This document shows positions 1 to 64,000 of a stretch of 64,000 nucleotides of DNA, piece by piece. The DNA lies in NCBI GenBank assembly GCA_003635195.1, contig PYIY01000208.1:1-64000 (forward strand), given 5' to 3'. The stretch comes from Candidatus Poribacteria bacterium (GTDB lineage: Bacteria > Poribacteria > WGA-4E > WGA-3G). Each line of letters opens with the position of its first letter. Position 1 is the first letter of the stretch. The translations under genes were made by a program, and so were the position numbers. The notes under the pieces were generated by a model. That model did not search any database and was not told the origin of the DNA. It saw nothing but the letters and a program-made list of their open reading frames with translations.

Positions 1-2
1 TA

Positions 3-17
3 TTATAGTAAAACCCG
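3..17 (+). repeat. IS630 left terminal inverted repeat
   Basis: The end TTATAGTAAAACCCG matches the opposite end at 900-914 in inverted orientation with one mismatch. Similarity continues weakly inward as AT-rich sequence (AATTAATTA on one side, AAATAATTT on the other). Confidence 0.85.
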
Positions 18-20
18 TAA

Positions 21-587
21 TTAATTATACACTTTTATAATTTCATCAATGGAAGTCTCAGCATTGTATTGACGTATCCGCTTGATGTTGGCGAAATCCT
101 TCTCAATCGGATTCAACTCCGGGGAATACGGGGGTAAAAACAATAGATCCGCACCAGAACCCCGGATCAATGCTGCTGTCTCTGACCCTTTGTGGAAAGA
201 GGCATTATCCATAATTACAACATGGTTATCATCAAGTAATGGACATAACATCTCCGAAAGCCACGTGTTGAAGGCAATCGCATCACAACTGCCCTCAAAA
301 AGCAGAGGTGCCGTGAAACATCCATCAAGACGTGCAGCAATCAAAGTCGTGGTGGTATACCTATGGCTTGGCACTTTATCTTCAACACGCATACCTTTCG
401 GGGCATAAGCATACCGACGGAAGGCGGTTTCACTGAAACCACTCTCGTCAAGATAAACTAACTTTTTGCCCTTTTCTGTCTCTTGCTGAAGTGCTGAGAG
501 ATACTCTCGCCGTTTCACTGGACACTGTTCTTTGTAGGTCGTGGTCTTTTTTTTCGCGTGATATTGAGTTTTTTCAACGCATACCAA
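21..587 (-). CDS. IS630 transposase OrfB (DDE catalytic part)
   Basis: This is the catalytic half of the transposase. It contains the three acidic blocks of the IS630 DDE core: LVYLDESGF, VVIMDNASFH, and PPYSPELNPIEKDFANIK, the last being the most diagnostic. The frame overlaps OrfA by about 70 bp in the -1 frame relative to it. The ATG at 587 has no clear ribosome site, so the natural product is more likely an OrfA-OrfB fusion made at the A8 run. The catalytic domain has no internal stop, so this copy could still be active. Confidence 0.88.
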   Translation of the reverse strand: MVCVEKTQYHAKKKTTTYKEQCPVKRREYLSALQQETEKGKKLVYLDESGFSETAFRRYAYAPKGMRVEDKVPSHRYTTTTLIAARLDGCFTAPLLFEGSCDAIAFNTWLSEMLCPLLDDNHVVIMDNASFHKGSETAALIRGSGADLLFLPPYSPELNPIEKDFANIKRIRQYNAETSIDEIIKVYN

Positions 588-853
588 ATACCATGTTTCG
601 AGACACCAAAATGGTCAGCACGCTCCTGTTGGGTAGCATCTGGGAAATCAGCGACGTGTTGCTTGAGTGCTTGATAATCAAGGTTTCGAGGGCCTTGAGG
701 CCCCGGTTTTTTACACGTCAACGGGTCTTCAGCTGCCAACCAGTCATAGATGATGCCGCGAGAGATGCCAAATCGTCGTGAAGCTTCGGCTTTACTACCG
801 CCATTAGCAACGAAATCAAGCACGCATTTGCGAAAATCTGATGAATAACTCAT
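515..853 (-). CDS. IS630 transposase OrfA (helix-turn-helix part)
   Basis: This 112-residue protein is the DNA-binding half of the transposase. It begins MSYSSDFRKCVLDFV and contains two HTH-like stretches, one around KAEASRRFGISRGIIYDWL (residues 20-39) and one around QQERADHFGVSKHGIWYAL (75-93), as is usual for IS630 and Tc1 proteins that bind the terminal repeats. It ends in a basic segment (TRKKRPRPTK) that overlaps OrfB, and a run of eight A residues lies in the overlap. OrfA alone lacks any catalytic residues. Full activity should require fusion to OrfB by frameshifting, as known for several IS630 members. Confidence 0.85.
   Translation of the reverse strand: MSYSSDFRKCVLDFVANGGSKAEASRRFGISRGIIYDWLAAEDPLTCKKPGPQGPRNLDYQALKQHVADFPDATQQERADHFGVSKHGIWYALKKLNITRKKRPRPTKNSVQ
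547..554 (-). other. Probable programmed -1 frameshift site
   Basis: The minus strand reads CGAAAAAAAAGACC here. OrfA reads it CGA AAA AAA AGA and OrfB reads it GCG AAA AAA AAG, so a one-base backward slip on the A8 run joins the two frames. This is the classic slippery A-AAA-AAA arrangement known from several IS families. No stimulatory structure was identified. Confidence 0.65.
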
Positions 854-899
854 AAGACTTAGACGATACCATAAATCTCAGAATATGTCAAATTATTTG

Positions 900-914
900 C
901 GGGCTTTACTATAA
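900..914 (-). repeat. IS630 right terminal inverted repeat
   Basis: Read on the minus strand this is TTATAGTAAAGCCCG, the partner of 3-17. The A/G difference at position 11 between left and right ends is also seen in the small element at 8082-8210. Confidence 0.85.
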
Positions 915-937
915 AACCAAAACGTCCGTATAGAGAT

Positions 938-2479
938 TTGTTATGTTGGACAATTTTATTGACATTCACATTTCTGAACGGTTGCGGCTATATGCTAAAA
1001 CGGAAATTGACTGCACCCGCCCAGTTTCAATCTCTTGACACCAACTCACCCTTCTTAAAGGCACACACGCACGATGGGAAGGTCTACATTCTGTCATCAT
1101 GGAAGGTTGATTCAGGAACCCAAACGGTGACTGGACAAGGGGAACTCCTTAATGCCAACCGAGAAATTCTGAAAACCGGTGAACTTACGATACCCATTGA
1201 TTCAGTTGCAATTTTTGAAACGAACACCCAGCACATTCCGCCAGAAGTTCAAGCCAGGGGAATTGTGTTGTTTACTGCAGCAGCCTTAGCAGGAGGCATA
1301 GCGATATATTGCGCTTCACATCCAAAAGCATGTTTTGGTTCATGTCCGACTTTTTATGTTTCGGACGGGAACCAACCCACTCTTCAAGCGGAAGGGTTCT
1401 CCGCGAGTGTAACCCCCAGTCTTGAAGCATCAGATATCGATGCTTTGTATCGTGCCCGACCCACCGATAGCCGTTTTGAAATTCAGATGAAAAATGAGGC
1501 ACTTGAAACCCATGTTGTGCGACACGTTGATTTGTTGGCGGTGAAACGGAAATCAGGCGGACGGGTTTTCCAAACTGCAGATGGCACTTTTTGGGAAGTT
1601 GACACAATTGTTGAACCCAGTGCTGCTGCTGCGTCGGAAGGAGATTGTTTGCCCCTACTTTGTGCTGTTGATGGACAGGAGCGATTCAGTGAAGCCGATT
1701 CCGAGTATCTTGCCGCCCGCGAAACACTCAATCTTGAATTTAAGAATGTGCCGGTTGGTGATGCTGGATTGGTAATTGCCGCCCGTCAGTCCCTGATGAG
1801 CACATTTCTGTTTTATCAAGGGCTCGCTTACATGGGACGTTACGCCGGTCAATGGATTGCGGCCCTTGAAAGGGGTGATCCAAACCTTGAAAAAGCGGTT
1901 ACCGGCATCGGTCAAACACTTGGTGGCATCGAACTGCTTTTGCAGGACGATACAGGTAAGTGGGTTTCCATAGCGGAAGTCAAGGAGACCGGACCGTTAG
2001 CCACTGATGTTCACCTTGTGAAATTACCCCCGATAAAGCATCCACGGGTGAACATTCGTCTGCGTCTGACCAAGGGTCACTGGCGGCTTGATGCCGTTAA
2101 ATTTGTTAAATTAGGCGAACAACTTGACCCCGTTCGACTTGCTCCCGTTGCAGTCAATCAGGATGGGGTTAGTGCTGATGAGGCACACCAGCTCCTGACA
2201 GATCGAAAGACGGCTTTAACAACATTGCCGGGGGACGTATACACTCTCGTTTATCAATTGCCAAAGGATTTTGCGAATTATGAACTTTTCCTTGAAAGCC
2301 GAGGCTACTATCTGGAATGGATGCGTGAGGAATGGCTCGTAGATGAAAATCCTGCACTTGCTGCGATGATGCTGTTTAACCCTGAACGTGCTTTGCGCGT
2401 TTTAGCACCCGAGTTTAAGAAGATTGAAGTCGATATGGAGAAAAAATTCTGGAGGAGTCGCTATGAAAAACCTCAGTAG
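938..2479 (+). CDS. Predicted lipoprotein of unknown function
   Basis: The product has a short hydrophobic leader ending in the lipobox LNGC (Cys16), so it is probably a lipoprotein. A second hydrophobic stretch around residues 105-125 precedes the Cys-rich segment CFGSCPTFYV and the phrase AEGFSASVTPSLEA. I have seen similar segments in uncharacterised bacterial exported proteins but know no function. The rest (about 200-513) has no recognised domain. The start is a TTG with a weak ribosome site only 23 bp from the IS630 end, so the original 5' end or promoter may have been lost. It overlaps the next lipoprotein gene by 17 bp, suggesting coupled translation. Confidence 0.7.
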   Translation: MLCWTILLTFTFLNGCGYMLKRKLTAPAQFQSLDTNSPFLKAHTHDGKVYILSSWKVDSGTQTVTGQGELLNANREILKTGELTIPIDSVAIFETNTQHIPPEVQARGIVLFTAAALAGGIAIYCASHPKACFGSCPTFYVSDGNQPTLQAEGFSASVTPSLEASDIDALYRARPTDSRFEIQMKNEALETHVVRHVDLLAVKRKSGGRVFQTADGTFWEVDTIVEPSAAAASEGDCLPLLCAVDGQERFSEADSEYLAARETLNLEFKNVPVGDAGLVIAARQSLMSTFLFYQGLAYMGRYAGQWIAALERGDPNLEKAVTGIGQTLGGIELLLQDDTGKWVSIAEVKETGPLATDVHLVKLPPIKHPRVNIRLRLTKGHWRLDAVKFVKLGEQLDPVRLAPVAVNQDGVSADEAHQLLTDRKTALTTLPGDVYTLVYQLPKDFANYELFLESRGYYLEWMREEWLVDENPALAAMMLFNPERALRVLAPEFKKIEVDMEKKFWRSRYEKPQ

Positions 2480-2939
2480 ATACACAGGTTTCGCTATATT
2501 ATTGTTTGGACTATTTTATCTGGTCGGTTGTGGTCCAACAACAACCGCACCAAAGGGATGGCTACCGACTGTCTCTGCTGCTCAACACGAAAGTTATGGT
2601 GGTTGGGTAACCCTTAAATATCATACGGGAGATTCGGAATGGGAAACGCATGGAGAGTTAATAGCGATAGATCGAAGTCAAATTTTTATTTTAACCGGGC
2701 AGGGACTTACTAACATTTCGCTTGATAGTATTACTTATATGAAATTAACGACAGTTCAACTTTCTGGGGAGGTCGGTGTGGATAGGTATAGACAAATAAT
2801 GTATCCTATGAAACCTTTGGATGAATTGCGTGCGCACGCACGTTTTCCCCAAGGTTTGCCCGAAGGCATTGACATGCAATCCTTGAGATCTAAGAAAAAA
2901 CGTTCGGCACTCTCTCAAACCAAATATTTATCTCCTTAG
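2463..2939 (+). CDS. Small predicted lipoprotein
   Basis: A 158-residue protein starts with MKNLSRYTGFAILLF and has the lipobox LVGC (Cys24). The ATG at 2463 was chosen over one further upstream because GGAGGAG sits about 6 bases before it and because this start gives a proper signal peptide. The mature part contains WVTLKYHTGDSEWETHGEL, which resembles a small beta-barrel turn, but no family was recognised. The gene begins inside the end of the preceding lipoprotein gene, so the two are probably co-expressed and may work together at the envelope. Confidence 0.7.
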   Translation: MKNLSRYTGFAILLFGLFYLVGCGPTTTAPKGWLPTVSAAQHESYGGWVTLKYHTGDSEWETHGELIAIDRSQIFILTGQGLTNISLDSITYMKLTTVQLSGEVGVDRYRQIMYPMKPLDELRAHARFPQGLPEGIDMQSLRSKKKRSALSQTKYLSP

Positions 2940-3043
2940 GTATACCTTTTCCACTGGGTATATCTTTGCTGCACCAATTTTGATTTGAAACGTGTGAATA
3001 TTTCAATTTGGTTGATTACGTTCTCTAAGAGGAGATTAATAAA

Positions 3044-3463
3044 ATGAAAATAAGTTCAGCATTTTATGTCTTAGTTCTTTTGACCATGTTATTGACGTTC
3101 AGTATGCCCTTTGTAACCCTTGCCCAACAGAATTTGCTGGCAGAAGCCGTAGCCGATGCTGAACGAGATGCCCAGAAAGATGCCGATTCAGGCCGTTGGC
3201 TTTTGAGGGGTTGTCTTTTTTCTCCTAGTTTGGTCTATTGTGGTCCGTATTTTTGGCCTCATCTCAAGACGATGGTGGACGAAAGTATTTCTTTGCCGCC
3301 CACAAGGCTCCTCGGCAAATCGCCAGAATATATCCGCCTTTACGCCGCTACCTATGGTGAAAAATTAAAAGAAAATCGGACTAACTCTGCAAAGGCCGGC
3401 TGTTGTCTCCCTTATGCCGTCTGTATTGTGGGAACAATAATAATGGGGGCATCATCGGATTAA
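3044..3463 (+). CDS. Exported Cys-containing protein, unknown function
   Basis: The 139-residue product has a signal peptide (residues 1-27, ending near TLAQQ), an acidic stretch rich in Ala and Asp (VADAERDAQKDADSG), and the phrase RLLGKSPEYIRLYAATYGEK. It ends with a hydrophobic segment starting GCCLPYAVCIVGTIIMG that could insert in a membrane. Cysteines occur in both the middle and the tail. AGGAG precedes the ATG at a good distance. No function is known to me. It sits about 100 bp after the lipoprotein pair and may belong to the same unit. Confidence 0.65.
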   Translation: MKISSAFYVLVLLTMLLTFSMPFVTLAQQNLLAEAVADAERDAQKDADSGRWLLRGCLFSPSLVYCGPYFWPHLKTMVDESISLPPTRLLGKSPEYIRLYAATYGEKLKENRTNSAKAGCCLPYAVCIVGTIIMGASSD

Positions 3464-3567
3464 GATTGACGTATTCTGGCCGATGTGAGTTGGTGTATTG
3501 CTACCGTTATTTGGCGTATATTTCGTTTCTTTATCCAGTTTGTGTAGTCTTTGCCGTCTCGTGTGTT

Positions 3568-4353
3568 TCAGCTGAAGTTCGGTTCGCGCTTCTCAAAGAA
3601 TGCCTCAAAACCCTCAACTGCTTCGGGACACCGCGCAGCATTTGTGATCGCTCGCGTCTCCTGTGCCATCTGCGATTCTAACGATTCTGTCCATGCACTA
3701 TGGAATAGCCGCTTGGTTGCTCCGATTGCCTGCGCCGGTCCCGACGCAAGTTGTGCAGCGAGTGCCTGGGCTTCCGATAGTAGGGCATCATCCGGTACTA
3801 CCTGATTGATCAACCCCCATGCTTCCGCTTCTGCTGCTGAGAGGATCCGGTTAGTCACATATAACTCAAATGCCCGACGGAATCCGACGAGTCGCGGTAG
3901 GTAATAGGTTGCGGCGCAATCCGGCGTTAGTGCGAGCCGTGAATAAGCCATCTTAAACCGGGCAGACGCTGCCACTAATGCTATATCCCCGATCAATGCC
4001 AAACTCATCCCCGCCCCGGCTGCCGTCCCGTTGATAGCACAAATCAGCGGCGCGTCCATCCGTACGAAGCGTGAGATCGCCGCATGTAGCCACGTCGTAA
4101 GTAACTTAATCTCGGATGCCATTTTGGGACCCGCGGGCGGAAATTGCTTCAGATCTGCACCGACGCAGAACATCTTTCCTGCACCTGTCAGTACCACCGC
4201 TCGCACTTCGGGATTGTCATCGCAGCAAATTGAGGCATCCATGAGTTCCTGCCCCATCTGCATCGTTAATGCGTTCCCTGCTCGTGGCCGATTGAGCGTA
4301 ATTGTCGCTACACCATCGCTCAAACTCCAGTCCAGTGTTTCATAGTTGGGCAT
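3568..4353 (-). CDS. Enoyl-CoA hydratase/isomerase (crotonase) family protein
   Basis: This is a crotonase-fold enzyme of about 261 residues, the normal length. The first oxyanion-hole block is FCVGADLKQF and the second is INGTAAGAGMSLAL. At the position of the second hydratase glutamate it has LTPDCAATYYLPRLVG, an Asp as in PaaG-like ring-epoxide isomerases rather than the Glu of true hydratases, so an isomerase role in acyl-CoA breakdown is more likely than simple hydration. The start at 4353 (MPNYETLDW) is preferred over one 24 bases upstream because GGAGT lies 7 bases before it. It follows the UxaA-type gene on the same strand by about 30 bp and is probably co-transcribed with it. Confidence 0.88.
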   Translation of the reverse strand: MPNYETLDWSLSDGVATITLNRPRAGNALTMQMGQELMDASICCDDNPEVRAVVLTGAGKMFCVGADLKQFPPAGPKMASEIKLLTTWLHAAISRFVRMDAPLICAINGTAAGAGMSLALIGDIALVAASARFKMAYSRLALTPDCAATYYLPRLVGFRRAFELYVTNRILSAAEAEAWGLINQVVPDDALLSEAQALAAQLASGPAQAIGATKRLFHSAWTESLESQMAQETRAITNAARCPEAVEGFEAFFEKREPNFS

Positions 4354-4384
4354 ATAACTCCTTTCTATTTTCGACACCTCGCGT

Positions 4385-7078
4385 TCACATCGAAATCCCC
4401 AACAACCCCCGCGTCAACTGAAAATCTGTGTTCCCTTTACCGTGCAGTTTCGGGGTGTATTGCCGCGATGCCACTTCTACAATCAACGCTAATAGGTCGT
4501 CAACATCGGCAGACCCCAAATCCAGATCCGCACCATAATTGGCTTGCGTTGTAGCATCCGTAGAGACCTGAATTAACGGTACCATCACATGCGATTGCAA
4601 CGGTGCGCCGACGATGTGCGCGAGTGCCATATCCACACCTGTCGCTCCCAATCCTGTCAACGTTTCTGTCGGTTGATCCGTCGGTGTCTCCATGACGTGA
4701 AAACCATTTTTCTCGACTCGCTGCCCATACGCTAAGGTAGTAGGCGCACGCCGTGTGCCGTGAGACACAAACGCCGCATTCGCGGGGACAACAACCGTTC
4801 CACCCGCAACAACGATGCCATGTGTCAATTGCATCAGAGATTGAGAGACTTCCTCAGTCACCTCACCGGTCGAGGTCACGGCTATACAGAGGTGTTCTAA
4901 TCCGGCATCAACAACTGGAACAGGCGGTTTATCCGCAAGCGTTTCCGAAAACCAGTCTTGTACCTTCTCAACAACAGCATCAATCCCGCCATCTAATTGC
5001 ACACTCGCCCAACCGTAACGTTCTGGTGATATACCGAGATTCTGAATTTCATGTCGAACATGGTCGTTGTGCGTCTTCTCACAACCGTGTTCAAGGAGTA
5101 GACCGAGCGCAACCGTCGGATGCGTGAGGTGCCCAATCATTGTGCGGGTGTAAATTTCTTCAGAACGTCCACCTGAGACACCACACCCCTCCGTATGCGG
5201 TAGTGCCACAAAACGGGATATGCCCTGCTTCTCGCCGATCCCGCGTTCATTGCAGCGGTGCGCAATCATCTGCGCAATCTGCCCCGAACAGAGGCTCGTC
5301 GGCAAAATTAACCCGACTTGATCCGTGCGACATCCGGCTTCCGTTTGAAGCGCACGGAATTGCAGAGTAGTAGGCACACTCCGCTGGGTTTCCGGAACAG
5401 CGTCAATTGGGATAGGTTCACCAGACTTTAATTCAGATTCTGTCAGGAACGGATCTAAATCCACAGGACCCGTTTGCTTCCAATCCCGCCACAGCGAGAC
5501 TTGCGAATGTCCTGCTTTCTCACCAACAGAACGTTCACCCGACGCGACATCAACCGTCAGATCCAACATTGATTCGCCGAGTGTTTCCATCGGTGTGCCG
5601 TCAAGATACGCACCAGCATTCACGTCCATATCCTTGATAAGCATCTCATAGCGTCCCGTCGTTGTGACAATCTTAATCGTCGGCACGAACGGAAAATTCG
5701 TAATTGAGCCGTTACCTGTAACGAAGAAGATCATGTTAGAGCCAGACGCGACCTGTCCTGCGATGCTCTCTAAATCGTTACCGGGGCTATCCATGAAGTA
5801 GTAGCCCGACTTCTCCATCAGTTCACTATAATTGATGACATAATCGAGACAGACATCGGGATGCCGCTTCATCGCAGCACCGATTGATTTAATGGCGATA
5901 TTGTAAAGTCCACGGAAGTTGTTGCCACCAGATGGATTGCCTTCAGCGGAGTGTCCATGCCATGAAACGCGTTCCTTGAACCGTTCAATGGTATTGAGGA
6001 ACGTGCGTGCGGTAGCCAAATCGCGAACATTTTGAAGCACATAAGCCTCCGAACCGATCAGTTCGTCGGTCTCTGCAAGGTTGGCACAACCGCCGTAACG
6101 GATGACCTCTTTCGCCACATAAGCAGCGAGCGGATTGCCCGATATGCCAGAGAACGCATCAGAGCCTCCGCACTGCAACGCAATTTTCAGATGCGCCAGA
6201 GATGCTTCAGTGCGTGGCACATTGTTCACGCTTTCCAGCCATCCTTTAATAATCCCTGCGCCGCTGGCTAAATCGGCGTCAAATCCCTCCTGTAACCGAT
6301 AGAAACGATGGACAACATCATCTAAGGGATAGCCTTCGCGTAACATATACGTCTTGAGCATTTCGTTTGTAACTGCCTCGGTGCCGTAGTCAACGAGCAG
6401 CATCGCACCGATATTCGGATGGACAGTGAAACCGGCGAGCGTTCGGAGCAACATCTCAATGTTATTTGGGGTCTGACTTTCGCCACCTTCCGTATGCGTC
6501 ACAGCGACGATGCCGTCTACATTCGGATAGGTTTTTTGTAGGGGCGAGGTGACCTCGCCCCTACGACACATATCGGCAAGTCTTCTCGCAAAACCGGAGG
6601 TGCGTGCGGTTGTCCCCATGACGACGATATAGTTTCGCGTCCCAACGCCACGGTCACCGGGACGCTGATAGCCAAAAAAGTGACGCGCATTCGTATGCAG
6701 TGGTGCCCGCTTCCCTGGACGGAACGCTGCTTCGTCTAATACATAAGGTGCCATCTTATCGCTGAAGTTAGGCGTTCCTGGCAACGCAAAAGGTAAGTTT
6801 CTAATGGATAATGAATCAATCATCTTCTGATTGCACACATAATCCCCAGGAGCAATGGCACGTGTTGCATAACCGAACGGTAATCCCCAAGACAACAACG
6901 GTGCTTCTGCTGAAATTGGCGCGATGGCAAAGCGATGCCCTTCTAAAATAGTATGCGACAGCTGAAATTCTTGCCCGTTATGGTGGATGCGTGTGCCACC
7001 CTCCAACGTCTGCGTAGCAATAGCAACGTTATCATCCGGCAACGGCAACCGCGCAACAGTGGTGAAATCATAATCCAT
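4385..7078 (-). CDS. UxaA-family hydrolase (altronate/galactarate dehydratase type), long form
   Basis: The N-terminal part (about 15-95) is an SAF-like domain. It is followed by GYQRPGDRGVGTRNYIVVMG and YPNVDGIVAVTHTEGG, both typical of the UxaA family that dehydrates sugar acids such as altronate. Later blocks include GGSDAFSGISGNP, PTSLCSGQIAQMIAHR and ALPHTEGCGVSGG. At 897 residues it is much longer than the usual roughly 500. A second stretch resembling the family core lies in the last 300 residues, so this may be an internally repeated form. The substrate cannot be read from the sequence. A perfect 27-bp palindrome is inserted in frame near residue 170. The next gene on this strand encodes a crotonase. 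Confidence 0.85.
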   Translation of the reverse strand: MDYDFTTVARLPLPDDNVAIATQTLEGGTRIHHNGQEFQLSHTILEGHRFAIAPISAEAPLLSWGLPFGYATRAIAPGDYVCNQKMIDSLSIRNLPFALPGTPNFSDKMAPYVLDEAAFRPGKRAPLHTNARHFFGYQRPGDRGVGTRNYIVVMGTTARTSGFARRLADMCRRGEVTSPLQKTYPNVDGIVAVTHTEGGESQTPNNIEMLLRTLAGFTVHPNIGAMLLVDYGTEAVTNEMLKTYMLREGYPLDDVVHRFYRLQEGFDADLASGAGIIKGWLESVNNVPRTEASLAHLKIALQCGGSDAFSGISGNPLAAYVAKEVIRYGGCANLAETDELIGSEAYVLQNVRDLATARTFLNTIERFKERVSWHGHSAEGNPSGGNNFRGLYNIAIKSIGAAMKRHPDVCLDYVINYSELMEKSGYYFMDSPGNDLESIAGQVASGSNMIFFVTGNGSITNFPFVPTIKIVTTTGRYEMLIKDMDVNAGAYLDGTPMETLGESMLDLTVDVASGERSVGEKAGHSQVSLWRDWKQTGPVDLDPFLTESELKSGEPIPIDAVPETQRSVPTTLQFRALQTEAGCRTDQVGLILPTSLCSGQIAQMIAHRCNERGIGEKQGISRFVALPHTEGCGVSGGRSEEIYTRTMIGHLTHPTVALGLLLEHGCEKTHNDHVRHEIQNLGISPERYGWASVQLDGGIDAVVEKVQDWFSETLADKPPVPVVDAGLEHLCIAVTSTGEVTEEVSQSLMQLTHGIVVAGGTVVVPANAAFVSHGTRRAPTTLAYGQRVEKNGFHVMETPTDQPTETLTGLGATGVDMALAHIVGAPLQSHVMVPLIQVSTDATTQANYGADLDLGSADVDDLLALIVEVASRQYTPKLHGKGNTDFQLTRGLLGISM
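6538..6564. repeat. 27-bp perfect palindrome inside the uxaA-like gene
   Basis: Two 13-base arms, GTAGGGGCGAGGT and ACCTCGCCCCTAC, flank one central base. The insert is 9 codons long, keeps frame, and encodes an RRGEVTSPL-like loop just before the conserved YPNVDGIVAVTHTEGG block. The same GGCGAGGT/ACCTCGCC core forms intergenic hairpins at 40405 and 55711. Confidence 0.9.
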
Positions 7079-7084
7079 ACAAAC

Positions 7085-7221
7085 CTACTCCCCTTCTAAT
7101 AACGTCCTCATTTTTTTTCAAAGGATAGGCAAAGCACTTCTGCCATCCTTCCAATCTTCCAACCTTCCTGTCTTCCAATCCTTCAAGCAAGCGAACCGAT
7201 TTTGCGTAAGTTCTGTTAAAA
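7085..7221. other. Spacer with pyrimidine-rich degenerate repeats
   Basis: Between the O-methyltransferase and UxaA genes, roughly 7141-7190 carries several copies of a CTTCCAAYC-like unit on the plus strand. No gene or clear terminator was seen. Confidence 0.5.
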
Positions 7222-7791
7222 TTAACGCCGATAGATACTAACCTCAATCGCGTCCTGTTTCACCCACGGTAGGTCGATGTCAAACCAGTGTGTTTCAGAT
7301 TCGTAGTGTTCGCGGACATGTCCGAGGTAATCCACCATCGAATCTGCGCCGATGCCGACGTTATCCGCTACAACGGTTGCAGGATCCGTCAGCTGCGACT
7401 CAATCGCCTGAAAACACGGGAAATAGTTACTGAAGTTGTTATCAAGGAGCAGAAAATCGACGGGGTCCTGGATGCTTTTGAGTACCTCTTGTGCATCACC
7501 GATGCGTGAGTCAACAAGGTCCGCCATGCCAGCACGTTCAAAGTTTGCGCGTGCCTGTGTCGCCCTATCCGCATCTATTTCGACTGTTATCAAACGTCCA
7601 GCCCCAGCATCTTTTAGCACGCGCAGCATCCAGAGCCCAGAATAACCGATAGCTGTGCCACATTCAACAATAAGAGACGGCTTCGCTGCTTCAACACAAG
7701 CGGCGAGAAATTTCGCCTTTTCTTCGCCTAACATCGGGATTCGCTCTGCCTTACACTGTGCCTCAACCTCTTGTAAAACCTGATCAAACAT
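7222..7791 (-). CDS. SAM-dependent O-methyltransferase
   Basis: This is a class I methyltransferase of the O-methyltransferase type. The SAM-binding block is LIVECGTAIGYSG, followed by ITVEIDADRATQARANFERAG and the acidic FLLLDNNF. The metal-dependent catechol-type members share this layout. The start at 7791 (MFDQVLQEVEA) is preferred because GGAGG lies 5 bases before it; longer starts at 7803 and 7830 have weaker sites. The length of 189 residues is slightly short for the family. The substrate is unknown. It lies on the same strand as the UxaA and crotonase genes. Confidence 0.8.
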   Translation of the reverse strand: MFDQVLQEVEAQCKAERIPMLGEEKAKFLAACVEAAKPSLIVECGTAIGYSGLWMLRVLKDAGAGRLITVEIDADRATQARANFERAGMADLVDSRIGDAQEVLKSIQDPVDFLLLDNNFSNYFPCFQAIESQLTDPATVVADNVGIGADSMVDYLGHVREHYESETHWFDIDLPWVKQDAIEVSIYRR

Positions 7792-7865
7792 ACAAGCCTC
7801 CATCAGAACTCGGTTTGTCGCCAGAGTCATTCAGTTTTCCATTCTTCGGTTGTCGTGTTCTAAAC

Positions 7866-7894
7866 TTGACATCTGTCAATAGATATGCTAAATT
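7866..7894 (+). promoter_or_regulatory. Sigma-70-type promoter with overlapping palindrome
   Basis: TTGACA, 17 bases, TAAATT. The -35 box is part of the palindrome TTGACATCTGTCAA (7866-7879), which could be an operator. It points towards the ECF sigma gene about 390 bp away. Confidence 0.5.
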
Positions 7895-7979
7895 TTTATT
7901 ACATCGTATAAAACCTTATTAGAATTATCATACATGAAAACCCACTTTGCGGTCAAGAGGCAGTACAACAGACGTAATC

Positions 7980-8078
7980 AACCATCAGTCATCAACAGTC
8001 AGTTTCTCGTCAGAATCAACGTTCGCCGATCATCAAGATTGTCCTTTACCGATTGCTGACCGCTGACTGCCGACTGCT
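7980..8078. repeat. Degenerate CAGTCA/CTGACTG spacer repeats
   Basis: Loose copies of a CAGTCATCA-like unit near 7982-8010 are answered by GCTGACCGCTGACTGCCGAC near 8053-8072. It resembles other spacers of this window, where simple units face each other across a short core. Confidence 0.5.
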
Positions 8079-8081
8079 TTT

Positions 8082-8210
8082 TTATAGTAAAACCTAAAAA
8101 TAAATAGACACATTCGTAGCATAAACTTCCAGTTTGTGCCAGTCTGAATGCCTGTCATTAGGTATTCAGACTGTTCGAGAGTGCCCAATTAATTCTAAAC
8201 TTTACTATAA
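8082..8210. mobile_element. MITE-like non-autonomous relative of the IS630 element
   Basis: This 129-bp segment has no coding capacity. It starts TTATAGTAAAACC and ends, read inward from the other strand, TTATAGTAAAG, matching the IS630 copy at 3-914, including the AAAAC left and AAAG right difference. An inner palindrome (AGTCTGAATGCC at 8141-8152 against GGTATTCAGACT at 8161-8172) could fold as a hairpin. It could be mobilised by the IS630 transposase. It lies about 70 bp upstream of an ECF sigma gene. Confidence 0.75.
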
Positions 8211-8282
8211 TATACAAAAAAAATTTGCAACCAAATCCCCTGCTTGGTGTGTATTGTAGATAAGCACCTCCGGAGGGACCCG

Positions 8283-8882
8283 ATGCCTGAGTTAGACGAT
8301 GAATTAATGGAACGCTACCAAAAAGGGGATGAAAACGCGTTTACGCTTCTCGTGCGCCGCCATCAGCAGCCACTTATTAATTTTATTGCTCGGTTTATCA
8401 ATGACAAGGATAGTGCTGAGGATCTGGCGCAGGAGACGTTCATCCGCATCTTTAAAGCCGCGAACCGCTACAAATCGGAAGGCGCGCATTTTAAGACGTG
8501 GATGTATCACATCGCCTCGAATCTCTGTAAAAATGAACTCCGAAATCGAGGGCGACGCGATCGGTACAGAGTCGATAACGTTGTGAATACTGGCAGCGAC
8601 AGTGATGGCGACACAGAGCAGGTTGACCTAATCGCAAGCGCGCCTGCAAATTCGGATTTCCAACCCGAAGTCGCCCTCGAACGCAAGGAATTACGAAACG
8701 CCATCCAAAAAGCAATCGCGGAACTACCGGAACAGTATAGACTCCCGCTTGTGCTTCGTGATCTACAAGGACTGAGTTACGATGAAATCAGCGAGGTATT
8801 GGAACTTCGGAGCGGTACAACGAAATCTCGTATCAACCGCGCCCGGCTTATGCTTAAGGAAAAGTTAAAACCGTTTATTTGA
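8283..8882 (+). CDS. RNA polymerase ECF-type sigma factor
   Basis: This is a 199-residue sigma-70 family protein of the ECF group. Region 2 includes DSAEDLAQETFIRIFKAA, and region 4 runs from LPEQYRLPLVLRDLQGLSY to SRINRARLMLKEKL, the -35 recognition helix. The ATG at 8283 is chosen because GGAGGG precedes it by about 6 bases; an upstream start would add 13 residues without support. The next gene, 16 bp on, encodes its probable zinc-finger anti-sigma factor, and an HtrA-like protein follows. The layout matches envelope-stress sigma modules such as rpoE/sigW. Target genes are unknown. Confidence 0.92.
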   Translation: MPELDDELMERYQKGDENAFTLLVRRHQQPLINFIARFINDKDSAEDLAQETFIRIFKAANRYKSEGAHFKTWMYHIASNLCKNELRNRGRRDRYRVDNVVNTGSDSDGDTEQVDLIASAPANSDFQPEVALERKELRNAIQKAIAELPEQYRLPLVLRDLQGLSYDEISEVLELRSGTTKSRINRARLMLKEKLKPFI

Positions 8883-8898
8883 TGTTTAGGAGCAACTC

Positions 8899-9495
8899 AT
8901 GAACTGCTTACAGGCTGAGGAACACTTCTCTGCCCATCTTGAAGACACCCTTGATTATCAGACGCTGCAGGGTTTTGAAGAACATATCGCAGAGTGCGAA
9001 GCGTGTCAACACGAATACGCCCGATTTCAGGAATCTGTTAAAGCGGTACAGGAATTGCCGCAGATAGAACCCTCGCCGTACTTTATGTCAACGCTACAAC
9101 AACGACTTGCTACGGAACAACGCCAACCCCGTGGCGTTAAGGAAATTGCGGTAACAGGGTGGAGACGGCTATTAGATACCCTCCGTCGCCCAAAGTGGGC
9201 GTTCAGTGGCATGGTGGCATTGATTCTTGCCGCAGCCGGAACTTACTTCTATCAAGAGGGCCCTTTATTCAATCGGGACTCGCATCAAGTGTCAGTAGCA
9301 CCAACATCTCAAAGGCAACAAATAGTGCCATTGCCAGAGATGTTTCCTTCAGCCCAACAGCCAAGACGCTTGGTCGGAGACAACAGCCAATTGCAGCAAC
9401 GCAGTGTTCGCTCAACGCCAGCACAACCGATGCACCAGCGTTATATGTTAAAGCAGGTGAGCTATACCAACGTCTCCACCAGCGGCGGGCTCTAA
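8899..9495 (+). CDS. Anti-sigma factor with zinc-finger N terminus
   Basis: The N-terminal 40 residues carry the HxxxCxxC signature of zinc-binding anti-sigma domains (HIAECEAC: His29, Cys33, Cys36). One membrane segment follows at about 93-112 (FSGMVALILAAAGTYF), then about 85 extracytoplasmic residues rich in Gln and Pro. It should hold the preceding ECF sigma factor at the membrane and release it on an envelope signal. AGGAG sits before the ATG. The outer part has no recognised sensor fold. The spacing and order leave little doubt about the sigma/anti-sigma pairing. Confidence 0.88.
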   Translation: MNCLQAEEHFSAHLEDTLDYQTLQGFEEHIAECEACQHEYARFQESVKAVQELPQIEPSPYFMSTLQQRLATEQRQPRGVKEIAVTGWRRLLDTLRRPKWAFSGMVALILAAAGTYFYQEGPLFNRDSHQVSVAPTSQRQQIVPLPEMFPSAQQPRRLVGDNSQLQQRSVRSTPAQPMHQRYMLKQVSYTNVSTSGGL

Positions 9496-9499
9496 AAAT

Positions 9500-9640
9500 A
9501 GTCGTCAGTTATCAGTTTTAGTAGTTTTTAGTTGTTAGTTAAAGAGGGCTTCTGTGGTGGATACAGTCAACGTGACTGCGACAGATTTCCGACGCTTAAC
9601 TTATAACTAAAAACTATTCCTCTGACAACTACTGAAAAGG
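9500..9640. repeat. Inverted simple-sequence spacer element
   Basis: The left arm has repeated AGTTATCAGTT/TTTTTAGTTGTTAGTT-like units and the right arm the complement (TTAACTTATAACTAAAAACT), with a core of about 60 bp between. The same design occurs at 21766-21925. No gene was seen. Confidence 0.55.
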
Positions 9641-9650
9641 ACAATAAAGC

Positions 9651-10844
9651 ATGTACGCGATAAAATCAAAACGCCAACAATTGATAATCGGAATGCTCAG
9701 TCTACTTTTCTATGCGATCACCCCGAGTGTCGCAAACGAAAACGTTTTGCAGCTGCTTGAAAAGGAATTCCAGAAGGTCGTCACTGACGCTCGTCCCGCC
9801 GTTGTGAAAGTTGTAGCGACGCAGAGGCTCCCAGATTTATGGGAATGGGACCCTGAAAAGTTGGTATTCACCCGCCAAGAGATCGGTTCAGGCATTGTTA
9901 TCAACGCCGCTGGACACGTCGTGACAACGACATTTGAGATGGAAACACCCAGTAAGATTGAGATTATCTTTAACAACGGAACCGTTTCTCCAGCTGAACT
10001 CATCGGTACCGATACATTCACGGACATCGCAGTACTCCGAGTCGTAGAGGCACCCTTAACAACCCTACATCCACCGCAGTCTAAAACCGCAACACCTGTG
10101 CTGGACACCGCTCCGTCCCGACGTAAGGCACTCATGCCGAGAGAATTTAAAACCACAGTCCCTGTGAAGTGGGGGGATTCCTCAAAAATTGACACCGGTT
10201 CTTGGGTTGTAACGATAGGAAGTTCTTACGGACGTAGCCCGATCGTCTCCTTCGGCATCGTGGGAGGTTGGGATACCTTACCGAATCAATTGTGCAGGGA
10301 ATTGATTAAAATCAATGCAGCGGTTACACCGGGCAACAGCGGTGGTGCTATTATAAATACCTCAGGAGAGATTGTCGGCATGATACTCGCCGTGTTGACA
10401 GAGCCACCTAATACCACTAATTCATTGGTTGACACGCTTTTCCAAAATGAGGTTCCTCCCGATATTGCACAATTTTTTGCCCAAGAACAACCACAAGAAA
10501 GCCGGACGCAGGAAATCACCTTTGCCATGCCGATAGAGACGGTCCGCGCAGTTGCCGAAGAAATCATTGAACACGGAAAGGTGGCGCGCGGTTGGCTCGG
10601 CGTTGAAGTCGATGTTGGCGAGTTTGGCGTGTTCGTTACGGGTGTGGCTGCAGGCAGCCCAGCGCAGAAAAGTGGTCTTTTACCGAGAGACCTTATCCTC
10701 GAATTTAACGAAATGCCTGTACGATCCTATGATGAACTGTGGAGATGTGTCGTGAGTGAACGACCCGCCACGAAGGTGCAACTCAAAATCCATAGAAACG
10801 GCGCAGAGCAACATTATACGGTAATATTAGGTGAAAAAGAGTAG
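9651..10844 (+). CDS. HtrA/Deg-like trypsin-fold protein with PDZ domain; catalytic His replaced
   Basis: The protein has a signal peptide or N-terminal anchor (residues 12-29), a trypsin-like domain (about 40-300) and one PDZ domain (about 305-395). Gap-free alignment by eye to the Deg family gives GSGIVINAAGHVVTTTFEM against the usual GSG...GYIVTNNHVV, so the catalytic His is Phe95. Asp125 (TDIAVL) and Ser230 (TPGNSGG) are kept. It may be a non-cleaving chaperone or regulator, or use another base. It lies 155 bp after the anti-sigma gene, where an active Deg protease would be expected. A long insert with Pro and Arg precedes the Ser block. Confidence 0.85.
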   Translation: MYAIKSKRQQLIIGMLSLLFYAITPSVANENVLQLLEKEFQKVVTDARPAVVKVVATQRLPDLWEWDPEKLVFTRQEIGSGIVINAAGHVVTTTFEMETPSKIEIIFNNGTVSPAELIGTDTFTDIAVLRVVEAPLTTLHPPQSKTATPVLDTAPSRRKALMPREFKTTVPVKWGDSSKIDTGSWVVTIGSSYGRSPIVSFGIVGGWDTLPNQLCRELIKINAAVTPGNSGGAIINTSGEIVGMILAVLTEPPNTTNSLVDTLFQNEVPPDIAQFFAQEQPQESRTQEITFAMPIETVRAVAEEIIEHGKVARGWLGVEVDVGEFGVFVTGVAAGSPAQKSGLLPRDLILEFNEMPVRSYDELWRCVVSERPATKVQLKIHRNGAEQHYTVILGEKE

Positions 10845-10849
10845 CACGT

Positions 10850-11944
10850 CTAACGCGTTATCTTTTCAAACTCAGCGAGGTATGCTGCTGCAATATCGCG
10901 ATTCCCTCTGATAATTAACAGATTCTCGTTATTCCGTTTTTCGGCGTTCTTGGAGAAGTTGTAGGAACCCGTAATCACCGTCTCTCCATCAATAACGATT
11001 ACCTTGTGGTGCATAGCTCCGCTATTTCTATCTTTAATAACCGGCAAGCCTGCTGCCTCCAATTTTTCATATTCGGAATATTGGTCAACTTGTCGTGCTT
11101 CAAATACACCCCGGACATCAACACCGGATTTAAAGCGGTCCTGCATCGCATTGCCGAGCCTATCGTGTGTAAACGAAAACGCCATAAAATGAATAGACTT
11201 TTCCGCAGACTTGATCTCCCTTAGCAGCGGCGAAATAGTGTCGCTCCCTGGTGAGAAATAGGTAAAAACCTGCATGCCATCCATCAATGTTATCTTCGGA
11301 TACGCGATAAACGTATCAGCGGACTTGCTATCCTGTGCATTAAGAAGCAGGTCTCGGAACTCCTGTGTGAAGTTATACGCTAACGGCACCGAATCAATAA
11401 GTATGACGTTATTATTATTTCGATATGCGCCGTTATATGTGATGTTGTAAGAACCTGTCCAGACGTACCGCTCATCAATCACAATAAACTTGTGATGCAT
11501 ATACCCTTCATTATTACCGTCGTCAGCGACACGGATCCCGGCTTCTTGCAGCCGCTCAATTTCCTGCTCATCAACATTGTCCGCCTCAGTAACCACACGT
11601 ACTTTCACACCACGATTATGTGCCTCAATTAAAGCATCGGCTACCGGCGTAGAATCCAAATGATAAAGTGCTGCATCAACCCGCACCGCAGCAGCACCGA
11701 GTCTGGCGACAAGCCGTTTGTCAAGAGAATATGGGTCATTCTCACCAATCGGTGCTGTTGAAACCCTACTAAAATAGACCTCCCATGCCACCTCAGTCGT
11801 CGGTTTGGATCTATTTTTGTAATATCTGATGCCGAAGCCGATCGCAAGCGCACATACTAAAATGAGAATGAACGGCACGAATAATTTCGGTTGACCGCCC
11901 TGCGATGCTGCGCTGGTGTCATCTGTGCTCAAATCGCTATCCAT
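10850..11944 (-). CDS. Membrane-anchored phospholipase D-like protein
   Basis: The protein has one N-terminal membrane segment (about 25-43, FILILVCALAIGFGIRYY) and two PLD domains. The HKD motifs are HHKFIVIDERYVWTGSYN and MHHKVIVIDGETVITGSYN, each followed by an Asn-rich stretch (RNNN, RNNEN). Two complete HKD motifs give one active site, so it should cleave phosphodiesters. The family includes phospholipases, cardiolipin synthases and nucleases; the form with one anchor and a periplasmic catalytic part resembles nuclease-like or lipid-acting members. It converges with the HtrA-like gene with only 5 bp between their ends. Confidence 0.85.
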   Translation of the reverse strand: MDSDLSTDDTSAASQGGQPKLFVPFILILVCALAIGFGIRYYKNRSKPTTEVAWEVYFSRVSTAPIGENDPYSLDKRLVARLGAAAVRVDAALYHLDSTPVADALIEAHNRGVKVRVVTEADNVDEQEIERLQEAGIRVADDGNNEGYMHHKFIVIDERYVWTGSYNITYNGAYRNNNNVILIDSVPLAYNFTQEFRDLLLNAQDSKSADTFIAYPKITLMDGMQVFTYFSPGSDTISPLLREIKSAEKSIHFMAFSFTHDRLGNAMQDRFKSGVDVRGVFEARQVDQYSEYEKLEAAGLPVIKDRNSGAMHHKVIVIDGETVITGSYNFSKNAEKRNNENLLIIRGNRDIAAAYLAEFEKITR

Positions 11945-11960
11945 ATTTTTTTACTTCTTA

Positions 11961-11992
11961 AAGTCCCCCTGATAAGGGGGATTTAGGGGGTT
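11961..11992 (+). repeat. CCCCCTGATAAGGGGG repeat, copy 1
   Basis: The stem CCCCC-TGATAA-GGGGG is followed by ATTTAGGGGGTT. Near-identical copies lie at 32944-32975 and 55049-55080, with a variant at 60337-60365. All are intergenic. Confidence 0.9.
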
Positions 11993-11998
11993 AAAACG

Positions 11999-12889
11999 TT
12001 AAACACCCCATCTTTGCCGAGATATCTCTAACGACTCAATCTCCGCATCCTGCTGCTTCCATGCGTAGTGCCCTTTCGGTCTCTCACCAACCCATCTTTC
12101 ATCAATCGGTTCCGATGCGAGCTGATAGCGTGTATCCGCTGTTATCCGAATTTTATCAGATGTGTTAACTAAGGAGGCATGCATGAGGAACATATTAAAA
12201 ATAATGACATCGCCTACCGAAAACGTTGTTGTCGCCCAGTGTCCGCCAAATTTTTCAACAATTTCGATCGGATCGTCGCTGAAATGTCCTTCAATCATAT
12301 CTCGATCAACATCCGCCTGTCCGTAGGTGGCGCGAACCTTTTCAAACCTGTTAGAACCGAGGCAAAAGACAATAGGTCCCATATCCAGCGATACATCGCC
12401 AAAGGGTGTCCAACAAGAATAGAGATCCTGCGTGCCTCTCCCCATAAAAACGATATCGTAATGAATCGGGGAACCCGATCCGGGTCCTGCTGTGCGAAGC
12501 CATTTGAAATCGAACGTCCGCGCTTCGCCGCCGAGGAACCGCTTGAAAAAGTCCATCACCGGCGCGCCTTCAACGACAGCTTTAAATTCCGGTAGCTGCG
12601 TCAACGCTTTATTGCCCATTGAACCCGTTGATGTAGGTTCGGGATACGCCGGGTTGAAGATACCGTCCATTAACGATGTATCGGGAGCAAGCATGCCTTT
12701 CGATGCCAGTCTTTCCAGAATCTGTTGACGTGCCGTGAGCACAGCATCCTTGTCGTGTAACCCACGAATTAGGAGATACCCGTCCGCTGCTATCCGTTCT
12801 TTCAAAGCATCGGGATCATCAAGGAGGTCATTACTGTCCCGTAAATCCGTGCTGACTTCCACCTCTTGATGCAAAAAAGGGAGTTTCAT
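11999..12889 (-). CDS. Phytanoyl-CoA dioxygenase (PhyH) family protein
   Basis: This is a non-haem Fe(II)/2-oxoglutarate oxygenase of the PhyH family. The iron ligands are visible as HYD (SPIHYDIVF) and a distal His (MFLMHASLV), followed by the 2-oxoglutarate Arg (RITADTRYQ). The start at 12889 (MKLPFLHQEV) is chosen because a longer start would run into the upstream gene and because GAGGAAC precedes it. It follows the FGE-sialidase fusion by 26 bp on the same strand and is probably co-transcribed with it. The substrate is unknown; PhyH paralogues are numerous in Poribacteria-like genomes. Confidence 0.88.
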   Translation of the reverse strand: MKLPFLHQEVEVSTDLRDSNDLLDDPDALKERIAADGYLLIRGLHDKDAVLTARQQILERLASKGMLAPDTSLMDGIFNPAYPEPTSTGSMGNKALTQLPEFKAVVEGAPVMDFFKRFLGGEARTFDFKWLRTAGPGSGSPIHYDIVFMGRGTQDLYSCWTPFGDVSLDMGPIVFCLGSNRFEKVRATYGQADVDRDMIEGHFSDDPIEIVEKFGGHWATTTFSVGDVIIFNMFLMHASLVNTSDKIRITADTRYQLASEPIDERWVGERPKGHYAWKQQDAEIESLEISRQRWGV

Positions 12890-12915
12890 TTTTTTTAAGT
12901 TCCTCGCGGTTCGTT

Positions 12916-14946
12916 CTAAGTTCTTGATGGAGGTAATTCTTTCAACCAAGCGAGATTAAATCGATAATGCTGACGACTGCTAATCAGATGGATCATTCCA
13001 TTCGGTTTCCCTTGGCAAACGGCGAGGTAACCACCCGGTTCAGCACTGTTGAGTCCCATTGTAAAGGGTCGTCCGTCCATCGTTTCTATCTCCCGGTCCT
13101 CGCCATCGTCTGTAATTAGACGGGTATATTCCCACGTTTCACCATCGTTGTATGACAACGCGCCGAAAAGTCCGGTAACGAAGCGTTCATTCCCAGACGC
13201 ATCAACGATCGGCATTGGGGTCGCTTCTCTCCGGTCACCTGTGAAGGAGGCGAGAAAAATCGGTCCCTCTTGGAGCCGTAGTAGCACGCACCGCTGCCCA
13301 CCCGAAACCACTGGAAATGGACTCGCACTGTAATGCCACGTCTTACCACCGTCCGCCGAAACGCTTTTCGGCATCCGTCCATCAATCGTATCGCCACGTC
13401 CATACGCCATGAGTCTGCCATCTGTAAGTTCAACAACAGCAGCGTGAATGCCAGCGATCCACCCCCCCTGTTTTCCAGCAGCAAATTCAGGGATAGATTG
13501 CCCAGCCCCCGGATCGTACCACGTCTCCGCATCATCGTCGCTGAGCCATATTGCAGTGCCGCCGTTGCCGCCGCTCACTGCATCGCAGGCGAGGAGTATA
13601 GAACCGTCCTGCCTTCGGAAAATGGAGGCGATCGGCATGTGTCGGAGCCGATGCTCCGGCGAAATAAAGCGCGGTCTCGACCACGTCGCGCCATTATCGT
13701 CAGAATAACGCATCACTAACGCTAAGGGACCCCATGTTGCGGCAGCCGAAAGCCCATTGAAATGATAAATCCGCCCGTTCTCATTCCGCCAGAGAGACGT
13801 TGCGTGACTGTTCCGATCCGGCGGTCCCCAGAAGGGTTCGGCGGGTTCCCATTCCGATTCACCAAAACGCAACCGACTTGCAGCAACCGTCAATTCACGT
13901 CCGCGCTCTGTCACACACGAATACCACGCCGCGAACATATCCCCGTTCGAGCATTCGGTAATCGCCGGCACGTGGTTATGTGCCGAAAAAAGCGGCCCAT
14001 TTGAACCCTCTGGAATTTTAACGAACGTCAACGGTTCCGCAAAATAGGGTGTCTTCGGCGCGGGTGCGCTTTCGGGTTCCTGTTTGACATCTCGTCCCCA
14101 TAACGCTACCTTCGGTGTAGGTGTAGGCGATGTCTGCGGCATCTCACCACAAACGACCCGAAATCCGATGTACCAGTGTTTATCTTCAGGCACCGCGCCC
14201 ATCCGATTCGCAGAACGCAGATAACAGAGCAACGTCGAATGACTACCACCGCGCGTAACCCGATACAAACCGTCTTCTCTACCGACGGGATCCACTTGTG
14301 GCTGCGGTTCGTAGGGACCGTACCAATCCTGACACCACTCCTCCACGTTTCCGTGCATATCGTAAACCCCCCAAGCATTAGGCGGTGTTTGCCCGACATG
14401 TAAAGGGACTATTTCTTCGGCACCGCGCCCGCGTCCTGCATCCGGGTACCAACTTTCGCCAACATTCTTATGGAACTCAGTGGGCAGAGCATCCCCGGTA
14501 TGAAAATGTGTTATTGTGCCTGCGCGGCACACGTACTCCCATTCCGCTTCAGTCGGTAATCTATAGGGAAGTCCCTCTTTCTCAGAGAGCCATTCGCAGA
14601 AACGCGTCGCATCGTGCCAATCCACAAACACGACTGCTTCATCATCATCCCGTGAAAAACCGACGTTCTGAAGACTTGGCAGATCACGATGTGTCGGATC
14701 AAACGCTGCATACTGCGCATTGGTAACCTGAAAAATACCGATGTAAAATGGCGTGGTGAGTGTTACCTCATGCACCGGATGTTCGTCCCAATCGCCATCG
14801 CGGAGATGCGCCTTGCCTGCCGTCAATTCATCTGACAACGACGCGTTCTCTGACCCCATCATAAAGCTGCCCGGTTCAATCCGTACAAATTGCATACCGA
14901 GTGAATTCGTCTGTGTCGGTTTCCCTTCAATCGTCAAGTTCTGCAT
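12916..14946 (-). CDS. Fusion of a formylglycine-enzyme-like domain and a sialidase-like propeller
   Basis: Residues about 14-265 form an FGE-sulfatase/SUMF1-like domain: SFMMGSE, VTNAQYAAF, RLPTEAEWEYVCRAG, HGNVEEWCQDWYG and GFRVVCGE. Residues about 300-670 form a sialidase/BNR-type six-bladed propeller with Asp-box motifs SDDNGATW, SDDDAETW, SADGGKTW and YNDGETW. The RGGS block has a single nearby Cys (LLCYLRSANR), not the Cys pair of catalytic formylglycine enzymes, so sulfatase activation is doubtful. No signal peptide is visible, suggesting a cytoplasmic protein. It may act on sulfated or sialylated glycans. The start is supported by AGGAAAGG. The PhyH gene follows. Confidence 0.85.
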   Translation of the reverse strand: MQNLTIEGKPTQTNSLGMQFVRIEPGSFMMGSENASLSDELTAGKAHLRDGDWDEHPVHEVTLTTPFYIGIFQVTNAQYAAFDPTHRDLPSLQNVGFSRDDDEAVVFVDWHDATRFCEWLSEKEGLPYRLPTEAEWEYVCRAGTITHFHTGDALPTEFHKNVGESWYPDAGRGRGAEEIVPLHVGQTPPNAWGVYDMHGNVEEWCQDWYGPYEPQPQVDPVGREDGLYRVTRGGSHSTLLCYLRSANRMGAVPEDKHWYIGFRVVCGEMPQTSPTPTPKVALWGRDVKQEPESAPAPKTPYFAEPLTFVKIPEGSNGPLFSAHNHVPAITECSNGDMFAAWYSCVTERGRELTVAASRLRFGESEWEPAEPFWGPPDRNSHATSLWRNENGRIYHFNGLSAAATWGPLALVMRYSDDNGATWSRPRFISPEHRLRHMPIASIFRRQDGSILLACDAVSGGNGGTAIWLSDDDAETWYDPGAGQSIPEFAAGKQGGWIAGIHAAVVELTDGRLMAYGRGDTIDGRMPKSVSADGGKTWHYSASPFPVVSGGQRCVLLRLQEGPIFLASFTGDRREATPMPIVDASGNERFVTGLFGALSYNDGETWEYTRLITDDGEDREIETMDGRPFTMGLNSAEPGGYLAVCQGKPNGMIHLISSRQHYRFNLAWLKELPPSRT

Positions 14947-15258
14947 AACTGCCTTTCCTATTCGGGCAATATCTTAGACTGGAACCCTATTTTCATGTCT
15001 ATCACACGCATTATACCAACGCTCGCTGAATTTGTCACCTGAAATATCGAAAAATGTGGGTATGTAAGGTTTTGCCCCACGATAATGAATGTCGCTGCTG
15101 ATGGACTGCAATACTTGTAAGAAGGGCTTCCAACCCCAACCCTTTACGACATTTTTCGTGTAGCAAAGAGCAAAGTAAGAAATTCACACAATTTCAAAAA
15201 AGCGAATTTTTTGCATCACAGTGACCTTTTCTGTCTTTCTCAAGGTCTTGCTTTATGA
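14947..15258. other. Divergent intergenic region
   Basis: The 312 bp between the divergent FGE-sialidase and ECF sigma genes hold no coding frame. A small palindrome, GAAATTCACACAATTTC, spans about 15179-15195. No convincing -35/-10 pair was found. Confidence 0.5.
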
Positions 15259-15846
15259 ATGGCAGCAAAAAACTTTACGAATCTTTCAGATGAAATATTG
15301 CTAAGGCGTATTCATAATGGAAATCATAACGCGCTGGAAACCCTGATAAAGAGATATGAGCGGCTCTTGAAGAGTATCATCCGTTATGAAATCCAAAATG
15401 CGCGGGAAGAAGCAGATATCTATTCAGAGACCCGTCTCGCGATTATGCAGCGCCTTCGCCGTCGAGCAGATGATATAGCGTCCGCAGAACAGTGGATGAA
15501 GCAGGTCGCGCGTAGCAAGTGTAAAGCGTTCCTTGTGGATGCCAAGAAACAGGGTATCATCCGGAATGCTACTACTGCAGATGCGGCACTATCAACTGTT
15601 GAAGAGCAAGTGCAAAGCTACATACGTGCCCGCTGTCAAGAAGAACGCGTCGCTGAAATATGGGAGATAGTCGAGGAGATGGGATCCATTTACGTAGACG
15701 TACTTGAGTTGTGGGAGCTGGAACTGACAGAGGCTGCGTCAGCAGCCGTGCTGAAGATTCGGCCAAACACCGTAAAGTCTCGGCGGAACAAGATACGAAA
15801 GGTCGTCCGTGAACGTCTCGGTATGTCGCTTACACCCAAAAAATAG
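15259..15846 (+). CDS. Sigma-70 family (ECF-like) sigma factor
   Basis: The 195-residue protein has region-2-like sequence from LSDEILLRRIHNGNHNALE to about residue 90 and a region-4 helix-turn-helix at the end (LTEAASAAVLKIRPNTVKSR). It lacks the membrane segment of the sigma factors at 35118 and 57840. Region 2 is divergent, so the exact ECF group is uncertain. A small Cys-containing membrane protein begins 2 bp after its stop, and a membrane-anchored coiled-coil protein follows. These neighbours take the place usually held by an anti-sigma factor, although neither shows a zinc-finger anti-sigma motif. Confidence 0.78.
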   Translation: MAAKNFTNLSDEILLRRIHNGNHNALETLIKRYERLLKSIIRYEIQNAREEADIYSETRLAIMQRLRRRADDIASAEQWMKQVARSKCKAFLVDAKKQGIIRNATTADAALSTVEEQVQSYIRARCQEERVAEIWEIVEEMGSIYVDVLELWELELTEAASAAVLKIRPNTVKSRRNKIRKVVRERLGMSLTPKK

Positions 15847-15848
15847 AA

Positions 15849-16091
15849 GTGAACCTACAATTTGGTACGCTTATTGTTGCTTACATTACAGGAAAGGATT
15901 ACAAAACCGTGTCAAAACGACTGAGGCAAGCGATACCGCTCGCAATACTACTTTTAGTAGCGATGATCACTATGGTGTTGCACGCCAGAGACACGCAACA
16001 GACACCTTGTCGGCGTAGTCCCAAAGTATGTCAACCAGAAACTCCCGTTCCGTGTCAACCAAATGTCTGTCCGTTTGAGGACACGAGATAA
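15849..16091 (+). CDS. Small membrane protein with Cys-Pro-rich tail
   Basis: This 80-residue protein starts at a GTG two bases after the sigma stop codon, so translation is probably coupled. It has one membrane segment (about 29-45, IPLAILLLVAMITMVL) and an outside tail with four Cys in a Pro-rich setting (PCRRSPKVCQPETPVPCQ, then NVCPF). The tail could bind metal or form disulfides. I do not recognise a family. By position it is a candidate partner or negative regulator of the sigma factor. Confidence 0.6.
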   Translation: MNLQFGTLIVAYITGKDYKTVSKRLRQAIPLAILLLVAMITMVLHARDTQQTPCRRSPKVCQPETPVPCQPNVCPFEDTR

Positions 16092-16155
16092 ACGCGATCG
16101 GGAAACCCACAGAGGACATCCGACAGCGGATGTCAAAACCTATAGGAGAATGACA

Positions 16156-16782
16156 ATGTTTTTACGCAAATATTGGCTACCGTTATCAGTGTTCATCGTG
16201 GCAATCGCAGGCGTGGGACTTTACCTGCTCGCGACACAACCGCCACTCGAACCCGTGAAGATTTACAAAACGGTCAAACCCATAGAGAAACCGCCCCAAC
16301 AACCGACAACCGCGCAAGCCCCCGTTGGCGATACCTCACAAGGTGGACATTTCCACGCCGATGGCACCTGGCACGCCGAATCGCACGCCGAGAGCGCACC
16401 GACGCCAAAACCTCAAAATGGACAAGGTAGAGATGTGTCTGCTGGCAGAAACTCTGCGTTTTCAACGGAAGCAGAGATAGAATACAATAAGAGGCTTGCC
16501 GCGCATCAACGTGCGGCGTTTGAATTTGGCAAAGCGTTCCACAAGTGGCATGATGACCTAAAAATACTTACAGAGGAGCGGCTGAAATTGTCTGACGAGC
16601 TGGACACCCTTCGACATGATCCCGAAACACTCAAACGAATATATGCCGACCCCGCGAAACTCAAACGCTATCAAGAACAACTCTTTGAATGGAAAGAGAA
16701 GTTAGACGATTGGCATCAAAGGCGAGACGCATTATTAAAAAGAGAGCCTGTTCCGCCAACACCCCAAAACAACGAACGATAA
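16156..16782 (+). CDS. Membrane-anchored protein with IYKTV motif and coiled coil
   Basis: The 208-residue product has an N-terminal membrane helix (about 6-25) followed directly by EPVKIYKTVKPIEKPP, a low-complexity linker with GGHFHADGTWH, and a charged helical C-terminal half likely to form a coiled coil (EERLKLSDELDTLRHDPETL). The protein at 38553 shows the same opening (membrane helix, then ETITIYKTVTPE) and also lies in a sigma-factor operon. The ATG at 16156 is chosen over 16150 because AGGAG is then 7 bases away. The function is unknown, possibly envelope signalling linked to the sigma gene at 15259. Confidence 0.68.
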   Translation: MFLRKYWLPLSVFIVAIAGVGLYLLATQPPLEPVKIYKTVKPIEKPPQQPTTAQAPVGDTSQGGHFHADGTWHAESHAESAPTPKPQNGQGRDVSAGRNSAFSTEAEIEYNKRLAAHQRAAFEFGKAFHKWHDDLKILTEERLKLSDELDTLRHDPETLKRIYADPAKLKRYQEQLFEWKEKLDDWHQRRDALLKREPVPPTPQNNER

Positions 16783-16789
16783 GAAGAGA

Positions 16790-17415
16790 TATATAAAAGT
16801 CCTTGCCGATGTTTGTACCGGCTGCCGTGTTCTCTGCGGCGGAGCGCGTCGTGCTGCTACCATCAGTGAATATAGGGGCGTTGTTCGCAGGCGTTTCATC
16901 AACAACTGTATTCTCTGTGACGGCGCGCGTGGCACTGGTGTCTTCCGTGAACTCAGGGGCGTTGTTCGCAGGCGTTTCATTGACATCCGTGACATTGATT
17001 GTAACAGTAATGCTATCCGTGAGCGTGCCATCAGAGACGGTGATAGTTACCGTATAACTTGATTTAGTCTCATAATCAAGCGACGTGTTTGCGCGCAGCT
17101 GCCCTGTGGTGCCGTCAATCGTAAAGGCTGCAGCATCAGTGCCACCGAGACGATATGTGAGTGTATGTCCATCAGCATCGGTCGCAGCGACAGGGGTGCC
17201 GATGTCAACGCCTATTGACGTATCTTCAGCCACATTGCGTGTTGTGCTTGCACCTTCTATGAACACAGGGGTGCTGTTTGTAGGAACTTCTTCTTCTATT
17301 TCAGTCACCGCTGGCAACTCCTCTACATCGGTAACGTTTATCGTAACAGCAATGATAGCAGTGAGTTTGCCATCTGAGGCGGTAACGGATACTGAATAGA
17401 TAGCCTTGGTTTCTT
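16790..17415 (-). pseudogene. Cadherin-like repeat gene fragment
   Basis: The reading frame encodes cadherin-type repeats: ATDADGHTLTYRLGGTDAAAF, then YETKSSYTVTITVSDGT and INVTDVNE, with NNAPEF/NNAPIF repeat starts. It is open from the TnpB element boundary at about 17415, where it begins in mid-repeat (YSVSVTASDGKLTA), so the 5' end is missing. At the other end similarity stops after AAGTNIG, and the remaining frame merely runs antisense into the neighbouring gene. One repeat is also reduced to about 15 residues between two NNAP blocks. It is a remnant of a larger surface adhesin, truncated on both sides. Confidence 0.78.
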
Positions 17416-17560
17416 GACATACTCACCCAGCTAAAGCAAGGGTGATTCTTCTCATCCCTCGCAGTGCGGTGATTGTGGTATCAACAAGGGGTGCTTGCGA
17501 TTGCAAGTCTGACACCCTCTACTCCAAAGGTGGATGCCCCCACCTTGAGAATATTAATCG
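17416..17560 (-). ncRNA. Possible TnpB guide RNA (omega/re RNA) region
   Basis: Family knowledge: TnpB proteins use an RNA made from the 3' end of tnpB and the element's right end, with the guide read from flanking DNA. Here that would cover the tnpB tail, the 17424-17444 hairpin and the element end near 17416, with the cadherin fragment as guide. Boundaries are inferred by position only. Confidence 0.4.
17424..17444. repeat. TnpB element end hairpin (right end of the element)
   Basis: CACCC and GGGTG arms enclose AGCTAAAGCAA. It is the partner of the hairpin near 18820 and shares its GCTAAAGC core. Confidence 0.75.
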
Positions 17561-18641
17561 CCGCGTTCACGTCGCGGTCATGATAGATTTTACAAGAATG
17601 GCAATACCACTCGCGAACATCCAAATCTATGAAAAGGTGCTTTCGTCCGCATTGATGGCAGATAGGCGTTGTGGCTTCCCAACGCCCAATCGTCTCTACG
17701 CGCTTACCACGTTTCTTTGCTTGCCACTTAAGTTTCTGCAAGAATGCGTAGAAGCCTATATCAGAGACCTTGCGCCCCCAGAGGCGCTTCATGCCATCAA
17801 GGTTCAAAGTCTCAAAAAATAGCACATCAAACCGACGCACAAGTTCAAGTGCAAGTTTCCAATGGTGATCTTCGCGTTGCCTTGTAATCTTGCGGTGCAT
17901 ACGTGCATGGTGTTGACGCGCACGCTCTCTGTTGTTACTGCCACGCTTTTTTCTCGAAAGGTTGCGATTAGCGGTTCGGACGTTATCAATAGACTCCGTG
18001 TAAAATTGAGGCGATTGATATTGTTTGCCGTTGGAGCATGTCAACATTGTTTTGACGCCCATATCAAACCCAGCAGCATTACCCGTCATTGGTTTAAGAT
18101 GGGACTCAACGTGATCTGTAACAACAGACATGTAAAAATCGCCAAGCGCATCTGCTTTGATTGTAACAGTTTTGATAGTGCCAAATATAGGACGACTGAG
18201 ATTAAACCGATATGTTCTTCCCATGATCGCCACACGGTCATCGTAGAGGCCAAACCCTTTGTCGCCTGCTACAGGGTCTGCAAACTTGTATCCAGATGGA
18301 CACATCGTAAACGAGTAAGGCTTACGAAACGATCGGAACTTTGGGGGGCGTTTGGCGATTTTCTTAAAGAACCGCTGGTAACCTTCATCAAGACGTTTGA
18401 GAATTTGGCGTGCTGCCCAAGAATCTAACTCACGCCAGTGCGCAAATATCTCGGGGTGTGATTTACGCAGAATCGTAAACTCACCAGACATTTCCTTGTA
18501 GGAGAGATACGGCAGCCCAAGAGAATATCGCGTGCATTGCCATCCGAGAAAGTAGTTCCATATTGTATGCGCGATCCACGTCTTTCGTTTTAGATGATGA
18601 TTGCGTGGCGCACGAAAGAGTTTGAAATTGAAAGTAAACAT
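17481..18641 (-). CDS. tnpB: RNA-guided endonuclease TnpB
   Basis: This 386-residue TnpB has the RuvC-like catalytic acids in place: Asp193 in AGFDMGVK, Glu277 in LFFETLNLDGM, and Asp in HDRDVNAAIN (355/357). A four-Cys zinc ribbon (CHQCG at 328-331, CHSC at 347-350) lies between the last two. The N terminus has the basic RNA-binding segment. All key residues are kept, so it should be an active nuclease that promotes retention of its element. It lies alone between two element-end hairpins, without a TnpA transposase. The region just after its stop should supply its guide RNA. Confidence 0.92.
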   Translation of the reverse strand: MFTFNFKLFRAPRNHHLKRKTWIAHTIWNYFLGWQCTRYSLGLPYLSYKEMSGEFTILRKSHPEIFAHWRELDSWAARQILKRLDEGYQRFFKKIAKRPPKFRSFRKPYSFTMCPSGYKFADPVAGDKGFGLYDDRVAIMGRTYRFNLSRPIFGTIKTVTIKADALGDFYMSVVTDHVESHLKPMTGNAAGFDMGVKTMLTCSNGKQYQSPQFYTESIDNVRTANRNLSRKKRGSNNRERARQHHARMHRKITRQREDHHWKLALELVRRFDVLFFETLNLDGMKRLWGRKVSDIGFYAFLQKLKWQAKKRGKRVETIGRWEATTPICHQCGRKHLFIDLDVREWYCHSCKIYHDRDVNAAINILKVGASTFGVEGVRLAIASTPC

Positions 18642-18810
18642 GGTATATCACAGACCACAGTTTTAACCCCTAACCAGTGGGTAGGCAAACACGCCACCAA
18701 GCGGTGACGCTGGTTATGTTTGCCACTGTGATAGTCTTAATCATACCACATTTTTAGACAAAAATCAAATCTTTTCATAGGACAAAGGTTTGGTCTAATT
18801 CACGCGGGCG

Positions 18811-18849
18811 AACCTGTATCCCCCCGCTAAAGCATGGGGGTTTTAGGTT
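18811..18849. repeat. TnpB element end hairpin (left end of the element)
   Basis: An outer stem AACCT (18811-18815) / AGGTT (18845-18849) and an inner stem CCCCC / GGGGG enclose GCTAAAGCAT. It is a typical IS605-type subterminal palindrome. Confidence 0.75.
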
Positions 18850-18850
18850 C

Positions 18851-19600
18851 GGAAACGTTGATAACCTGTAAGATTTGTGGCAAAAAATAGTAAAATTGCC
18901 AACAAAAGGGATACAGTACATTTTAGATTATCAACTTGTGTTTTTATCATTAATCCTTGCATGTTAACTCCACCCTAAAGTTCGGACAATTTCTGTCCAT
19001 GAAGTGTTTTTAAAAATCTGATAACATAGTTTCTAAGCGGAAAAGAGGATCTATTTCTAAACATCCTTGAAAAAATAAGAGCCTTTCTGAAAGGATATCC
19101 TCTTTTTTCTGCTTTTTTTTGCACTATAACAAGCAACAGATCAGGCACAATTACCAAGACTGCCCTATGAAGCATAATACTTATTATGTGTAAAGTAAAT
19201 GGGGAGTGATTTGTATGTAGGAATTCAAACCCAGTGGCATCGCAGACGCAGCAAATCAAGTACATCCGACTGAATTGGGCACCGGATTGATCGTTTTGCC
19301 AATGTCCAAATGGCTGTGTGCGCTCTGCATGATCGTCACCTGTGTGAGTTTGATAAAGGTGAGATATTAGATTCCGCTTAGACTAACAACCCACAACTTG
19401 GGTTATAACTGGTCAATATTTTTGATTATTTAAATATTAATTTATAAAGCCTATATAAAACTACTATTATATAGTAGTTTTAGGGAAAAAGCAAATAAAT
19501 TTAATAAAAATTCCGGGAGTTTGATAATTAAATGTCGATTGCGGAATAAAATACACTTACAGGCACTTTAATTTTTATTTTCAAACTCACGTTATCAAAA
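18851..19600. other. Non-coding, AT-rich region without recognised genes
   Basis: Small inverted repeats are visible: GTTGATAA near 18856 with TTATCAAC near 18924, GGACA/TGTCC near 18984, and AAGAGGAT near 19042 with ATCCTCTT near 19097 followed by T6, the last possibly a terminator. One minus-strand frame of 96 codons (18975-19265) shows no recognisable protein character. The stretch may be decayed mobile DNA. Composition becomes strongly AT-rich after 19400. Confidence 0.5.
19457..19481. repeat. Near-perfect palindrome
   Basis: AAAACTACTA and TAGTAGTTTT arms surround five bases in AT-rich sequence about 150 bp before a strong promoter. It could be a terminator, operator or MITE remnant. 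Confidence 0.6.
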
Positions 19601-19609
19601 ACATTTCAT

Positions 19610-19638
19610 TTGACTTTTTTAACTACTTTTGCTATATT
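19610..19638 (+). promoter_or_regulatory. Sigma-70-type promoter for the LamG gene
   Basis: TTGACT, 17 bases, TATATT. The expected transcript start near 19645 leaves a leader of about 160 bases before the TTG start at 19805. Confidence 0.6.
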
Positions 19639-19804
19639 ATTATAGAGTGTGTTAAAGACTTTGCACCTTTTTCGTTAAAACAAATAGATTTAGTATTCAA
19701 CGGTTGCTTGTTACTATTAACTTCCAAGTTAGCAAATCGTCCTAAATCCGTGCAAAAATCCCACTTGGATAACACTGAATACATCAATTTTAGGAGGCAA
19801 AACT

Positions 19805-20557
19805 TTGAAACAGTCTGTCATCTTAGGTCTACTTTTCCTCACTTTAATAAGCATCGCAACGATTTGTAACGCACGAGACCTTGTCCTACACCTTTCCTTC
19901 AATGAATTAGATGGGAAAGTCGTAAAGGACCTATCCGAATTTGGTAACGATGCGACCTTTAATAAAGGCACTCCCAAGTTGATTGACGGTGTTTTTGGAC
20001 AAGCAATGGCGTTCGACGGAAAAACCGCTGGCGAAATCGCTGACCACGCAAGTCTCGATATTGTTGATGGCATCACGATTGAGTTCTGGGCAATTGTTGA
20101 AGGTGGAGAGGCAATCCAGAGCGGCGTTGAGAAAGGATCGGCTTGGGTTTCTGGTCTGTATAACCTTGCAGCCCTTTACAACGGCGGGACTATCCTTCAA
20201 TTCTTCGACCTTCCAGAAGCGTGTAACGACGACAATATCGGTCCCACTATTCAGGACGGCAAATGGCATTTTCTCGCTGGAACGTGGGATGGTGATAACA
20301 TCCTACTCTATATTGACGGCGAATTGGAAGCAGACATGCCTTGTAAAGGTAAACTGAAACCGAACGACGAGTCGCTCTATATCGGCGCACGCGGCGGAAG
20401 CCAACGGTTCCTTACCGGTGCCCTCGACGAAATCAAAGTGTATAACTACGCCTTAACCAAGGAGGAGCTGCTCATAGATATGGCGGAGCCTGTCACGCTG
20501 GATGTTAATGCACAGGACAAATTGGCAACCGTTTGGGCACGCCTCAAAACTGACTAA
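19805..20557 (+). CDS. Secreted LamG-domain protein with KLATxWG tail
   Basis: The product has a signal peptide (1-22, ending near CNARD), one LamG/concanavalin-like domain (about 24-225; LHLSFNELDGKVVKDLSEFG, WHFLAGTWDGDNILLYIDG, LDEIKVYNYALTKEEL), and a short C-terminal tail DKLATVWARLKTD. LamG domains bind glycans or proteins outside the cell. The tail is shared with the proteins at 50462, 51254, 55860 and 56736. The start is a TTG, well supported by AGGAGG 7 bases before it. A strong promoter lies upstream. The cyclophilin gene follows by 22 bp. Confidence 0.85.
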   Translation: MKQSVILGLLFLTLISIATICNARDLVLHLSFNELDGKVVKDLSEFGNDATFNKGTPKLIDGVFGQAMAFDGKTAGEIADHASLDIVDGITIEFWAIVEGGEAIQSGVEKGSAWVSGLYNLAALYNGGTILQFFDLPEACNDDNIGPTIQDGKWHFLAGTWDGDNILLYIDGELEADMPCKGKLKPNDESLYIGARGGSQRFLTGALDEIKVYNYALTKEELLIDMAEPVTLDVNAQDKLATVWARLKTD

Positions 20558-20579
20558 TCCGTCCAGCAAAGGAAAGTTG

Positions 20580-21185
20580 ATGAGAACAACGCGTTATCTT
20601 CTTGCACAACTCGCAAGTTGCCAAAACTTGCTATACAAGAACCCAACGTTTCTTCTTTTTTTATTGTTAACCCTAATCATCGGCTGCGCGCTCCCTTTTG
20701 GCGGTCCCCGAACACCCGAAGAGCAAGTCGCAGTTGTTACAACTGACAAAGGTCCATTCGTAATTGAGTTCTATAACGACGCTGCCCCCGTGGCAGTCGC
20801 AAATTTCATCAAATTGATCAACCAGAAGTTTTACGACGGCTTAACATTTCATCGCAGAGTTGACGAATTCGTCGTTCAGGGCGGGTGTCCGAACGGCGAT
20901 GGAACAGGCGGTCCCGGTTGGAATATTGCTGACGAGTACACGAATCCGAACCAGCGTCCACACCTCAGAGGTACAGTGGCGATGGCGCGAACGCAAGCAC
21001 CAAATTCATCCGGGAGCCAATTTTATATTTGCTTCAAACCCCAACCCTATCTTGACGGCAATTACACCACCTTCGGCGGTGTGATTCAAGGCATGGATGT
21101 CGTCGATCGCTTAGAGATAGGCGATGTCATGACCAAAATCCGATTGGAGGCGAAGTCAAAATATGTTAAGGCAACAGCAGAATAA
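20580..21185 (+). CDS. Cyclophilin-type peptidyl-prolyl isomerase, lipoprotein
   Basis: A signal sequence with lipobox LIIGC (near residue 38) precedes a complete cyclophilin domain: LTFHRRVDEFVVQGG (catalytic Arg and Gln), SSGSQFYICF, and GGVIQGMDVVDRLEIGD. It should speed proline isomerisation of exported proteins at the outer face of a membrane. The leader is unusually long because the segment LASCQNLLYK comes from a DNA repeat also found at 39695-39775. The ATG at 20580 has AAAGGA upstream. Its end overlaps the next, more divergent cyclophilin gene by 23 bp. Confidence 0.9.
   Translation: MRTTRYLLAQLASCQNLLYKNPTFLLFLLLTLIIGCALPFGGPRTPEEQVAVVTTDKGPFVIEFYNDAAPVAVANFIKLINQKFYDGLTFHRRVDEFVVQGGCPNGDGTGGPGWNIADEYTNPNQRPHLRGTVAMARTQAPNSSGSQFYICFKPQPYLDGNYTTFGGVIQGMDVVDRLEIGDVMTKIRLEAKSKYVKATAE
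20604..20641. repeat. In-frame CGCAAGTTGCCAAAACTTGC repeat in the cyclophilin leader
   Basis: This 38-bp unit resembles the two tandem units at 39695-39775 (common pattern AACTyGCAAGTT...AAAACTTGC). It encodes part of the signal peptide without breaking the frame. Confidence 0.7.
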
Positions 21186-21765
21186 GCAACACCGGCAGTT
21201 CGCATCCGCAGCACTTTTAGTCTTGGCAACACTGTTTGCCACCTTCGTGCTGAGTTGCGCACAAGAGGAGAAGAAGGCACCTGCCCCGCGCGCACGCCGC
21301 GCTGGCACAGGGTCAACGATCACCTCAGCAAAACCTCAGATTGATCCCGCAACCGCCGTAGCCGTTATTGAAACGGCGAAAGGCACCATTGAATTTGAAT
21401 TTCTCGCAACCGAAGCACCAGAAACTTCCAAGAATTTCATCAAAAACGCGCAGGTGATGTATTACAAAGGCGAAAAGTTTAATCGCGCAGAAGAACTTCT
21501 CATCCAAGCAGGTTCAAAACTTGCTGCCGGAGATACACTCCCCATCGAGAATGGCGCGAAAGAGATGTCGCGCGGTGTTGTCGCTATGGCAAAAGAAGAA
21601 GGAGCCAGCGTTTCTTACGCCTCCGAGTTCTTTATTTGCCGAGACAGCACAATCCTTGATAGTGAATACACCATCTTTGGAAACGTCATTAGTGGGATGG
21701 ATGTCGTTGACAGCATTGTTGTAGACGACGTCATTACAAACATCACCATCCGAAACAAGGAATAA
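21163..21765 (+). CDS. Divergent cyclophilin-like lipoprotein
   Basis: The lipobox is LSCAQ (near residue 32), followed by a low-complexity linker and a cyclophilin-like domain (about 65-200). Catalytic positions differ from the preceding protein: FHR becomes FNR, VVQGG becomes LIQAGS, and SQFYI becomes SEFFI. Isomerase activity is therefore doubtful, and it may act as a binding partner. It overlaps the intact cyclophilin gene by 23 bp, consistent with a tandem duplication followed by divergence. A repeat-rich spacer ends this unit. Confidence 0.78.
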   Translation: MLRQQQNKQHRQFASAALLVLATLFATFVLSCAQEEKKAPAPRARRAGTGSTITSAKPQIDPATAVAVIETAKGTIEFEFLATEAPETSKNFIKNAQVMYYKGEKFNRAEELLIQAGSKLAAGDTLPIENGAKEMSRGVVAMAKEEGASVSYASEFFICRDSTILDSEYTIFGNVISGMDVVDSIVVDDVITNITIRNKE

Positions 21766-21925
21766 ATAGTTATAAGTTAATAGTTATAAGTTATAAGTTA
21801 CCTTCGGATGTTATCAACGCATCCTTGGCACCGCCATTACTAAATGGAGGTCGCGGTATCTACAAAAAACCGTTGATAAGCACAACCCACACTTATAACT
21901 TATAACCAACAACTTATAACCATTA
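21766..21925. repeat. Inverted simple-sequence element with AGTTATA units
   Basis: The left arm (21768-21800) repeats AGTTATAAGTT. The right arm (21893-21925) repeats the complement AACTTATAACC. An inner stem, TTATCAACG at 21811-21819 with CGTTGATAA at 21871-21879, lies within the core. The whole could fold into one large hairpin just before the lectin gene. Confidence 0.65.
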
Positions 21926-21939
21926 AAATGGAGGAACAT

Positions 21940-22311
21940 ATGGCATTAACCGTTATCCGCACGGCTCGCCCAAGTCCCGTTTGGCAGGAGAGTTACGTAC
22001 GCGTAAAAAAAGGACAACGCCTCGTTATCGACGGAGAAGGGGCTTGGTCACCAGATTTGCAGAATCGGACGGGATGGTGTGGTGCTGACGGTATCCCTAA
22101 GACACCCGGCTCCAACGATTATCTACTCCCCGGTACGAATATCGGCGCACTCATCGCTAAGATCGGAGATACCGTTTTTGCTGTCGGTTCTCGCTACGAC
22201 AACCCAGCTCCCGACGATGGTGTCATCTTTCTCGCTATGAACGAAAGTCCACACAATAACAATCAAGCTGGGAGTCTACTCGCACAAATCATTATCTTTG
22301 ACAATGAATAA
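21940..22311 (+). CDS. LecA/PA-IL-like lectin domain protein
   Basis: This 123-residue protein resembles the galactose-binding lectin LecA of Pseudomonas: WQESYVRVKKGQRLVIDGEG, then LPGTNIGALIAKIGDTVFAVG, and the end FLAMNESPHNNNQAGSLLAQ. The family binds sugars through calcium. There is no signal peptide, as in LecA itself. The ATG at 21940 is chosen because GGAGG is 5 to 6 bases before it. Sugar specificity cannot be read from the sequence. Confidence 0.75.
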   Translation: MALTVIRTARPSPVWQESYVRVKKGQRLVIDGEGAWSPDLQNRTGWCGADGIPKTPGSNDYLLPGTNIGALIAKIGDTVFAVGSRYDNPAPDDGVIFLAMNESPHNNNQAGSLLAQIIIFDNE

Positions 22312-22365
22312 CAAACTTTCTTACAACGGACGCTGTATATACGCAGGTGAATCGGGAGGGGCTAT

Positions 22366-22773
22366 ATGGAAGAAACTATAGATCAGGAAGAAGCACAACA
22401 GCTTCCACCTATGAATTTCATCACTTTTCTTGGCGATCTTGTAACAACCGGGCAGCTTTACTTGGAAGGAATCCGCAACCCTGAAACAGACGAGGTGATT
22501 GTCGACCTCGGACTCGTGAAACGGATTATTGATAGTATTGAAATGCTCGAAGAAAAGACGAAGGGAAATCTCACTGCACCCGAAGCCAACTTTCTGTCAA
22601 ATACGCTTTACGAGCTCAGAATGGGCTACATCCGTGCTGTCAGTAGACAAGAAGCCGCCGCACAAGAGGAAACCACAGCTGAAGAACCCGAAGTAGAGAC
22701 ATCGGATAACAAAACGGAAGCGGAGGCACCACCTAACGAAACTGAAAACGCCTCCGAGCCCGAGACGCAGTAA
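22366..22773 (+). CDS. DUF1844 domain protein
   Basis: The 135-residue protein matches the DUF1844 pattern: MNFITFLGDLVTTGQLYLEG, NPETDEVIVDLGLVKRIID, and LEEKTKGNLTAPEANFLSN. The C-terminal 40 residues are a disordered acidic tail rich in Glu, Thr and Ala. The family is widespread and uncharacterised, and no enzyme motif is visible. GGGAGGGG precedes the ATG. It lies between the lectin and the ART-like/HEAT gene on the same strand. Confidence 0.85.
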   Translation: MEETIDQEEAQQLPPMNFITFLGDLVTTGQLYLEGIRNPETDEVIVDLGLVKRIIDSIEMLEEKTKGNLTAPEANFLSNTLYELRMGYIRAVSRQEAAAQEETTAEEPEVETSDNKTEAEAPPNETENASEPETQ

Positions 22774-22881
22774 GAACTGAAACATGGTATTCGCGCATCA
22801 GAAGTCTGACCTTTGCCGATCTTCATGAATTATCCACTACAAATGGGGTTAACCCTGTTAAACTCTTCAGGAGAACCCTTT

Positions 22882-23937
22882 ATGGTATTCTATCACGGCA
22901 CGACCCTCAGTAGCGCGAGAGGCATTATTGAAAACGGATTCCGTCCACGCGGCGGAGCCGTTTGGTTCACAACAAATTGGAACTACGCCAAGAACCGCGC
23001 CGAACAAAAGGCGCGCAGAAAACACGGTAGACCCGTTGTATTCAAAACCGAATTGGAGGTTGCAGAACTTCGCGCGTACCTCGGTAACGGCAAACTTCAT
23101 GTCCACGGTAGCGTTATAGCAATTCACGAACGACTGTCTGTTCAACTTCTACAGTCCAATTTCTTTGAACTGTTAGCGTGTCCAGCCGCACTTGCACAAT
23201 GGATTAACAGCCAACTTGGGCTTTACACCCACAACGGCGTTAGCCGAAACCATTGGGGCATCGTGAGATTGGCGCACTGGATGGATAACCGAATGCGTTC
23301 TGGTACCGGGAACCGAATTGATCGGCAAGAATTTTTTCAAAAAGGCAGGCAATGGTTACCCGCATTCTTTGACAAAATTCCATTCAGCCCCGAAGGACTC
23401 CCTATTCAACATTTTCAGAATGATACCATTGCAGTCCGTGTGCTGTACACGGACACACCAGAAGAATCCACCGAGTCCCCGAAAGCCGATACACGCTACA
23501 TCAAGGCGATGACGGACATTTCCGACGAAAATCCGAAACGACGGGTACGTGGACTCCAATTTCTCGAAAAAACTGGAACTGAAGAGCTATTTGATTGGTG
23601 TGTGCTGCACCTTGAAGACGAATCGGTGGATGTTGTCTGTAACGCCTTGCGAATTATGACCCGCTGTGATGAAGGCTATATCGCTCCCATCCTGCCGTAC
23701 GCCGAATCCGCAGATAAACGTATCCGTGCTGGCGCGCTCGCAGCACTCGCAAAACATGATTTAGATGATGCCGAACGTTGGTTTGAACGCGGACTTAAAG
23801 ACCCAGCTGCGTGTGTCCGCATGGCAGTCGCAAAACTTTTGCCGACGCTTAATAGAATTGAGTATCAAGACCTTTTTGACATCGCACGGTATGATCCAAA
23901 TCCAGTCGTCAAACGCTACACTAAAAAGAGACAGTAA
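22882..23937 (+). CDS. ART-like N-terminal domain fused to HEAT-like repeats
   Basis: The N-terminal part begins MVFYHGTTLSSARGIIENGF and continues with AVWFTTNWNYAKNRAEQKAR. The HGT start, the IIENGF helix and the FTT strand recall the ADP-ribosyltransferase fold (KptA/PARP-like). The C-terminal half (about 225-350) contains helical pairs of HEAT type (SVDVVCNALRIMTRCDE, KRIRAGALAALAKHDLDD, ACVRMAVAKLL). The ATG at 22882 has AGGAG 9 bases upstream; an alternative at 22813 adds 23 unlikely residues. ART identity is inferred from motifs only. The K+ channel-like gene follows by 9 bp. Confidence 0.6.
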   Translation: MVFYHGTTLSSARGIIENGFRPRGGAVWFTTNWNYAKNRAEQKARRKHGRPVVFKTELEVAELRAYLGNGKLHVHGSVIAIHERLSVQLLQSNFFELLACPAALAQWINSQLGLYTHNGVSRNHWGIVRLAHWMDNRMRSGTGNRIDRQEFFQKGRQWLPAFFDKIPFSPEGLPIQHFQNDTIAVRVLYTDTPEESTESPKADTRYIKAMTDISDENPKRRVRGLQFLEKTGTEELFDWCVLHLEDESVDVVCNALRIMTRCDEGYIAPILPYAESADKRIRAGALAALAKHDLDDAERWFERGLKDPAACVRMAVAKLLPTLNRIEYQDLFDIARYDPNPVVKRYTKKRQ

Positions 23938-23946
23938 AATAGGAGA

Positions 23947-24963
23947 ATGAATTACCAACGCAAGATTATAATCGCCCTTGCAATGCTCATCGGCTTACTC
24001 GTGACGGGAAGCGTCGGTTATCTGATGCTTGAAAAGGATAGTGGATGGGCCCTCCTTGACGCAATCTATATGACTGTCATTACCTTAACAACTGCTGGGC
24101 ATGACGATCTGGAAATGAGCGACAACGGACGCATTTTCACGATATTGCTCCTCGTTGGCGGGCTTGGCGTGTTCACCTACTGTGTTACTGTTGCTACCGC
24201 ATTTCTGATTGAAGGACAACTACAGAGCTTTTTCCGACAACAAAAAATGATCCGAACAGTTCATAAATTATCAAACCACTATATCATTTGCGGACTCGGC
24301 GATACCGGTGTCCATGTCCTCGACGAAATGCTGAAGGCAGCAGTAGATTTTGTCGGCATCGAAGCCGAGGAAGAACGATTAATCCATCTTACCGATACAC
24401 GCGATTTTTCATATCTCCACGGTGATGCAACGGATGATGAATTACTCATGCGGGCAGGTATCGAGCGGGCAAGAGGTCTTGTCACATGTCTCAGCCGCGA
24501 CCAAGATAACCTATTTGTCGTCATCTCCGCGAGGAAACTGAACCCACACCTACGAATAGCTTCCAAAGCCGTTGAAGACAATTCCCCCGGGAAACTTATC
24601 ACCGCAGGCGCAGACGAAGTCGTCTTACCCGATCATATCGGTGGCCTTCGTCTCGCATCCGGCATACTCCAACCCCAGCTTGTCGGGTTTTTGGAGAATA
24701 TCACACAAAATCAAGACGGCGCTCAGTTTACCGAATCCGTTATCCAAAAAGGCTGCCCCGTAGATGGAATCTCACTCAAAGCCGCAAGCATTCGAGAACA
24801 AACCGGATTGGTTGTTATCGCAATCCGAGATAACGATGGAACGTTCCTCTATAATCCACCCGGAGATAAGAAAATGGTAGCCGGTGATGCCTTATTAGTT
24901 ATAGCCAATCAGAAACAGCTACAAACATTACACAAACTTACAGGGGATTTAAGTTCACCGTGA
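23947..24963 (+). CDS. Two-TM potassium channel-like protein with RCK domains and altered filter
   Basis: This has the layout of MthK/Kch-type channels: TM1 (8-26), pore helix and filter (about 38-54), TM2 (62-88), then RCK/TrkA-N with GLGDTG at 116-121 and TrkA-C to the end. The normal filter TTVGYGD reads TTAGHDD (48-54): Tyr becomes His and the second Gly becomes Asp. This should change or abolish K+ selectivity. The rest of the protein looks intact, so it is probably functional with a different ion or as a sensor. AGGAG sits upstream, and the gene follows the HEAT protein gene by 9 bp. Confidence 0.85.
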   Translation: MNYQRKIIIALAMLIGLLVTGSVGYLMLEKDSGWALLDAIYMTVITLTTAGHDDLEMSDNGRIFTILLLVGGLGVFTYCVTVATAFLIEGQLQSFFRQQKMIRTVHKLSNHYIICGLGDTGVHVLDEMLKAAVDFVGIEAEEERLIHLTDTRDFSYLHGDATDDELLMRAGIERARGLVTCLSRDQDNLFVVISARKLNPHLRIASKAVEDNSPGKLITAGADEVVLPDHIGGLRLASGILQPQLVGFLENITQNQDGAQFTESVIQKGCPVDGISLKAASIREQTGLVVIAIRDNDGTFLYNPPGDKKMVAGDALLVIANQKQLQTLHKLTGDLSSP

Positions 24964-25054
24964 TAGTGTTGAAGTTTGCAGGTGTAGACAGCCCGCTTAC
25001 AATACGAACCAGGGGAACTGTTCAAATTAACGCAAATCGGAAGGAAATATCTGT

Positions 25055-26593
25055 ATGCTCGCAACAGTCCTAAGCAGTGCATTGCTCGGAATTGATGCCT
25101 ATGTTGTAAAAGTTGAAGTAGATGTCGCTGGCGGGATGCCATACTTCAGCACCGTTGGCTTACCCGATAGCGCGATCAAAGAGAGCCGAGATCGCGTTAC
25201 TGCAGCCATTAAGAACTCGGGTTTCTACTTCCCTCCAACCCGAATTACCGCAAACTTAGCACCTGCCGACATCCGAAAAGCAGGATCGGCGTTTGACCTC
25301 CCCATCGCAATCGGTGTTATGGCAGCTACCAATCAGATAGACACTGCCAGACTCGAAAATGCCATGATTTTGGGTGAACTCGCACTTGATGGAACCATTC
25401 GGGGCATACAAGGCGGACTTCCGATAGCCATCGCCGCAAAAGAGAACAATATAAAAAATCTCATCTTGCCCGCTGAAAACGCTAAGGAAGCAGCAATCGT
25501 GGACGGTGTGAACATCTACCCGATCGCAAGTTTATCAGAGGCTGCAGCATTCCTCAATGCAGAGCAGGAGATAGCACCAGAACCACATACGCTCGACACT
25601 GACACACAGACCACACAGCCAGAAATGCACATTGATCTACTTGATGTAAAAGGGCAAGAACACGTTAAGCGCGCCATTGAAGTCGCTGCTGCAGGCGGAC
25701 ATAACCTTATTATGATTGGACCGCCCGGATCAGGAAAGACAATGATAGCGAAGCGAATTCCGTCAATTCTGCCGAGACTCTCAATGGATGAATCCTTAGA
25801 GACAACAAAGATCCAGAGCATTATCGGTATTCTGCCAAGCGATACACCTCTGGTTGTAACCCGTCCATATCGTTCACCGCATCACACCATTTCAGACGCG
25901 GGTTTGATTGGCGGTGGAAATGTGCCGCGCCCCGGGGAGGTGAGCCTCGCGCATAACGGTGTGCTCTTTTTAGACGAACTCCCAGAATTCCGACGGAACG
26001 TTCTTGAAGTCATGCGGCAACCGCTTGAGGACCGACAGGTGACCATCTCCCGTGCAGCGGCATCGCTCACCTATCCCGCAAATTTTATGCTCGTCGCAGC
26101 GATGAACCCTTGTCCTTGTGGGTTTTTCAGCGATCCAAGCCGAGACTGTAAGTGCACACCGACTCAGATTCAGAACTATGTCTCCCGAATCTCCGGTCCG
26201 TTATTAGATAGAATCGACATCCAAGTTGAAGTGCCAGCGGTGAAATACGCCGAACTCTCTGCTGAAACAACCGGTGAACCTTCGGTACGCGTCCAAGAAC
26301 GGGTCGAGGCAGCACGCCAAATCCAACACGGACGTTTTGCGGGTACAACCATACACGCCAACGCAGGTATGCAATCAAAACAGATACGGGAATACTGTAA
26401 AGTTGACGATCAAGCACAAGATCTCCTCCGAGTCGCGATTAACCAATTAGGATTGAGTGCGCGCGCTTACGACCGGATTCTGAAGGTAGCACGTACCATC
26501 GCAGACCTTGATCAAAACCCAAACATAGAAGCCGTCCATGTCTCTGAAGCCATACAATATCGGAGTTTAGACCGGAGTTTCTGGAAAGAATGA
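25055..26593 (+). CDS. YifB/ComM family Mg-chelatase-like AAA+ ATPase
   Basis: At 512 residues this is the normal YifB/ComM length. The N-terminal ChlI-like domain ([18 protein letters not shown]...SVGLPDSA-like) is followed by an AAA+ core with Walker [10 protein letters not shown], Walker [10 protein letters not shown], a Cys-rich block ([17 protein letters not shown]) and the C-terminal helical lid. In other bacteria ComM is a helicase for branch migration in natural transformation. AAGGA precedes the ATG by about 8 bases. The sulfatase gene follows by 21 bp. Confidence 0.93.
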
Positions 26594-26614
26594 ATTTTTA
26601 AATAAAGAGGACAA

Positions 26615-27967
26615 ATGCAACCTAATTTTATTATATTTCTAACGGACGACCAAGGGTACGGCGACTTATCCTGTATGGGCGCGCCCGATTTCAAAACACC
26701 ACACCTCGATAGGATGGCAGCTGAGGGTGCCCGCTTCACAGATTGGTACTCGAATTCCCCCGTCTGCTCGCCTTCACGCGCATCGTTGTTGACAGGACGA
26801 TACCCGTGCCACGCGGGGGTCCGCTCCATTTTAGCAGGACATCGTACCGCTACAGGACTGCCGCCTTCTGTCCCGACGCTCGCAACAGTCCTCAAGGAAC
26901 GCGGTTATTATACGGCGATGTCTGGGAAATGGCATCTCGGACTCGCAGAAGGTTCACGACCTGAACACCACGGATTCGACGATTGGTTCGGATTCATGGC
27001 GGGCTGTATCGACTTCTTTTCGCATATCTTCTACTGGGCTTTAGGACAACCCGGCATCGACCAGACACACGATCTCTGGGAAAACGGCGAAGAGATTTAC
27101 CGAAACGGCGAATACTTCACCGAACTCATTACCGAATACGCCATCAGATACATCCGAAAATCTGTTGAACTCGGTAAGCCTTTTTTCCTCTACGTCCCTT
27201 ACAATGCACCGCATTATCCGATGCACGCCCCACAGAAATACGTGGATCGGTTCCCGAACTTGCCGTGGGATAGGCAGATTATGGCAGCGATGCTCAGTGC
27301 TGTTGACGATAGCGTCGGCGAAATTTTTGCCGAATTAGAAAGACTTGGACTCACAGAAAACACGTTCTCCTATTTCCAGAGCGACAACGGTCCCTCGCGT
27401 GAAACCCGAAACTGGTTAGACGGCACACAAGATCCCTACTACGGGGGCACCGCAGGTAAACTGAAAGGGCATAAATTCAGCCTCTATGAAGGCGGCATCC
27501 GTTCACCCGGAATTATGAACTGGCCCCAGCGAATCCCTGCAGAACAAGTAATCAATGAAGTCGGCGCAGCGATGGATGTCTTCCCAACATTCCTTGCCGC
27601 AGCAGGTGGAGATCCTTCTGGGTATGAACTTGATGGACTCGACATCCTACCCACGGTAGCAAACGGTGAACTCATACCGCATCGCGACATCTATTGGGAG
27701 ATGGGCAAACAGACCGCTGTGCGTCGCGGCAATTGGAAACTCGTGCTCAACGGTCAATTGGTAGAAGGTGCACCCCCAGAGGACGATGTACATCTTGCGG
27801 ACCTCGAAACCGATATGGGTGAAACAGAAAATCTGAAAGACGCGCAGCCCGAACTTACCACTGAATTGACAAACGCAGCCCAAACATGGCGCGAAGGCAT
27901 TGAAACACATTGGGAAACCGAATGGGTCAACCCGAATGGAACTACCGGTTATGTCAAAGAGAAGTAA
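26615..27967 (+). CDS. Sulfatase (arylsulfatase A family)
   Basis: This is a type I sulfatase with the signature CSPSRASLLTGR (Cys51), whose Cys must be converted to formylglycine. Metal ligands are seen in FLTDDQGYGD (11-12) and FQSDNGPS. It has 450 residues and no signal peptide at the chosen start, which is supported by GAGGAC, so it may act in the cytoplasm or use a non-classical route. It probably removes sulfate from polysaccharides. The two FGE-like proteins of the window lack the catalytic Cys pair, so the activating enzyme may be elsewhere. The next gene overlaps it by 17 bp. Confidence 0.92.
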   Translation: MQPNFIIFLTDDQGYGDLSCMGAPDFKTPHLDRMAAEGARFTDWYSNSPVCSPSRASLLTGRYPCHAGVRSILAGHRTATGLPPSVPTLATVLKERGYYTAMSGKWHLGLAEGSRPEHHGFDDWFGFMAGCIDFFSHIFYWALGQPGIDQTHDLWENGEEIYRNGEYFTELITEYAIRYIRKSVELGKPFFLYVPYNAPHYPMHAPQKYVDRFPNLPWDRQIMAAMLSAVDDSVGEIFAELERLGLTENTFSYFQSDNGPSRETRNWLDGTQDPYYGGTAGKLKGHKFSLYEGGIRSPGIMNWPQRIPAEQVINEVGAAMDVFPTFLAAAGGDPSGYELDGLDILPTVANGELIPHRDIYWEMGKQTAVRRGNWKLVLNGQLVEGAPPEDDVHLADLETDMGETENLKDAQPELTTELTNAAQTWREGIETHWETEWVNPNGTTGYVKEK

Positions 27968-28712
27968 AGTATTGACCGACAACCAAGATGCCTACGGGCA
28001 CCTGCTTTCAGATTATCATAACGGCCGGGAAAACGTCGAGATTGTAGAAAGGGAAGATGGGTTCATTGATACAAGCAGGTTCGGACCTCGTAACTATCTC
28101 GCCGAATATGAGGATTGGGCTGAGCACCAAAAACGTGCCATAAGATATGCCACAGGTCGCGTCTTAGATATCGGCTGCGGCGCAGGACGGCATTCGCTCT
28201 ACCTTCAGGAACAAGGACACAATGCCTTAGGTACCGATAATTCACCACTTGCGATCGAAACCTGTCAACGGCGTGGACTCAAAAACGTTCTTATCATCCC
28301 GATCACGCAATTAAGTTCCAAGATGGGGACATTTGACACAATGCTCATGATGGGACATAATTTTGGACTCGTCGGCAATTATAAAAGAGCAAAATGGTTA
28401 TTGAGACGCTTCGCTGCCATGACAACGGATTCAGCGAAGATCATCGCTGAAACAATGGACCCCTATCAAACAGAGGAACCTTGTCATTTAGCTTATCATC
28501 AATTTAACCGAGATCGCGGACGCATGAGTGGTCAACTCCGATTGCGAATTCGTTACCGACAATATACCACGCCGTGGTTTGACTACCTGTTTGTTTCAAA
28601 GCCGGAAATGGAAGACATCCTTGATGGAACCCCCTGGCAGGTTGAACGCTATATTGACGCGGCCAATACACCAACTTATGTTGCAATTCTAACAAAACGG
28701 GCGCGTCATTGA
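27951..28712 (+). CDS. Class I SAM-dependent methyltransferase
   Basis: The SAM motif is GRVLDIGCGAGRHSLYLQ, followed by ALGTDNSPLAIETC and the later strand FDTMLMMGHNFGLVG. The start at 27951 overlaps the sulfatase end by 17 bp; the ribosome site is weak and a slightly later start is possible. The length of about 253 residues fits small-molecule methyltransferases. The substrate is unknown. The overlap suggests co-expression with the sulfatase. Confidence 0.82.
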   Translation: MSKRSKVLTDNQDAYGHLLSDYHNGRENVEIVEREDGFIDTSRFGPRNYLAEYEDWAEHQKRAIRYATGRVLDIGCGAGRHSLYLQEQGHNALGTDNSPLAIETCQRRGLKNVLIIPITQLSSKMGTFDTMLMMGHNFGLVGNYKRAKWLLRRFAAMTTDSAKIIAETMDPYQTEEPCHLAYHQFNRDRGRMSGQLRLRIRYRQYTTPWFDYLFVSKPEMEDILDGTPWQVERYIDAANTPTYVAILTKRARH

Positions 28713-29013
28713 AATTGCGGATATGCTTCTGTTAGTGAGAGGATCCCTACCGTTTATTCGGAAGGGATTAGTAACCGCACAAACTTTCTATTCTAATCTG
28801 TTCTAATGTCTACCTACTGATACTTTAATTGGACGTTCCGATAAAAATGCGGTATCATTATAGTGTTAGTTATGACAGGTACATTATTATCTGCACTCCT
28901 ACACGTGTCCTGTCACCCGAGTAATACGGGATGCTGACGCTGACGATTTAGTATGTGCTGTCTCTATCATATTTATCATACATAGGCAGTCCTATATATA
29001 AACGAGGTAGGTC
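28713..29013. other. Intergenic region with hairpin and possible promoter
   Basis: ATCCCTACCG at 28743-28752 pairs with CGGAAGGGAT at 28759-28768, possibly ending the upstream transcript although no T run follows. TTGGAC (28829-28834), 18 bases, TATCAT (28853-28858) could drive the phosphoesterase gene. No coding frame is seen. Confidence 0.45.
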
Positions 29014-29892
29014 ATGACCCTTTTTAAATTTGCATTTATTACGGATACACATCTTTATTTAAACGCACCGAGGAACTTCGCGGGCGGACTACAGCAACAA
29101 AAAAACAGTCTCGCGCTCTATGAAAAATTGGTTGAACAGTTGAACGCTTTTGATCCAGCATTTGTAATTCACGGTGGGGATATTGTCTGTGGTGGCAACA
29201 GTTTTGAGATGTCCGCGGCGGATTACGAAGCTGCGCTTGATAGTGCCAAAGAACTCGGTGAGCGTATAAACGCGCCTTGCTATTATATCCCCGGCAACCA
29301 CGATCTGCATCCGGAAACCGGTGCTAAAGATGCCTACTTAGCACGCTTCGGTATCAACGGCATGGGTTCCGTCAGCTTTGTGCACGAAAATATCCGGTTT
29401 ATTCTCCTCGATTCACAGGAGGTACCGGAAGATCTGACGCACGGGTATATCAGCACGAATCAATTGGCATGGGCAGAACGTGAATTGAAAAGGGCACGGG
29501 ATTACGAGGAAGAAGTTTTCATCTTCTCGCACCAACTCCCTTTTCCAAGCGTTGAGTTTCAGGGGATCGGTTCAAGAGTTGCTAACTCCGCGGAAGTCCT
29601 TGAAATCACTTCACCTTTTGATAGACAGATTCTGGCATTCTTTTGTGGACACTTGCATCTCAACCGTGTTTTCAGAGAACAAGGTATGTTGTGCATCATC
29701 TCCGCCGGTGTTATCTGTTATCCGATGACGTGGCGGCAAGTCTTGGTGTATACCGATAGAGTTGATGTCCGTTGTCAGACAATTGATCTCCCAGAAGCCT
29801 TTGCCGAATCGGAGGCGGTTCAACCCGACAACAATCCCTACTTACTCGGCAGAGATCGCGATCTAAACTTCAGTATTCCACGGCAACCTTGA
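29014..29892 (+). CDS. Calcineurin-like metallophosphoesterase
   Basis: All five metal-binding blocks of the family are visible in order: DTH (FITDTHLYL), GGDIVCGG, GNHDLHPETG, SHQ (FSHQLPF) and GHLHLNR. At 292 residues it resembles the CpdA/Icc group, which includes cyclic-nucleotide phosphodiesterases, but the true substrate is open. GAGGTAGG precedes the ATG. It stands alone, followed by a repeat-rich spacer. Confidence 0.88.
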   Translation: MTLFKFAFITDTHLYLNAPRNFAGGLQQQKNSLALYEKLVEQLNAFDPAFVIHGGDIVCGGNSFEMSAADYEAALDSAKELGERINAPCYYIPGNHDLHPETGAKDAYLARFGINGMGSVSFVHENIRFILLDSQEVPEDLTHGYISTNQLAWAERELKRARDYEEEVFIFSHQLPFPSVEFQGIGSRVANSAEVLEITSPFDRQILAFFCGHLHLNRVFREQGMLCIISAGVICYPMTWRQVLVYTDRVDVRCQTIDLPEAFAESEAVQPDNNPYLLGRDRDLNFSIPRQP

Positions 29893-29924
29893 AACGGAGG
29901 CAATCAGTTCGGAGTTTATCAGAA

Positions 29925-30020
29925 AACTTCGTCGTTATCAGATACCTCTTTAACTGAAAACTGAAAACTAATAACTGAAAACTATTAATCAGATACCTCT
30001 TTAACCGATAACTGATAACT
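29925..30020. repeat. Tandem spacer repeat before the ABC gene
   Basis: ATCAGATACCTCTTTAAC occurs at 29937-29954 and again at 29988-30005, with AACTGAAAACT-type simple units between and after. The last unit (AACTGATAACTATTAAA) runs directly into the ATG at 30027, leaving no Shine-Dalgarno site. Confidence 0.75.
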
Positions 30021-30026
30021 ATTAAA

Positions 30027-30986
30027 ATGATTGAAGTCCAAAATATCACAAAAAACTACGGTCCCTTTCAAGCCCTCAAAGACATCTCCTTTCAGGTAGA
30101 TAAGGGGCAAATCGTTGGCTTTCTCGGCCCCAACGGTGCCGGAAAAACCACAACGATGCGAATCCTTACCTGCTTTATGCCAGCGAGTAGTGGACGCGTT
30201 ACGATCGCCGGATATGACATCTTCAAAGAATCGAGAGAGGTTCGCAAACGCATCGGGTACCTCCCAGAAAACGTGCCCCTCTATCCAGAAATGACGGTGA
30301 CAAAATACCTGAAGTACATGGCAAAGATCCGAAGCGTACCTCGAGGGAGTATCAAAGCACGGTTGGATAACGTAATTGAGGCGTGTGGACTCACAGAACG
30401 TAGGCACCAAATTATAGGGCAATTGTCTCGCGGTTTTCGACAACGCGTCGGTTTAGCACAAGCACTCATCCATGAACCAGATGTTTTAATCCTTGATGAA
30501 CCCACCTCTGGGTTGGACCCACGGCAAATCGTCGAAATCCGAGAACTCATCAAGGCACTCGGCAAAGAGCGGACAATCCTATTCAGCACGCACATCTTAC
30601 CTGAAGCGAGTATGACATGTGAACGGTTGATTATTATCAGCAGAGGCAAAATTACAGGGGATGTTCAACTGGAAGGCGGTCGCGCCGTCCCAGAACAAGA
30701 TGATACGAATGGTAAGCAAGTAGCACCTGCAACGCTCTCTCTTGAAGTAGCAGGTGCTGCAGCCGACGATATACTGAACGCACTCACGGATATCCAAAAC
30801 GTGCTTCAAGTCGAACAGATCGATGCTGGGACAGATGCAACCGTAACGTTCCGGCTGCACTATACACCCACCACCGATATTCGGGCAGAGGTGGCAGAAA
30901 TTATCGTCGGACGTGGATGGCAGCTACTTGAAATGCACACGACCGAAATGTCTTTGGAAGAGTTGTTCCTATCCTTAACAGTATAG
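30027..30986 (+). CDS. ABC-2 type transporter ATP-binding protein
   Basis: The ATPase has Walker A GPNGAGKTT, signature LSRGFRQRV, Walker B VLILDEPTSGLDP and the switch His (FSTHILPEA). The C-terminal extension (about 220-319) is usual in the ABC-2/GldA group. It would power an export permease, but none is adjacent, since the next gene is on the opposite strand. The start codon abuts a simple-sequence repeat and has no clear ribosome site. Confidence 0.88.
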   Translation: MIEVQNITKNYGPFQALKDISFQVDKGQIVGFLGPNGAGKTTTMRILTCFMPASSGRVTIAGYDIFKESREVRKRIGYLPENVPLYPEMTVTKYLKYMAKIRSVPRGSIKARLDNVIEACGLTERRHQIIGQLSRGFRQRVGLAQALIHEPDVLILDEPTSGLDPRQIVEIRELIKALGKERTILFSTHILPEASMTCERLIIISRGKITGDVQLEGGRAVPEQDDTNGKQVAPATLSLEVAGAAADDILNALTDIQNVLQVEQIDAGTDATVTFRLHYTPTTDIRAEVAEIIVGRGWQLLEMHTTEMSLEELFLSLTV

Positions 30987-31026
30987 TGGATGCCGCTCCA
31001 CAACTACAAACAAAACCGAAACTTCC

Positions 31027-31779
31027 TTAGTCGGCTGGCACATCAAGTGGTAGTTTCAACTGCTCGCGAATGGATCGCCGGACCTCATCACAGATACGCA
31101 TCGCGTGTGCTGCTTCGTCTGCGGTCGCGAACTTTCCCGGATAGCGAGGATCAACGGCGTGCTCCGACAACTTTGAAAAATCATTCCGCCACGCCTCCCA
31201 AGCAGGAAGAGCAGGAACTATTAGGTTCAATAACTCTTTTAAATCGTGGGTCCTTGGAAACGGGATGTCCGCCTCTTGAAGCCACGCCTTTAGATACTTT
31301 TCAATACACTGCTGGGCGTGGAAACAGATGGCATCATTTACCGGATTCTGTCCTTGAAGCACTTGCTGCGCGACAGTATAATCGCCTTCGGCTTTCTGCA
31401 CCCATTCCTCTGTCAACGGATTCATCGCGTCTTCTTCCTTCTTTACGGGTTTCAAGAAAAAATTAGGGGTTTCATAAAGCACCTCACCCTTTCCAGTAAT
31501 CTCTCGGAGAAACCAATCGTTATACGCGAGACGATATGCCAGGTCTTCAGGCGAATGCACAAGCACATGCAGATGGAAAGGACGCGCGAGACGCTGCCGA
31601 ATCTCTATCTCTCGCTGGCGGGTTTCCGATTTCGCTACCGGCATGACGACCAGCAAATCAACATCGGAGGACTCCGTGGGCGTGCCATACGCATAAGAGC
31701 CAAAGAGAATAATCTGTAGCGGTGAGAACTCTTGCACGATGTCATCACATGTCGCTTGAATCTCTTGACGGGTAACCAT
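31027..31779 (-). CDS. MNT-type nucleotidyltransferase fused to HEPN domain
   Basis: The N-terminal domain (1-105) is a minimal nucleotidyltransferase: ILFGSYAYGTPTESSDVDLLVV has the GS motif and the DxD pair. The C-terminal domain (about 120-245) is HEPN: WVQKAEGDYTVAQ, then ICFHAQQCIEKYLKAWL and RTHDLKELL. In known MNT-HEPN toxin-antitoxin modules these are usually separate genes. Here the frame is continuous, but the internal ATG at 31425 has AAGGAAG before it, so a separate HEPN protein may also be made. The canonical HEPN RNase motif Rx4-6H is not obvious. The start at 31779 is preferred for ribosome-site spacing. Confidence 0.82.
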   Translation of the reverse strand: MVTRQEIQATCDDIVQEFSPLQIILFGSYAYGTPTESSDVDLLVVMPVAKSETRQREIEIRQRLARPFHLHVLVHSPEDLAYRLAYNDWFLREITGKGEVLYETPNFFLKPVKKEEDAMNPLTEEWVQKAEGDYTVAQQVLQGQNPVNDAICFHAQQCIEKYLKAWLQEADIPFPRTHDLKELLNLIVPALPAWEAWRNDFSKLSEHAVDPRYPGKFATADEAAHAMRICDEVRRSIREQLKLPLDVPAD

Positions 31780-31896
31780 GATCATCCCTTTTCCGTTTCG
31801 GCATGCTTATAACAGAAGTGTATCGTGAACATCAGCAAACACATCGTTAATTATGCCACACCGCCGTCGCATATACAAGACAAATCTTAAAAAATA

Positions 31897-31925
31897 TTGA
31901 TTTCTAAATGTATCTATTGTATAAT
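31897..31925 (+). promoter_or_regulatory. Strong sigma-70-type promoter
   Basis: TTGATT, 17 bases, TATAAT, with an expected transcript start near 31932, about 48 bases before the FAH-family gene. Confidence 0.65.
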
Positions 31926-31979
31926 CAACACCACGCAATCACTTGAACAAGGAGCCACGATCGTCTTAAAACAATACCT

Positions 31980-32903
31980 ATGAAACTCGTTACCTTTCAA
32001 ACCCAATCACCAGACGCAACACCTAAGCTTGGGGCATGGATTCCGGGCGACCAAATTGTTGACCTCACGGCAGTTGCCTCGGACATGTCCGAATTCTTTG
32101 AACGGAATTGCATCGCTGACGCACAAAAACATATTGACCAGACGGCTGACGGTATCTTCCCTGTCGCTGATGTACAACTGCTCGCACCGTTTCCACGCCC
32201 AGCAAGCCTACGGGATTTTGGCGTATTCAAGACCCACATGGATGCTGCCTCACGCATTACAGGCAAAGAGATCTCGCCGGAGTGGTTCAAACTGCCCAAC
32301 TATTACCGCGGCAGTACCAGTCCGTCCTCTATTGCCGGACACGAAGCCGTTGTTACGTGGCCCAACTATACAGAAAAACTCGACTTTGAACTGGAGTGGG
32401 GGATCTACATTGGGAAAACTGGCAAAAACATCTCCATAGAAGAAGCACCCGAGTACATCGCTGGTTACACCATTTACAACGACATTAGTGCCCGCGACAT
32501 CCAGTTCCGACACATGACGTTGTCGCTCGGTCCTGCCAAGGGCAAGGATTTTGATAACAGTAATATCATGGGGCCCTATCTCGTCACGCCAGATGAAATC
32601 AGTGATCCTTATAACCTCCGAATGATTGCCAGAATCAACGGCGAGGTCTGGGCAGACGGAAATACATCGGATATGTATTATTCCTTCGCTGAGATGATTT
32701 CATTTGTCTCACAATCAGAGACGCTGCATCCGGGTGAATTTTTAGGTTCCGGCACCGTCGGAAATGGGTGTGGATGGGAACTCGACCGCTGGATTCAACC
32801 GGGGGACATCGTTGAACTTGAAATCGAGAATATCGGTGTACTGAGAAACCAAATCGGTGAACCAGAAGTGAACCCAGCAGAATGGACAGAAAAGGGACTT
32901 TAA
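31980..32903 (+). CDS. Fumarylacetoacetate hydrolase family protein
   Basis: This FAH-fold protein (307 residues) carries the typical blocks FELEWGIYIGK (metal-binding Glu), GYTIYNDISARDIQ and GSGTVGNGCG. The family splits or hydrates acylpyruvates and related diketo acids with Mg2+. Relatives act in sugar-acid and aromatic degradation, fitting the crotonase and UxaA genes elsewhere in the window. A strong promoter lies 55 bp upstream. AAGGAG is about 25 bases before the ATG, which is far. The SDR gene follows after a repeat. Confidence 0.87.
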   Translation: MKLVTFQTQSPDATPKLGAWIPGDQIVDLTAVASDMSEFFERNCIADAQKHIDQTADGIFPVADVQLLAPFPRPASLRDFGVFKTHMDAASRITGKEISPEWFKLPNYYRGSTSPSSIAGHEAVVTWPNYTEKLDFELEWGIYIGKTGKNISIEEAPEYIAGYTIYNDISARDIQFRHMTLSLGPAKGKDFDNSNIMGPYLVTPDEISDPYNLRMIARINGEVWADGNTSDMYYSFAEMISFVSQSETLHPGEFLGSGTVGNGCGWELDRWIQPGDIVELEIENIGVLRNQIGEPEVNPAEWTEKGL

Positions 32904-32943
32904 AGCCTGTCTCATAAATACCAGTTTGCACGTACTTAATTGC

Positions 32944-32975
32944 AAGTCCCCCTGATAAGGGGGATTTAGGGGGTT
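32944..32975 (+). repeat. CCCCCTGATAAGGGGG repeat, copy 2
   Basis: It is identical in form to the copy at 11961-11992 and lies between the FAH and SDR genes. Confidence 0.9.
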
Positions 32976-33066
32976 TCTTCCATGAGACCTCTTTTCCAGT
33001 ATATTCTTAAACTATTTATGAGATGTGCTGTAGATACAATCAACGAATAAAAACAAAACGGTAAAA

Positions 33067-33816
33067 ATGCGACTTAAAGACAAAGTAGCCATTACAACAG
33101 GTGCCGCATCCGGCATCGGAAAAGCCACAGCCATCCTGTTTGCCGAACACGGCGCGAAGGTCGTCGTTGCGGACATTGATGAAAAGGGTGCGAACCAGAC
33201 TGTCGCTGACATCCGCGGTGCAGGCAACGAAGCGACCTACGTCCAAACCGACGTGACAATTTCAGGCGATACCGAGCGGATGGTTCAGGAAACCGTCAGC
33301 AGATACGGAAAACTGGATATTCTGTTGAGCAGTGCCGGCATCGCAATGCGACTCCCAGTCGGTGATTTGCCAGAAGCAGACTGGCATCGCTGTTTAGATG
33401 TCAACCTTACCGGTGTCTACCTTTCTGCCAAAGCAGCGATCCCCGCCATGCGGGAAAACGGCGGTGGCTCCATTATCAACCTCTCCTCTATCTACGGGCT
33501 CGTCGGTGCGGACGTGCGGGCAGCGTATGTCGCTTCCAAAGGCGGTGTGACGAACCTCACCCGCGGAATGGCACTCGATTACGCGGAGGACAACATCCGA
33601 GTCAACTGCATCTGTCCCGGCTTCGTCGAGACACCGTTGGTTGCGGGTGTCATCAAAACACCAGAGGAATATCAGATTCTTGCGGACAAACACCCGATGC
33701 GCAGGCTCGCGCAGCCCGAAGAAATTGCCTACGGTGCACTATACCTCGCCTCCGACGAATCCGCCTTCGTCACAGGCATCGCCTTGCCGATTGATGGCGG
33801 CTACACCGCCGGATAA
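33067..33816 (+). CDS. Short-chain dehydrogenase/reductase
   Basis: This is a classical SDR of 249 residues. The cofactor motif is TGAASGIGKA, the active site is S (INLSSIYG) with YVASK, and the C-terminal GIALPIDGGYTAG is typical of the FabG/glucose dehydrogenase group. Asp59-type residues after the second strand (ADIDEKG) suggest NAD(H) preference. It is probably a sugar or hydroxy-acid dehydrogenase working with the FAH-family enzyme just upstream, though this link is from position only. Confidence 0.9.
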   Translation: MRLKDKVAITTGAASGIGKATAILFAEHGAKVVVADIDEKGANQTVADIRGAGNEATYVQTDVTISGDTERMVQETVSRYGKLDILLSSAGIAMRLPVGDLPEADWHRCLDVNLTGVYLSAKAAIPAMRENGGGSIINLSSIYGLVGADVRAAYVASKGGVTNLTRGMALDYAEDNIRVNCICPGFVETPLVAGVIKTPEEYQILADKHPMRRLAQPEEIAYGALYLASDESAFVTGIALPIDGGYTAG

Positions 33817-33900
33817 TTCACGAGCAGGCTGCAGCAATCCGTTACACACGGATACCGTCCGACAAACTGTTATTCTACAGCCAACCCAACTTTTAGATTA

Positions 33901-33965
33901 AAATTCCGATTCTTCCGAAATTATGCACCTTTTCCACCCACAAATTGTGTCATTAATAGTTAAAA
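33901..33965 (+). promoter_or_regulatory. Conserved upstream element, copy A
   Basis: GAAATTATGCACCTTTTCC followed by ACAAATTGTGTC closely matches the sequence at about 34963-35002 before the sigma gene at 35118. It ends about 45 bp before the lipoprotein gene at 34009. Confidence 0.45.
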
Positions 33966-34008
33966 TCTCTATTCCCAGCAGAAAGATGTCGTAGATGGAG
34001 CGAGAAAA

Positions 34009-34395
34009 ATGAATAGACTTTATGGGATTCTACTGATATGCACTCTCTCAATCGGATGTGCAGCACTGATGACAGAACAGACCTACGTTCGCGTTGATGC
34101 CCCGGTCACAGAAAAGTTTATCTTCTCTGGAGTCGTATATTCCATCCCAGAGCCAAAAGAGATTCGGAAGATTATTGTGCTTGGTGAAGGGATAGTTGAA
34201 AATATAGATATTTACGCGCGGGATGGTGAATTCAATTGGAAGGCGATTAAAAAGATTAAAGACACTGTTACCTTCCCACTTGAAATTACGATGGTTGCAA
34301 ATACAGATGCCATTCGGATTATACAAAAATCTGTGACAGGCAAAGGGCAAATTCACACCGTTGAATTTTACACGGTTACCTCAGAAAACCAGTAA
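34009..34395 (+). CDS. Small predicted lipoprotein
   Basis: The 128-residue protein has a signal peptide with lipobox SIGC (Cys17). The mature part is predicted to be mostly beta, with phrases such as FIFSGVVYSIPEPKE and VTFPLEITMVANTDAI. No family was recognised. The upstream region shares a conserved element with the sigma operon at 35118, suggesting common regulation. The broken PD40 gene begins 37 bp after it. Confidence 0.65.
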   Translation: MNRLYGILLICTLSIGCAALMTEQTYVRVDAPVTEKFIFSGVVYSIPEPKEIRKIIVLGEGIVENIDIYARDGEFNWKAIKKIKDTVTFPLEITMVANTDAIRIIQKSVTGKGQIHTVEFYTVTSENQ

Positions 34396-34431
34396 TTTTC
34401 CTCACATCACAATCTTGAAAGGAGACCAAAA

Positions 34432-34858
34432 ATGAGAAGGATCGTATCTGCTTTGCTTTTCGGACTCACATTAAGTGTATGGCACATACCACACAGCACA
34501 TCGGCAGACAAGATTGTTTTTGTGTGTTTTCCTGATGGACGCAGATGGGAAAAACATCACCGAACTCACTAATAACGGTGAAAATACCCCTTCTTGGTCA
34601 CCAGATGGCAAACAGATAGCTATTGACGTGTTTCCAGGTCCCCCCGTGATAGGTGCCGTAGGTATAGCCGCGGGTCCACTTCCAGGAAAACCTCATATCA
34701 GGGTAATGGATGCAGAGGGTCGTAATTCGGAGTTCATCGCTGTAGGACATTCTCCTTCATGGCAATCCACATTTCCGGGGGCGACGACTGCGGTCTCTCC
34801 TGTTGACAGAGATGTTTCCGTATGGGGAGCGATTAAATCTGACGGCGGTTTGAAATAA
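34432..34858 (+). pseudogene. Broken PD40/TolB-like propeller gene
   Basis: The frame starts with a clear signal peptide (MRRIVSALLFGLTLSVWH...TSADKIVFV) after AGGAG, then stops at KHHRTH. The continuation is in another frame: MDADGKNITELTNNG, TPSWSPDGKQIAID and HIRVMDAEGRNSEF, typical PD40 (WD40-like) blades. A frameshift near 34525, with a deletion, separates the parts. The end, DVSVWGAIKS, looks like a degenerate form of the KLATxWGxLK tail of other secreted proteins in this window. Only about one blade of a propeller remains. Confidence 0.75.
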
Positions 34859-34937
34859 AGGATACTAAGTAGATGCAGATACTGCATGAAATTTATTGTA
34901 TTTACTATAAATTGCACGAATTTTGCCAGTTTTAGAC

Positions 34938-35015
34938 AAAAATCCAGATTTTTTCGCTTTCCTTGAAAATTATGCACATTTTCTGCCATAAAATTGTATC
35001 TTTAACAATTGAAAC
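34938..35015 (+). promoter_or_regulatory. Conserved upstream element, copy B
   Basis: GAAAATTATGCACATTTTC and AAAATTGTATC match copy A at 33901-33965 in order and spacing. It lies about 100 bp before the sigma operon and could hold a shared promoter or operator. Confidence 0.45.
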
Positions 35016-35117
35016 GTATGTTTGGGCAATTTGTATGGTAGCCATGCATCCTTTGCAAGCATCAGTGTCTATTTTTAATTCAAAAACCTGCTGAATACCC
35101 CCTGAGGGAGAACCCTG

Positions 35118-36437
35118 ATGGAAAACAATGATGTTCAACTGATTCGGAGAATCTTGTCAGGCGACGACGCGGCATTCACCACTTTAGTGGGGAAATACCA
35201 AAAGAGTGTCCACGCACTTGCGTGGCGAAAGATTGGTGATTTTCACATCGCCGAAGAAATTACACAAGACACCTTCCTCCAGGCATACAAAAAACTTTCA
35301 ATGCTGAGAAACCCTAATCAGTTTGCAGGCTGGCTTTATGTCATTGCAACTAATCTTTGCAATCGGTGGCACCAAAAGAAGAAACTTCCGACGCAATCGC
35401 TGGAGGGCACACCCATGACAGAAATAGAGAAATCTTCTTACAAACGTTATGCATCCGAGCGACGGGAGACAGAAACCACCGAACATCACCATGAAATCGT
35501 CAAAAAACTTTTACAAAAACTACCAGAGAGCGAACGGACGGTCGTAACCCTCCACTATCTCGGTGAAATGACCATTAAGGAGATCGGTAGGTTTTTAGGC
35601 GTGTCGGTGAACACGATTAACAGTCGGTTGCGCCGGGCAAAGAAGCGTCTACAAGAGCGAGAAGAACTCTTGATTCAGGAGATGCTCGGTAGCGTCCAAT
35701 TACCCGCTACCCTTATGGAAAACATCGCTCGCCAAGTTGCGAATATAAAACCGATACCAACACCCGTTGGGAAACCTTTGGTGCCATGGGCGGCTCTCGG
35801 CACAGCGGCTGTTTTAATTATATTGGGGCTCGGCGTGGGTAATCAATACCTCGCCCACTATCAGAAACCGTATAGTTTCGAGGCAGAATTTGAACCAACG
35901 ATTGAAATCGTTGATGCCCCTATCGTCCTCTATATTGATGCAAAATTAGCACTGCAAAATCAGTTTGGAAGGACTGTTATCCCCAATAAGCAAAATCGTA
36001 CGAGTTTGTCTGTTGATCCTGAAACCCCAAGCACTCCTCAATCCGAAAAACGGTTCTTTGGGTTAACGCTTGCTGAAATTGAAGCGGAAATCCCCGATCT
36101 TGAAAAAGAAATCCGAACCAATCTCACTAAGGCTGCGGCACTCTACACCGAGCTGCGACGCACAGATGGCACAGCAGGGATGTCTACTCGAATTGCCACA
36201 TGGCGCGACGAAACATGGCAAGAGGTGCAGCGACTGTTCCAAGAGGTCGTTGAGACCGGAAAAATTCGGAGATATAGGTCTTATTTGAAGGTGACAGGGG
36301 TAGAGAGGGATCCGGTCCTCCCCGGCGGATGGATCTATGCGCTGATGGAACCCCTCCCGATGCGGGTCATCCCCAGCAGAGCATTCAGTGAATCTTCTGA
36401 GCAAGATAGTGCTAAGCGTTTCCCCAATGAAAATTAG
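35118..36437 (+). CDS. Membrane-tethered ECF sigma factor with C-terminal FFGLTLAEIE module
   Basis: Residues 1-185 are an ECF sigma factor: region 2 HIAEEITQDTFLQAYKK, region 4 LPESERTVVTLHYLGEMTIK and NTINSRLRRAKKRLQ. A linker leads to one membrane helix (about 222-242, WAALGTAAVLIILGLGVG) and the motif SFEAEFEPTIEIVDAPI. The last part (312-418) is a module starting FFGLTLAEIE and ending GGWIYALMEPLPMRV, also found in the anchored protein at 38553. The first 290 residues closely resemble the sigma-Kelch protein at 57840, whose C-terminal domain is entirely different. It is probably membrane-held and released by proteolysis or conformational change. It heads an operon to 40370. Confidence 0.88.
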   Translation: MENNDVQLIRRILSGDDAAFTTLVGKYQKSVHALAWRKIGDFHIAEEITQDTFLQAYKKLSMLRNPNQFAGWLYVIATNLCNRWHQKKKLPTQSLEGTPMTEIEKSSYKRYASERRETETTEHHHEIVKKLLQKLPESERTVVTLHYLGEMTIKEIGRFLGVSVNTINSRLRRAKKRLQEREELLIQEMLGSVQLPATLMENIARQVANIKPIPTPVGKPLVPWAALGTAAVLIILGLGVGNQYLAHYQKPYSFEAEFEPTIEIVDAPIVLYIDAKLALQNQFGRTVIPNKQNRTSLSVDPETPSTPQSEKRFFGLTLAEIEAEIPDLEKEIRTNLTKAAALYTELRRTDGTAGMSTRIATWRDETWQEVQRLFQEVVETGKIRRYRSYLKVTGVERDPVLPGGWIYALMEPLPMRVIPSRAFSESSEQDSAKRFPNEN

Positions 36438-36452
36438 ATATAGGAGGAAACA

Positions 36453-37412
36453 ATGCCTCTTTTAAATATGAAAACGAACCGTTTCCTACTTTCCTGCTTT
36501 GTCCTTTTCACATGTCTTACAACAATACTCGCACAGGAAACACCACAAGATGCATCAAAAACAGACCTTGATTTCAATGCCCTTTTAGCAGCGATTAAAC
36601 ACCATAACGCACTACTGAAATCCGGTGAAGGCGAAGTCGTTTATACGCTTGGGGTCCTTCCGTTCAATACTGACATCGATGCCAATCCAGACACCACTAT
36701 TATTACCGGCACCATCGCCTTCAATGCAGAAAACACACGTTTCGATGCAGAGGAGACCCCTTTTCATTCACAAGGAAAAACCACTATCATTACACCGAGC
36801 GGAAGATGGGAAATTGTGCCTCACAAACATAGAAAACCTAACTACTCCTTTAACACAGAAGAACAACCTCAACTCATCAATCCTTTTCATGATGTGGATC
36901 CGAGACGGTGGCTCACATTGAGAAGCAAAGATTTAGCAACCTATCTGAGAAGAAAGAACTTCCAGATCACAGGACGCGAGGGATTCAAAAATAGTCTCTG
37001 TTATGTTTTGGAGGCAAAAGACGGAGATAGAACCGAAAAGATTTGGATCGCACCCGATCAAGGATTCCGATACCTAAAACACGAAAGTCAATTCCCTCGT
37101 CCAGTCGATGCACTTGACAGCGAGGTGCCGATGGAGGCACTCTGGATCGACCGCACGATAATCTCTTATCAGCAACACGGGGAGATTTGGTTCCCTAAAG
37201 CAGTCTTTGATGAATCCGCTTGGCTCGACTTTAAGCCAAAGGATCCTATAATTTCCGGACAGCAACTGGAGATAAAGAATTTCAAAATCAATCACGACAT
37301 ACCACCAGAAACGTTTATCGTTGATATTCCGGACGATGCGATGATTAAGGTGAATCAAGAAAAACAGAAATTGTCCAAGGCAGAATTCCTCAAACGCTAC
37401 GGACAGCAATAG
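36453..37412 (+). CDS. Exported LolA/RseB-like protein, paralogue 1
   Basis: The signal peptide (residues 1-27, cut near ILAQE) is followed by a predicted beta-rich protein. Marks are LLAAIKHHNALLKSGEGEV, VDPRRWLTL, CYVLEAKDGDRTEKIWIAP and FRYLKHESQFPRP. The order (helix, then antiparallel strands, then a protein-derived ligand strand) resembles LolA and RseB, the latter being a periplasmic regulator of an ECF anti-sigma factor. This fold assignment is by eye. AGGAGG precedes the ATG. It lies 15 bp after the tethered sigma gene, and two relatives follow in the operon. Confidence 0.7.
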   Translation: MPLLNMKTNRFLLSCFVLFTCLTTILAQETPQDASKTDLDFNALLAAIKHHNALLKSGEGEVVYTLGVLPFNTDIDANPDTTIITGTIAFNAENTRFDAEETPFHSQGKTTIITPSGRWEIVPHKHRKPNYSFNTEEQPQLINPFHDVDPRRWLTLRSKDLATYLRRKNFQITGREGFKNSLCYVLEAKDGDRTEKIWIAPDQGFRYLKHESQFPRPVDALDSEVPMEALWIDRTIISYQQHGEIWFPKAVFDESAWLDFKPKDPIISGQQLEIKNFKINHDIPPETFIVDIPDDAMIKVNQEKQKLSKAEFLKRYGQQ

Positions 37413-37568
37413 GAAAACCGATTGTTTCGGCAATGCTATAACGGACTATTGCCACCTACCCCGGTCTATTCTGATGCTGACAACTGATGGTTTTCGACTC
37501 CTGACCGCTGATAACCAAATACTTCCTGACTTTGCGAATGAAAACTGAACTAAGTAAGGAGGAAAACA

Positions 37569-38480
37569 GTGTCTCTTTTAAACCTGAAATCATATCATTT
37601 CCCAGTTTCTTGTATTGTGTTTCTCGTGTGCCTTACAGCCGTATTCGCGCAGGATACACCGCTGCGAGACGCCGCAGAAGATGAGCTTGACCTCAAAGCA
37701 CTTTTAGCAGCTATCAAACATCATGATGCCCTACTCAAATCCGGTGAAGGCGAAGTTGTCCATACCGATGAGCAACCTCCTATAGAGGCAGACACGCGTA
37801 TTGTTAAAGTGCGTATCACTTTCGATTCAGAGAACACGCGCTTCGATTCACAAAGAGAAATTACGATCCTTACACCAACCGAAATGTGGCAGATTGCCCC
37901 TCACAGGCAGAGACATCCTAAATACCACTTTAGCACAGAACCCCGATCATTTTATGAGAATGTGGATCCGAGGCGATGGCTCATCAAACATTTAGCAACC
38001 CATCTTGAGCGCGACAACTTTCAGATCATAGGACGTGAGGTTTTCAACGATATTCTCTGCTATGTCTTGGAAGCAAAACAGGGAGATACGTCCGAAAAAA
38101 TTTGGATCGCGCCTGAACAAGGGTTCCGATACCTAAAACGTGAAAACCGATTCCCCCGACCCGTAGACGCTCTGGATAGCGATATTCCGATGGAGGCACT
38201 CACCATCATCCGCACGATAATCTCCTATCAGCAATTCGGAGAGACGTGGTTCCCGAAAACAGTCTTTAGTGAATATGCTTGGCTCGACTTTAAGGCGACA
38301 TATCCTATAATTTCCAGAGAGAGACTGGAACTCAAGAACTTTAAAGTGAATCATAATCTACCACCAGAAACGTTTACCGTTGACATCCCCGACGATGCAA
38401 TGATTAAGGTGGAAGGAATCAATAAGCCATTGACCAAACAGGAATTCCTCAAGCAATACAAACAACAGACTGAAAACTGA
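37569..38480 (+). CDS. Exported LolA/RseB-like protein, paralogue 2
   Basis: This is a close relative of the preceding protein: LLAAIKHHDALLKSGEGEVV, VDPRRWL, ILCYVLEAKQGDTSEKIWIA and VDIPDDAMIKV are nearly unchanged. The signal peptide ends near VFAQD. The start is GTG with AGGAGG before it. It clearly arose by tandem duplication. The 155-bp spacer before it contains simple AACTGA-type units. The C-terminal motif TKQEFLKQYKQQ matches AKAEFLKRYGQQ of paralogue 1. The role is inferred only from the operon: a periplasmic sensor or partner of the tethered sigma factor. Confidence 0.7.
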   Translation: MSLLNLKSYHFPVSCIVFLVCLTAVFAQDTPLRDAAEDELDLKALLAAIKHHDALLKSGEGEVVHTDEQPPIEADTRIVKVRITFDSENTRFDSQREITILTPTEMWQIAPHRQRHPKYHFSTEPRSFYENVDPRRWLIKHLATHLERDNFQIIGREVFNDILCYVLEAKQGDTSEKIWIAPEQGFRYLKRENRFPRPVDALDSDIPMEALTIIRTIISYQQFGETWFPKTVFSEYAWLDFKATYPIISRERLELKNFKVNHNLPPETFTVDIPDDAMIKVEGINKPLTKQEFLKQYKQQTEN

Positions 38481-38552
38481 TAACTGGCAACTGAAAGCCA
38501 CTTGACTTTGCTGGCGTTGTTCCGTAAAATAACTACAAAGGAACATTTCATC

Positions 38553-39257
38553 ATGTTTAAATCGAAATTATTTTGGGGTGGCGTATTACTCTGCGGTGTG
38601 GCGATACTCTTCGGTATCCTGATTCACAACGCAAATCAACCGCAAGAAACAATAACAATCTACAAAACCGTCACACCGGAATCACGCGTTAAATCCGAGG
38701 CTTCAGAAAAACCGACGACTCAGATAAACGACGAGGTAGACAAAACAGAACTCGTTTCTACATCTATAGATTCCGATGTATTAACAGATACTGAAGACTT
38801 TTCCTCGGAAGAAGCACAATTTTTCCTCACGGAAGCACAAACCGAGCAGAACACTCCGTCCGATGAAACTGAAACTGAAAGCGTCACTGAACCTGAAGAG
38901 GAACGTTTCTTCGGATTAACACTCGCTGAAATCGAAAAGAAAATTCCTATGCTTGAAGAAGAAATCCGAACCAATCTCACCAAGGCTGTAGAACTCTACA
39001 CTGAACTGAGAAGTACGGATGGAATGGCAAGTAAGTCACCTCCGTACTTCTCAGGTGAGATTGCTACTTGGCGAGACGAAACTTGGAAAGAAGTCAAGCG
39101 ACTGTTCCACGATGTCGCTAACACTGGAAAAATTATGAGCTATACGTCCTATTTGAAGGTGACAGGTGGAGATAACCCGCTACTTCCGGGCGGGTGGATC
39201 TCTGAATTGATGGAACCGCTGCCAATGCGGGTTAGCTACAATGGGACATTTCAATAA
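38553..39257 (+). CDS. Anchored protein with the same FFGLTLAEIE module as the sigma factor
   Basis: The product has one membrane helix (5-24), the phrase ETITIYKTVTPES just outside it, an acidic low-complexity linker, and a C-terminal module (about 117-228) that begins RFFGLTLAEIEKKIP and ends GGWISELMEPLPMRV. The module is highly similar to that of the sigma factor at 35118 (shared EIRTNLTKA, IATWRDETW, SYLKVTG). The opening with IYKTV matches the protein at 16156. It may compete with or dimerise with the sigma factor's outer part. The start at 38553 has AAAGGA at good spacing. Confidence 0.78.
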   Translation: MFKSKLFWGGVLLCGVAILFGILIHNANQPQETITIYKTVTPESRVKSEASEKPTTQINDEVDKTELVSTSIDSDVLTDTEDFSSEEAQFFLTEAQTEQNTPSDETETESVTEPEEERFFGLTLAEIEKKIPMLEEEIRTNLTKAVELYTELRSTDGMASKSPPYFSGEIATWRDETWKEVKRLFHDVANTGKIMSYTSYLKVTGGDNPLLPGGWISELMEPLPMRVSYNGTFQ

Positions 39258-39287
39258 ATTCTTTTAACAGGAGATAGGAGAACAACA

Positions 39288-40370
39288 ATGTTTCTTTTAA
39301 ACGTGAAGGCGATCCGTTTTGTAATTCCGTGTTTCGTTTTTTTCGCGTGTTTCACGACGACATTCGCACAACAAGAAGACGCACTGCCTGTCTTACCACA
39401 GAACGCCGCAGATGCTGAAAACGATTTCAATATGATCCTACTCGGCATGGAAAATTATGACGGAGCCGCACTATCCGGCGAGGGAGAATGTCTATATGTC
39501 TTTAGACAACCCGGAACGCCTGAGGCCTATAGCACCTGGAAGGCGCGTCTGGCGTTTGACCCATGGCACACACGTATAGAATTTGAAGAAGGCTTTTCCA
39601 ACAATACACAAACACCGAGAGCAACCCTTCTTTCATCGCCAAGCGGCACTTTGGAGATAACATACGCTAAAGCAGAGGAACCGAGTTACCATTTTCGGCG
39701 TAGCTTGCAAGCCGAAAACTTGCTATTAAAAAGTCGGCGTAACTTGCAAGTTTCCGAAAACTTGCAACTAAAAAGCCAAACAGAGATTGAATTAGGTGCT
39801 TCAAGAGATTGGGTGGATCCAAGGCGATGGCTCCATAGCATTGACGGACGGGATTTACCGACCTATCTGAAAGCGCAAAACTTCCGTATCCTAAAATCCG
39901 AGTTTTTCAACGGTTTTCCGTGTTATGTCCTTGAAGCAAAACAAGAAAATGGCTTTGAAAGAATTTGGGTCTCGCCTGAGTTGGGGCTGCGCTACCTGCA
40001 GTATGAAAACCGATTTTTAAGTGCGACAGTTTCCGCAGATGGACAAATCAAGAAAGGCACACCCTCCGTCAGACGCATTAGACTCTCTTATGGACTATAT
40101 GGTGAGGATGCATGGTTTGTCACAAATGGAATCGCTGAAACGCTCTGGATCGATGCCGATGGCGAGGAATACCTTATCAACCGGGCTATCATAGAAACAC
40201 AGAATTTCATAGTGAATCACGAGATTCCAACTGCGGTATTCGCTGTTGACATCCCTGGTGATGCCACGATTCAGGTAGAAGCATTGGATAAGAAATTATC
40301 GGAAGCCGAATTTCGCCAATGGTACGACGAAATACACTTGGAAGGTATAAGACTCATCAAAGACCGATAA
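39288..40370 (+). CDS. Exported LolA/RseB-like protein, paralogue 3
   Basis: This more distant member keeps DWVDPRRWLHS, FPCYVLEAKQENGFERIWVSP, LRYLQYENRFL and VDIPGDATIQVE. It carries an in-frame insertion of about 27 residues (around 136-162) made of two DNA repeat units (SLQAENLLLKS and NLQVSENLQLKS). The signal peptide ends near TFAQQ. AGGAG lies upstream. A good terminator follows 35 bp after the stop, ending the operon. Confidence 0.7.
   Translation: MFLLNVKAIRFVIPCFVFFACFTTTFAQQEDALPVLPQNAADAENDFNMILLGMENYDGAALSGEGECLYVFRQPGTPEAYSTWKARLAFDPWHTRIEFEEGFSNNTQTPRATLLSSPSGTLEITYAKAEEPSYHFRRSLQAENLLLKSRRNLQVSENLQLKSQTEIELGASRDWVDPRRWLHSIDGRDLPTYLKAQNFRILKSEFFNGFPCYVLEAKQENGFERIWVSPELGLRYLQYENRFLSATVSADGQIKKGTPSVRRIRLSYGLYGEDAWFVTNGIAETLWIDADGEEYLINRAIIETQNFIVNHEIPTAVFAVDIPGDATIQVEALDKKLSEAEFRQWYDEIHLEGIRLIKDR
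39695..39775. repeat. Two tandem GCAAG-type repeat units inside a gene
   Basis: Units of 39 and 42 bp (39695-39733, 39734-39775) share TCGGCGTARCTTGCAAG and CCGAAAACTTGC. Together they add 27 codons without breaking the frame. A related unit is at 20604-20641. Confidence 0.88.
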
Positions 40371-40404
40371 TTGATCCAACAAAATTTACCTAAACTTTTT
40401 CACT

Positions 40405-40436
40405 GGCGAGGTTACCCGACCTCGCCTTTTATATTT
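40405..40436 (+). terminator. Rho-independent terminator of the sigma operon
   Basis: GGCGAGGT (40405-40412) and ACCTCGCC (40419-40426) form an 8-bp GC-rich stem with a 6-base loop, followed by TTTTATATTT. Confidence 0.85.
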
Positions 40437-40562
40437 CCATAGCATTTTATGGAAAAATATGATAAAATATAAAGAGGTGTAAATATCCACTGGTAGCTGT
40501 GCTTTACAAGCGCGCCGATTGAATACATATTATTAATCGTCCAATTCACCAATAGTTCAAAA

Positions 40563-43262
40563 ATGCGGAAACTCTCTTTAGCTGCCTTTCTTATTCTACT
40601 GCTCAACAGCGCATACCTGTTCAGTTTCGGCGAACCGACGCTCTTTTATATATTCAACGTCCTACTCCACATTGGACTCGGTACCGTCCTGATACTCCCG
40701 TTCTGCATCTATGTCTATAAGCATTTAGGGTATCGCTTGCAAGCCCATATTCAGAAGCAAAGCATCTCAACGCTCGGACAATTGGGGGGCATCGGAATAG
40801 CCGTTGGTATCATCACTGGTGTCTATCTGATGATCGTCGGTGCGACAACTCCCCATCGGTGGCTTCTCATCACACACATTGTCAGTGTGAGCGTGGGTTG
40901 CCTCCTTTTCTGCATTTACCTACTGAGAAGTGCCGAACTTCTTACGCCATTGCTGCGAAAAATAACAGTAGGCGTATTGGCTATCGTCGTTATTTTCCCC
41001 ATTGGTGCGAAACTCGCGCAACACTACCTTCCGAATGAAATGTATCTCGTCAAAAATCCCGCACTGCCACCCACAAGCATGTACGAGGAAGGCGGTGGCA
41101 CAACAGGACATTTTTTCCCCGCATCCGTCGAAACGGAAACAGGTGCCTTAATTCCGACGGATTTCTTTCTTACGTCAGAAACCTGTGCTGCAAAAGGGTG
41201 TCATCCAGATATCTATCAGCAGTGGAACGAATCCGCCCATCACTTCTCCTCTTTCAATAACCAGTGGTATCGCAAGTCAATTATCTATATGCAGGAAGTC
41301 AACGGCATTGAACCCTCCAAATGGTGTGGTGGCTGCCACGACCCAGCGATCCTGCTCAACGGCGTGATGGACAAACCCATACGGGAGAACCTCCATACAC
41401 CCGCCGCACAAGCCGGACTCGCCTGCACAGCATGCCACTCCATCGAACGCGTCAAGGATACAATGGGTAACAGCGGATACGTGATCAAATATCCGCCACT
41501 TCACGACATCGCCGCCAGCGATAACCCGATCATTCGGAATCTGCACAACTACCTCATCCGACTCGATCCAGAGCCGCACAAAAAGAGTTTCCTCAAACCG
41601 TTTCATCGTCAAAACACCGCCGAATTCTGTTCAACATGTCATAAAGTGCACCTTGATGAACCCGTCAACAATTTCCGTTGGGTGCGCGGCTTCAACGACT
41701 ACGACCAGTGGCAGAAAAGCGGTGTCTCTCACCAAGGCGCGTTGTCCTTCTATTATCCTGAAAAGGCGAAAAAGTGCGTCGATTGTCACATGCCGCTTGT
41801 CGATTCCACAGATGCCGCAAATATCAACGGTAAGGTTCACAACCACCGCTTCCCCGCAGCGAACACGGCACTCCCGTTCGTCAACCAGCATCCCGACCAA
41901 CTCAAAGCCGTGACAGATTTTTTGCAGGATGAAGTTGTAACGTTAGACCTATTCGCAGACGGTGCCCCAATTCCAAGCGACGGGGTTGAAATATTGCGAA
42001 ATGGAAACACACGGATCGATGTCGTGGTACGCACGCGCGGAGTCGGACACCGTTTCCCCGCTGGTACGATTGACGCGTTCGATATCTGGTTGGAGGTGAA
42101 GGCTACTGATGAAAACGGAAAGATCGTCTTCTGGAACGGTAGGATCGCCGCACCCGATGGCAACGGACCCGTTGATCCGAGCGCGCACTTTTACCGCGCC
42201 TACATGCTGGACGCACACGGCAACCTGATTAACAAGCGAAACGCTTGGGCATTACGAACCGTGCTCTATTCAAACACCATCCCACCAGGTGCCGCCGACA
42301 CTGTCCGCTACCGACTCGAAATCCCGTCTGATTGCGGAGATATTCTCACTGTGGAAGCGACACTCAGCTACCGTAAATTCAATTGGTGGCATACACAGTG
42401 GGCTTACGCCGGTGTCCGAGACCCAGAAGATACCAACTTCCAAGTAGATAAAGGCTACGATGACGGTAAGTGGGTCTGGACGGGTGATACTTCGGATGTC
42501 GCTGGGAAAATTAAGGCAATCCCAAATCTACCGATTATAGAGATGGCAACTGCTACAGCAACTTTAAAAGTAGTAGGCACAGTCCCTGGGTTTCCGTCCA
42601 CTGAAGTCATAGAGAACGCACGCGAACGCTGGAACGACTACGGCATCGGACTCCTCCTGCAAGGCGATCTAAAAGCCGCAGAAACCGCGTTCCTCAAGGT
42701 AACTGAGATAGAACCGGGATACCTCGACGGATGGGTCAATGTCGCAAGAGTTAAAATTGAAGAAGGCGATATGCAGGGTGCCGAAGCCATGCTTGAAAAA
42801 GCATTTGAAATCCAGAGGACGCTGCCACCGGAAAACCCGCATCGCGCGAAGGTTCACTACTTTTATGCCCTCGTTCAGGAAACGCACGGCAACTATGACA
42901 CAGCAATAGAGCATCTCCAGCGTGCCGCTGCGCAATTTCCACGAGACACCCGCGTCCGCAACAGACTCGGACGTATGCACTTCCTCAAACGCGACTATGA
43001 AACTGCGCTCACTGAATTCCAGAAAACGCTCACCGTTGACCCAGAAGATTTGGATGCACACTATAATATGATGCGCTGCTATCGCGCCCTCAAGAATCCC
43101 TCGCTCGCCGCGAAATCGCAGAAACTCTATCTACGTTTTAAGGCAGACGAATCCGTTGATGCCATCACCGGCATCCCCCGCCGTGCCGATCCGAACGTCA
43201 ATCGCGAACGCCAACCGATTCACGAACACACCAATAGTTATGAACCCCCATCCAACCCATAA
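40563..43262 (+). CDS. Membrane multihaem cytochrome c with TPR domain
   Basis: About five membrane helices (5-22, 32-54, 75-95, 101-122, 135-152) lead to a periplasmic part with haem motifs CGGCH (255-259), CTACH (288-292), CSTCH (356-360) and CVDCH (405-409), plus a CX4CH (CAAKGCH, 208-214) that may bind a fifth haem. This resembles cytochrome c554-type proteins. The C-terminal 250 residues contain TPR repeats (GLLLQGDLKAAETAFLKV, WVNVARVKIEEGDMQGAEA, RNRLGRMHFLKRDYETALTE). It is probably an electron-transfer protein of the cytoplasmic membrane; the acceptor is unknown. Confidence 0.87.
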   Translation: MRKLSLAAFLILLLNSAYLFSFGEPTLFYIFNVLLHIGLGTVLILPFCIYVYKHLGYRLQAHIQKQSISTLGQLGGIGIAVGIITGVYLMIVGATTPHRWLLITHIVSVSVGCLLFCIYLLRSAELLTPLLRKITVGVLAIVVIFPIGAKLAQHYLPNEMYLVKNPALPPTSMYEEGGGTTGHFFPASVETETGALIPTDFFLTSETCAAKGCHPDIYQQWNESAHHFSSFNNQWYRKSIIYMQEVNGIEPSKWCGGCHDPAILLNGVMDKPIRENLHTPAAQAGLACTACHSIERVKDTMGNSGYVIKYPPLHDIAASDNPIIRNLHNYLIRLDPEPHKKSFLKPFHRQNTAEFCSTCHKVHLDEPVNNFRWVRGFNDYDQWQKSGVSHQGALSFYYPEKAKKCVDCHMPLVDSTDAANINGKVHNHRFPAANTALPFVNQHPDQLKAVTDFLQDEVVTLDLFADGAPIPSDGVEILRNGNTRIDVVVRTRGVGHRFPAGTIDAFDIWLEVKATDENGKIVFWNGRIAAPDGNGPVDPSAHFYRAYMLDAHGNLINKRNAWALRTVLYSNTIPPGAADTVRYRLEIPSDCGDILTVEATLSYRKFNWWHTQWAYAGVRDPEDTNFQVDKGYDDGKWVWTGDTSDVAGKIKAIPNLPIIEMATATATLKVVGTVPGFPSTEVIENARERWNDYGIGLLLQGDLKAAETAFLKVTEIEPGYLDGWVNVARVKIEEGDMQGAEAMLEKAFEIQRTLPPENPHRAKVHYFYALVQETHGNYDTAIEHLQRAAAQFPRDTRVRNRLGRMHFLKRDYETALTEFQKTLTVDPEDLDAHYNMMRCYRALKNPSLAAKSQKLYLRFKADESVDAITGIPRRADPNVNRERQPIHEHTNSYEPPSNP

Positions 43263-43297
43263 GCATCAGAAACCCGCAATTTATAAGGAACAAAACA

Positions 43298-43735
43298 ATG
43301 ATAATACCGCCTAATATGGAGCATCAGAAATTGACGCTTAGAGGTTGTCTCGGATTAATAGTTTTTACCTTGAGCCTTTTGCTTGGATTTTGGTTGGTTG
43401 TTAAGTTTGACATGTGTGCCCTCCGAGTAGCGGGTGAAGGAACTGGGTTAGAAAACCGTTCTACCATAGATAGCAATCCGAATTTTGGACATCCCTCTTA
43501 CAAGCGTTTTCAATTTGACAACGCATCTATAATATGCTATCCTATAGGAAAATTACCCAAAATCGAGACAGCAACGCTATTCCTTGGAAACTATTTTGAC
43601 GACCAATCACATAAGAGACCTTCTAAAACAATTACCCGCCATCGAAAAACTCCTGAACACGCAGGAGATGCTCGACCTGCAAGCCACCTACGCGCGCCCG
43701 CTCGTTACAGAAGCCCTACGCGCTGCAGTTGCTGA
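43298..43735 (+). CDS. Small membrane protein whose frame runs into selA
   Basis: AAGGAA precedes the ATG, and residues 17-36 form a membrane helix (LRGCLGLIVFTLSLLLGFW). The real-looking part ends near GNYFDD. The final 50 residues are rich in Arg, Pro and His and overlap the selA coding sequence in another frame, so they are probably not native. The simplest reading is that the gene lost its own end and stop codon when its tail was joined to selA. I know no family for the conserved part. Confidence 0.5.
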   Translation: MIIPPNMEHQKLTLRGCLGLIVFTLSLLLGFWLVVKFDMCALRVAGEGTGLENRSTIDSNPNFGHPSYKRFQFDNASIICYPIGKLPKIETATLFLGNYFDDQSHKRPSKTITRHRKTPEHAGDARPASHLRAPARYRSPTRCSC

Positions 43736-45008
43736 CATCCGAAAAGAGATACTCAGCGGAAACTACACACAACTGCCAGAACACGCAGAATACGCAGAAC
43801 GGACGCTCCAGAAAATCGCGGCGAAAATAGCACCGCGCATGCAACCTGTCGTCAACGCGACAGGCACGGTTACACATACCAACTTAGGCAGATCTTTGCT
43901 AAGCGATGATGCTTGCGAAGCCATCCAACAAGCCGCACAAAATTACGTCAATCTCGAATACGACATCGAAACCGGCAGCCGAGGACATCGGGACAGAATC
44001 ACCGAACCGCTCCTTCAGCAGTTGACGGGCTGCGAGGCTTCCACGGTCGTCAATAACAATGCTGCTGCTGTGCTACTCGCGCTTCAGACCGTGGCACGCG
44101 GTAAAGAAGTTATCGTCTCACGCGGCGAATTGATCGAGATCGGCGGGGCATTCCGTATCCCAGACGTTATGGCAGCAAGTGGTGCGATACTCCGAGAAGT
44201 CGGCACCACAAACCGAACCCACCTCCGAGATTACGCTGAGGCCATCAATGAGAACACAGGACTCTTGCTTAAGGTGCATCCGAGCAACTACAAAATCCTC
44301 GGTTTCACTTCAACCCCCACAATGGAAGAAATAACGGAACTCGGCGCAGCGCAAGGCATCCCGACAATGGAAGACCTCGGCAGCGGCGCGCTCATCGATA
44401 TGGCAGCCTATGGACTTCCGCACGAACCACTTGTCGGCGAACGTATCGCAAGCGGTGTCGATATTGTCACCTTCAGCGGCGACAAACTGCTGGGTGGACC
44501 GCAGGCAGGAATCATCGTCGGTAAAGCGGCATGGATCGAAAAGATGCGGAAAAACCCGATGATGCGAGCACTTCGGGTCGATAAACTCATCATTGCCGGT
44601 CTATCTGCAACATTGCAACGCTATCTCATTGACAGCACTACTGCCGCCGAACAATTTCCGATGCTCAACCGCTACACCCGCCCTATCGAGACACTCCACG
44701 CTGTCGCAGAAGAAGTCAAAGCGCAACTTCAAGACCTTTTCGTGGAAAAAGTCAACATTCAAGTCTCGGAAACCTACGGACAGATCGGGAGTGGTGCCCT
44801 TCCTGTTGAGACGCTTCCGAGTGTCGCACTTGTGCTTAAACCTTCAGAGATTTCCGCTGAAACACTCGCTGCACAGTTCCGAAACGCTACAATCCCTGTC
44901 ATCGGTAGAATTAAGGACGGATTCTTTTGGCTGGATCTCCGCACGATCTATGAGAGAGAACAGGTGTGGATAGTCGAAGCCGCCACGCAAGTAGCTAAAA
45001 CGCTATGA
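43584..45008 (+). CDS. selA: L-seryl-tRNA(Sec) selenium transferase
   Basis: This PLP enzyme converts Ser-tRNA(Sec) to Sec-tRNA(Sec). It is full length (474 residues): RDLLKQLPAIEKLL at the start, TGTVTHTNLGRSLL, VVNNNAAAVLLAL, ILREVGTTNRTHL, and the cofactor Lys in TFSGDKLLGGPQAG. It implies a selenocysteine system, though selB, selC and selD are not in the window. The start is uncertain: TTG at 43584 gives the expected N terminus but no clear ribosome site. The FGE-like lipoprotein gene overlaps its end by 4 bp (ATGA). Confidence 0.92.
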   Translation: METILTTNHIRDLLKQLPAIEKLLNTQEMLDLQATYARPLVTEALRAAVADIRKEILSGNYTQLPEHAEYAERTLQKIAAKIAPRMQPVVNATGTVTHTNLGRSLLSDDACEAIQQAAQNYVNLEYDIETGSRGHRDRITEPLLQQLTGCEASTVVNNNAAAVLLALQTVARGKEVIVSRGELIEIGGAFRIPDVMAASGAILREVGTTNRTHLRDYAEAINENTGLLLKVHPSNYKILGFTSTPTMEEITELGAAQGIPTMEDLGSGALIDMAAYGLPHEPLVGERIASGVDIVTFSGDKLLGGPQAGIIVGKAAWIEKMRKNPMMRALRVDKLIIAGLSATLQRYLIDSTTAAEQFPMLNRYTRPIETLHAVAEEVKAQLQDLFVEKVNIQVSETYGQIGSGALPVETLPSVALVLKPSEISAETLAAQFRNATIPVIGRIKDGFFWLDLRTIYEREQVWIVEAATQVAKTL

Positions 45009-45817
45009 AGATTGCCGATATTCTTCTTATATGCATCGTCTGTGTGAGTATACCCGCCTGCACGCAGAACAATGACGATTCACCCGCCACCGAACACACA
45101 ACTGAAATCGTTTCTGAGATTGACGGTGCCACAATGGTCTTGATTCCAGCAGGGATGTTTCAGATGGGGTCCACGACCGGGGATAGCGACGAACAACCCG
45201 TGCATACTGTTACCCTCAACGCATTCTACATGGACCAGTATGAGGTAACGAACGCGCGCTACCAAAAATTCGTCGAAAGCACAGGCCACCCGCAGCCACC
45301 ATTGTCGCATAACCCGCGGTTCAATGCCCCAGACGCGCCTGTCGTCCATGTGAAGTGGCGTGATGCTGCTGCCTACGCCGCATGGGCAAATAAACGGCTC
45401 CCGACTGAAGCCGAATGGGAATATGCCGCACGCGGAAATCTGACTGGAAAATTATACCCGAATGGTGATATAATAACACATACAGATGCGAATTTCGGCG
45501 GCACAAGCGAAACAGATCAATGGAAGTGGACGGCCCCGGTCGGCAGTTTCCCGCCTAACGGCTATAACTTATACGACATGGCAGGCAATGCCTGGGAATG
45601 GTGTTTCGACGAATACAACGGTGAATTCTATAGCATGAGTCCACAAAACAGTCCGCGCTTCGGCAGAGAGATCGCGCCAGATAACGAAAATTTCCGGATC
45701 CTACGCGGTGGTGGCTGGGGCGGGAGTCCTGAGGATCTCCGCGTCGCAGATCGGTGGTACCATCTCTCATCTGGCAGTACCATCGGCTTTCGCTGCGTGA
45801 AAAATTTAGACGAATAA
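45005..45817 (+). CDS. Lipoprotein with formylglycine-enzyme-like domain
   Basis: The lipobox is SIPAC (Cys19). The domain covers about 40-265 with MVLIPAGMFQMGS, YEVTNARYQKFVE, RLPTEAEWEYAARG, YDMAGNAWEWCFDEY and LRGGGWGG...GFRCVK. The Cys pair required for formylglycine formation is absent after RGGG, so it is probably a binding or other FGE-superfamily protein and not a sulfatase activator. It is translationally coupled to selA by an ATGA overlap. The ABC ATPase gene follows by 12 bp. Confidence 0.85.
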   Translation: MKIADILLICIVCVSIPACTQNNDDSPATEHTTEIVSEIDGATMVLIPAGMFQMGSTTGDSDEQPVHTVTLNAFYMDQYEVTNARYQKFVESTGHPQPPLSHNPRFNAPDAPVVHVKWRDAAAYAAWANKRLPTEAEWEYAARGNLTGKLYPNGDIITHTDANFGGTSETDQWKWTAPVGSFPPNGYNLYDMAGNAWEWCFDEYNGEFYSMSPQNSPRFGREIAPDNENFRILRGGGWGGSPEDLRVADRWYHLSSGSTIGFRCVKNLDE

Positions 45818-45829
45818 CCGATAACTATT

Positions 45830-46909
45830 ATGGCAGTTTCCGTTCAATTAACCCACGTCACAAAAGCATTTGACACGACGATTGCTGTCAATGATGTGAG
45901 TCTGAACATTGAGAAGGGCGAATTTTTCTTCCTCCTCGGTCCATCCGGATGCGGTAAATCAACCTTTCTCCGTATCGTCGCCGGATTCTACAAACCTGAC
46001 ACCGGCGAATTACGGTTTGACGATACCGTTGTGAACAATGTGCCGCCGCATCAACGCAATACAGGGATGGTGTTCCAAAATTATGCCCTCTGGCCCCACA
46101 TGTCCGTCGCCGAAAACATCGAATACGGACTTACACTTCGCAAACTCGGCAAATCGGAACGGAACGAAAAGATTACGCGCGCCTTAGAAATGGTGCAGAT
46201 GATAGACTATCACGACCGCGCCGTCAACACACTTTCAGGCGGACAACAGCAGCGCATCGCACTCGCTCGCGCCCTTGTCATTGAACCGAGCGTCCTCCTT
46301 CTCGACGAACCGATTAGCAATCTCGATGCCGCGCTCCGACAACAGATGCGCGACGAAATCAAACAGATCCACGACCGAACGAATATCACAATGTTTTATG
46401 TCACGCACGATCAAGTCGATGCGCTCTCTATGGCAGATCGGATGGCAATCATGCAGGATGGCGTTGTCATTCAGGTCGGTACCCCGCGCGAGGTGTATCA
46501 GTTTCCAAAGAACGCTTTTGTGGCAAGTTTCGTCGGGGAAACCAACTTTATCTCTGGTAAAGTCCAGCACACATCAAACGGGAGTGCTACAATCGAAACA
46601 CCCGTCGGAACACTTCACTCTGAAACTATTTATCACGCCTTAAGCGAGGGAACACCCGTGCAGTGCTCAATTCGCCCTGAGGCACTCATCGTCAACAACA
46701 ACCAGAACAGTGGTAACCACGCCGAAAACACGATAACCGCAAAGATTACCGCAGTCAACTACTTGGGCAGGATAGAAGAATACCAATTGGTAACCGCAGA
46801 CGTTCCGCTCAAAGCCGTGCATTACAACCCCGGCACCGAGACAAAAAAGCCCGGAGATACCGTGCAAATCTCAATAGCAGCAGCGGCAATTATCCCACTA
46901 CCAGATTGA
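45830..46909 (+). CDS. ABC transporter ATP-binding protein (PotA/FbpC/MalK group)
   Basis: The ATPase has Walker A GPSGCGKST, signature LSGGQQQRIALARAL, Walker B VLLLDEPISNLDA and the switch His (YVTHDQVDA). The C-terminal extension (about 235-355) is TOBE-like, as in importers of polyamine, iron or sugar. No permease or binding protein is adjacent, so the substrate is open. The start is preceded by GATAACTATT, which lacks a Shine-Dalgarno site, as at 30027. Confidence 0.88.
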   Translation: MAVSVQLTHVTKAFDTTIAVNDVSLNIEKGEFFFLLGPSGCGKSTFLRIVAGFYKPDTGELRFDDTVVNNVPPHQRNTGMVFQNYALWPHMSVAENIEYGLTLRKLGKSERNEKITRALEMVQMIDYHDRAVNTLSGGQQQRIALARALVIEPSVLLLDEPISNLDAALRQQMRDEIKQIHDRTNITMFYVTHDQVDALSMADRMAIMQDGVVIQVGTPREVYQFPKNAFVASFVGETNFISGKVQHTSNGSATIETPVGTLHSETIYHALSEGTPVQCSIRPEALIVNNNQNSGNHAENTITAKITAVNYLGRIEEYQLVTADVPLKAVHYNPGTETKKPGDTVQISIAAAAIIPLPD

Positions 46910-46967
46910 TACTACCCTATTATTGTAGGCATGTTTTGGAAACGGACCGGACAAGGAAATAAACGAA

Positions 46968-49900
46968 ATGCAATTGACACCAAGCCAAGAAGACGCTCTT
47001 AATATAGAAAAACACGTCTGCGTAACCGCCGGTGCCGGGTCCGGAAAAACCACCGTGTTGGTCCAACGCTACCTCAAGATTTTGCGTGAACGCGACCTTA
47101 CACCGCGCGAAATTGTCGCCATTACTTTCACAGAGAAAGCCGCTGCCGAGATGAAGGAACGCATTATTGAAGAGATGGCTGAGGAAACAGAAAACGTAGG
47201 TGTAGAATACAGTAATTCACTTCAACGTTTTCGCGATGCGATGAACTCAGCACACATATCAACCATCCACGCCTTCTGCGCAAGTATCCTGAGAGAATTT
47301 CCGTTCCAAGCCCATGTGCCAGCCAACTTCAGCATTGTACAAGGCATCGACCAGAAACTCCTACTACAGAAAACCATTCGCGAAACCCTCAAGACCATCG
47401 CCACAAACGAGGAAGACGAACACCGTCCAGAACTGACACGTCTCTTACAACGCTACGGAGGACAGCAAAAACTGACGGATTTCTTCTCCGATTTAGTGGA
47501 AAAACGCGATAGTCTTGAACGTCTCGTGAAGAAAATGTATAGCAATCCGAACGACACAGAGATTCGCACAAACTTGGAACGACAGATTCGCGAAGAGTTG
47601 ATGTCAAAGATTGATGTTGCCGAATTCATTCGATGCTTAAACGCTGTTTTGGAAGTCGCAAAAGGGACCAAGGCAGAAAACGCTAAAAATCTAATAAAGC
47701 AATTAGAAGCACTCTACAAGCAGAACCCAGACTCGCCCGAAGGACTGAATTTGCTCAAAGAAATTGGCGATTTAATTACAATCCAAAATGGTAGTATCGC
47801 GACAAGCGGCTTTCTGCCGAAAAGTGTTGACAGAACAGGCATTGTGGATCAGATCGCCTTTCTGGAACCAACTGCGAAAAAGATTAAAGACGTTCCAATT
47901 CTTGAAAAAGAAAAAGATGAGAACAAAAAAGCCGATGTTGAAACCGATAATGAAGACAAAGATGACGATTTCCTAATTAGCACAACCCGCGATCTACTCA
48001 CACTCTACAAGCGAATCCTCAAAGACTATCAAAATGCCAAACTCTCGCAAAGCACACTCGATTTCAACGATCTGCAGTTGAAAACCCGCGACCTGCTCCG
48101 CGATAACGAAGAAATCCGACAGAAATTGGTTGCCCGCTACAAGTTTTACATGGTAGATGAATTTCAGGATACAAATGAATTACAGTACGACTTGGTAATG
48201 TGCCTCACAAACAAACTAAAAAGCGCGAATCTATTCATCGTCGGCGACCCGAAACAGAGTATTTATGCGTTTCGTGGCGCGGATGTCCGCGTGTTTAATA
48301 AAACGCGAGAAAAAATCGTTGAAAACAACGGATTGGCTATCTCCCTCAAAGAGAACTTCCGCGCTTTACAGGGGCCCATCAGGTTTACCAATTACTTTTT
48401 CGATCACTTGATGCGGGATGGGAGTGAAAACGAGTTTGAGGTGCCCTATGAATCCCTTATTAAAGCGCGCCACACGGACGCGGACGGAGCTGTTGAGATT
48501 TTTCTTGGGCAAAACGGCGAGGAAAACATAGATGAATACACGCTTATCACAAACCGTATCAAAAACATGAAACGCAACGGAGATACGGTATGGGTGCGCG
48601 GTGAGAATAGTGCGGAAGTCGAGCGACCTATTGAATATGGCGACATCGCTATCCTCATTCGGAGCAGAACACATCTTCCTAACATTGAGCACGCGCTCCT
48701 TGAGGTCGGTATTCCTCATCTCACAACAGGGGGCATTGGTTTCTATCAAAGACAAGAAATTTACGATATCTGGAACTATCTCAGTTTCCTTAATATACCC
48801 GCAGAAAACCAGACCTCTCTTGGTGGAATCCTCCGCGGTCCCGCTTTTGGTATCTCTGATACTGAACTCTACGAAATTTCACTACAGGACGGCGCGGACC
48901 TCTGGGAAAAAGCGCAGAACTACCAAAAACCTTCTGAGCAGCTCAGAAACGCGATAGATACCTTAAAAAAGCACATTGAGATCGCACAGCGTACGCCTGT
49001 AAACCAACTTATTGTAACCATCGTTAATCAAACAGGAATGATTGGAACACTGAAAACAGGAAAACAGGGAGATCAACGGTGGGCAAACTACCAAAAACTC
49101 TTGGAACACGCCAGAAGTTTTGACAGTGAAGAAACCAAGCAAACCCTTACAGATTTCATCGAATTTCTGGATATTTTAATTGAAGAAGAGCGACGCGAAG
49201 GGCAGGCACCAGTTGAAACAAGTAATAAAGCAGTGCAAATTATGACAATCCACGCCGCCAAAGGGAAGGAATTCCCCATCATCATACTCCCATGTCTTAA
49301 CCGGAAAGGACAAACAGATAGTGAGCCTTTTATCAATGAGGCACTCGGTATCGGTTTTAGTCCGCTTAAGCCAGATGACGGATATAGGAAAACTGAACCG
49401 TCAATCATTGCCCACATGAAAAACCGATCACGCGAAAAAGAGGTTGCCGAAAAGAAACGGCTGTTTTATGTCGGTACAACACGCGCCAAAGACCGGCTTA
49501 TTTTATCAGGAACACTCTCAGAGAAAGGCGAAGCACAGGAAATGCTTAAGTGGCTCGACACATACCTTGGTATTTGCGGTGGAGAAAACGATTTACCCAG
49601 TCTACCTTTCAAACTCAACGTGTTTCGACAACTCGAAGATAGCAATTCCACGGATGAGAATTTGGATGACATAACACCTATCGAATTTCCAGAAGACCTA
49701 CCATCAGGACTTGAACCAACCGGTATTTCTGCAGCCTTCTCTGTCTCCGAACTTGCTAACTACGCGCGTTGTCCACTGCGGTATCAGTTGGAAAATGTGC
49801 TACGAATCCCGACCAACGGGCAAGAAGAAGCAGATATTGATAAAGACGAATTAGACAATGCGATTCGCTATACACTCAGACGAATAAAGCAACCGTTAAC

Positions 49901-50450
49901 TGAGCAAAATCTCGACACTTTGATTCAACAGGTACACGAGAACTTTCCTGAAATAACCACAGAATCAACAACGGAGCCGACACTTCGTAAATATGCTAAA
50001 AATTTCGCCAATTCTGAACTTGGACACATCGCACTTGATGCGTCCCAAACCCGTCCCAATCAGCAAATCCATGCAAACATCAACGGACATATTATTCATG
50101 GCAGATTTGATAGACTCTTTAAAGATGAAACTGGACACTGGCAGGTAATTAATTACAAAATCGACGATGCTCAGGATTCAGATGTGTATGACCCAGAAAT
50201 GGAACTTTACAGTCTGCTTTTGCATCAACGCTATCCTGAACAACCGACACTAACGATTAACCTATTTTTTACTCAACAAGATCAATGCATACAAAAACAT
50301 TTCAGCATAGCAGAATTGCTGGACGTTAGAGAACAATGGAAGCAAAAAATCTCGGCACTGCAGCGGGGCAATTATAATAAAAATCTTGATCATTGCCGTT
50401 CTTGCCCTTACGCAAACCCCGATGGACAATGCATAATTACCGAATCATAA
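46968..50450 (+). CDS. UvrD/AddA-like helicase with C-terminal PD-(D/E)xK nuclease-like domain
   Basis: This 1160-residue superfamily 1A helicase has Walker A TAGAGSGKTT (20-29), motif Ia TFTEKAAAEMKERI, motif II MVDEFQDTNELQ, motif III IVGDPKQSIYAFRGAD and late motifs VQIMTIHAAKGKEF and LFYVGTTRAKDRL. The C-terminal nuclease-like part has GRFDRLF and QVINYKID, where the usual DYK is NYK, so cleavage may be impaired. Four Cys (YARCPLR, HCRSCPYANPDGQC) fit an Fe-S cluster as in AddB or Cas4. It probably takes part in double-strand-break repair. No AddB partner is adjacent. AAGGAA sits upstream. Confidence 0.9.
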   Translation: MQLTPSQEDALNIEKHVCVTAGAGSGKTTVLVQRYLKILRERDLTPREIVAITFTEKAAAEMKERIIEEMAEETENVGVEYSNSLQRFRDAMNSAHISTIHAFCASILREFPFQAHVPANFSIVQGIDQKLLLQKTIRETLKTIATNEEDEHRPELTRLLQRYGGQQKLTDFFSDLVEKRDSLERLVKKMYSNPNDTEIRTNLERQIREELMSKIDVAEFIRCLNAVLEVAKGTKAENAKNLIKQLEALYKQNPDSPEGLNLLKEIGDLITIQNGSIATSGFLPKSVDRTGIVDQIAFLEPTAKKIKDVPILEKEKDENKKADVETDNEDKDDDFLISTTRDLLTLYKRILKDYQNAKLSQSTLDFNDLQLKTRDLLRDNEEIRQKLVARYKFYMVDEFQDTNELQYDLVMCLTNKLKSANLFIVGDPKQSIYAFRGADVRVFNKTREKIVENNGLAISLKENFRALQGPIRFTNYFFDHLMRDGSENEFEVPYESLIKARHTDADGAVEIFLGQNGEENIDEYTLITNRIKNMKRNGDTVWVRGENSAEVERPIEYGDIAILIRSRTHLPNIEHALLEVGIPHLTTGGIGFYQRQEIYDIWNYLSFLNIPAENQTSLGGILRGPAFGISDTELYEISLQDGADLWEKAQNYQKPSEQLRNAIDTLKKHIEIAQRTPVNQLIVTIVNQTGMIGTLKTGKQGDQRWANYQKLLEHARSFDSEETKQTLTDFIEFLDILIEEERREGQAPVETSNKAVQIMTIHAAKGKEFPIIILPCLNRKGQTDSEPFINEALGIGFSPLKPDDGYRKTEPSIIAHMKNRSREKEVAEKKRLFYVGTTRAKDRLILSGTLSEKGEAQEMLKWLDTYLGICGGENDLPSLPFKLNVFRQLEDSNSTDENLDDITPIEFPEDLPSGLEPTGISAAFSVSELANYARCPLRYQLENVLRIPTNGQEEADIDKDELDNAIRYTLRRIKQPLTEQNLDTLIQQVHENFPEITTESTTEPTLRKYAKNFANSELGHIALDASQTRPNQQIHANINGHIIHGRFDRLFKDETGHWQVINYKIDDAQDSDVYDPEMELYSLLLHQRYPEQPTLTINLFFTQQDQCIQKHFSIAELLDVREQWKQKISALQRGNYNKNLDHCRSCPYANPDGQCIITES

Positions 50451-50461
50451 GGAGAAAAGCA

Positions 50462-51166
50462 ATGAAAAAATTAGGACCAATCATCGCAGTTATCACCCTT
50501 GTCTGCTTTTCAATAGCGGCATGGCAACCGAGTTTTGCAGGCACATGGCGCGACGATTTTGAAGACAAAGACACCCGCGAATGGGAAATCTTTAATATCG
50601 ACCGGAAAGTTGAAAAATGGTGGATCGACGACGGTGAAGCCGTCGGCGAAATCTTCTTACCCGGCTTTATGAGCCTCTGGATAACAGGTGAACTCTCATG
50701 GAAAAACTACTCCGTCTCCTGTCGCGCAAAGTTGGTGGAAGACAAGGATGAACCGCCTACCATTGGACTCACACTCCACGACAGAGGCGAAGAGGATAGC
50801 CGCTACCTCTTTTTTATTGATTATATTTTTGGCACCGTCCGAATTGTGAAGGCAGTTCAAGACGATTGGGGCATCATCACCTACCTATTTGACGCAGAAA
50901 TTGATACGTGGTACCAACTAACCGCCACCATCTACGAAGATGGCACACTCGAATTCAAAATAGACGATGAGATATTTACCGCTGTTGATGAAGACCTCTT
51001 AAAAGGTGGGCAAGCCGGTCTCGTTGTCGCAGACGGACGCGCACACTTTGATGATTTTGAAATCACTGGGGATAATGTTCCCGACGGTGGACCCGGAAAA
51101 CCACGTCCTGTCGAACCGCAAGCCAAACTCGCAACCACATGGGGAAAAATTAAGAAAATGGAATGA
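50462..51166 (+). CDS. Secreted DUF1080-like protein with KLATxWG tail, copy 1
   Basis: The signal peptide ends near SFAGTW. The body (about 26-215) is a predicted concanavalin-like beta sandwich, with DDFEDKDTREWEIFN, WYQLTATIYEDGTLEFKID and AGLVVADGRAHFDDFEI, recalling DUF1080/LamG-type glycan-binding folds. After NVPDGGPGKP the tail is EPQAKLATTWGKIKKME. The start at 50462 has AAGGAG upstream. The next gene is a diverged copy. Confidence 0.8.
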   Translation: MKKLGPIIAVITLVCFSIAAWQPSFAGTWRDDFEDKDTREWEIFNIDRKVEKWWIDDGEAVGEIFLPGFMSLWITGELSWKNYSVSCRAKLVEDKDEPPTIGLTLHDRGEEDSRYLFFIDYIFGTVRIVKAVQDDWGIITYLFDAEIDTWYQLTATIYEDGTLEFKIDDEIFTAVDEDLLKGGQAGLVVADGRAHFDDFEITGDNVPDGGPGKPRPVEPQAKLATTWGKIKKME

Positions 51167-51253
51167 CAATGATGCCTTATCGACTTTGAAATTAAGCGTC
51201 CACTCAGTCTAATTCTCAAAGTCAAACTCGACGAAACAATAAAGGAAAACACC

Positions 51254-51961
51254 ATGATGAAAAAATGTCTTATCTTCGGACTTATTGTTTGCGGCGTTGC
51301 TTTGAACCAATTCGCACTTGCAGGCACTTGGAAAGATAGTTTTGAAGATGACATCATATCGGAGTGGACAATCTTTAACGAATCTCCTGAAAAAGAAAAG
51401 TGGTGGATTCATGAAGGCGAAGCTATCGGAGAAACGGCTAAAGGCGCGAATTTAGTGAGTTTCTGGTTAACAGGTGATAGTAAGTGGCAGAATTATACGA
51501 TGTCCTGTCGCGCGCAAATTACTAAATTTAATAATGATGCTACTGGTTTCGGACTTTTACTCTATTTTAGAAGTGAAGAACTCTCCGGATATATGTTCAG
51601 GATTGAACATGCGCCTGACCGTGCACGAATTTTAAAAATACTCCCACCTCCACAGCCGACGGTCCCATTAGGAGGTTTGGACATCGTGGTAGAAACTGAC
51701 AAGTGGTACCAGTTGGCTGCTACAGTTTACGAAAACGGGACCCTTGAATTCCAAATTGATCAGGAGATCCTTAGAGTCGTTGACCATAACCCAAGGCTAA
51801 AGAGTGGACAAGCTGGACTTGCTGTCGGAAGTGGCCAAGCCCGGTTTGATGATGTTGAAATCACAGGTGCAAATATCCCCAATGGGGGTCCCGGAAAATC
51901 ATTTTCCGTTGAACCGCGAGCCAAACTCGCAACTACATGGGGGCATCTGAAAAGCTATTGA
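51254..51961 (+). CDS. Secreted DUF1080-like protein with KLATxWG tail, copy 2
   Basis: It has the same layout as the preceding protein: signal peptide ending near ALAGTW, KDSFEDDIISEWTIFN, WYQLAATVYENGTLEFQID, SGQAGLAVGSGQARFDDVEI, linker NIPNGGPGK, and tail EPRAKLATTWGHLKSY. The tail and linker are the best kept parts of the duplicated pair, while the body has diverged and has a Pro-rich insert (KILPPPQPTVPLGG). AAAGGA precedes the ATG. The Gfo/Idh/MocA gene follows by 16 bp. Confidence 0.8.
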   Translation: MMKKCLIFGLIVCGVALNQFALAGTWKDSFEDDIISEWTIFNESPEKEKWWIHEGEAIGETAKGANLVSFWLTGDSKWQNYTMSCRAQITKFNNDATGFGLLLYFRSEELSGYMFRIEHAPDRARILKILPPPQPTVPLGGLDIVVETDKWYQLAATVYENGTLEFQIDQEILRVVDHNPRLKSGQAGLAVGSGQARFDDVEITGANIPNGGPGKSFSVEPRAKLATTWGHLKSY

Positions 51962-51977
51962 GGAAGCGTAGACGAGA

Positions 51978-53141
51978 ATGGAGACAAAACACACAATTGG
52001 CATCGGCATTATCGGGATGGGATGGATGGGCATGACGCACGCTCGCGCATATCGACAGATTGCCGACCGGTTCCACGACACTCCACTGCACCCCAAACTC
52101 ATTACTTGTGCAGACGATGTACCCGAACGCACAACCGAAGCGAAAGCACGTTTCGGATTTGAACGCACAACTACCAATTTCCGGGACGTAATAGCAGACA
52201 AAGATGTAGAGGTTATCAATATTGCCGCACCAAATAGCATACATCTTGAGATCGTCAAGGCAGCCGCTGTCGCAGGAAAACATATCTTCTGTGAGAAACC
52301 AGTCGGACGAAACCCGGCAGAAACGAAGGCTATCCACGCCGCCGCGCATCGCGCTGGTGTCCTAACTTGCGTCGGCTATAACTACAGATGGGCACCCGTC
52401 GTCCAATATGCGCAACAACTGATTTCAGACGGAAAACTCGGTAAACTTACCCACTATCGTGGCAGATTTTTCGCTGGCTACGCCAGCCATCCGCAAGCCG
52501 TACTTTCGTGGCGGTTCCAGAAAGAAATCGCCGGATTAGGAACACTGGGGGACCTGCTCTCTCATGTAATTGACATGGCACACTTTATCGTTGGCGGCAT
52601 TGATAGCGTCGTCGCACAACAAGAGACATTCATCCCAAAACGTCCTGTGGCGACAGCAGGCACTGGTACCCACTTCACGCTCGGTGGGGATGGCAAAACG
52701 GAAGCCGTTACGAACGAAGACTACGTTGGGGCACTCGTCCGGTTTGAAAATGGTGTCAGAGGCACCCTGGAAGCATGTCGGATTATTAACGGTCCCAAAT
52801 GTGAGATGGCGTTTGAGGTAAACGGTACGGATGGGGCTTTACGCTGGAACTTCGAGCAGATGAACGAACTTGAGGTGTACTTACCGACTGAGGACGGTTT
52901 CCCTGATGGATATACGCGTATATTGAGCGGGCCCAGCCATCCGTTTCACAGCGATTTCAACCCCGGTCCCGGTGTCGGATTAGGCTACGACGATCTAAAG
53001 ACAATTGAAGCACATCAGTTCTTACAAGCCATCCACGCAGGAAAACAGGGCAACCCAAGTTTCCGAGAAGCCGCTGCAGTCGCGGAGGTACAAACTGCCA
53101 TCCAAACCTCATGGGAGGAAGACCGTTGGATCTCCGTCTAA
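51978..53141 (+). CDS. Gfo/Idh/MocA family oxidoreductase
   Basis: The N-terminal Rossmann domain has [16 protein letters not shown], then [18 protein letters not shown] and [13 protein letters not shown], with the conserved Lys of the family. The C-terminal domain has [20 protein letters not shown] and ends with [15 protein letters not shown]. It is an NAD(P)-dependent sugar or cyclitol oxidoreductase of 387 residues. The substrate is unknown. The CRTAC1-type gene begins 2 bp after its stop. Confidence 0.9.
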
Positions 53142-53143
53142 AA

Positions 53144-54799
53144 ATGAAACATTTCCTCACACTCCTTTACTGTTGCCTGTTCTTTTCTCTAAACGCCGCT
53201 TCGCAAAACCTGCCGCCCCTTGGTGTGGAATTCACTGACATCACACGCGCAGCAGGCATCGACTTTATCCATAACTCCGGTGCCTTCGGACAGAAATATC
53301 TCCCAGAAACAATGGGGGCAGGATGCGCCTTTATCGACTACAACACCGACGGATGGCAGGACATCGTCCTCGTCAACGGAAAAGATTGGGAAGGCAAACC
53401 GACTGGGAAACGGCAGACAATGGCACTCTACCGTAACAACCAGGATGGCACCTTCACCGATGTCACTAAAGCCGCAGGTCTTGCCATACCACTTTACGGT
53501 ATGGGTATTGCTGTTGCTGACTACGACAATGACGGCGATCCAGACATCTATATCAGCTGCCTTGAAACCGATAAACTCTTTCAAAACAACGGGGACGCCA
53601 CCTTCACCGATGTCACTGAAGCCGCAGGCATCGATAACCCCGGCTTCGGTACCAGTTGTGCCTGGTTCGATTACAACAAAGATGGGCATCTTGATCTCTA
53701 CGTCGCAAATTATGTCAAGTGGAGCCGAGAGAACGATCTGTTCTGTACCCTTGATGGCATCAACAAATCTTACTGCACCCCTGAATCTTATCAAGGACAA
53801 GCGAGCAAACTCTTCAAAAATCGAGGGAACGGTACATTCGTCGATGTCTCCCGCAGTGCACGCATTGAGGACAAAACAAGCAAATCCCTCGGTGTTTGCA
53901 TTTTCGACTACAACGCCGACGGCTTACCCGACATCTTTGAAGCGAACGACACACAGCCTAACAAACTCTATCAAAACAACGGCGACGGCACCTTCATCGA
54001 AACCGCACTGGAAGTCGGCGTTTCTCATGATGAAAAAGGTGTCGCTACCGGCGCAATGGGCGTTGATGCGGCTGACTACGATCGGACAGGCAGGGAGAGT
54101 CTCGTCATCGGTAACTTCTCCAACGAAATGCTCAACCTCTATCACAACGATGGTGATTTCTTCCTCGACGAGGCACCCGCGGCGCAGATCGGGAACGCTA
54201 CCTTACTGACGCTCACTTTCGCATGTTTCTTCTTTGACTTCGATCTTGACGGAAACCTCGACATCTTCACCGCTAACGGACATGTTGAAACCGATATTAA
54301 CGCCATCCAGAGCCAAGTCACCTACGCTCAACCGCCGCATCTATTTCATAACAACGCGCAAGGCAAATTCACCGAGACAGTCAATAAAGTCGGCGCGGAT
54401 TTGGCGAAGCCGATAGTTGGTAGAGGCGCAGCTTATGGTGATATCGATAACGACGGCGATTGGGATCTGCTCCTTACCTCCTCCAACGGACCAGCGCATC
54501 TCTTCCGAAACGATGGCGGTAACCATAACGCATGGATTAAGATCCAACTCGTTGGACAAAAAAGCAACCGCGACGGCATCGGCGCACAGATCCGCATCAC
54601 CTCGGCACTCGGAACACAGACCCGAACCATCAAAAGCGGCTCCAGTTACTGCTCACAAAGCGAACTCACCGGCATCTTCGGTGTACACAACGATAGGATT
54701 ATCGAAAAAATCGAAGTTATATGGCCCAGCGGGACCATCAGCACCCGCAAGAACATCAAACCCAACCAACGCATCCGCATTGAGGAAGAAGCACCGTAA
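53144..54799 (+). CDS. Secreted FG-GAP/VCBS and ASPIC/UnbV (CRTAC1-like) protein
   Basis: A signal peptide (about 1-20) is followed by an FG-GAP/VCBS beta propeller with calcium-binding loops such as DYNTDGWQD, DYDNDGDPD, DYNKDGHLD, DYNADGLPD, DFDLDGNLD and DIDNDGDWD. The ASPIC/UnbV domain is at the end (NRDGIGAQIRITSALG, VIWPSGTIS). It is an extracellular protein, probably calcium-stabilised, of the CRTAC1 type. It lacks the KLATxWG tail. The start at 53144 is chosen because it gives the signal peptide; no close ribosome site is seen, so coupling with the upstream gene is likely. Confidence 0.88.
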   Translation: MKHFLTLLYCCLFFSLNAASQNLPPLGVEFTDITRAAGIDFIHNSGAFGQKYLPETMGAGCAFIDYNTDGWQDIVLVNGKDWEGKPTGKRQTMALYRNNQDGTFTDVTKAAGLAIPLYGMGIAVADYDNDGDPDIYISCLETDKLFQNNGDATFTDVTEAAGIDNPGFGTSCAWFDYNKDGHLDLYVANYVKWSRENDLFCTLDGINKSYCTPESYQGQASKLFKNRGNGTFVDVSRSARIEDKTSKSLGVCIFDYNADGLPDIFEANDTQPNKLYQNNGDGTFIETALEVGVSHDEKGVATGAMGVDAADYDRTGRESLVIGNFSNEMLNLYHNDGDFFLDEAPAAQIGNATLLTLTFACFFFDFDLDGNLDIFTANGHVETDINAIQSQVTYAQPPHLFHNNAQGKFTETVNKVGADLAKPIVGRGAAYGDIDNDGDWDLLLTSSNGPAHLFRNDGGNHNAWIKIQLVGQKSNRDGIGAQIRITSALGTQTRTIKSGSSYCSQSELTGIFGVHNDRIIEKIEVIWPSGTISTRKNIKPNQRIRIEEEAP

Positions 54800-54810
54800 A
54801 AGGAAGCACT

Positions 54811-55029
54811 ATGAAACTCATCTATCACACACTTAGCACATTCCTTATCTTTGCGCCCCTCTCTGCTGTTCTTGCAAAAGCCCCGGAAACTGCCAAAATC
54901 GTATTTAGATCAAGGCGTGATGGCAATTTGGTTCGATCCGGCGTTCGCTTTGCCGGTCTCGCCCCAACCGTCCCTTTTGACAACAATATGGAGGAAACTC
55001 AAAACCCAAAACTAACGTTATACAGATAG
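54811..55029 (+). pseudogene. Truncated PD40-type secreted protein gene
   Basis: An intact signal peptide (MKLIYHTLSTFLIFAPLSAV...A) is followed by APETAKIVFRSRRDGN, the usual start of a PD40 (WD40-like) propeller, after which the sequence has no propeller character and stops at 72 codons. A GCAC-rich leader with AGGAAG precedes the ATG. It is best read as a decayed gene. The CCCCCTGATAAGGGGG repeat follows its stop closely and may mark the breakpoint. Confidence 0.65.
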
Positions 55030-55048
55030 GACTTACGCATTCCTCTTA

Positions 55049-55080
55049 AAGTCCCCCTGATAAGGGGGATTTAGGGGGTT
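55049..55080 (+). repeat. CCCCCTGATAAGGGGG repeat, copy 3
   Basis: It has the same sequence as copies 1 and 2 and lies between the PD40 remnant and sodC. Confidence 0.9.
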
Positions 55081-55112
55081 AAAAATATCCATAAACAGTG
55101 GAGGATCCAACA

Positions 55113-55688
55113 ATGAAAAAAAAATTATCCATATTCGGCATAAAAGCCACTCTTCTATTATTGATCGGCATTTCTCTCGTTCTAACAAGTTGTGAGAGAA
55201 TACAGCAACAAGCAGGTGTTCTGTCAACCCCCTCTGCGAAACAGGCAATTGCCACAATCGGTCCAACAAGCGAAAGCAGCGTGACCGGAATGGCAATCTT
55301 CACACAAAACGGTGACCAAATCACACTCACTATCGAAATCCAGAACGCATCTCCCGGTATCCATGGTGTTCATATCCACGAAAACGGCGATTGCAGTTCA
55401 CCCGACGGTAAATCCGCGGGTGGTCACTGGAATCCAACGGGTGTCGCACATGGAAAATGGGGAGAAGGTGAATTCCATCTCGGAGACATTGGCAATATCA
55501 CTGTCGGTGAAGACGGCACGGGCAGTATCGAATTAACGACGGATCTTTGGGAAATAGGCACCGGTTCCGACGTAGATGTTGTTGGCAAGGGCATCATCGT
55601 CCATGCCGACGCAGACGATTTTACCTCACAACCCTCAGGCAATGCGGGTGCCCGCATCGGCTGCGGCGTAATTGTATTAGCAGAATAA
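55113..55688 (+). CDS. Cu/Zn superoxide dismutase family lipoprotein
   Basis: The lipobox is LTSC (near residue 27). The SOD domain keeps all metal ligands: HIHENGDC, GGHWNP, the His and Asp of HGKWGEGEFHLGD, and IVHADADD. The conserved Arg of GNAGARIGCGVI is also kept. It should convert superoxide to peroxide in the periplasm or on the cell surface. GGAGG precedes the ATG at 55113. A hairpin-bearing spacer follows. Confidence 0.92.
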   Translation: MKKKLSIFGIKATLLLLIGISLVLTSCERIQQQAGVLSTPSAKQAIATIGPTSESSVTGMAIFTQNGDQITLTIEIQNASPGIHGVHIHENGDCSSPDGKSAGGHWNPTGVAHGKWGEGEFHLGDIGNITVGEDGTGSIELTTDLWEIGTGSDVDVVGKGIIVHADADDFTSQPSGNAGARIGCGVIVLAE

Positions 55689-55706
55689 CTGTTGCAATTC
55701 CACTCT

Positions 55707-55757
55707 CACTGGCGAGGTGTTTTTGCTTGGGTGTTTCCTCTCGAAACCTCGCCTTCT
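55707..55757 (+). terminator. Hairpin of the GGCGAGGT family after sodC
   Basis: GGCGAGGT (55711-55718) pairs with ACCTCGCC (55746-55753), followed by TTCTTCT. The loop carries TTGCTTGGGTGTTTC, a unit found again near 60188 and, in variant form, near 60373. The opening CACTGGCGAGGT is identical to 40401-40412. Confidence 0.6.
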
Positions 55758-55859
55758 TCTGTTCCGACCACAGGCTGAGTACGTGCGGTTTTGTGGCGTA
55801 CTCGCCCAAATGCGACGTGCATTCTAATTCGATTGGGCACAAGAACATCAGTTTCTTTT

Positions 55860-56708
55860 TCATTGCTTCAGTCGTCCCCATAGCGTCGCGAGCTTCCCTT
55901 CTGCTTCAACTGCTGCGAATTCGCCATCGGTCTTTGCACCATTTTTACCCATTAGATGGTAGGCGTTGCCTGATGTATCCAAGAACTTCTGTACTCCCCT
56001 CGCTTCATCAAAATGCCACAACGCAACTGTCTTTGCGTCATTCTTGAACTTTTCGCGCGGCGTGAAACCGCGTTTGGCGGTATTGTAACGCGCAACCTTT
56101 GAGATGCGGACCTCATCAATATAGCCCGAAAAATGACCCCAAAAATGACCAGCATGAAACTCAATGTTCTCTCCAAACCCACCGATTGTAAAAGCCTGCG
56201 GATGCCCGGCGTGTGAGATATCGTCTGCAAGAATTATTTTTTGCCGCCCTAAGGCGCGCACGTCATCGTTAACGATGATTGTTGTGTTCTGTTCCTTTCC
56301 TCCCTGAAAAGCGATGTGATGCCATTGATTCGGGGGAAATTTTATGTGACCGAACGCTATTAGAACGTGCGCTGCGCCAAGAGCAACGTGCGCTCCGCCC
56401 ATTAGCTTTAAATTGTTATGATCATGGTCCCAGACATGCATCCGCACCTGTTGACTGAGAATTATTGCGTTTACATTTTTGTCAGGCAGTGTGGTTGGAT
56501 ATATCCACGCTTCAAAGGTGAAATCTGTGCCTTTTGGCATGAGGAGCCCGAAGGTTTCAAAGTCCAAGATAGCGTGGTCGTCTACTCCATCAAGCACTAA
56601 ATAGTTACCACCTGCGGGGGATGGTGGTGGTACCGCTTCAGCACTCAGCGGAACCAAAACCAGCAGAAAAAGGCAAGCAAAAATTGACTGATTTCGTAGA
56701 TTTTTCAT
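55860..56708 (-). CDS. Secreted LamG-domain protein with KLATxWG tail
   Basis: The signal peptide (1-25) ends near AEAVPP. The LamG domain covers about 32-255 (YLVLDGVDDHAILDFETFG, FTFEAWIYPTTLPDKN, WHHIAFQGGKEQNTTIIVN, GYIDEVRISKVARYNT). After DTSGNAYHLMGKNG comes the tail EAEGKLATLWGRLKQ. It lies 27 bp after the secreted Kelch gene on the same strand and probably belongs to the operon led by the sigma-Kelch factor. It is likely a surface protein binding glycans or protein. Confidence 0.85.
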   Translation of the reverse strand: MKNLRNQSIFACLFLLVLVPLSAEAVPPPSPAGGNYLVLDGVDDHAILDFETFGLLMPKGTDFTFEAWIYPTTLPDKNVNAIILSQQVRMHVWDHDHNNLKLMGGAHVALGAAHVLIAFGHIKFPPNQWHHIAFQGGKEQNTTIIVNDDVRALGRQKIILADDISHAGHPQAFTIGGFGENIEFHAGHFWGHFSGYIDEVRISKVARYNTAKRGFTPREKFKNDAKTVALWHFDEARGVQKFLDTSGNAYHLMGKNGAKTDGEFAAVEAEGKLATLWGRLKQ

Positions 56709-56735
56709 CTGCGTAGGTCTCCTTGATTTTAAAGG

Positions 56736-57812
56736 TTATTTCTGGTTTTCTGCTTTGAGTTCACCCCAGTATGTCAGAAGTTTGCCCTTCGCTGTGACAG
56801 CACGAAATCCGGTGTCAAACGCCTCAACGATTGGCGAAAATTTAAAATCACCTATAATACCACCTAAGGTATAGATTTTACCATTAGCAACTGCTGCCAT
56901 TATCAACTTAGGAATCGTTAGAGGTTCTATTTGATGCCATTTTTTGCCTGTTGGATTATAGACATCTACAGCATCAGTGTCTTTAATCTCATTATTAATG
57001 CCACCCAATGTATAAATCTCGTTACCAACGGCAACGGTTAGAAAACCAAATTTGAACATTGGCATGTCAGGGAGCTGATGCCACTGGTCGGTTTTCGGAT
57101 TATATTCTTCAATACGTGTGACAAAACGTCCCGCAAGGTCACCGCCGAATCGCACCAGACCACCGAGAACATAAATTTTGCTGTCTACAACGACAGCATC
57201 ACTCACACTTCGTGCTGTCGGCATGTCCGCGCGTTTTTCCCATCTATCGGTCAACGGATCGTAGACCTCAACCAGACCTGTAATAGCCTTCCGAGCAAAT
57301 ACTCCGTTTTTATTAACTTCAATACGTGTTCCACCAATGAGGTATATCTTTCCATCAACAACCGCCGTGGCAAACGGTATACGGAGTGTTGGCATATCCG
57401 GCTTCTTGACCCATGTATCAGTTTGTGTGTCATACACCTCGACAGTTTTGTGGTATCTTTTTACACCCCAGCGCCCTTTGTAGTCATAACCCCCAAAGAC
57501 GTAGATTTGGTTGGAAAAGACTGCGGTTCGCGGCGCAATCCGCGGGGTCGGCATCTCTGCGGCTGCGTGCCATGTGTTCGTCTGTGTGTCGTAGACATCT
57601 ACCGTTGAGAGTGCGGCACCCCGTCCGCCTATATGTTTCTTGTGGTCGAAACCACCGAAGAGATAAATTTTCCCACCTACAGCAGCCGCAGGACCAGCAA
57701 ATCTCCATGTTGGTAGTGTAGTTACCTGTTCCCAACCCCCCGCAAAACTGCTGGAAGCGACAACAAATAAGAGGGTAAAAACCCATCGCAAATACCTATG
57801 TTTTCTGAGCAT
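56736..57812 (-). CDS. Secreted Kelch-repeat protein with KLATxWG-type tail
   Basis: A signal peptide (about 1-25) is followed by six Kelch repeats, e.g. AVGGKIYLFGGF, VFSNQIYVFGGY, VVDGKIYLIGGT, VVDSKIYVLGGL, VGNEIYTLGGI and VANGKIYTLGGI, enough for one complete propeller. The tail is KGKLLTYWGELKAENQK. The gene follows the sigma-Kelch gene by 27 bp with AGGAG before the ATG, so the operon encodes the same type of propeller twice: once attached to the sigma factor and once free and exported. Confidence 0.88.
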   Translation of the reverse strand: MLRKHRYLRWVFTLLFVVASSSFAGGWEQVTTLPTWRFAGPAAAVGGKIYLFGGFDHKKHIGGRGAALSTVDVYDTQTNTWHAAAEMPTPRIAPRTAVFSNQIYVFGGYDYKGRWGVKRYHKTVEVYDTQTDTWVKKPDMPTLRIPFATAVVDGKIYLIGGTRIEVNKNGVFARKAITGLVEVYDPLTDRWEKRADMPTARSVSDAVVVDSKIYVLGGLVRFGGDLAGRFVTRIEEYNPKTDQWHQLPDMPMFKFGFLTVAVGNEIYTLGGINNEIKDTDAVDVYNPTGKKWHQIEPLTIPKLIMAAVANGKIYTLGGIIGDFKFSPIVEAFDTGFRAVTAKGKLLTYWGELKAENQK

Positions 57813-57839
57813 AACTTTCTCCTTAGGCGTTTCTGAGGT

Positions 57840-59789
57840 TCAATGATTGCTGTTTTTAATCGTTTCCCTCGTTTGCACAGGTTTCCCCATTGGGTTGACG
57901 CTCCGAGAAACCTCACCTGTGCCGTATACGTCAATCATTGTAAGTGGTCCAAAAACAGCACTAATGCCCCCAAAGATATAGATACTCTCGTTTATTACTT
58001 CAGCCCTATGTATCCATCTACCAATCGGTATGTCTGGTTCCTGTGTCCAACGGTCAGTTCCAGGATCGTAAACTTCAACTGTTGAGAGATACTTGAACTG
58101 ATCATCGCCCCGAAAACCACCCCCTATTACGTAAATTTTTCCATTGATGACACTTGTCGTGTGCCCTACTTTCGGAGCAGGCATTTCAGTTATTTCTGTC
58201 CACTGATTGTTCTTTGGATCAAACACTTCAACACTGGAAAGAACGGGACCTCCGTGATCTGGAATATAGGGCCATCCCAACCCACCCATCACATAAATCT
58301 TTCCATTCACAACACTAACTGACGCGCCACCACGAGCATGATTCATACTTTTCGCTTTTGCCCACGTATCAGTGGCTGGATCATAGACATCCACGGTATT
58401 TAAGCACCACTGTTTTCTGTTAGCAGCTGATCCACCAATGATATAGATCTTTCCATCCACGATACAGGTACTGTTACTACTCCTTGGCACGGGCATGTCC
58501 GCTTTCTGGGTCCATGTGTCGGTAACTGGATCATACATTTCTATAGTTGGGAGAAGTTTACTACTGTTCCCCCAACCGCGACCACGCTGAATCTTCTTTC
58601 TCTCTGCTCCCCCAATGGCATAGATTTTCCCATCCACAACCAAGGCAGACACACCAGCCCGCGCTGTCGGCATATCTGTCTTTCGCTCCCATGTATCGGT
58701 TTTAGGGTTATACATTTCTACCGTGGCAATGGCTGTGTCACCAAACTTGTCAACTTCGCCGCCTATTGCGAATACTTTTCCGTCCACAACACACGTCCCA
58801 AAGTTAAATCGGGCTGTTGGCATGTCTGTTCTTGATGTCCACTGTTTGGCAGCATTTTCCAGTGCGACGGATACCGAAGTTACATTAGAAACTTGGGTGG
58901 CAGCACGGTTGGTTTCACTCGGACTGGTATCCCGTCCGATCTGATTTCGCACAGCAGGTTTCGTTGCTATATCAAGGATGATAGGCGCGTCGACGATTTG
59001 AATCGTGGGTTCAGATTCCGCCTCAAAACTATACGGTTTCTGGAAACGGGTGAGGTGTTGTTCACTCGCGCCGAGCAGCAAGGCAATCAAAACCGCAGCC
59101 GTCCCCAAAGCCATCCATGGGAGGAACGGTTTAGATGCCGGAGAGGGTGTGGGGGTCATGTCAGCGACTTGGCGCATGACCTTCTCACCTAAACTCGCCG
59201 GTATTTGTACACCACCGAGAACTTCTTGAATCATCAGTTCCTCATCCTCTTGCAAACGCTTTCGTCCACGAAGAAGTCTACTTTTAATTGTACCCACTGA
59301 CACCCCTAAGAATTTCCCAATCTCTTTGGTCGTCATTTCCCCGAGGTAGTAGAGCGTCACCACCGTGCGTTCACTCTCGGGGAGTTTCGCGAGCAGTTTT
59401 TTGACGAGTTCACGGTGCCGTTCAGTGCGTTCTGTTTCTTGTTTTTCTGATACATGATGTATATAAGAGGCTTTTTCAATTTCTTCCACAGGTGTGTCCT
59501 CCAGCGATTGCGTTATGAGCCTTCTTTTCCGACGCCAATCAATACAAAGCCGATCTGCAATGACATAGAGCCACCCGGCAAACTGATTGTGATTCTTGAG
59601 CGTTGAAAGTTTTTTGTAGGCTTGAAGGAAGGTGTCTTGGGTAATATCTTCAGCAATGTGAAAATCCCCGAGCTTTCGCCATACGAGCGCGTGCACGCTT
59701 TTCTGGTGTCTTTGGAGCAAGATACCAAACGCTGTATCGTCCCCCGCTAAGGTTCGCTGAATCAGTTGAACATCGTCTTCTCGTTCCAC
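57840..59789 (-). CDS. ECF sigma factor-TM-Kelch propeller fusion
   Basis: Residues 1-185 are an ECF sigma factor: HIAEDITQDTFLQAYKK, LPESERTVVTLYYLGEM and VGTIKSRLLRGRKRLQ. A membrane helix lies at 223-242 (FLPWMALGTAAVLIALLLG), then SFEAESEPTIQIVDAPI. From about 316 to 640 there are six Kelch repeats (VVDGKVFAIGGE, VVDGKIYAIGGA, IVDGKIYIIGGS, VVNGKIYVMGGL, VINGKIYVIGGG, VINESIYIFGGI). This places a sigma factor inside and a complete propeller outside in one polypeptide, a possible one-component envelope sensor. The start is GTG with AGGAGG 8 bases before it. No stop interrupts the junction. It is the first gene of a minus-strand operon. Confidence 0.9.
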   Translation of the reverse strand: MEREDDVQLIQRTLAGDDTAFGILLQRHQKSVHALVWRKLGDFHIAEDITQDTFLQAYKKLSTLKNHNQFAGWLYVIADRLCIDWRRKRRLITQSLEDTPVEEIEKASYIHHVSEKQETERTERHRELVKKLLAKLPESERTVVTLYYLGEMTTKEIGKFLGVSVGTIKSRLLRGRKRLQEDEELMIQEVLGGVQIPASLGEKVMRQVADMTPTPSPASKPFLPWMALGTAAVLIALLLGASEQHLTRFQKPYSFEAESEPTIQIVDAPIILDIATKPAVRNQIGRDTSPSETNRAATQVSNVTSVSVALENAAKQWTSRTDMPTARFNFGTCVVDGKVFAIGGEVDKFGDTAIATVEMYNPKTDTWERKTDMPTARAGVSALVVDGKIYAIGGAERKKIQRGRGWGNSSKLLPTIEMYDPVTDTWTQKADMPVPRSSNSTCIVDGKIYIIGGSAANRKQWCLNTVDVYDPATDTWAKAKSMNHARGGASVSVVNGKIYVMGGLGWPYIPDHGGPVLSSVEVFDPKNNQWTEITEMPAPKVGHTTSVINGKIYVIGGGFRGDDQFKYLSTVEVYDPGTDRWTQEPDIPIGRWIHRAEVINESIYIFGGISAVFGPLTMIDVYGTGEVSRSVNPMGKPVQTRETIKNSNH

Positions 59790-60023
59790 GAGATTCCCTC
59801 CTGATGAAAAAATGAGGTTGCGCTTTTATTCACTAAAAGACTGAATCTGATATTAAGTTTTGTAAAATTAAGCAATGCAATACGCTTTACGCCCTCTATA
59901 TATTAAAGACGAATTTTGAGTCAGAAAAGATGCATCATGAAAAAAAATCGCGAACAATCTCATAAACATTCGTGAACATCTTTAGAAAAGACGCACGCTA
60001 CCAAACTATTTGAAAACTGTCTT

Positions 60024-60052
60024 TTGACAATTCGGGTTTTTTATGGTATACT
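60024..60052 (+). promoter_or_regulatory. Near-consensus sigma-70 promoter with extended -10
   Basis: TTGACA, 17 bases, TATACT, with TGG directly before the -10 box. It points into the repeat mosaic, about 475 bp before the toxin-antitoxin pair. Confidence 0.75.
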
Positions 60053-60336
60053 ATAACTCACTTTTGAGGGTTAAAAAATAAACTGGGCAATTTACTCCAG
60101 GTCCGGTAGGTGCGGTTTCCTAACCGAACCGAATTTTACACGGAAACCTTAGAGACTTCAAAAATCTCTTTAGCCCCGTAGGGTTTATTTGCTTGGGTGT
60201 TTCTTAGTATGTTTATAGCAGCGTCAGTTTATAACTCTTTAGCCCTGTAAGGGCGGCATGTTACATTTTCCGCTAAAACGCTACAGAAAATCGCTAAATT
60301 GACACCCATGGTGCGGTTTTGCGGTGTACTCACCTG

Positions 60337-60365
60337 CCCCCCTGATAAAGGGGGATAAAGGGGGG
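60337..60365 (+). repeat. CCCCCTGATAAGGGGG repeat, variant copy
   Basis: CCCCCCTGATAAAGGGGG followed by ATAAAGGGGGG is a diverged member of the family seen at 11961, 32944 and 55049. Confidence 0.8.
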
Positions 60366-60534
60366 TGTTTTTGCTGGGGCGTTTCTTGCGATCTGCATTC
60401 CTAACCGAACCGGATCCTGAAAAAGGACGAAAAACTCTATAATTTCTTAAAACTGAACGGCCCTGTGTAATCGGAAAACATCTTGACTGATGGATTACGA
60501 TAAATCGGTTAATCGGTTCGTGGAAATACACATC

Positions 60535-61707
60535 ATGGCTAAATCCGTCAAAGCACTCATTACGCCAGAAGTCCTCAAATGGGCGCGTGAAAGACGCATC
60601 AGATTAGAGATTGACTACGCGGCAAAAAAATTAAAAATAGATCCCGAACGCCTTGAAGCATGGGAAAACGGGACAGAACAACCTACTATTTCACAATTAA
60701 AGAAAATTGCTAAACTCTATAAAACACACATCTCTGTTTTCTATCTGCCGGAACCACCTACAGGTTTTCAATCACTTATAGATTATCGGGTATTGTCAGA
60801 ATCATCTGATATCAATGAAGAACAGACGTATAAATTGAATGCCAATATTATTGAGGCATTTGAAAGACGAGAAATGCTCATTGACTTTTACAAATTGTTA
60901 GAGGAGTCTCCCCCTCAAGTAAAACTAAAAGTCAGTGAAGAAGAAGATCCAGTACGAGTCGCGCAAAAGATAACGGAATTTCTGGAGTTCGACAGGACAC
61001 AATTACAGCAAGCGAATGATCCATACGCCGCATTGACATTCTGGAAACAAACTATTGAAGCAAAAGGAATTCTTGTCTGTCATACTTCTGTAAATACACA
61101 TCTCTCTGTCGAACTGAAAACAGTACGTGGGTTTTGCATTGCGCATAGACCTTTTCCAGTGATCGTACTGAACTCTAAAGACAGCCCCTATGGTCGTATC
61201 TTCACGATCATTCACGAGCTGGTCCACATCGCTATCAGGAAAAGCATTATTCAGAATACTGGATTCAGCCGTATAGAAGATCCAGCTTTGAATGAAACCG
61301 AAGTTTTTTGCAACCAAGTGGCTGCTGAAGTTTTAGTCCCTGAAAATGAGTTGTTAGAAGTGGTCAAGCTGCAGATGCTAAAAAAAGAACTATCCAGAAT
61401 TTCCAAACACTTTCATGTGAGTTCTGAAGTTATCATGCGGCGGTTGTCAACACTCGGTAGAATACCACCACAATACTATGAAACATATAGGAAATTCCAG
61501 CAAGAAAAGTATAAGGGAAAATCTAAACCGTCTGGGGGTGTTCGACCATATCACAATCGTCTTCTTAATACTTCGGGTGAATATTTCGCTCGGACTGCTT
61601 TTACAGCTTACTATGAAGACAAGATCACAATTTCTGAATTATCTTCTGCTTTTTCTAACTGTGATACAAAACATCTTTCTAAAATTGAGAGTGCTATCTT
61701 CGCATGA
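60535..61707 (+). CDS. XRE-type regulator with ImmA/IrrE metallopeptidase domain
   Basis: The N-terminal helix-turn-helix (LEIDYAAKKLKIDPERLEAW) is followed by an ImmA/IrrE-type Zn peptidase with HELVH (IFTIIHELVHIAI) and downstream FCNQVAAEVLVPENEL. Such COG2856-type proteins act as antitoxins or as repressor-cleaving proteases. The start at 60535 (MAKSVKALITPEVL) fits family members; a start 45 bp earlier is possible. It overlaps the next gene by 4 bp (ATGA), a typical toxin-antitoxin layout, here with a DUF4411 protein. Confidence 0.88.
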   Translation: MAKSVKALITPEVLKWARERRIRLEIDYAAKKLKIDPERLEAWENGTEQPTISQLKKIAKLYKTHISVFYLPEPPTGFQSLIDYRVLSESSDINEEQTYKLNANIIEAFERREMLIDFYKLLEESPPQVKLKVSEEEDPVRVAQKITEFLEFDRTQLQQANDPYAALTFWKQTIEAKGILVCHTSVNTHLSVELKTVRGFCIAHRPFPVIVLNSKDSPYGRIFTIIHELVHIAIRKSIIQNTGFSRIEDPALNETEVFCNQVAAEVLVPENELLEVVKLQMLKKELSRISKHFHVSSEVIMRRLSTLGRIPPQYYETYRKFQQEKYKGKSKPSGGVRPYHNRLLNTSGEYFARTAFTAYYEDKITISELSSAFSNCDTKHLSKIESAIFA

Positions 61708-62201
61708 ACTTGTTTAACCAAGACAAGATAGTTTATAGTCTGGATACAAGCTCACTAATTGAAGCATATCGCCTTCTGTATCCAATGGAAAACTTCCCAG
61801 CCTTGTGGCAAGAATTGGAGAAACTGATAACAAATGATCGACTTAAAATGTCTGAGTTCGTTTTTGAGGAAGCTATGCGGGATGAAGTTTTAGATAAGTG
61901 GTGTCGTGACAAAGGATTGAAACCATATCTTGAACTGAAGGTTGATGATTCAGACCAAATAGTAGTTCATAATATTTTATCAGAGTACTCAGGAATGCTA
62001 AATCTTAAAAAAGGGACATCAGGAGTAGATCCATGGGTTATAGCTTTAGCAATGAAATTTCAAAATGGTGTTGTTGTAACGGAAGAAAAATCAACCGGAA
62101 ACCTGCAACACCCAAGAATCCCTGATATATGCAAGGTTTACAATATTGAATGTATCACGATAACTGGTATTGTAAGAAAAGAAAATTGGATATTTGAATA
62201 G
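61704..62201 (+). CDS. DUF4411 (PIN-like) protein, probable toxin
   Basis: The 165-residue protein matches DUF4411: KIVYSLDTSSLIEAYR with an early Asp, FVFEEAMRDEVLDKW, VDPWVIALAMKFQNGVVVTEE, and the end CKVYNIECITITGIV. These are the positions of the acidic residues of PIN-like RNases (D, E, D). It is coupled to the ImmA gene through an ATGA overlap. Families of this pair are predicted type II toxin-antitoxin modules; toxicity is inferred, not shown. Confidence 0.82.
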   Translation: MNLFNQDKIVYSLDTSSLIEAYRLLYPMENFPALWQELEKLITNDRLKMSEFVFEEAMRDEVLDKWCRDKGLKPYLELKVDDSDQIVVHNILSEYSGMLNLKKGTSGVDPWVIALAMKFQNGVVVTEEKSTGNLQHPRIPDICKVYNIECITITGIVRKENWIFE

Positions 62202-62283
62202 CCAGAAAACAATATTGCGCTTGATCTAAAATCGTAGATATGCTACGTTACTGAGAAATTTACGGAGATGGAACCCAAAATAC

Positions 62284-64000
62284 GTGAATTCGCCCAAACG
62301 CCCAAACCAAGATGCCCTCTATCAAGCACTCAATATCTATTGCGATGCGATGCGTCCGTTTATTCTCAGAAACCTAAAAACGGTGCATAGCTTATCACCA
62401 GAAGATCAATTTCAAAATGAAGCGGACATAGACTTTGGCGACTTCCCACATCTCTTCAGAAAGTACTGGCACGATGCCTTTAAACAACGCTTCGATCCAG
62501 ATCGGGATGTTCGCAGTGCTGTGGGCATAATAACTGAAGCGCGAAATAACACCTTCCATACCGAAACAGAAGACCTCACTTCAGGATATGCCTTGGCTCG
62601 GCTTCACGAAATTGCCGATATACTCGGACAAATCAATGTCCCTGAACAAAAACAAAAAGTCGAAGCCATCCGCGATAAGTTGTTAGCCAGTGCCGCATCA
62701 ACTGCAGAGGTAAAACCGATACTACCACGCAGAAAGGTAACGGAGCTCACCCCGTGGCGCGATGTCATACGTCCCAATACCGATGTTATCGAAGGCACCT
62801 TCCGAAAGTCGGAATTCGCTGCGGACCTCCAAGAGGTTTTTGAGGGAAGAGCGAAGACTCCAGAATACGGCGAAACCGACATCTTTTTCGATCAGACCTA
62901 TATCACCCCTGGACTTCGAGAATTATTAATCAATACTTTAAAGCGGCTCGGTGGCAAAAGTGGTGACCCAGTTATCCAGCTCAAAACCGGTTTCGGGGGT
63001 GGAAAAACGCATAGTCTTATTGCGCTCTATCATCTCGTTACTGGGATAAATATCCTCAGAGACCTTCCAAGGGAGGGTAAGTTCGCGCGGCTTCGGGAAG
63101 AAATAGATGATATCCTGGAGGAAGCAGAATGGGATCCTGACACGCCGCTTGATGCCAATGTCTCTGTTCTCGTCGGCACTTATCTTTCGACGACCGATGC
63201 AGATGAAACCAAACAGGGAGACCCGCTCAACACACTTTGGGGGATGATGGCGGATCAACTCGGTGGACAGGATGCCTATAACATCATCGGTAAAGCTGCA
63301 CGGAAAGAGAGGGCACCCGGTGGAAAGCAGTTGGACGAACTTTTTGAACAGGTTGGTCCCTCTGTCATCCTAATAGATGAACTTGTCGCCTACGTCCGTA
63401 ACGTGCAAGGCGTTACGCGAGAAAGCATCTATACCTTTTTTCAGACCCTCACAGAGTCCGTAAACAGATCCCAAAATGTTACGCTCGTTGTTACGTTACC
63501 AGAGGGACAGGTGCAAGCTGGGGGAGAAGGTGGGATAACTGTTCTTGACACGCTTGAGTCTATCCTTGAACGGATTGATGCTGTCTCCATTCCCTTAGAA
63601 GTTGACAATGCATTTGAGGTGGTGCGCAGGCGGTTATTCGGTAGTGTAATTGACGAGACAGAACGCGACCTGACCTGCGAAGCGTTCCGAAAGATGTATC
63701 AGAACTCGCGCGGTGAATACCCTGACAACGTCAGCGATCAACACTATCTGCAGCGGATGAAAGATTGCTACCCGATCCACCCTGAGATATTTGATCGACT
63801 CTTTGAGGACTGGGCAGTGATTCCCGGATTTCAACGGACCCGAGGTGTCTTGCGGATCATGGCAACCTGCATCTCTCGGCTCTACCAAGAACAGGATCCC
63901 TCTCTGTTGATAATGCCAGCGAATCTCACACTCGACGATCCGGCACTCGCCGACGAATTCACCAGACTGCTTGCCAAGTCCGGAGGCAATTGGGACCCTG
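62284..64000 (+). CDS. DUF499-type AAA+ ATPase with Swt1-like HEPN N terminus (partial)
   Basis: The frame is open to the window end (572 codons). The N terminus (ALYQALNIYCDAMRPFILRN) leads to ITEARNNTFHTE, whose R87-N-N-T-F-H92 fits the Rx4H motif of HEPN RNases as in Swt1-like domains. An ATPase domain follows with Walker A GFGGGKTH (236-243) and Walker B VILIDELVAYV (Asp365, Glu366). The C-terminal part is cut off. Family knowledge: DUF499/COG1483 ATPases occur in defence islands, often with DUF1156 methylases. The start is a GTG with weak support; an ATG 66 bases later is an alternative. Confidence 0.78.
   Translation, partial: MNSPKRPNQDALYQALNIYCDAMRPFILRNLKTVHSLSPEDQFQNEADIDFGDFPHLFRKYWHDAFKQRFDPDRDVRSAVGIITEARNNTFHTETEDLTSGYALARLHEIADILGQINVPEQKQKVEAIRDKLLASAASTAEVKPILPRRKVTELTPWRDVIRPNTDVIEGTFRKSEFAADLQEVFEGRAKTPEYGETDIFFDQTYITPGLRELLINTLKRLGGKSGDPVIQLKTGFGGGKTHSLIALYHLVTGINILRDLPREGKFARLREEIDDILEEAEWDPDTPLDANVSVLVGTYLSTTDADETKQGDPLNTLWGMMADQLGGQDAYNIIGKAARKERAPGGKQLDELFEQVGPSVILIDELVAYVRNVQGVTRESIYTFFQTLTESVNRSQNVTLVVTLPEGQVQAGGEGGITVLDTLESILERIDAVSIPLEVDNAFEVVRRRLFGSVIDETERDLTCEAFRKMYQNSRGEYPDNVSDQHYLQRMKDCYPIHPEIFDRLFEDWAVIPGFQRTRGVLRIMATCISRLYQEQDPSLLIMPANLTLDDPALADEFTRLLAKSGGNWDP

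Follow-up and report, generated by a model that had tools for sequence, protein, structure and literature searches.

Known DUF499 Systems

The fusion of a HEPN domain to a DUF499 ATPase, and the idea that the fused domain acts as a suicide RNase, have been known since 2013 (Anantharaman et al. 2013, PMC3710099). In that survey, the bacterial DUF499-fused HEPN was listed as active on the basis of its sequence, while the HEPN of Swt1 was considered inactive. The Ava_2192-type fusions described there share with the locus studied here a Swt1-like HEPN domain with a conserved RX4H motif and a DUF499 AAA+ ATPase, encoded beside a DNA methyltransferase. However, they belong to restriction–modification operons with an SNF2 helicase, whereas the poribacterial operon has no such helicase and carries a GIY-YIG gene after the methyltransferase. 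The DUF499 ATPase itself is homologous to the ORC/Cdc6 ATPases (PMC7641849).

A more recent survey of Type-1 BREX-related (BR) systems found an N-terminal HEPN on the ATPase in 1370 of 2446 taxa and proposed that it serves as a last-resort suicide effector (PMC12839542, 2026). These systems resemble the poribacterial locus in combining a DUF499 ATPase, often with HEPN, with a DUF1156 methyltransferase, but all of them were described with a Swi2/Snf2 helicase, which is missing here. The main text of that paper makes no mention of GIY-YIG, Poribacteria, Latescibacteria or Chloroflexi. The Hma system is defined by the HmaA helicase, HmaB methylase and HmaC ATPase (PMC8565338). Homologues of HmaB and HmaC are present in the poribacterial operon, but the Hma order of helicase, methyltransferase and ATPase is replaced by ATPase, methyltransferase and GIY-YIG; because HmaA is missing, the operon is a variant rather than a strict member of the Hma/Type-1 BR group. 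A GIY-YIG fold also adjoins a DNA methyltransferase in Type II restriction–modification systems with R.Eco29kI; here, in contrast, the ~130-residue nuclease is little more than the bare domain and is linked to a large AAA+ ATPase with HEPN. Within the open-access literature, we came across no account of GIY-YIG as a component of a DUF499 or DUF1156 system. Provisionally, then, what is new is limited to the helicase-less GIY-YIG branch, the fusion itself being known.

The HEPN-ATPase Gene and Its Upstream Neighbours

The window, that is, the whole 64,000-nt stretch of DNA analysed, ends inside the gene of interest. The open reading frame starts with GTG at 62284 and passes the end of the window. 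The contig contains it in full (62284–65562), with 1092 encoded residues, the first 572 of them inside the window. The contig ends at 65723, 161 bp beyond the gene. The features of this region are as follows:

60490..61707, + strand: HTH and ImmA/IrrE (Peptidase_M78) protein, RosmerTA-antitoxin-like, upstream neighbour (Pfam, PADLOC)
61704..62201, + strand: DUF4411 protein, upstream neighbour, forming a toxin–antitoxin-like pair with the ImmA/IrrE gene (Pfam)
62284..64000, gene continuing to contig base 65562, + strand: HEPN-DUF499 AAA+ ATPase, HmaC-like (ORF, Pfam, PADLOC)
62326..62634, + strand: Swt1-like HEPN domain, residues 15–117 (Pfam profile, AlphaFold model, PDB match)
62542..62559, + strand: RX4H motif R87-N-N-T-F-H92, predicted RNase active-site residues (conservation)
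62989..63015, + strand: Walker A, GFGGGKTHS, residues 236–244 (invariant in 12 homologues)
63223..63960, + strand: portion of the DUF499 profile matched within the window, residues 314–559 (Pfam match)
63364..63384, + strand: Walker B, VILIDEL, residues 361–367 (conserved in homologues)

The original prediction, made from the sequence alone, had placed a HEPN motif ahead of an AAA+ domain with intact Walker motifs. This arrangement was borne out: Walker A (GFGGGKTHS) is intact and conserved in the alignment of homologues, as is Walker B (VILIDE), and the protein matches the DUF499 profile of Pfam (2e-26) and, over residues 154–1088, the HmaC profile of PADLOC (7e-223). When the first 572 residues of the HEPN-ATPase were compared with PDB sequences, no match was returned.

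The DUF4411 gene overlaps the HTH-ImmA/IrrE gene by 4 bp, and the HTH-ImmA/IrrE protein also matches the RmrA profiles of PADLOC. We considered this pair as a core part of the system and rejected it, as it is missing beside most members of the clade described below and was found in part of the Poribacteria only.

The Downstream Operon and the Contig Break

In congeners, the ATPase gene is followed by a variable Rpn-like gene, a DUF1156 methyltransferase, a gene for a ~130-residue protein and then conserved metabolic genes. The same series, from the Rpn-like gene to the metabolic genes, lies at the end of another contig of the source genome (C12), so that the operon is split over two contigs, and its joining to the contig of the window (C208) is based on synteny. 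The tail of C208 resembles the congeners over its first 36 bases only. The C12 spacer matches them up to tens of bases from the ATPase stop, and a transposase-like reading frame lies farther on. The most likely reason for the break is therefore an insertion element between the two contigs, and such an element may uncouple the expression of ATPase and methyltransferase in the source strain. The contig ends on either side of it, just past the ATPase stop, are at L006:6564-6724 and L015:10757-11335.

The DUF1156 adenine methyltransferase matches the PADLOC HmaB profile at 2.6e-265, and its motifs DPF.GGG and DPPYY are retained in nearly all clade members. The Rpn-like gene was tried as a core part and discarded: it belongs to a multi-copy family in the source genome, and in other taxa that position is empty or taken by different genes. 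Read from the sequence, the operon thus consists of the HEPN-DUF499 ATPase, a variable-gene slot, the DUF1156 adenine methyltransferase and a small GIY-YIG protein, with no SNF2 helicase. Among selected neighbours scanned with Pfam, no PglZ or iSTAND gene of the Type-3 BR core was seen. The original prediction had also suggested a role in the response to phage, and the content of the operon (HmaC and HmaB homologues, a DNA methyltransferase and a nuclease) points the same way. The features that set the operon apart, its lack of a helicase and its GIY-YIG gene next to the methyltransferase, were out of that prediction's reach, as these genes lie on the other contig.

The variable slot lies between ATPase and methyltransferase (L119, L122, L127, L135, L104) or between methyltransferase and GIY-YIG (L078/L141). 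Its cargo includes DUF433, AAA_15 (OLD-like), DUF1828, a ClpP-like protease, an NYN nuclease, Rpn-like and Fic genes. Elsewhere, at L009:1397-2614 (contig C145 of G000), a homologue of SAVED/HNH-like CBASS effectors lies directly upstream of a separate HmaB–HmaC pair that has no HEPN.

A Helicase-Less Clade with GIY-YIG

The ATPase tree and the loci around it covered 78 fetched relatives together with our own and the congener loci. These fall into one clade from Poribacteria, Latescibacterota and Chloroflexota, in which the count covers the 37 rows whose downstream sequence is 4.5 kb or longer, and another from Bacillota, Acidobacteriota, Actinomycetota and others, in which it covers the 21 rows whose upstream sequence is 6 kb or longer. 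The GIY-YIG gene was present in 33/37 loci of the first clade and 0/21 of the second. The SNF2 helicase, usually fused to a PD-(D/E)XK nuclease, showed the reverse distribution, with 0/37 and 20/21, respectively, as judged by HmaA profiles only. The Fisher p values for this contrast, 4e-12 and 1e-14, overstate the independence of the observations, because the rows share ancestry and one sequence is entered twice, as L078 and as L141 (the latter from the Poribacteria chromosome OY282444.1). The split between the clades had a support of 84 in a quick first tree with a distant paralogue as outgroup, and the clade had 100/100 in a more careful second tree of 44 chosen rows without that paralogue. 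Relatives with a named source are Candidatus Poribacteria, from which the source genome is taken to be poribacterial as well, and many of these metagenome assemblies come from marine sponges.

HEPN was found in 42/42 rows of the clade with an intact start, compared to 1370/2446 of the Type-1 BR taxa (PMC12839542); the relatives were found by ATPase-peptide patterns rather than by HEPN, although they were ranked by whole-protein score, which may still give an advantage to members with HEPN. Four fully flanked members of the clade have no GIY-YIG: one is decayed, one has a pentapeptide protein instead and two have no methyltransferase. At L132:16267-16932, a pentapeptide-repeat protein overlaps the end of the methyltransferase gene, with no GIY-YIG. 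The Dehalococcoidia loci L138 and L139 encode a HEPN-ATPase, with no GIY-YIG and no recognised methyltransferase within ~9 kb.

The locus might instead be an ordinary Hma/Type-1 BR system, with its helicase-nuclease located elsewhere in the genome or lost at contig breaks, and with GIY-YIG as a bystander. Indeed, the source genome holds a full-length HmaA on contig C92, and HmaA genes occur in several other carriers of the operon as well. However, other DUF499/DUF1156 sets in the source genome and in several congeners can own these HmaA genes, and at the thresholds used HmaA was absent genome-wide from nine genomes (G001, G011, G024, G031, G033, G063, G064, G067 and G068), each of them a carrier of the operon including GIY-YIG. 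From these nine genomes, we rejected a helicase acting in trans as a general rule. GIY-YIG also follows the methyltransferase across three phyla, which speaks against a bystander. We therefore regard this explanation as unlikely.

The GIY-YIG Protein

The ~130-residue protein was identified as GIY-YIG by Pfam, which matched 27/32 family members, and the conserved G-Y, Y-G, R, E and N positions are present in the family. The predicted fold gave its best PDB matches to the GIY-YIG domains of UvrC (probability 1.00, E = 1.2e-4), followed by R.Eco29kI. The protein apparently has no DNA-recognition domain of its own; since its length has room for hardly more than the catalytic domain, recognition of a site probably depends on a partner. 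The HEPN-ATPase was present in 18/20 relatives bearing the same GIY-YIG family. In G009, where the ATPase is split, only a remnant of the methyltransferase is left and GIY-YIG is absent, as if the operon decays as one unit.

The match to R.Eco29kI, itself a GIY-YIG restriction enzyme, is consistent with another arrangement, in which the locus combines two functions: the methyltransferase and GIY-YIG would form a Type II-like restriction–modification pair, as with Eco29kI, and the HEPN-ATPase would be an independent abortive-infection gene that comes into play if restriction fails. The two Dehalococcoidia loci in which the HEPN-ATPase occurs away from any recognised methyltransferase fit such a division. 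Against it, every known DUF499 system links its ATPase to a methyltransferase (PMC12839542), as this locus does, and the small GIY-YIG protein probably depends on a partner. On balance, a two-function locus seems improbable.

The HEPN Domain

The HEPN domain was recognised by the Swt1-like HEPN profile of Pfam (HEPN_Swt1, PF18731) over residues 15–117, with E = 4.5e-5 and a score of 24.1 bits, slightly below the 27.5-bit cut-off. This profile comparison had been suggested as a check on the original prediction; the score rises to 30.1 bits once the neighbouring in-frame pieces are joined, and the HEPN domains of congeners score above the cut-off. A bare RX4-6H motif was set aside as evidence for HEPN, as it says little: two occur in the 572 residues, while 1.9 would be expected from composition. 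The stricter RN...H pattern has an expected count of 0.025 in the same length.

The predicted motif R-N-N-T-F-H at residues 87–92 is real, and the profile, conservation and fold show that it is more than a chance occurrence. H92 is kept in 80/80 aligned rows and R87 in 79/80, the exception being a leucine in L109. In 62 HEPN domains (a set that excludes L109) with a mean column identity of 35%, D50, R87 and H92 are the only invariant columns. The original prediction named a model lacking the HEPN fold as the result that would speak against it; instead, AlphaFold produced an all-helical bundle of six helices (pLDDT 86.7, pTM 0.80), and its best match among 350,542 PDB chains was yeast Swt1 (4pqz; probability 0.77, TM 0.51/0.55). 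With an E value of 0.5, the Swt1 match is supportive rather than decisive.

That the domain is a structural, RNA-sensing or dimerisation part rather than an RNase, as proposed for eukaryotic Swt1, is very unlikely: the nearest solved structure is indeed Swt1, whose HEPN is considered inactive, but the RX4H motif lost in Swt1 is the most conserved feature of the HEPN here, and the bacterial DUF499-fused form was listed as active by sequence (PMC3710099).

L109:607-3873, the sole HEPN with R87 replaced, has its methyltransferase split over two frames at the same locus and is perhaps a decaying copy. HEPN_Swt1-like domains without the DUF499 ATPase occur in other proteins of ~240–860 residues in the genome and its relatives (e.g., L008:1261-2514).

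Proposed Mechanism

We consider it probable that the gene encodes the ATPase subunit of a chromosomal, restriction–modification-like anti-phage operon from a helicase-less branch of the Hma/Type-1 BR (DUF499) systems, working as follows. The methyltransferase, whose motifs are intact, would mark self DNA. On unmarked, invading DNA, the ORC/Cdc6-like ATPase and the target-recognition part of the methyltransferase would assemble, and the assembled ATPase would position GIY-YIG, a predicted nuclease from its fold and residues, to nick or cut that DNA. In this way, GIY-YIG may assume the DNase function of the absent helicase-nuclease. Activation of the ATPase would presumably also free the HEPN RNase as a second, cell-arresting or last-resort effector, as proposed in PMC12839542. 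ATPase-controlled RNA cleavage as a phage response, as originally predicted, is a plausible hypothesis and one that was essentially already published in 2013 and 2026.

More tentatively, with confidence falling a little short of even, we propose that these loci represent a distinct, undescribed DUF499 subtype, in which the HEPN-ATPase, the DUF1156 methyltransferase and the stand-alone GIY-YIG are the entire machinery, no SNF2 helicase is needed and the AAA+ ATPase couples self/non-self DNA recognition to both DNA cutting and RNA cleavage, spread among phyla that share the sponge habitat. As DUF499/BREX-related systems have been described as Snf2-helicase-based, a monophyletic helicase-less branch would be a natural minimal version. 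Its three-gene operon could be cloned, addressing what the DUF499 ATPase does alone and whether HEPN is the suicide effector proposed in 2013. In Poribacteria, Latescibacterota and Chloroflexota, the branch would be an additional defence type, one that is overlooked when helicase, methylase and ATPase are all required.

Other Features of the Window

Several apparently secreted proteins (50393–51166, 51254–51961, 55860–56708 and 56736–57812) share a C-terminal motif of the (T/L)xWGxLK type, with examples including TTWGKIKKM, TTWGHLK, ATLWGRLK and TYWGELK. The motif might serve as a tag for sorting or attachment. At 57840–59789, a single chain combines an N-terminus resembling RNA polymerase sigma factors with kelch-like or similar repeats, an arrangement also seen at L007:877-3195.
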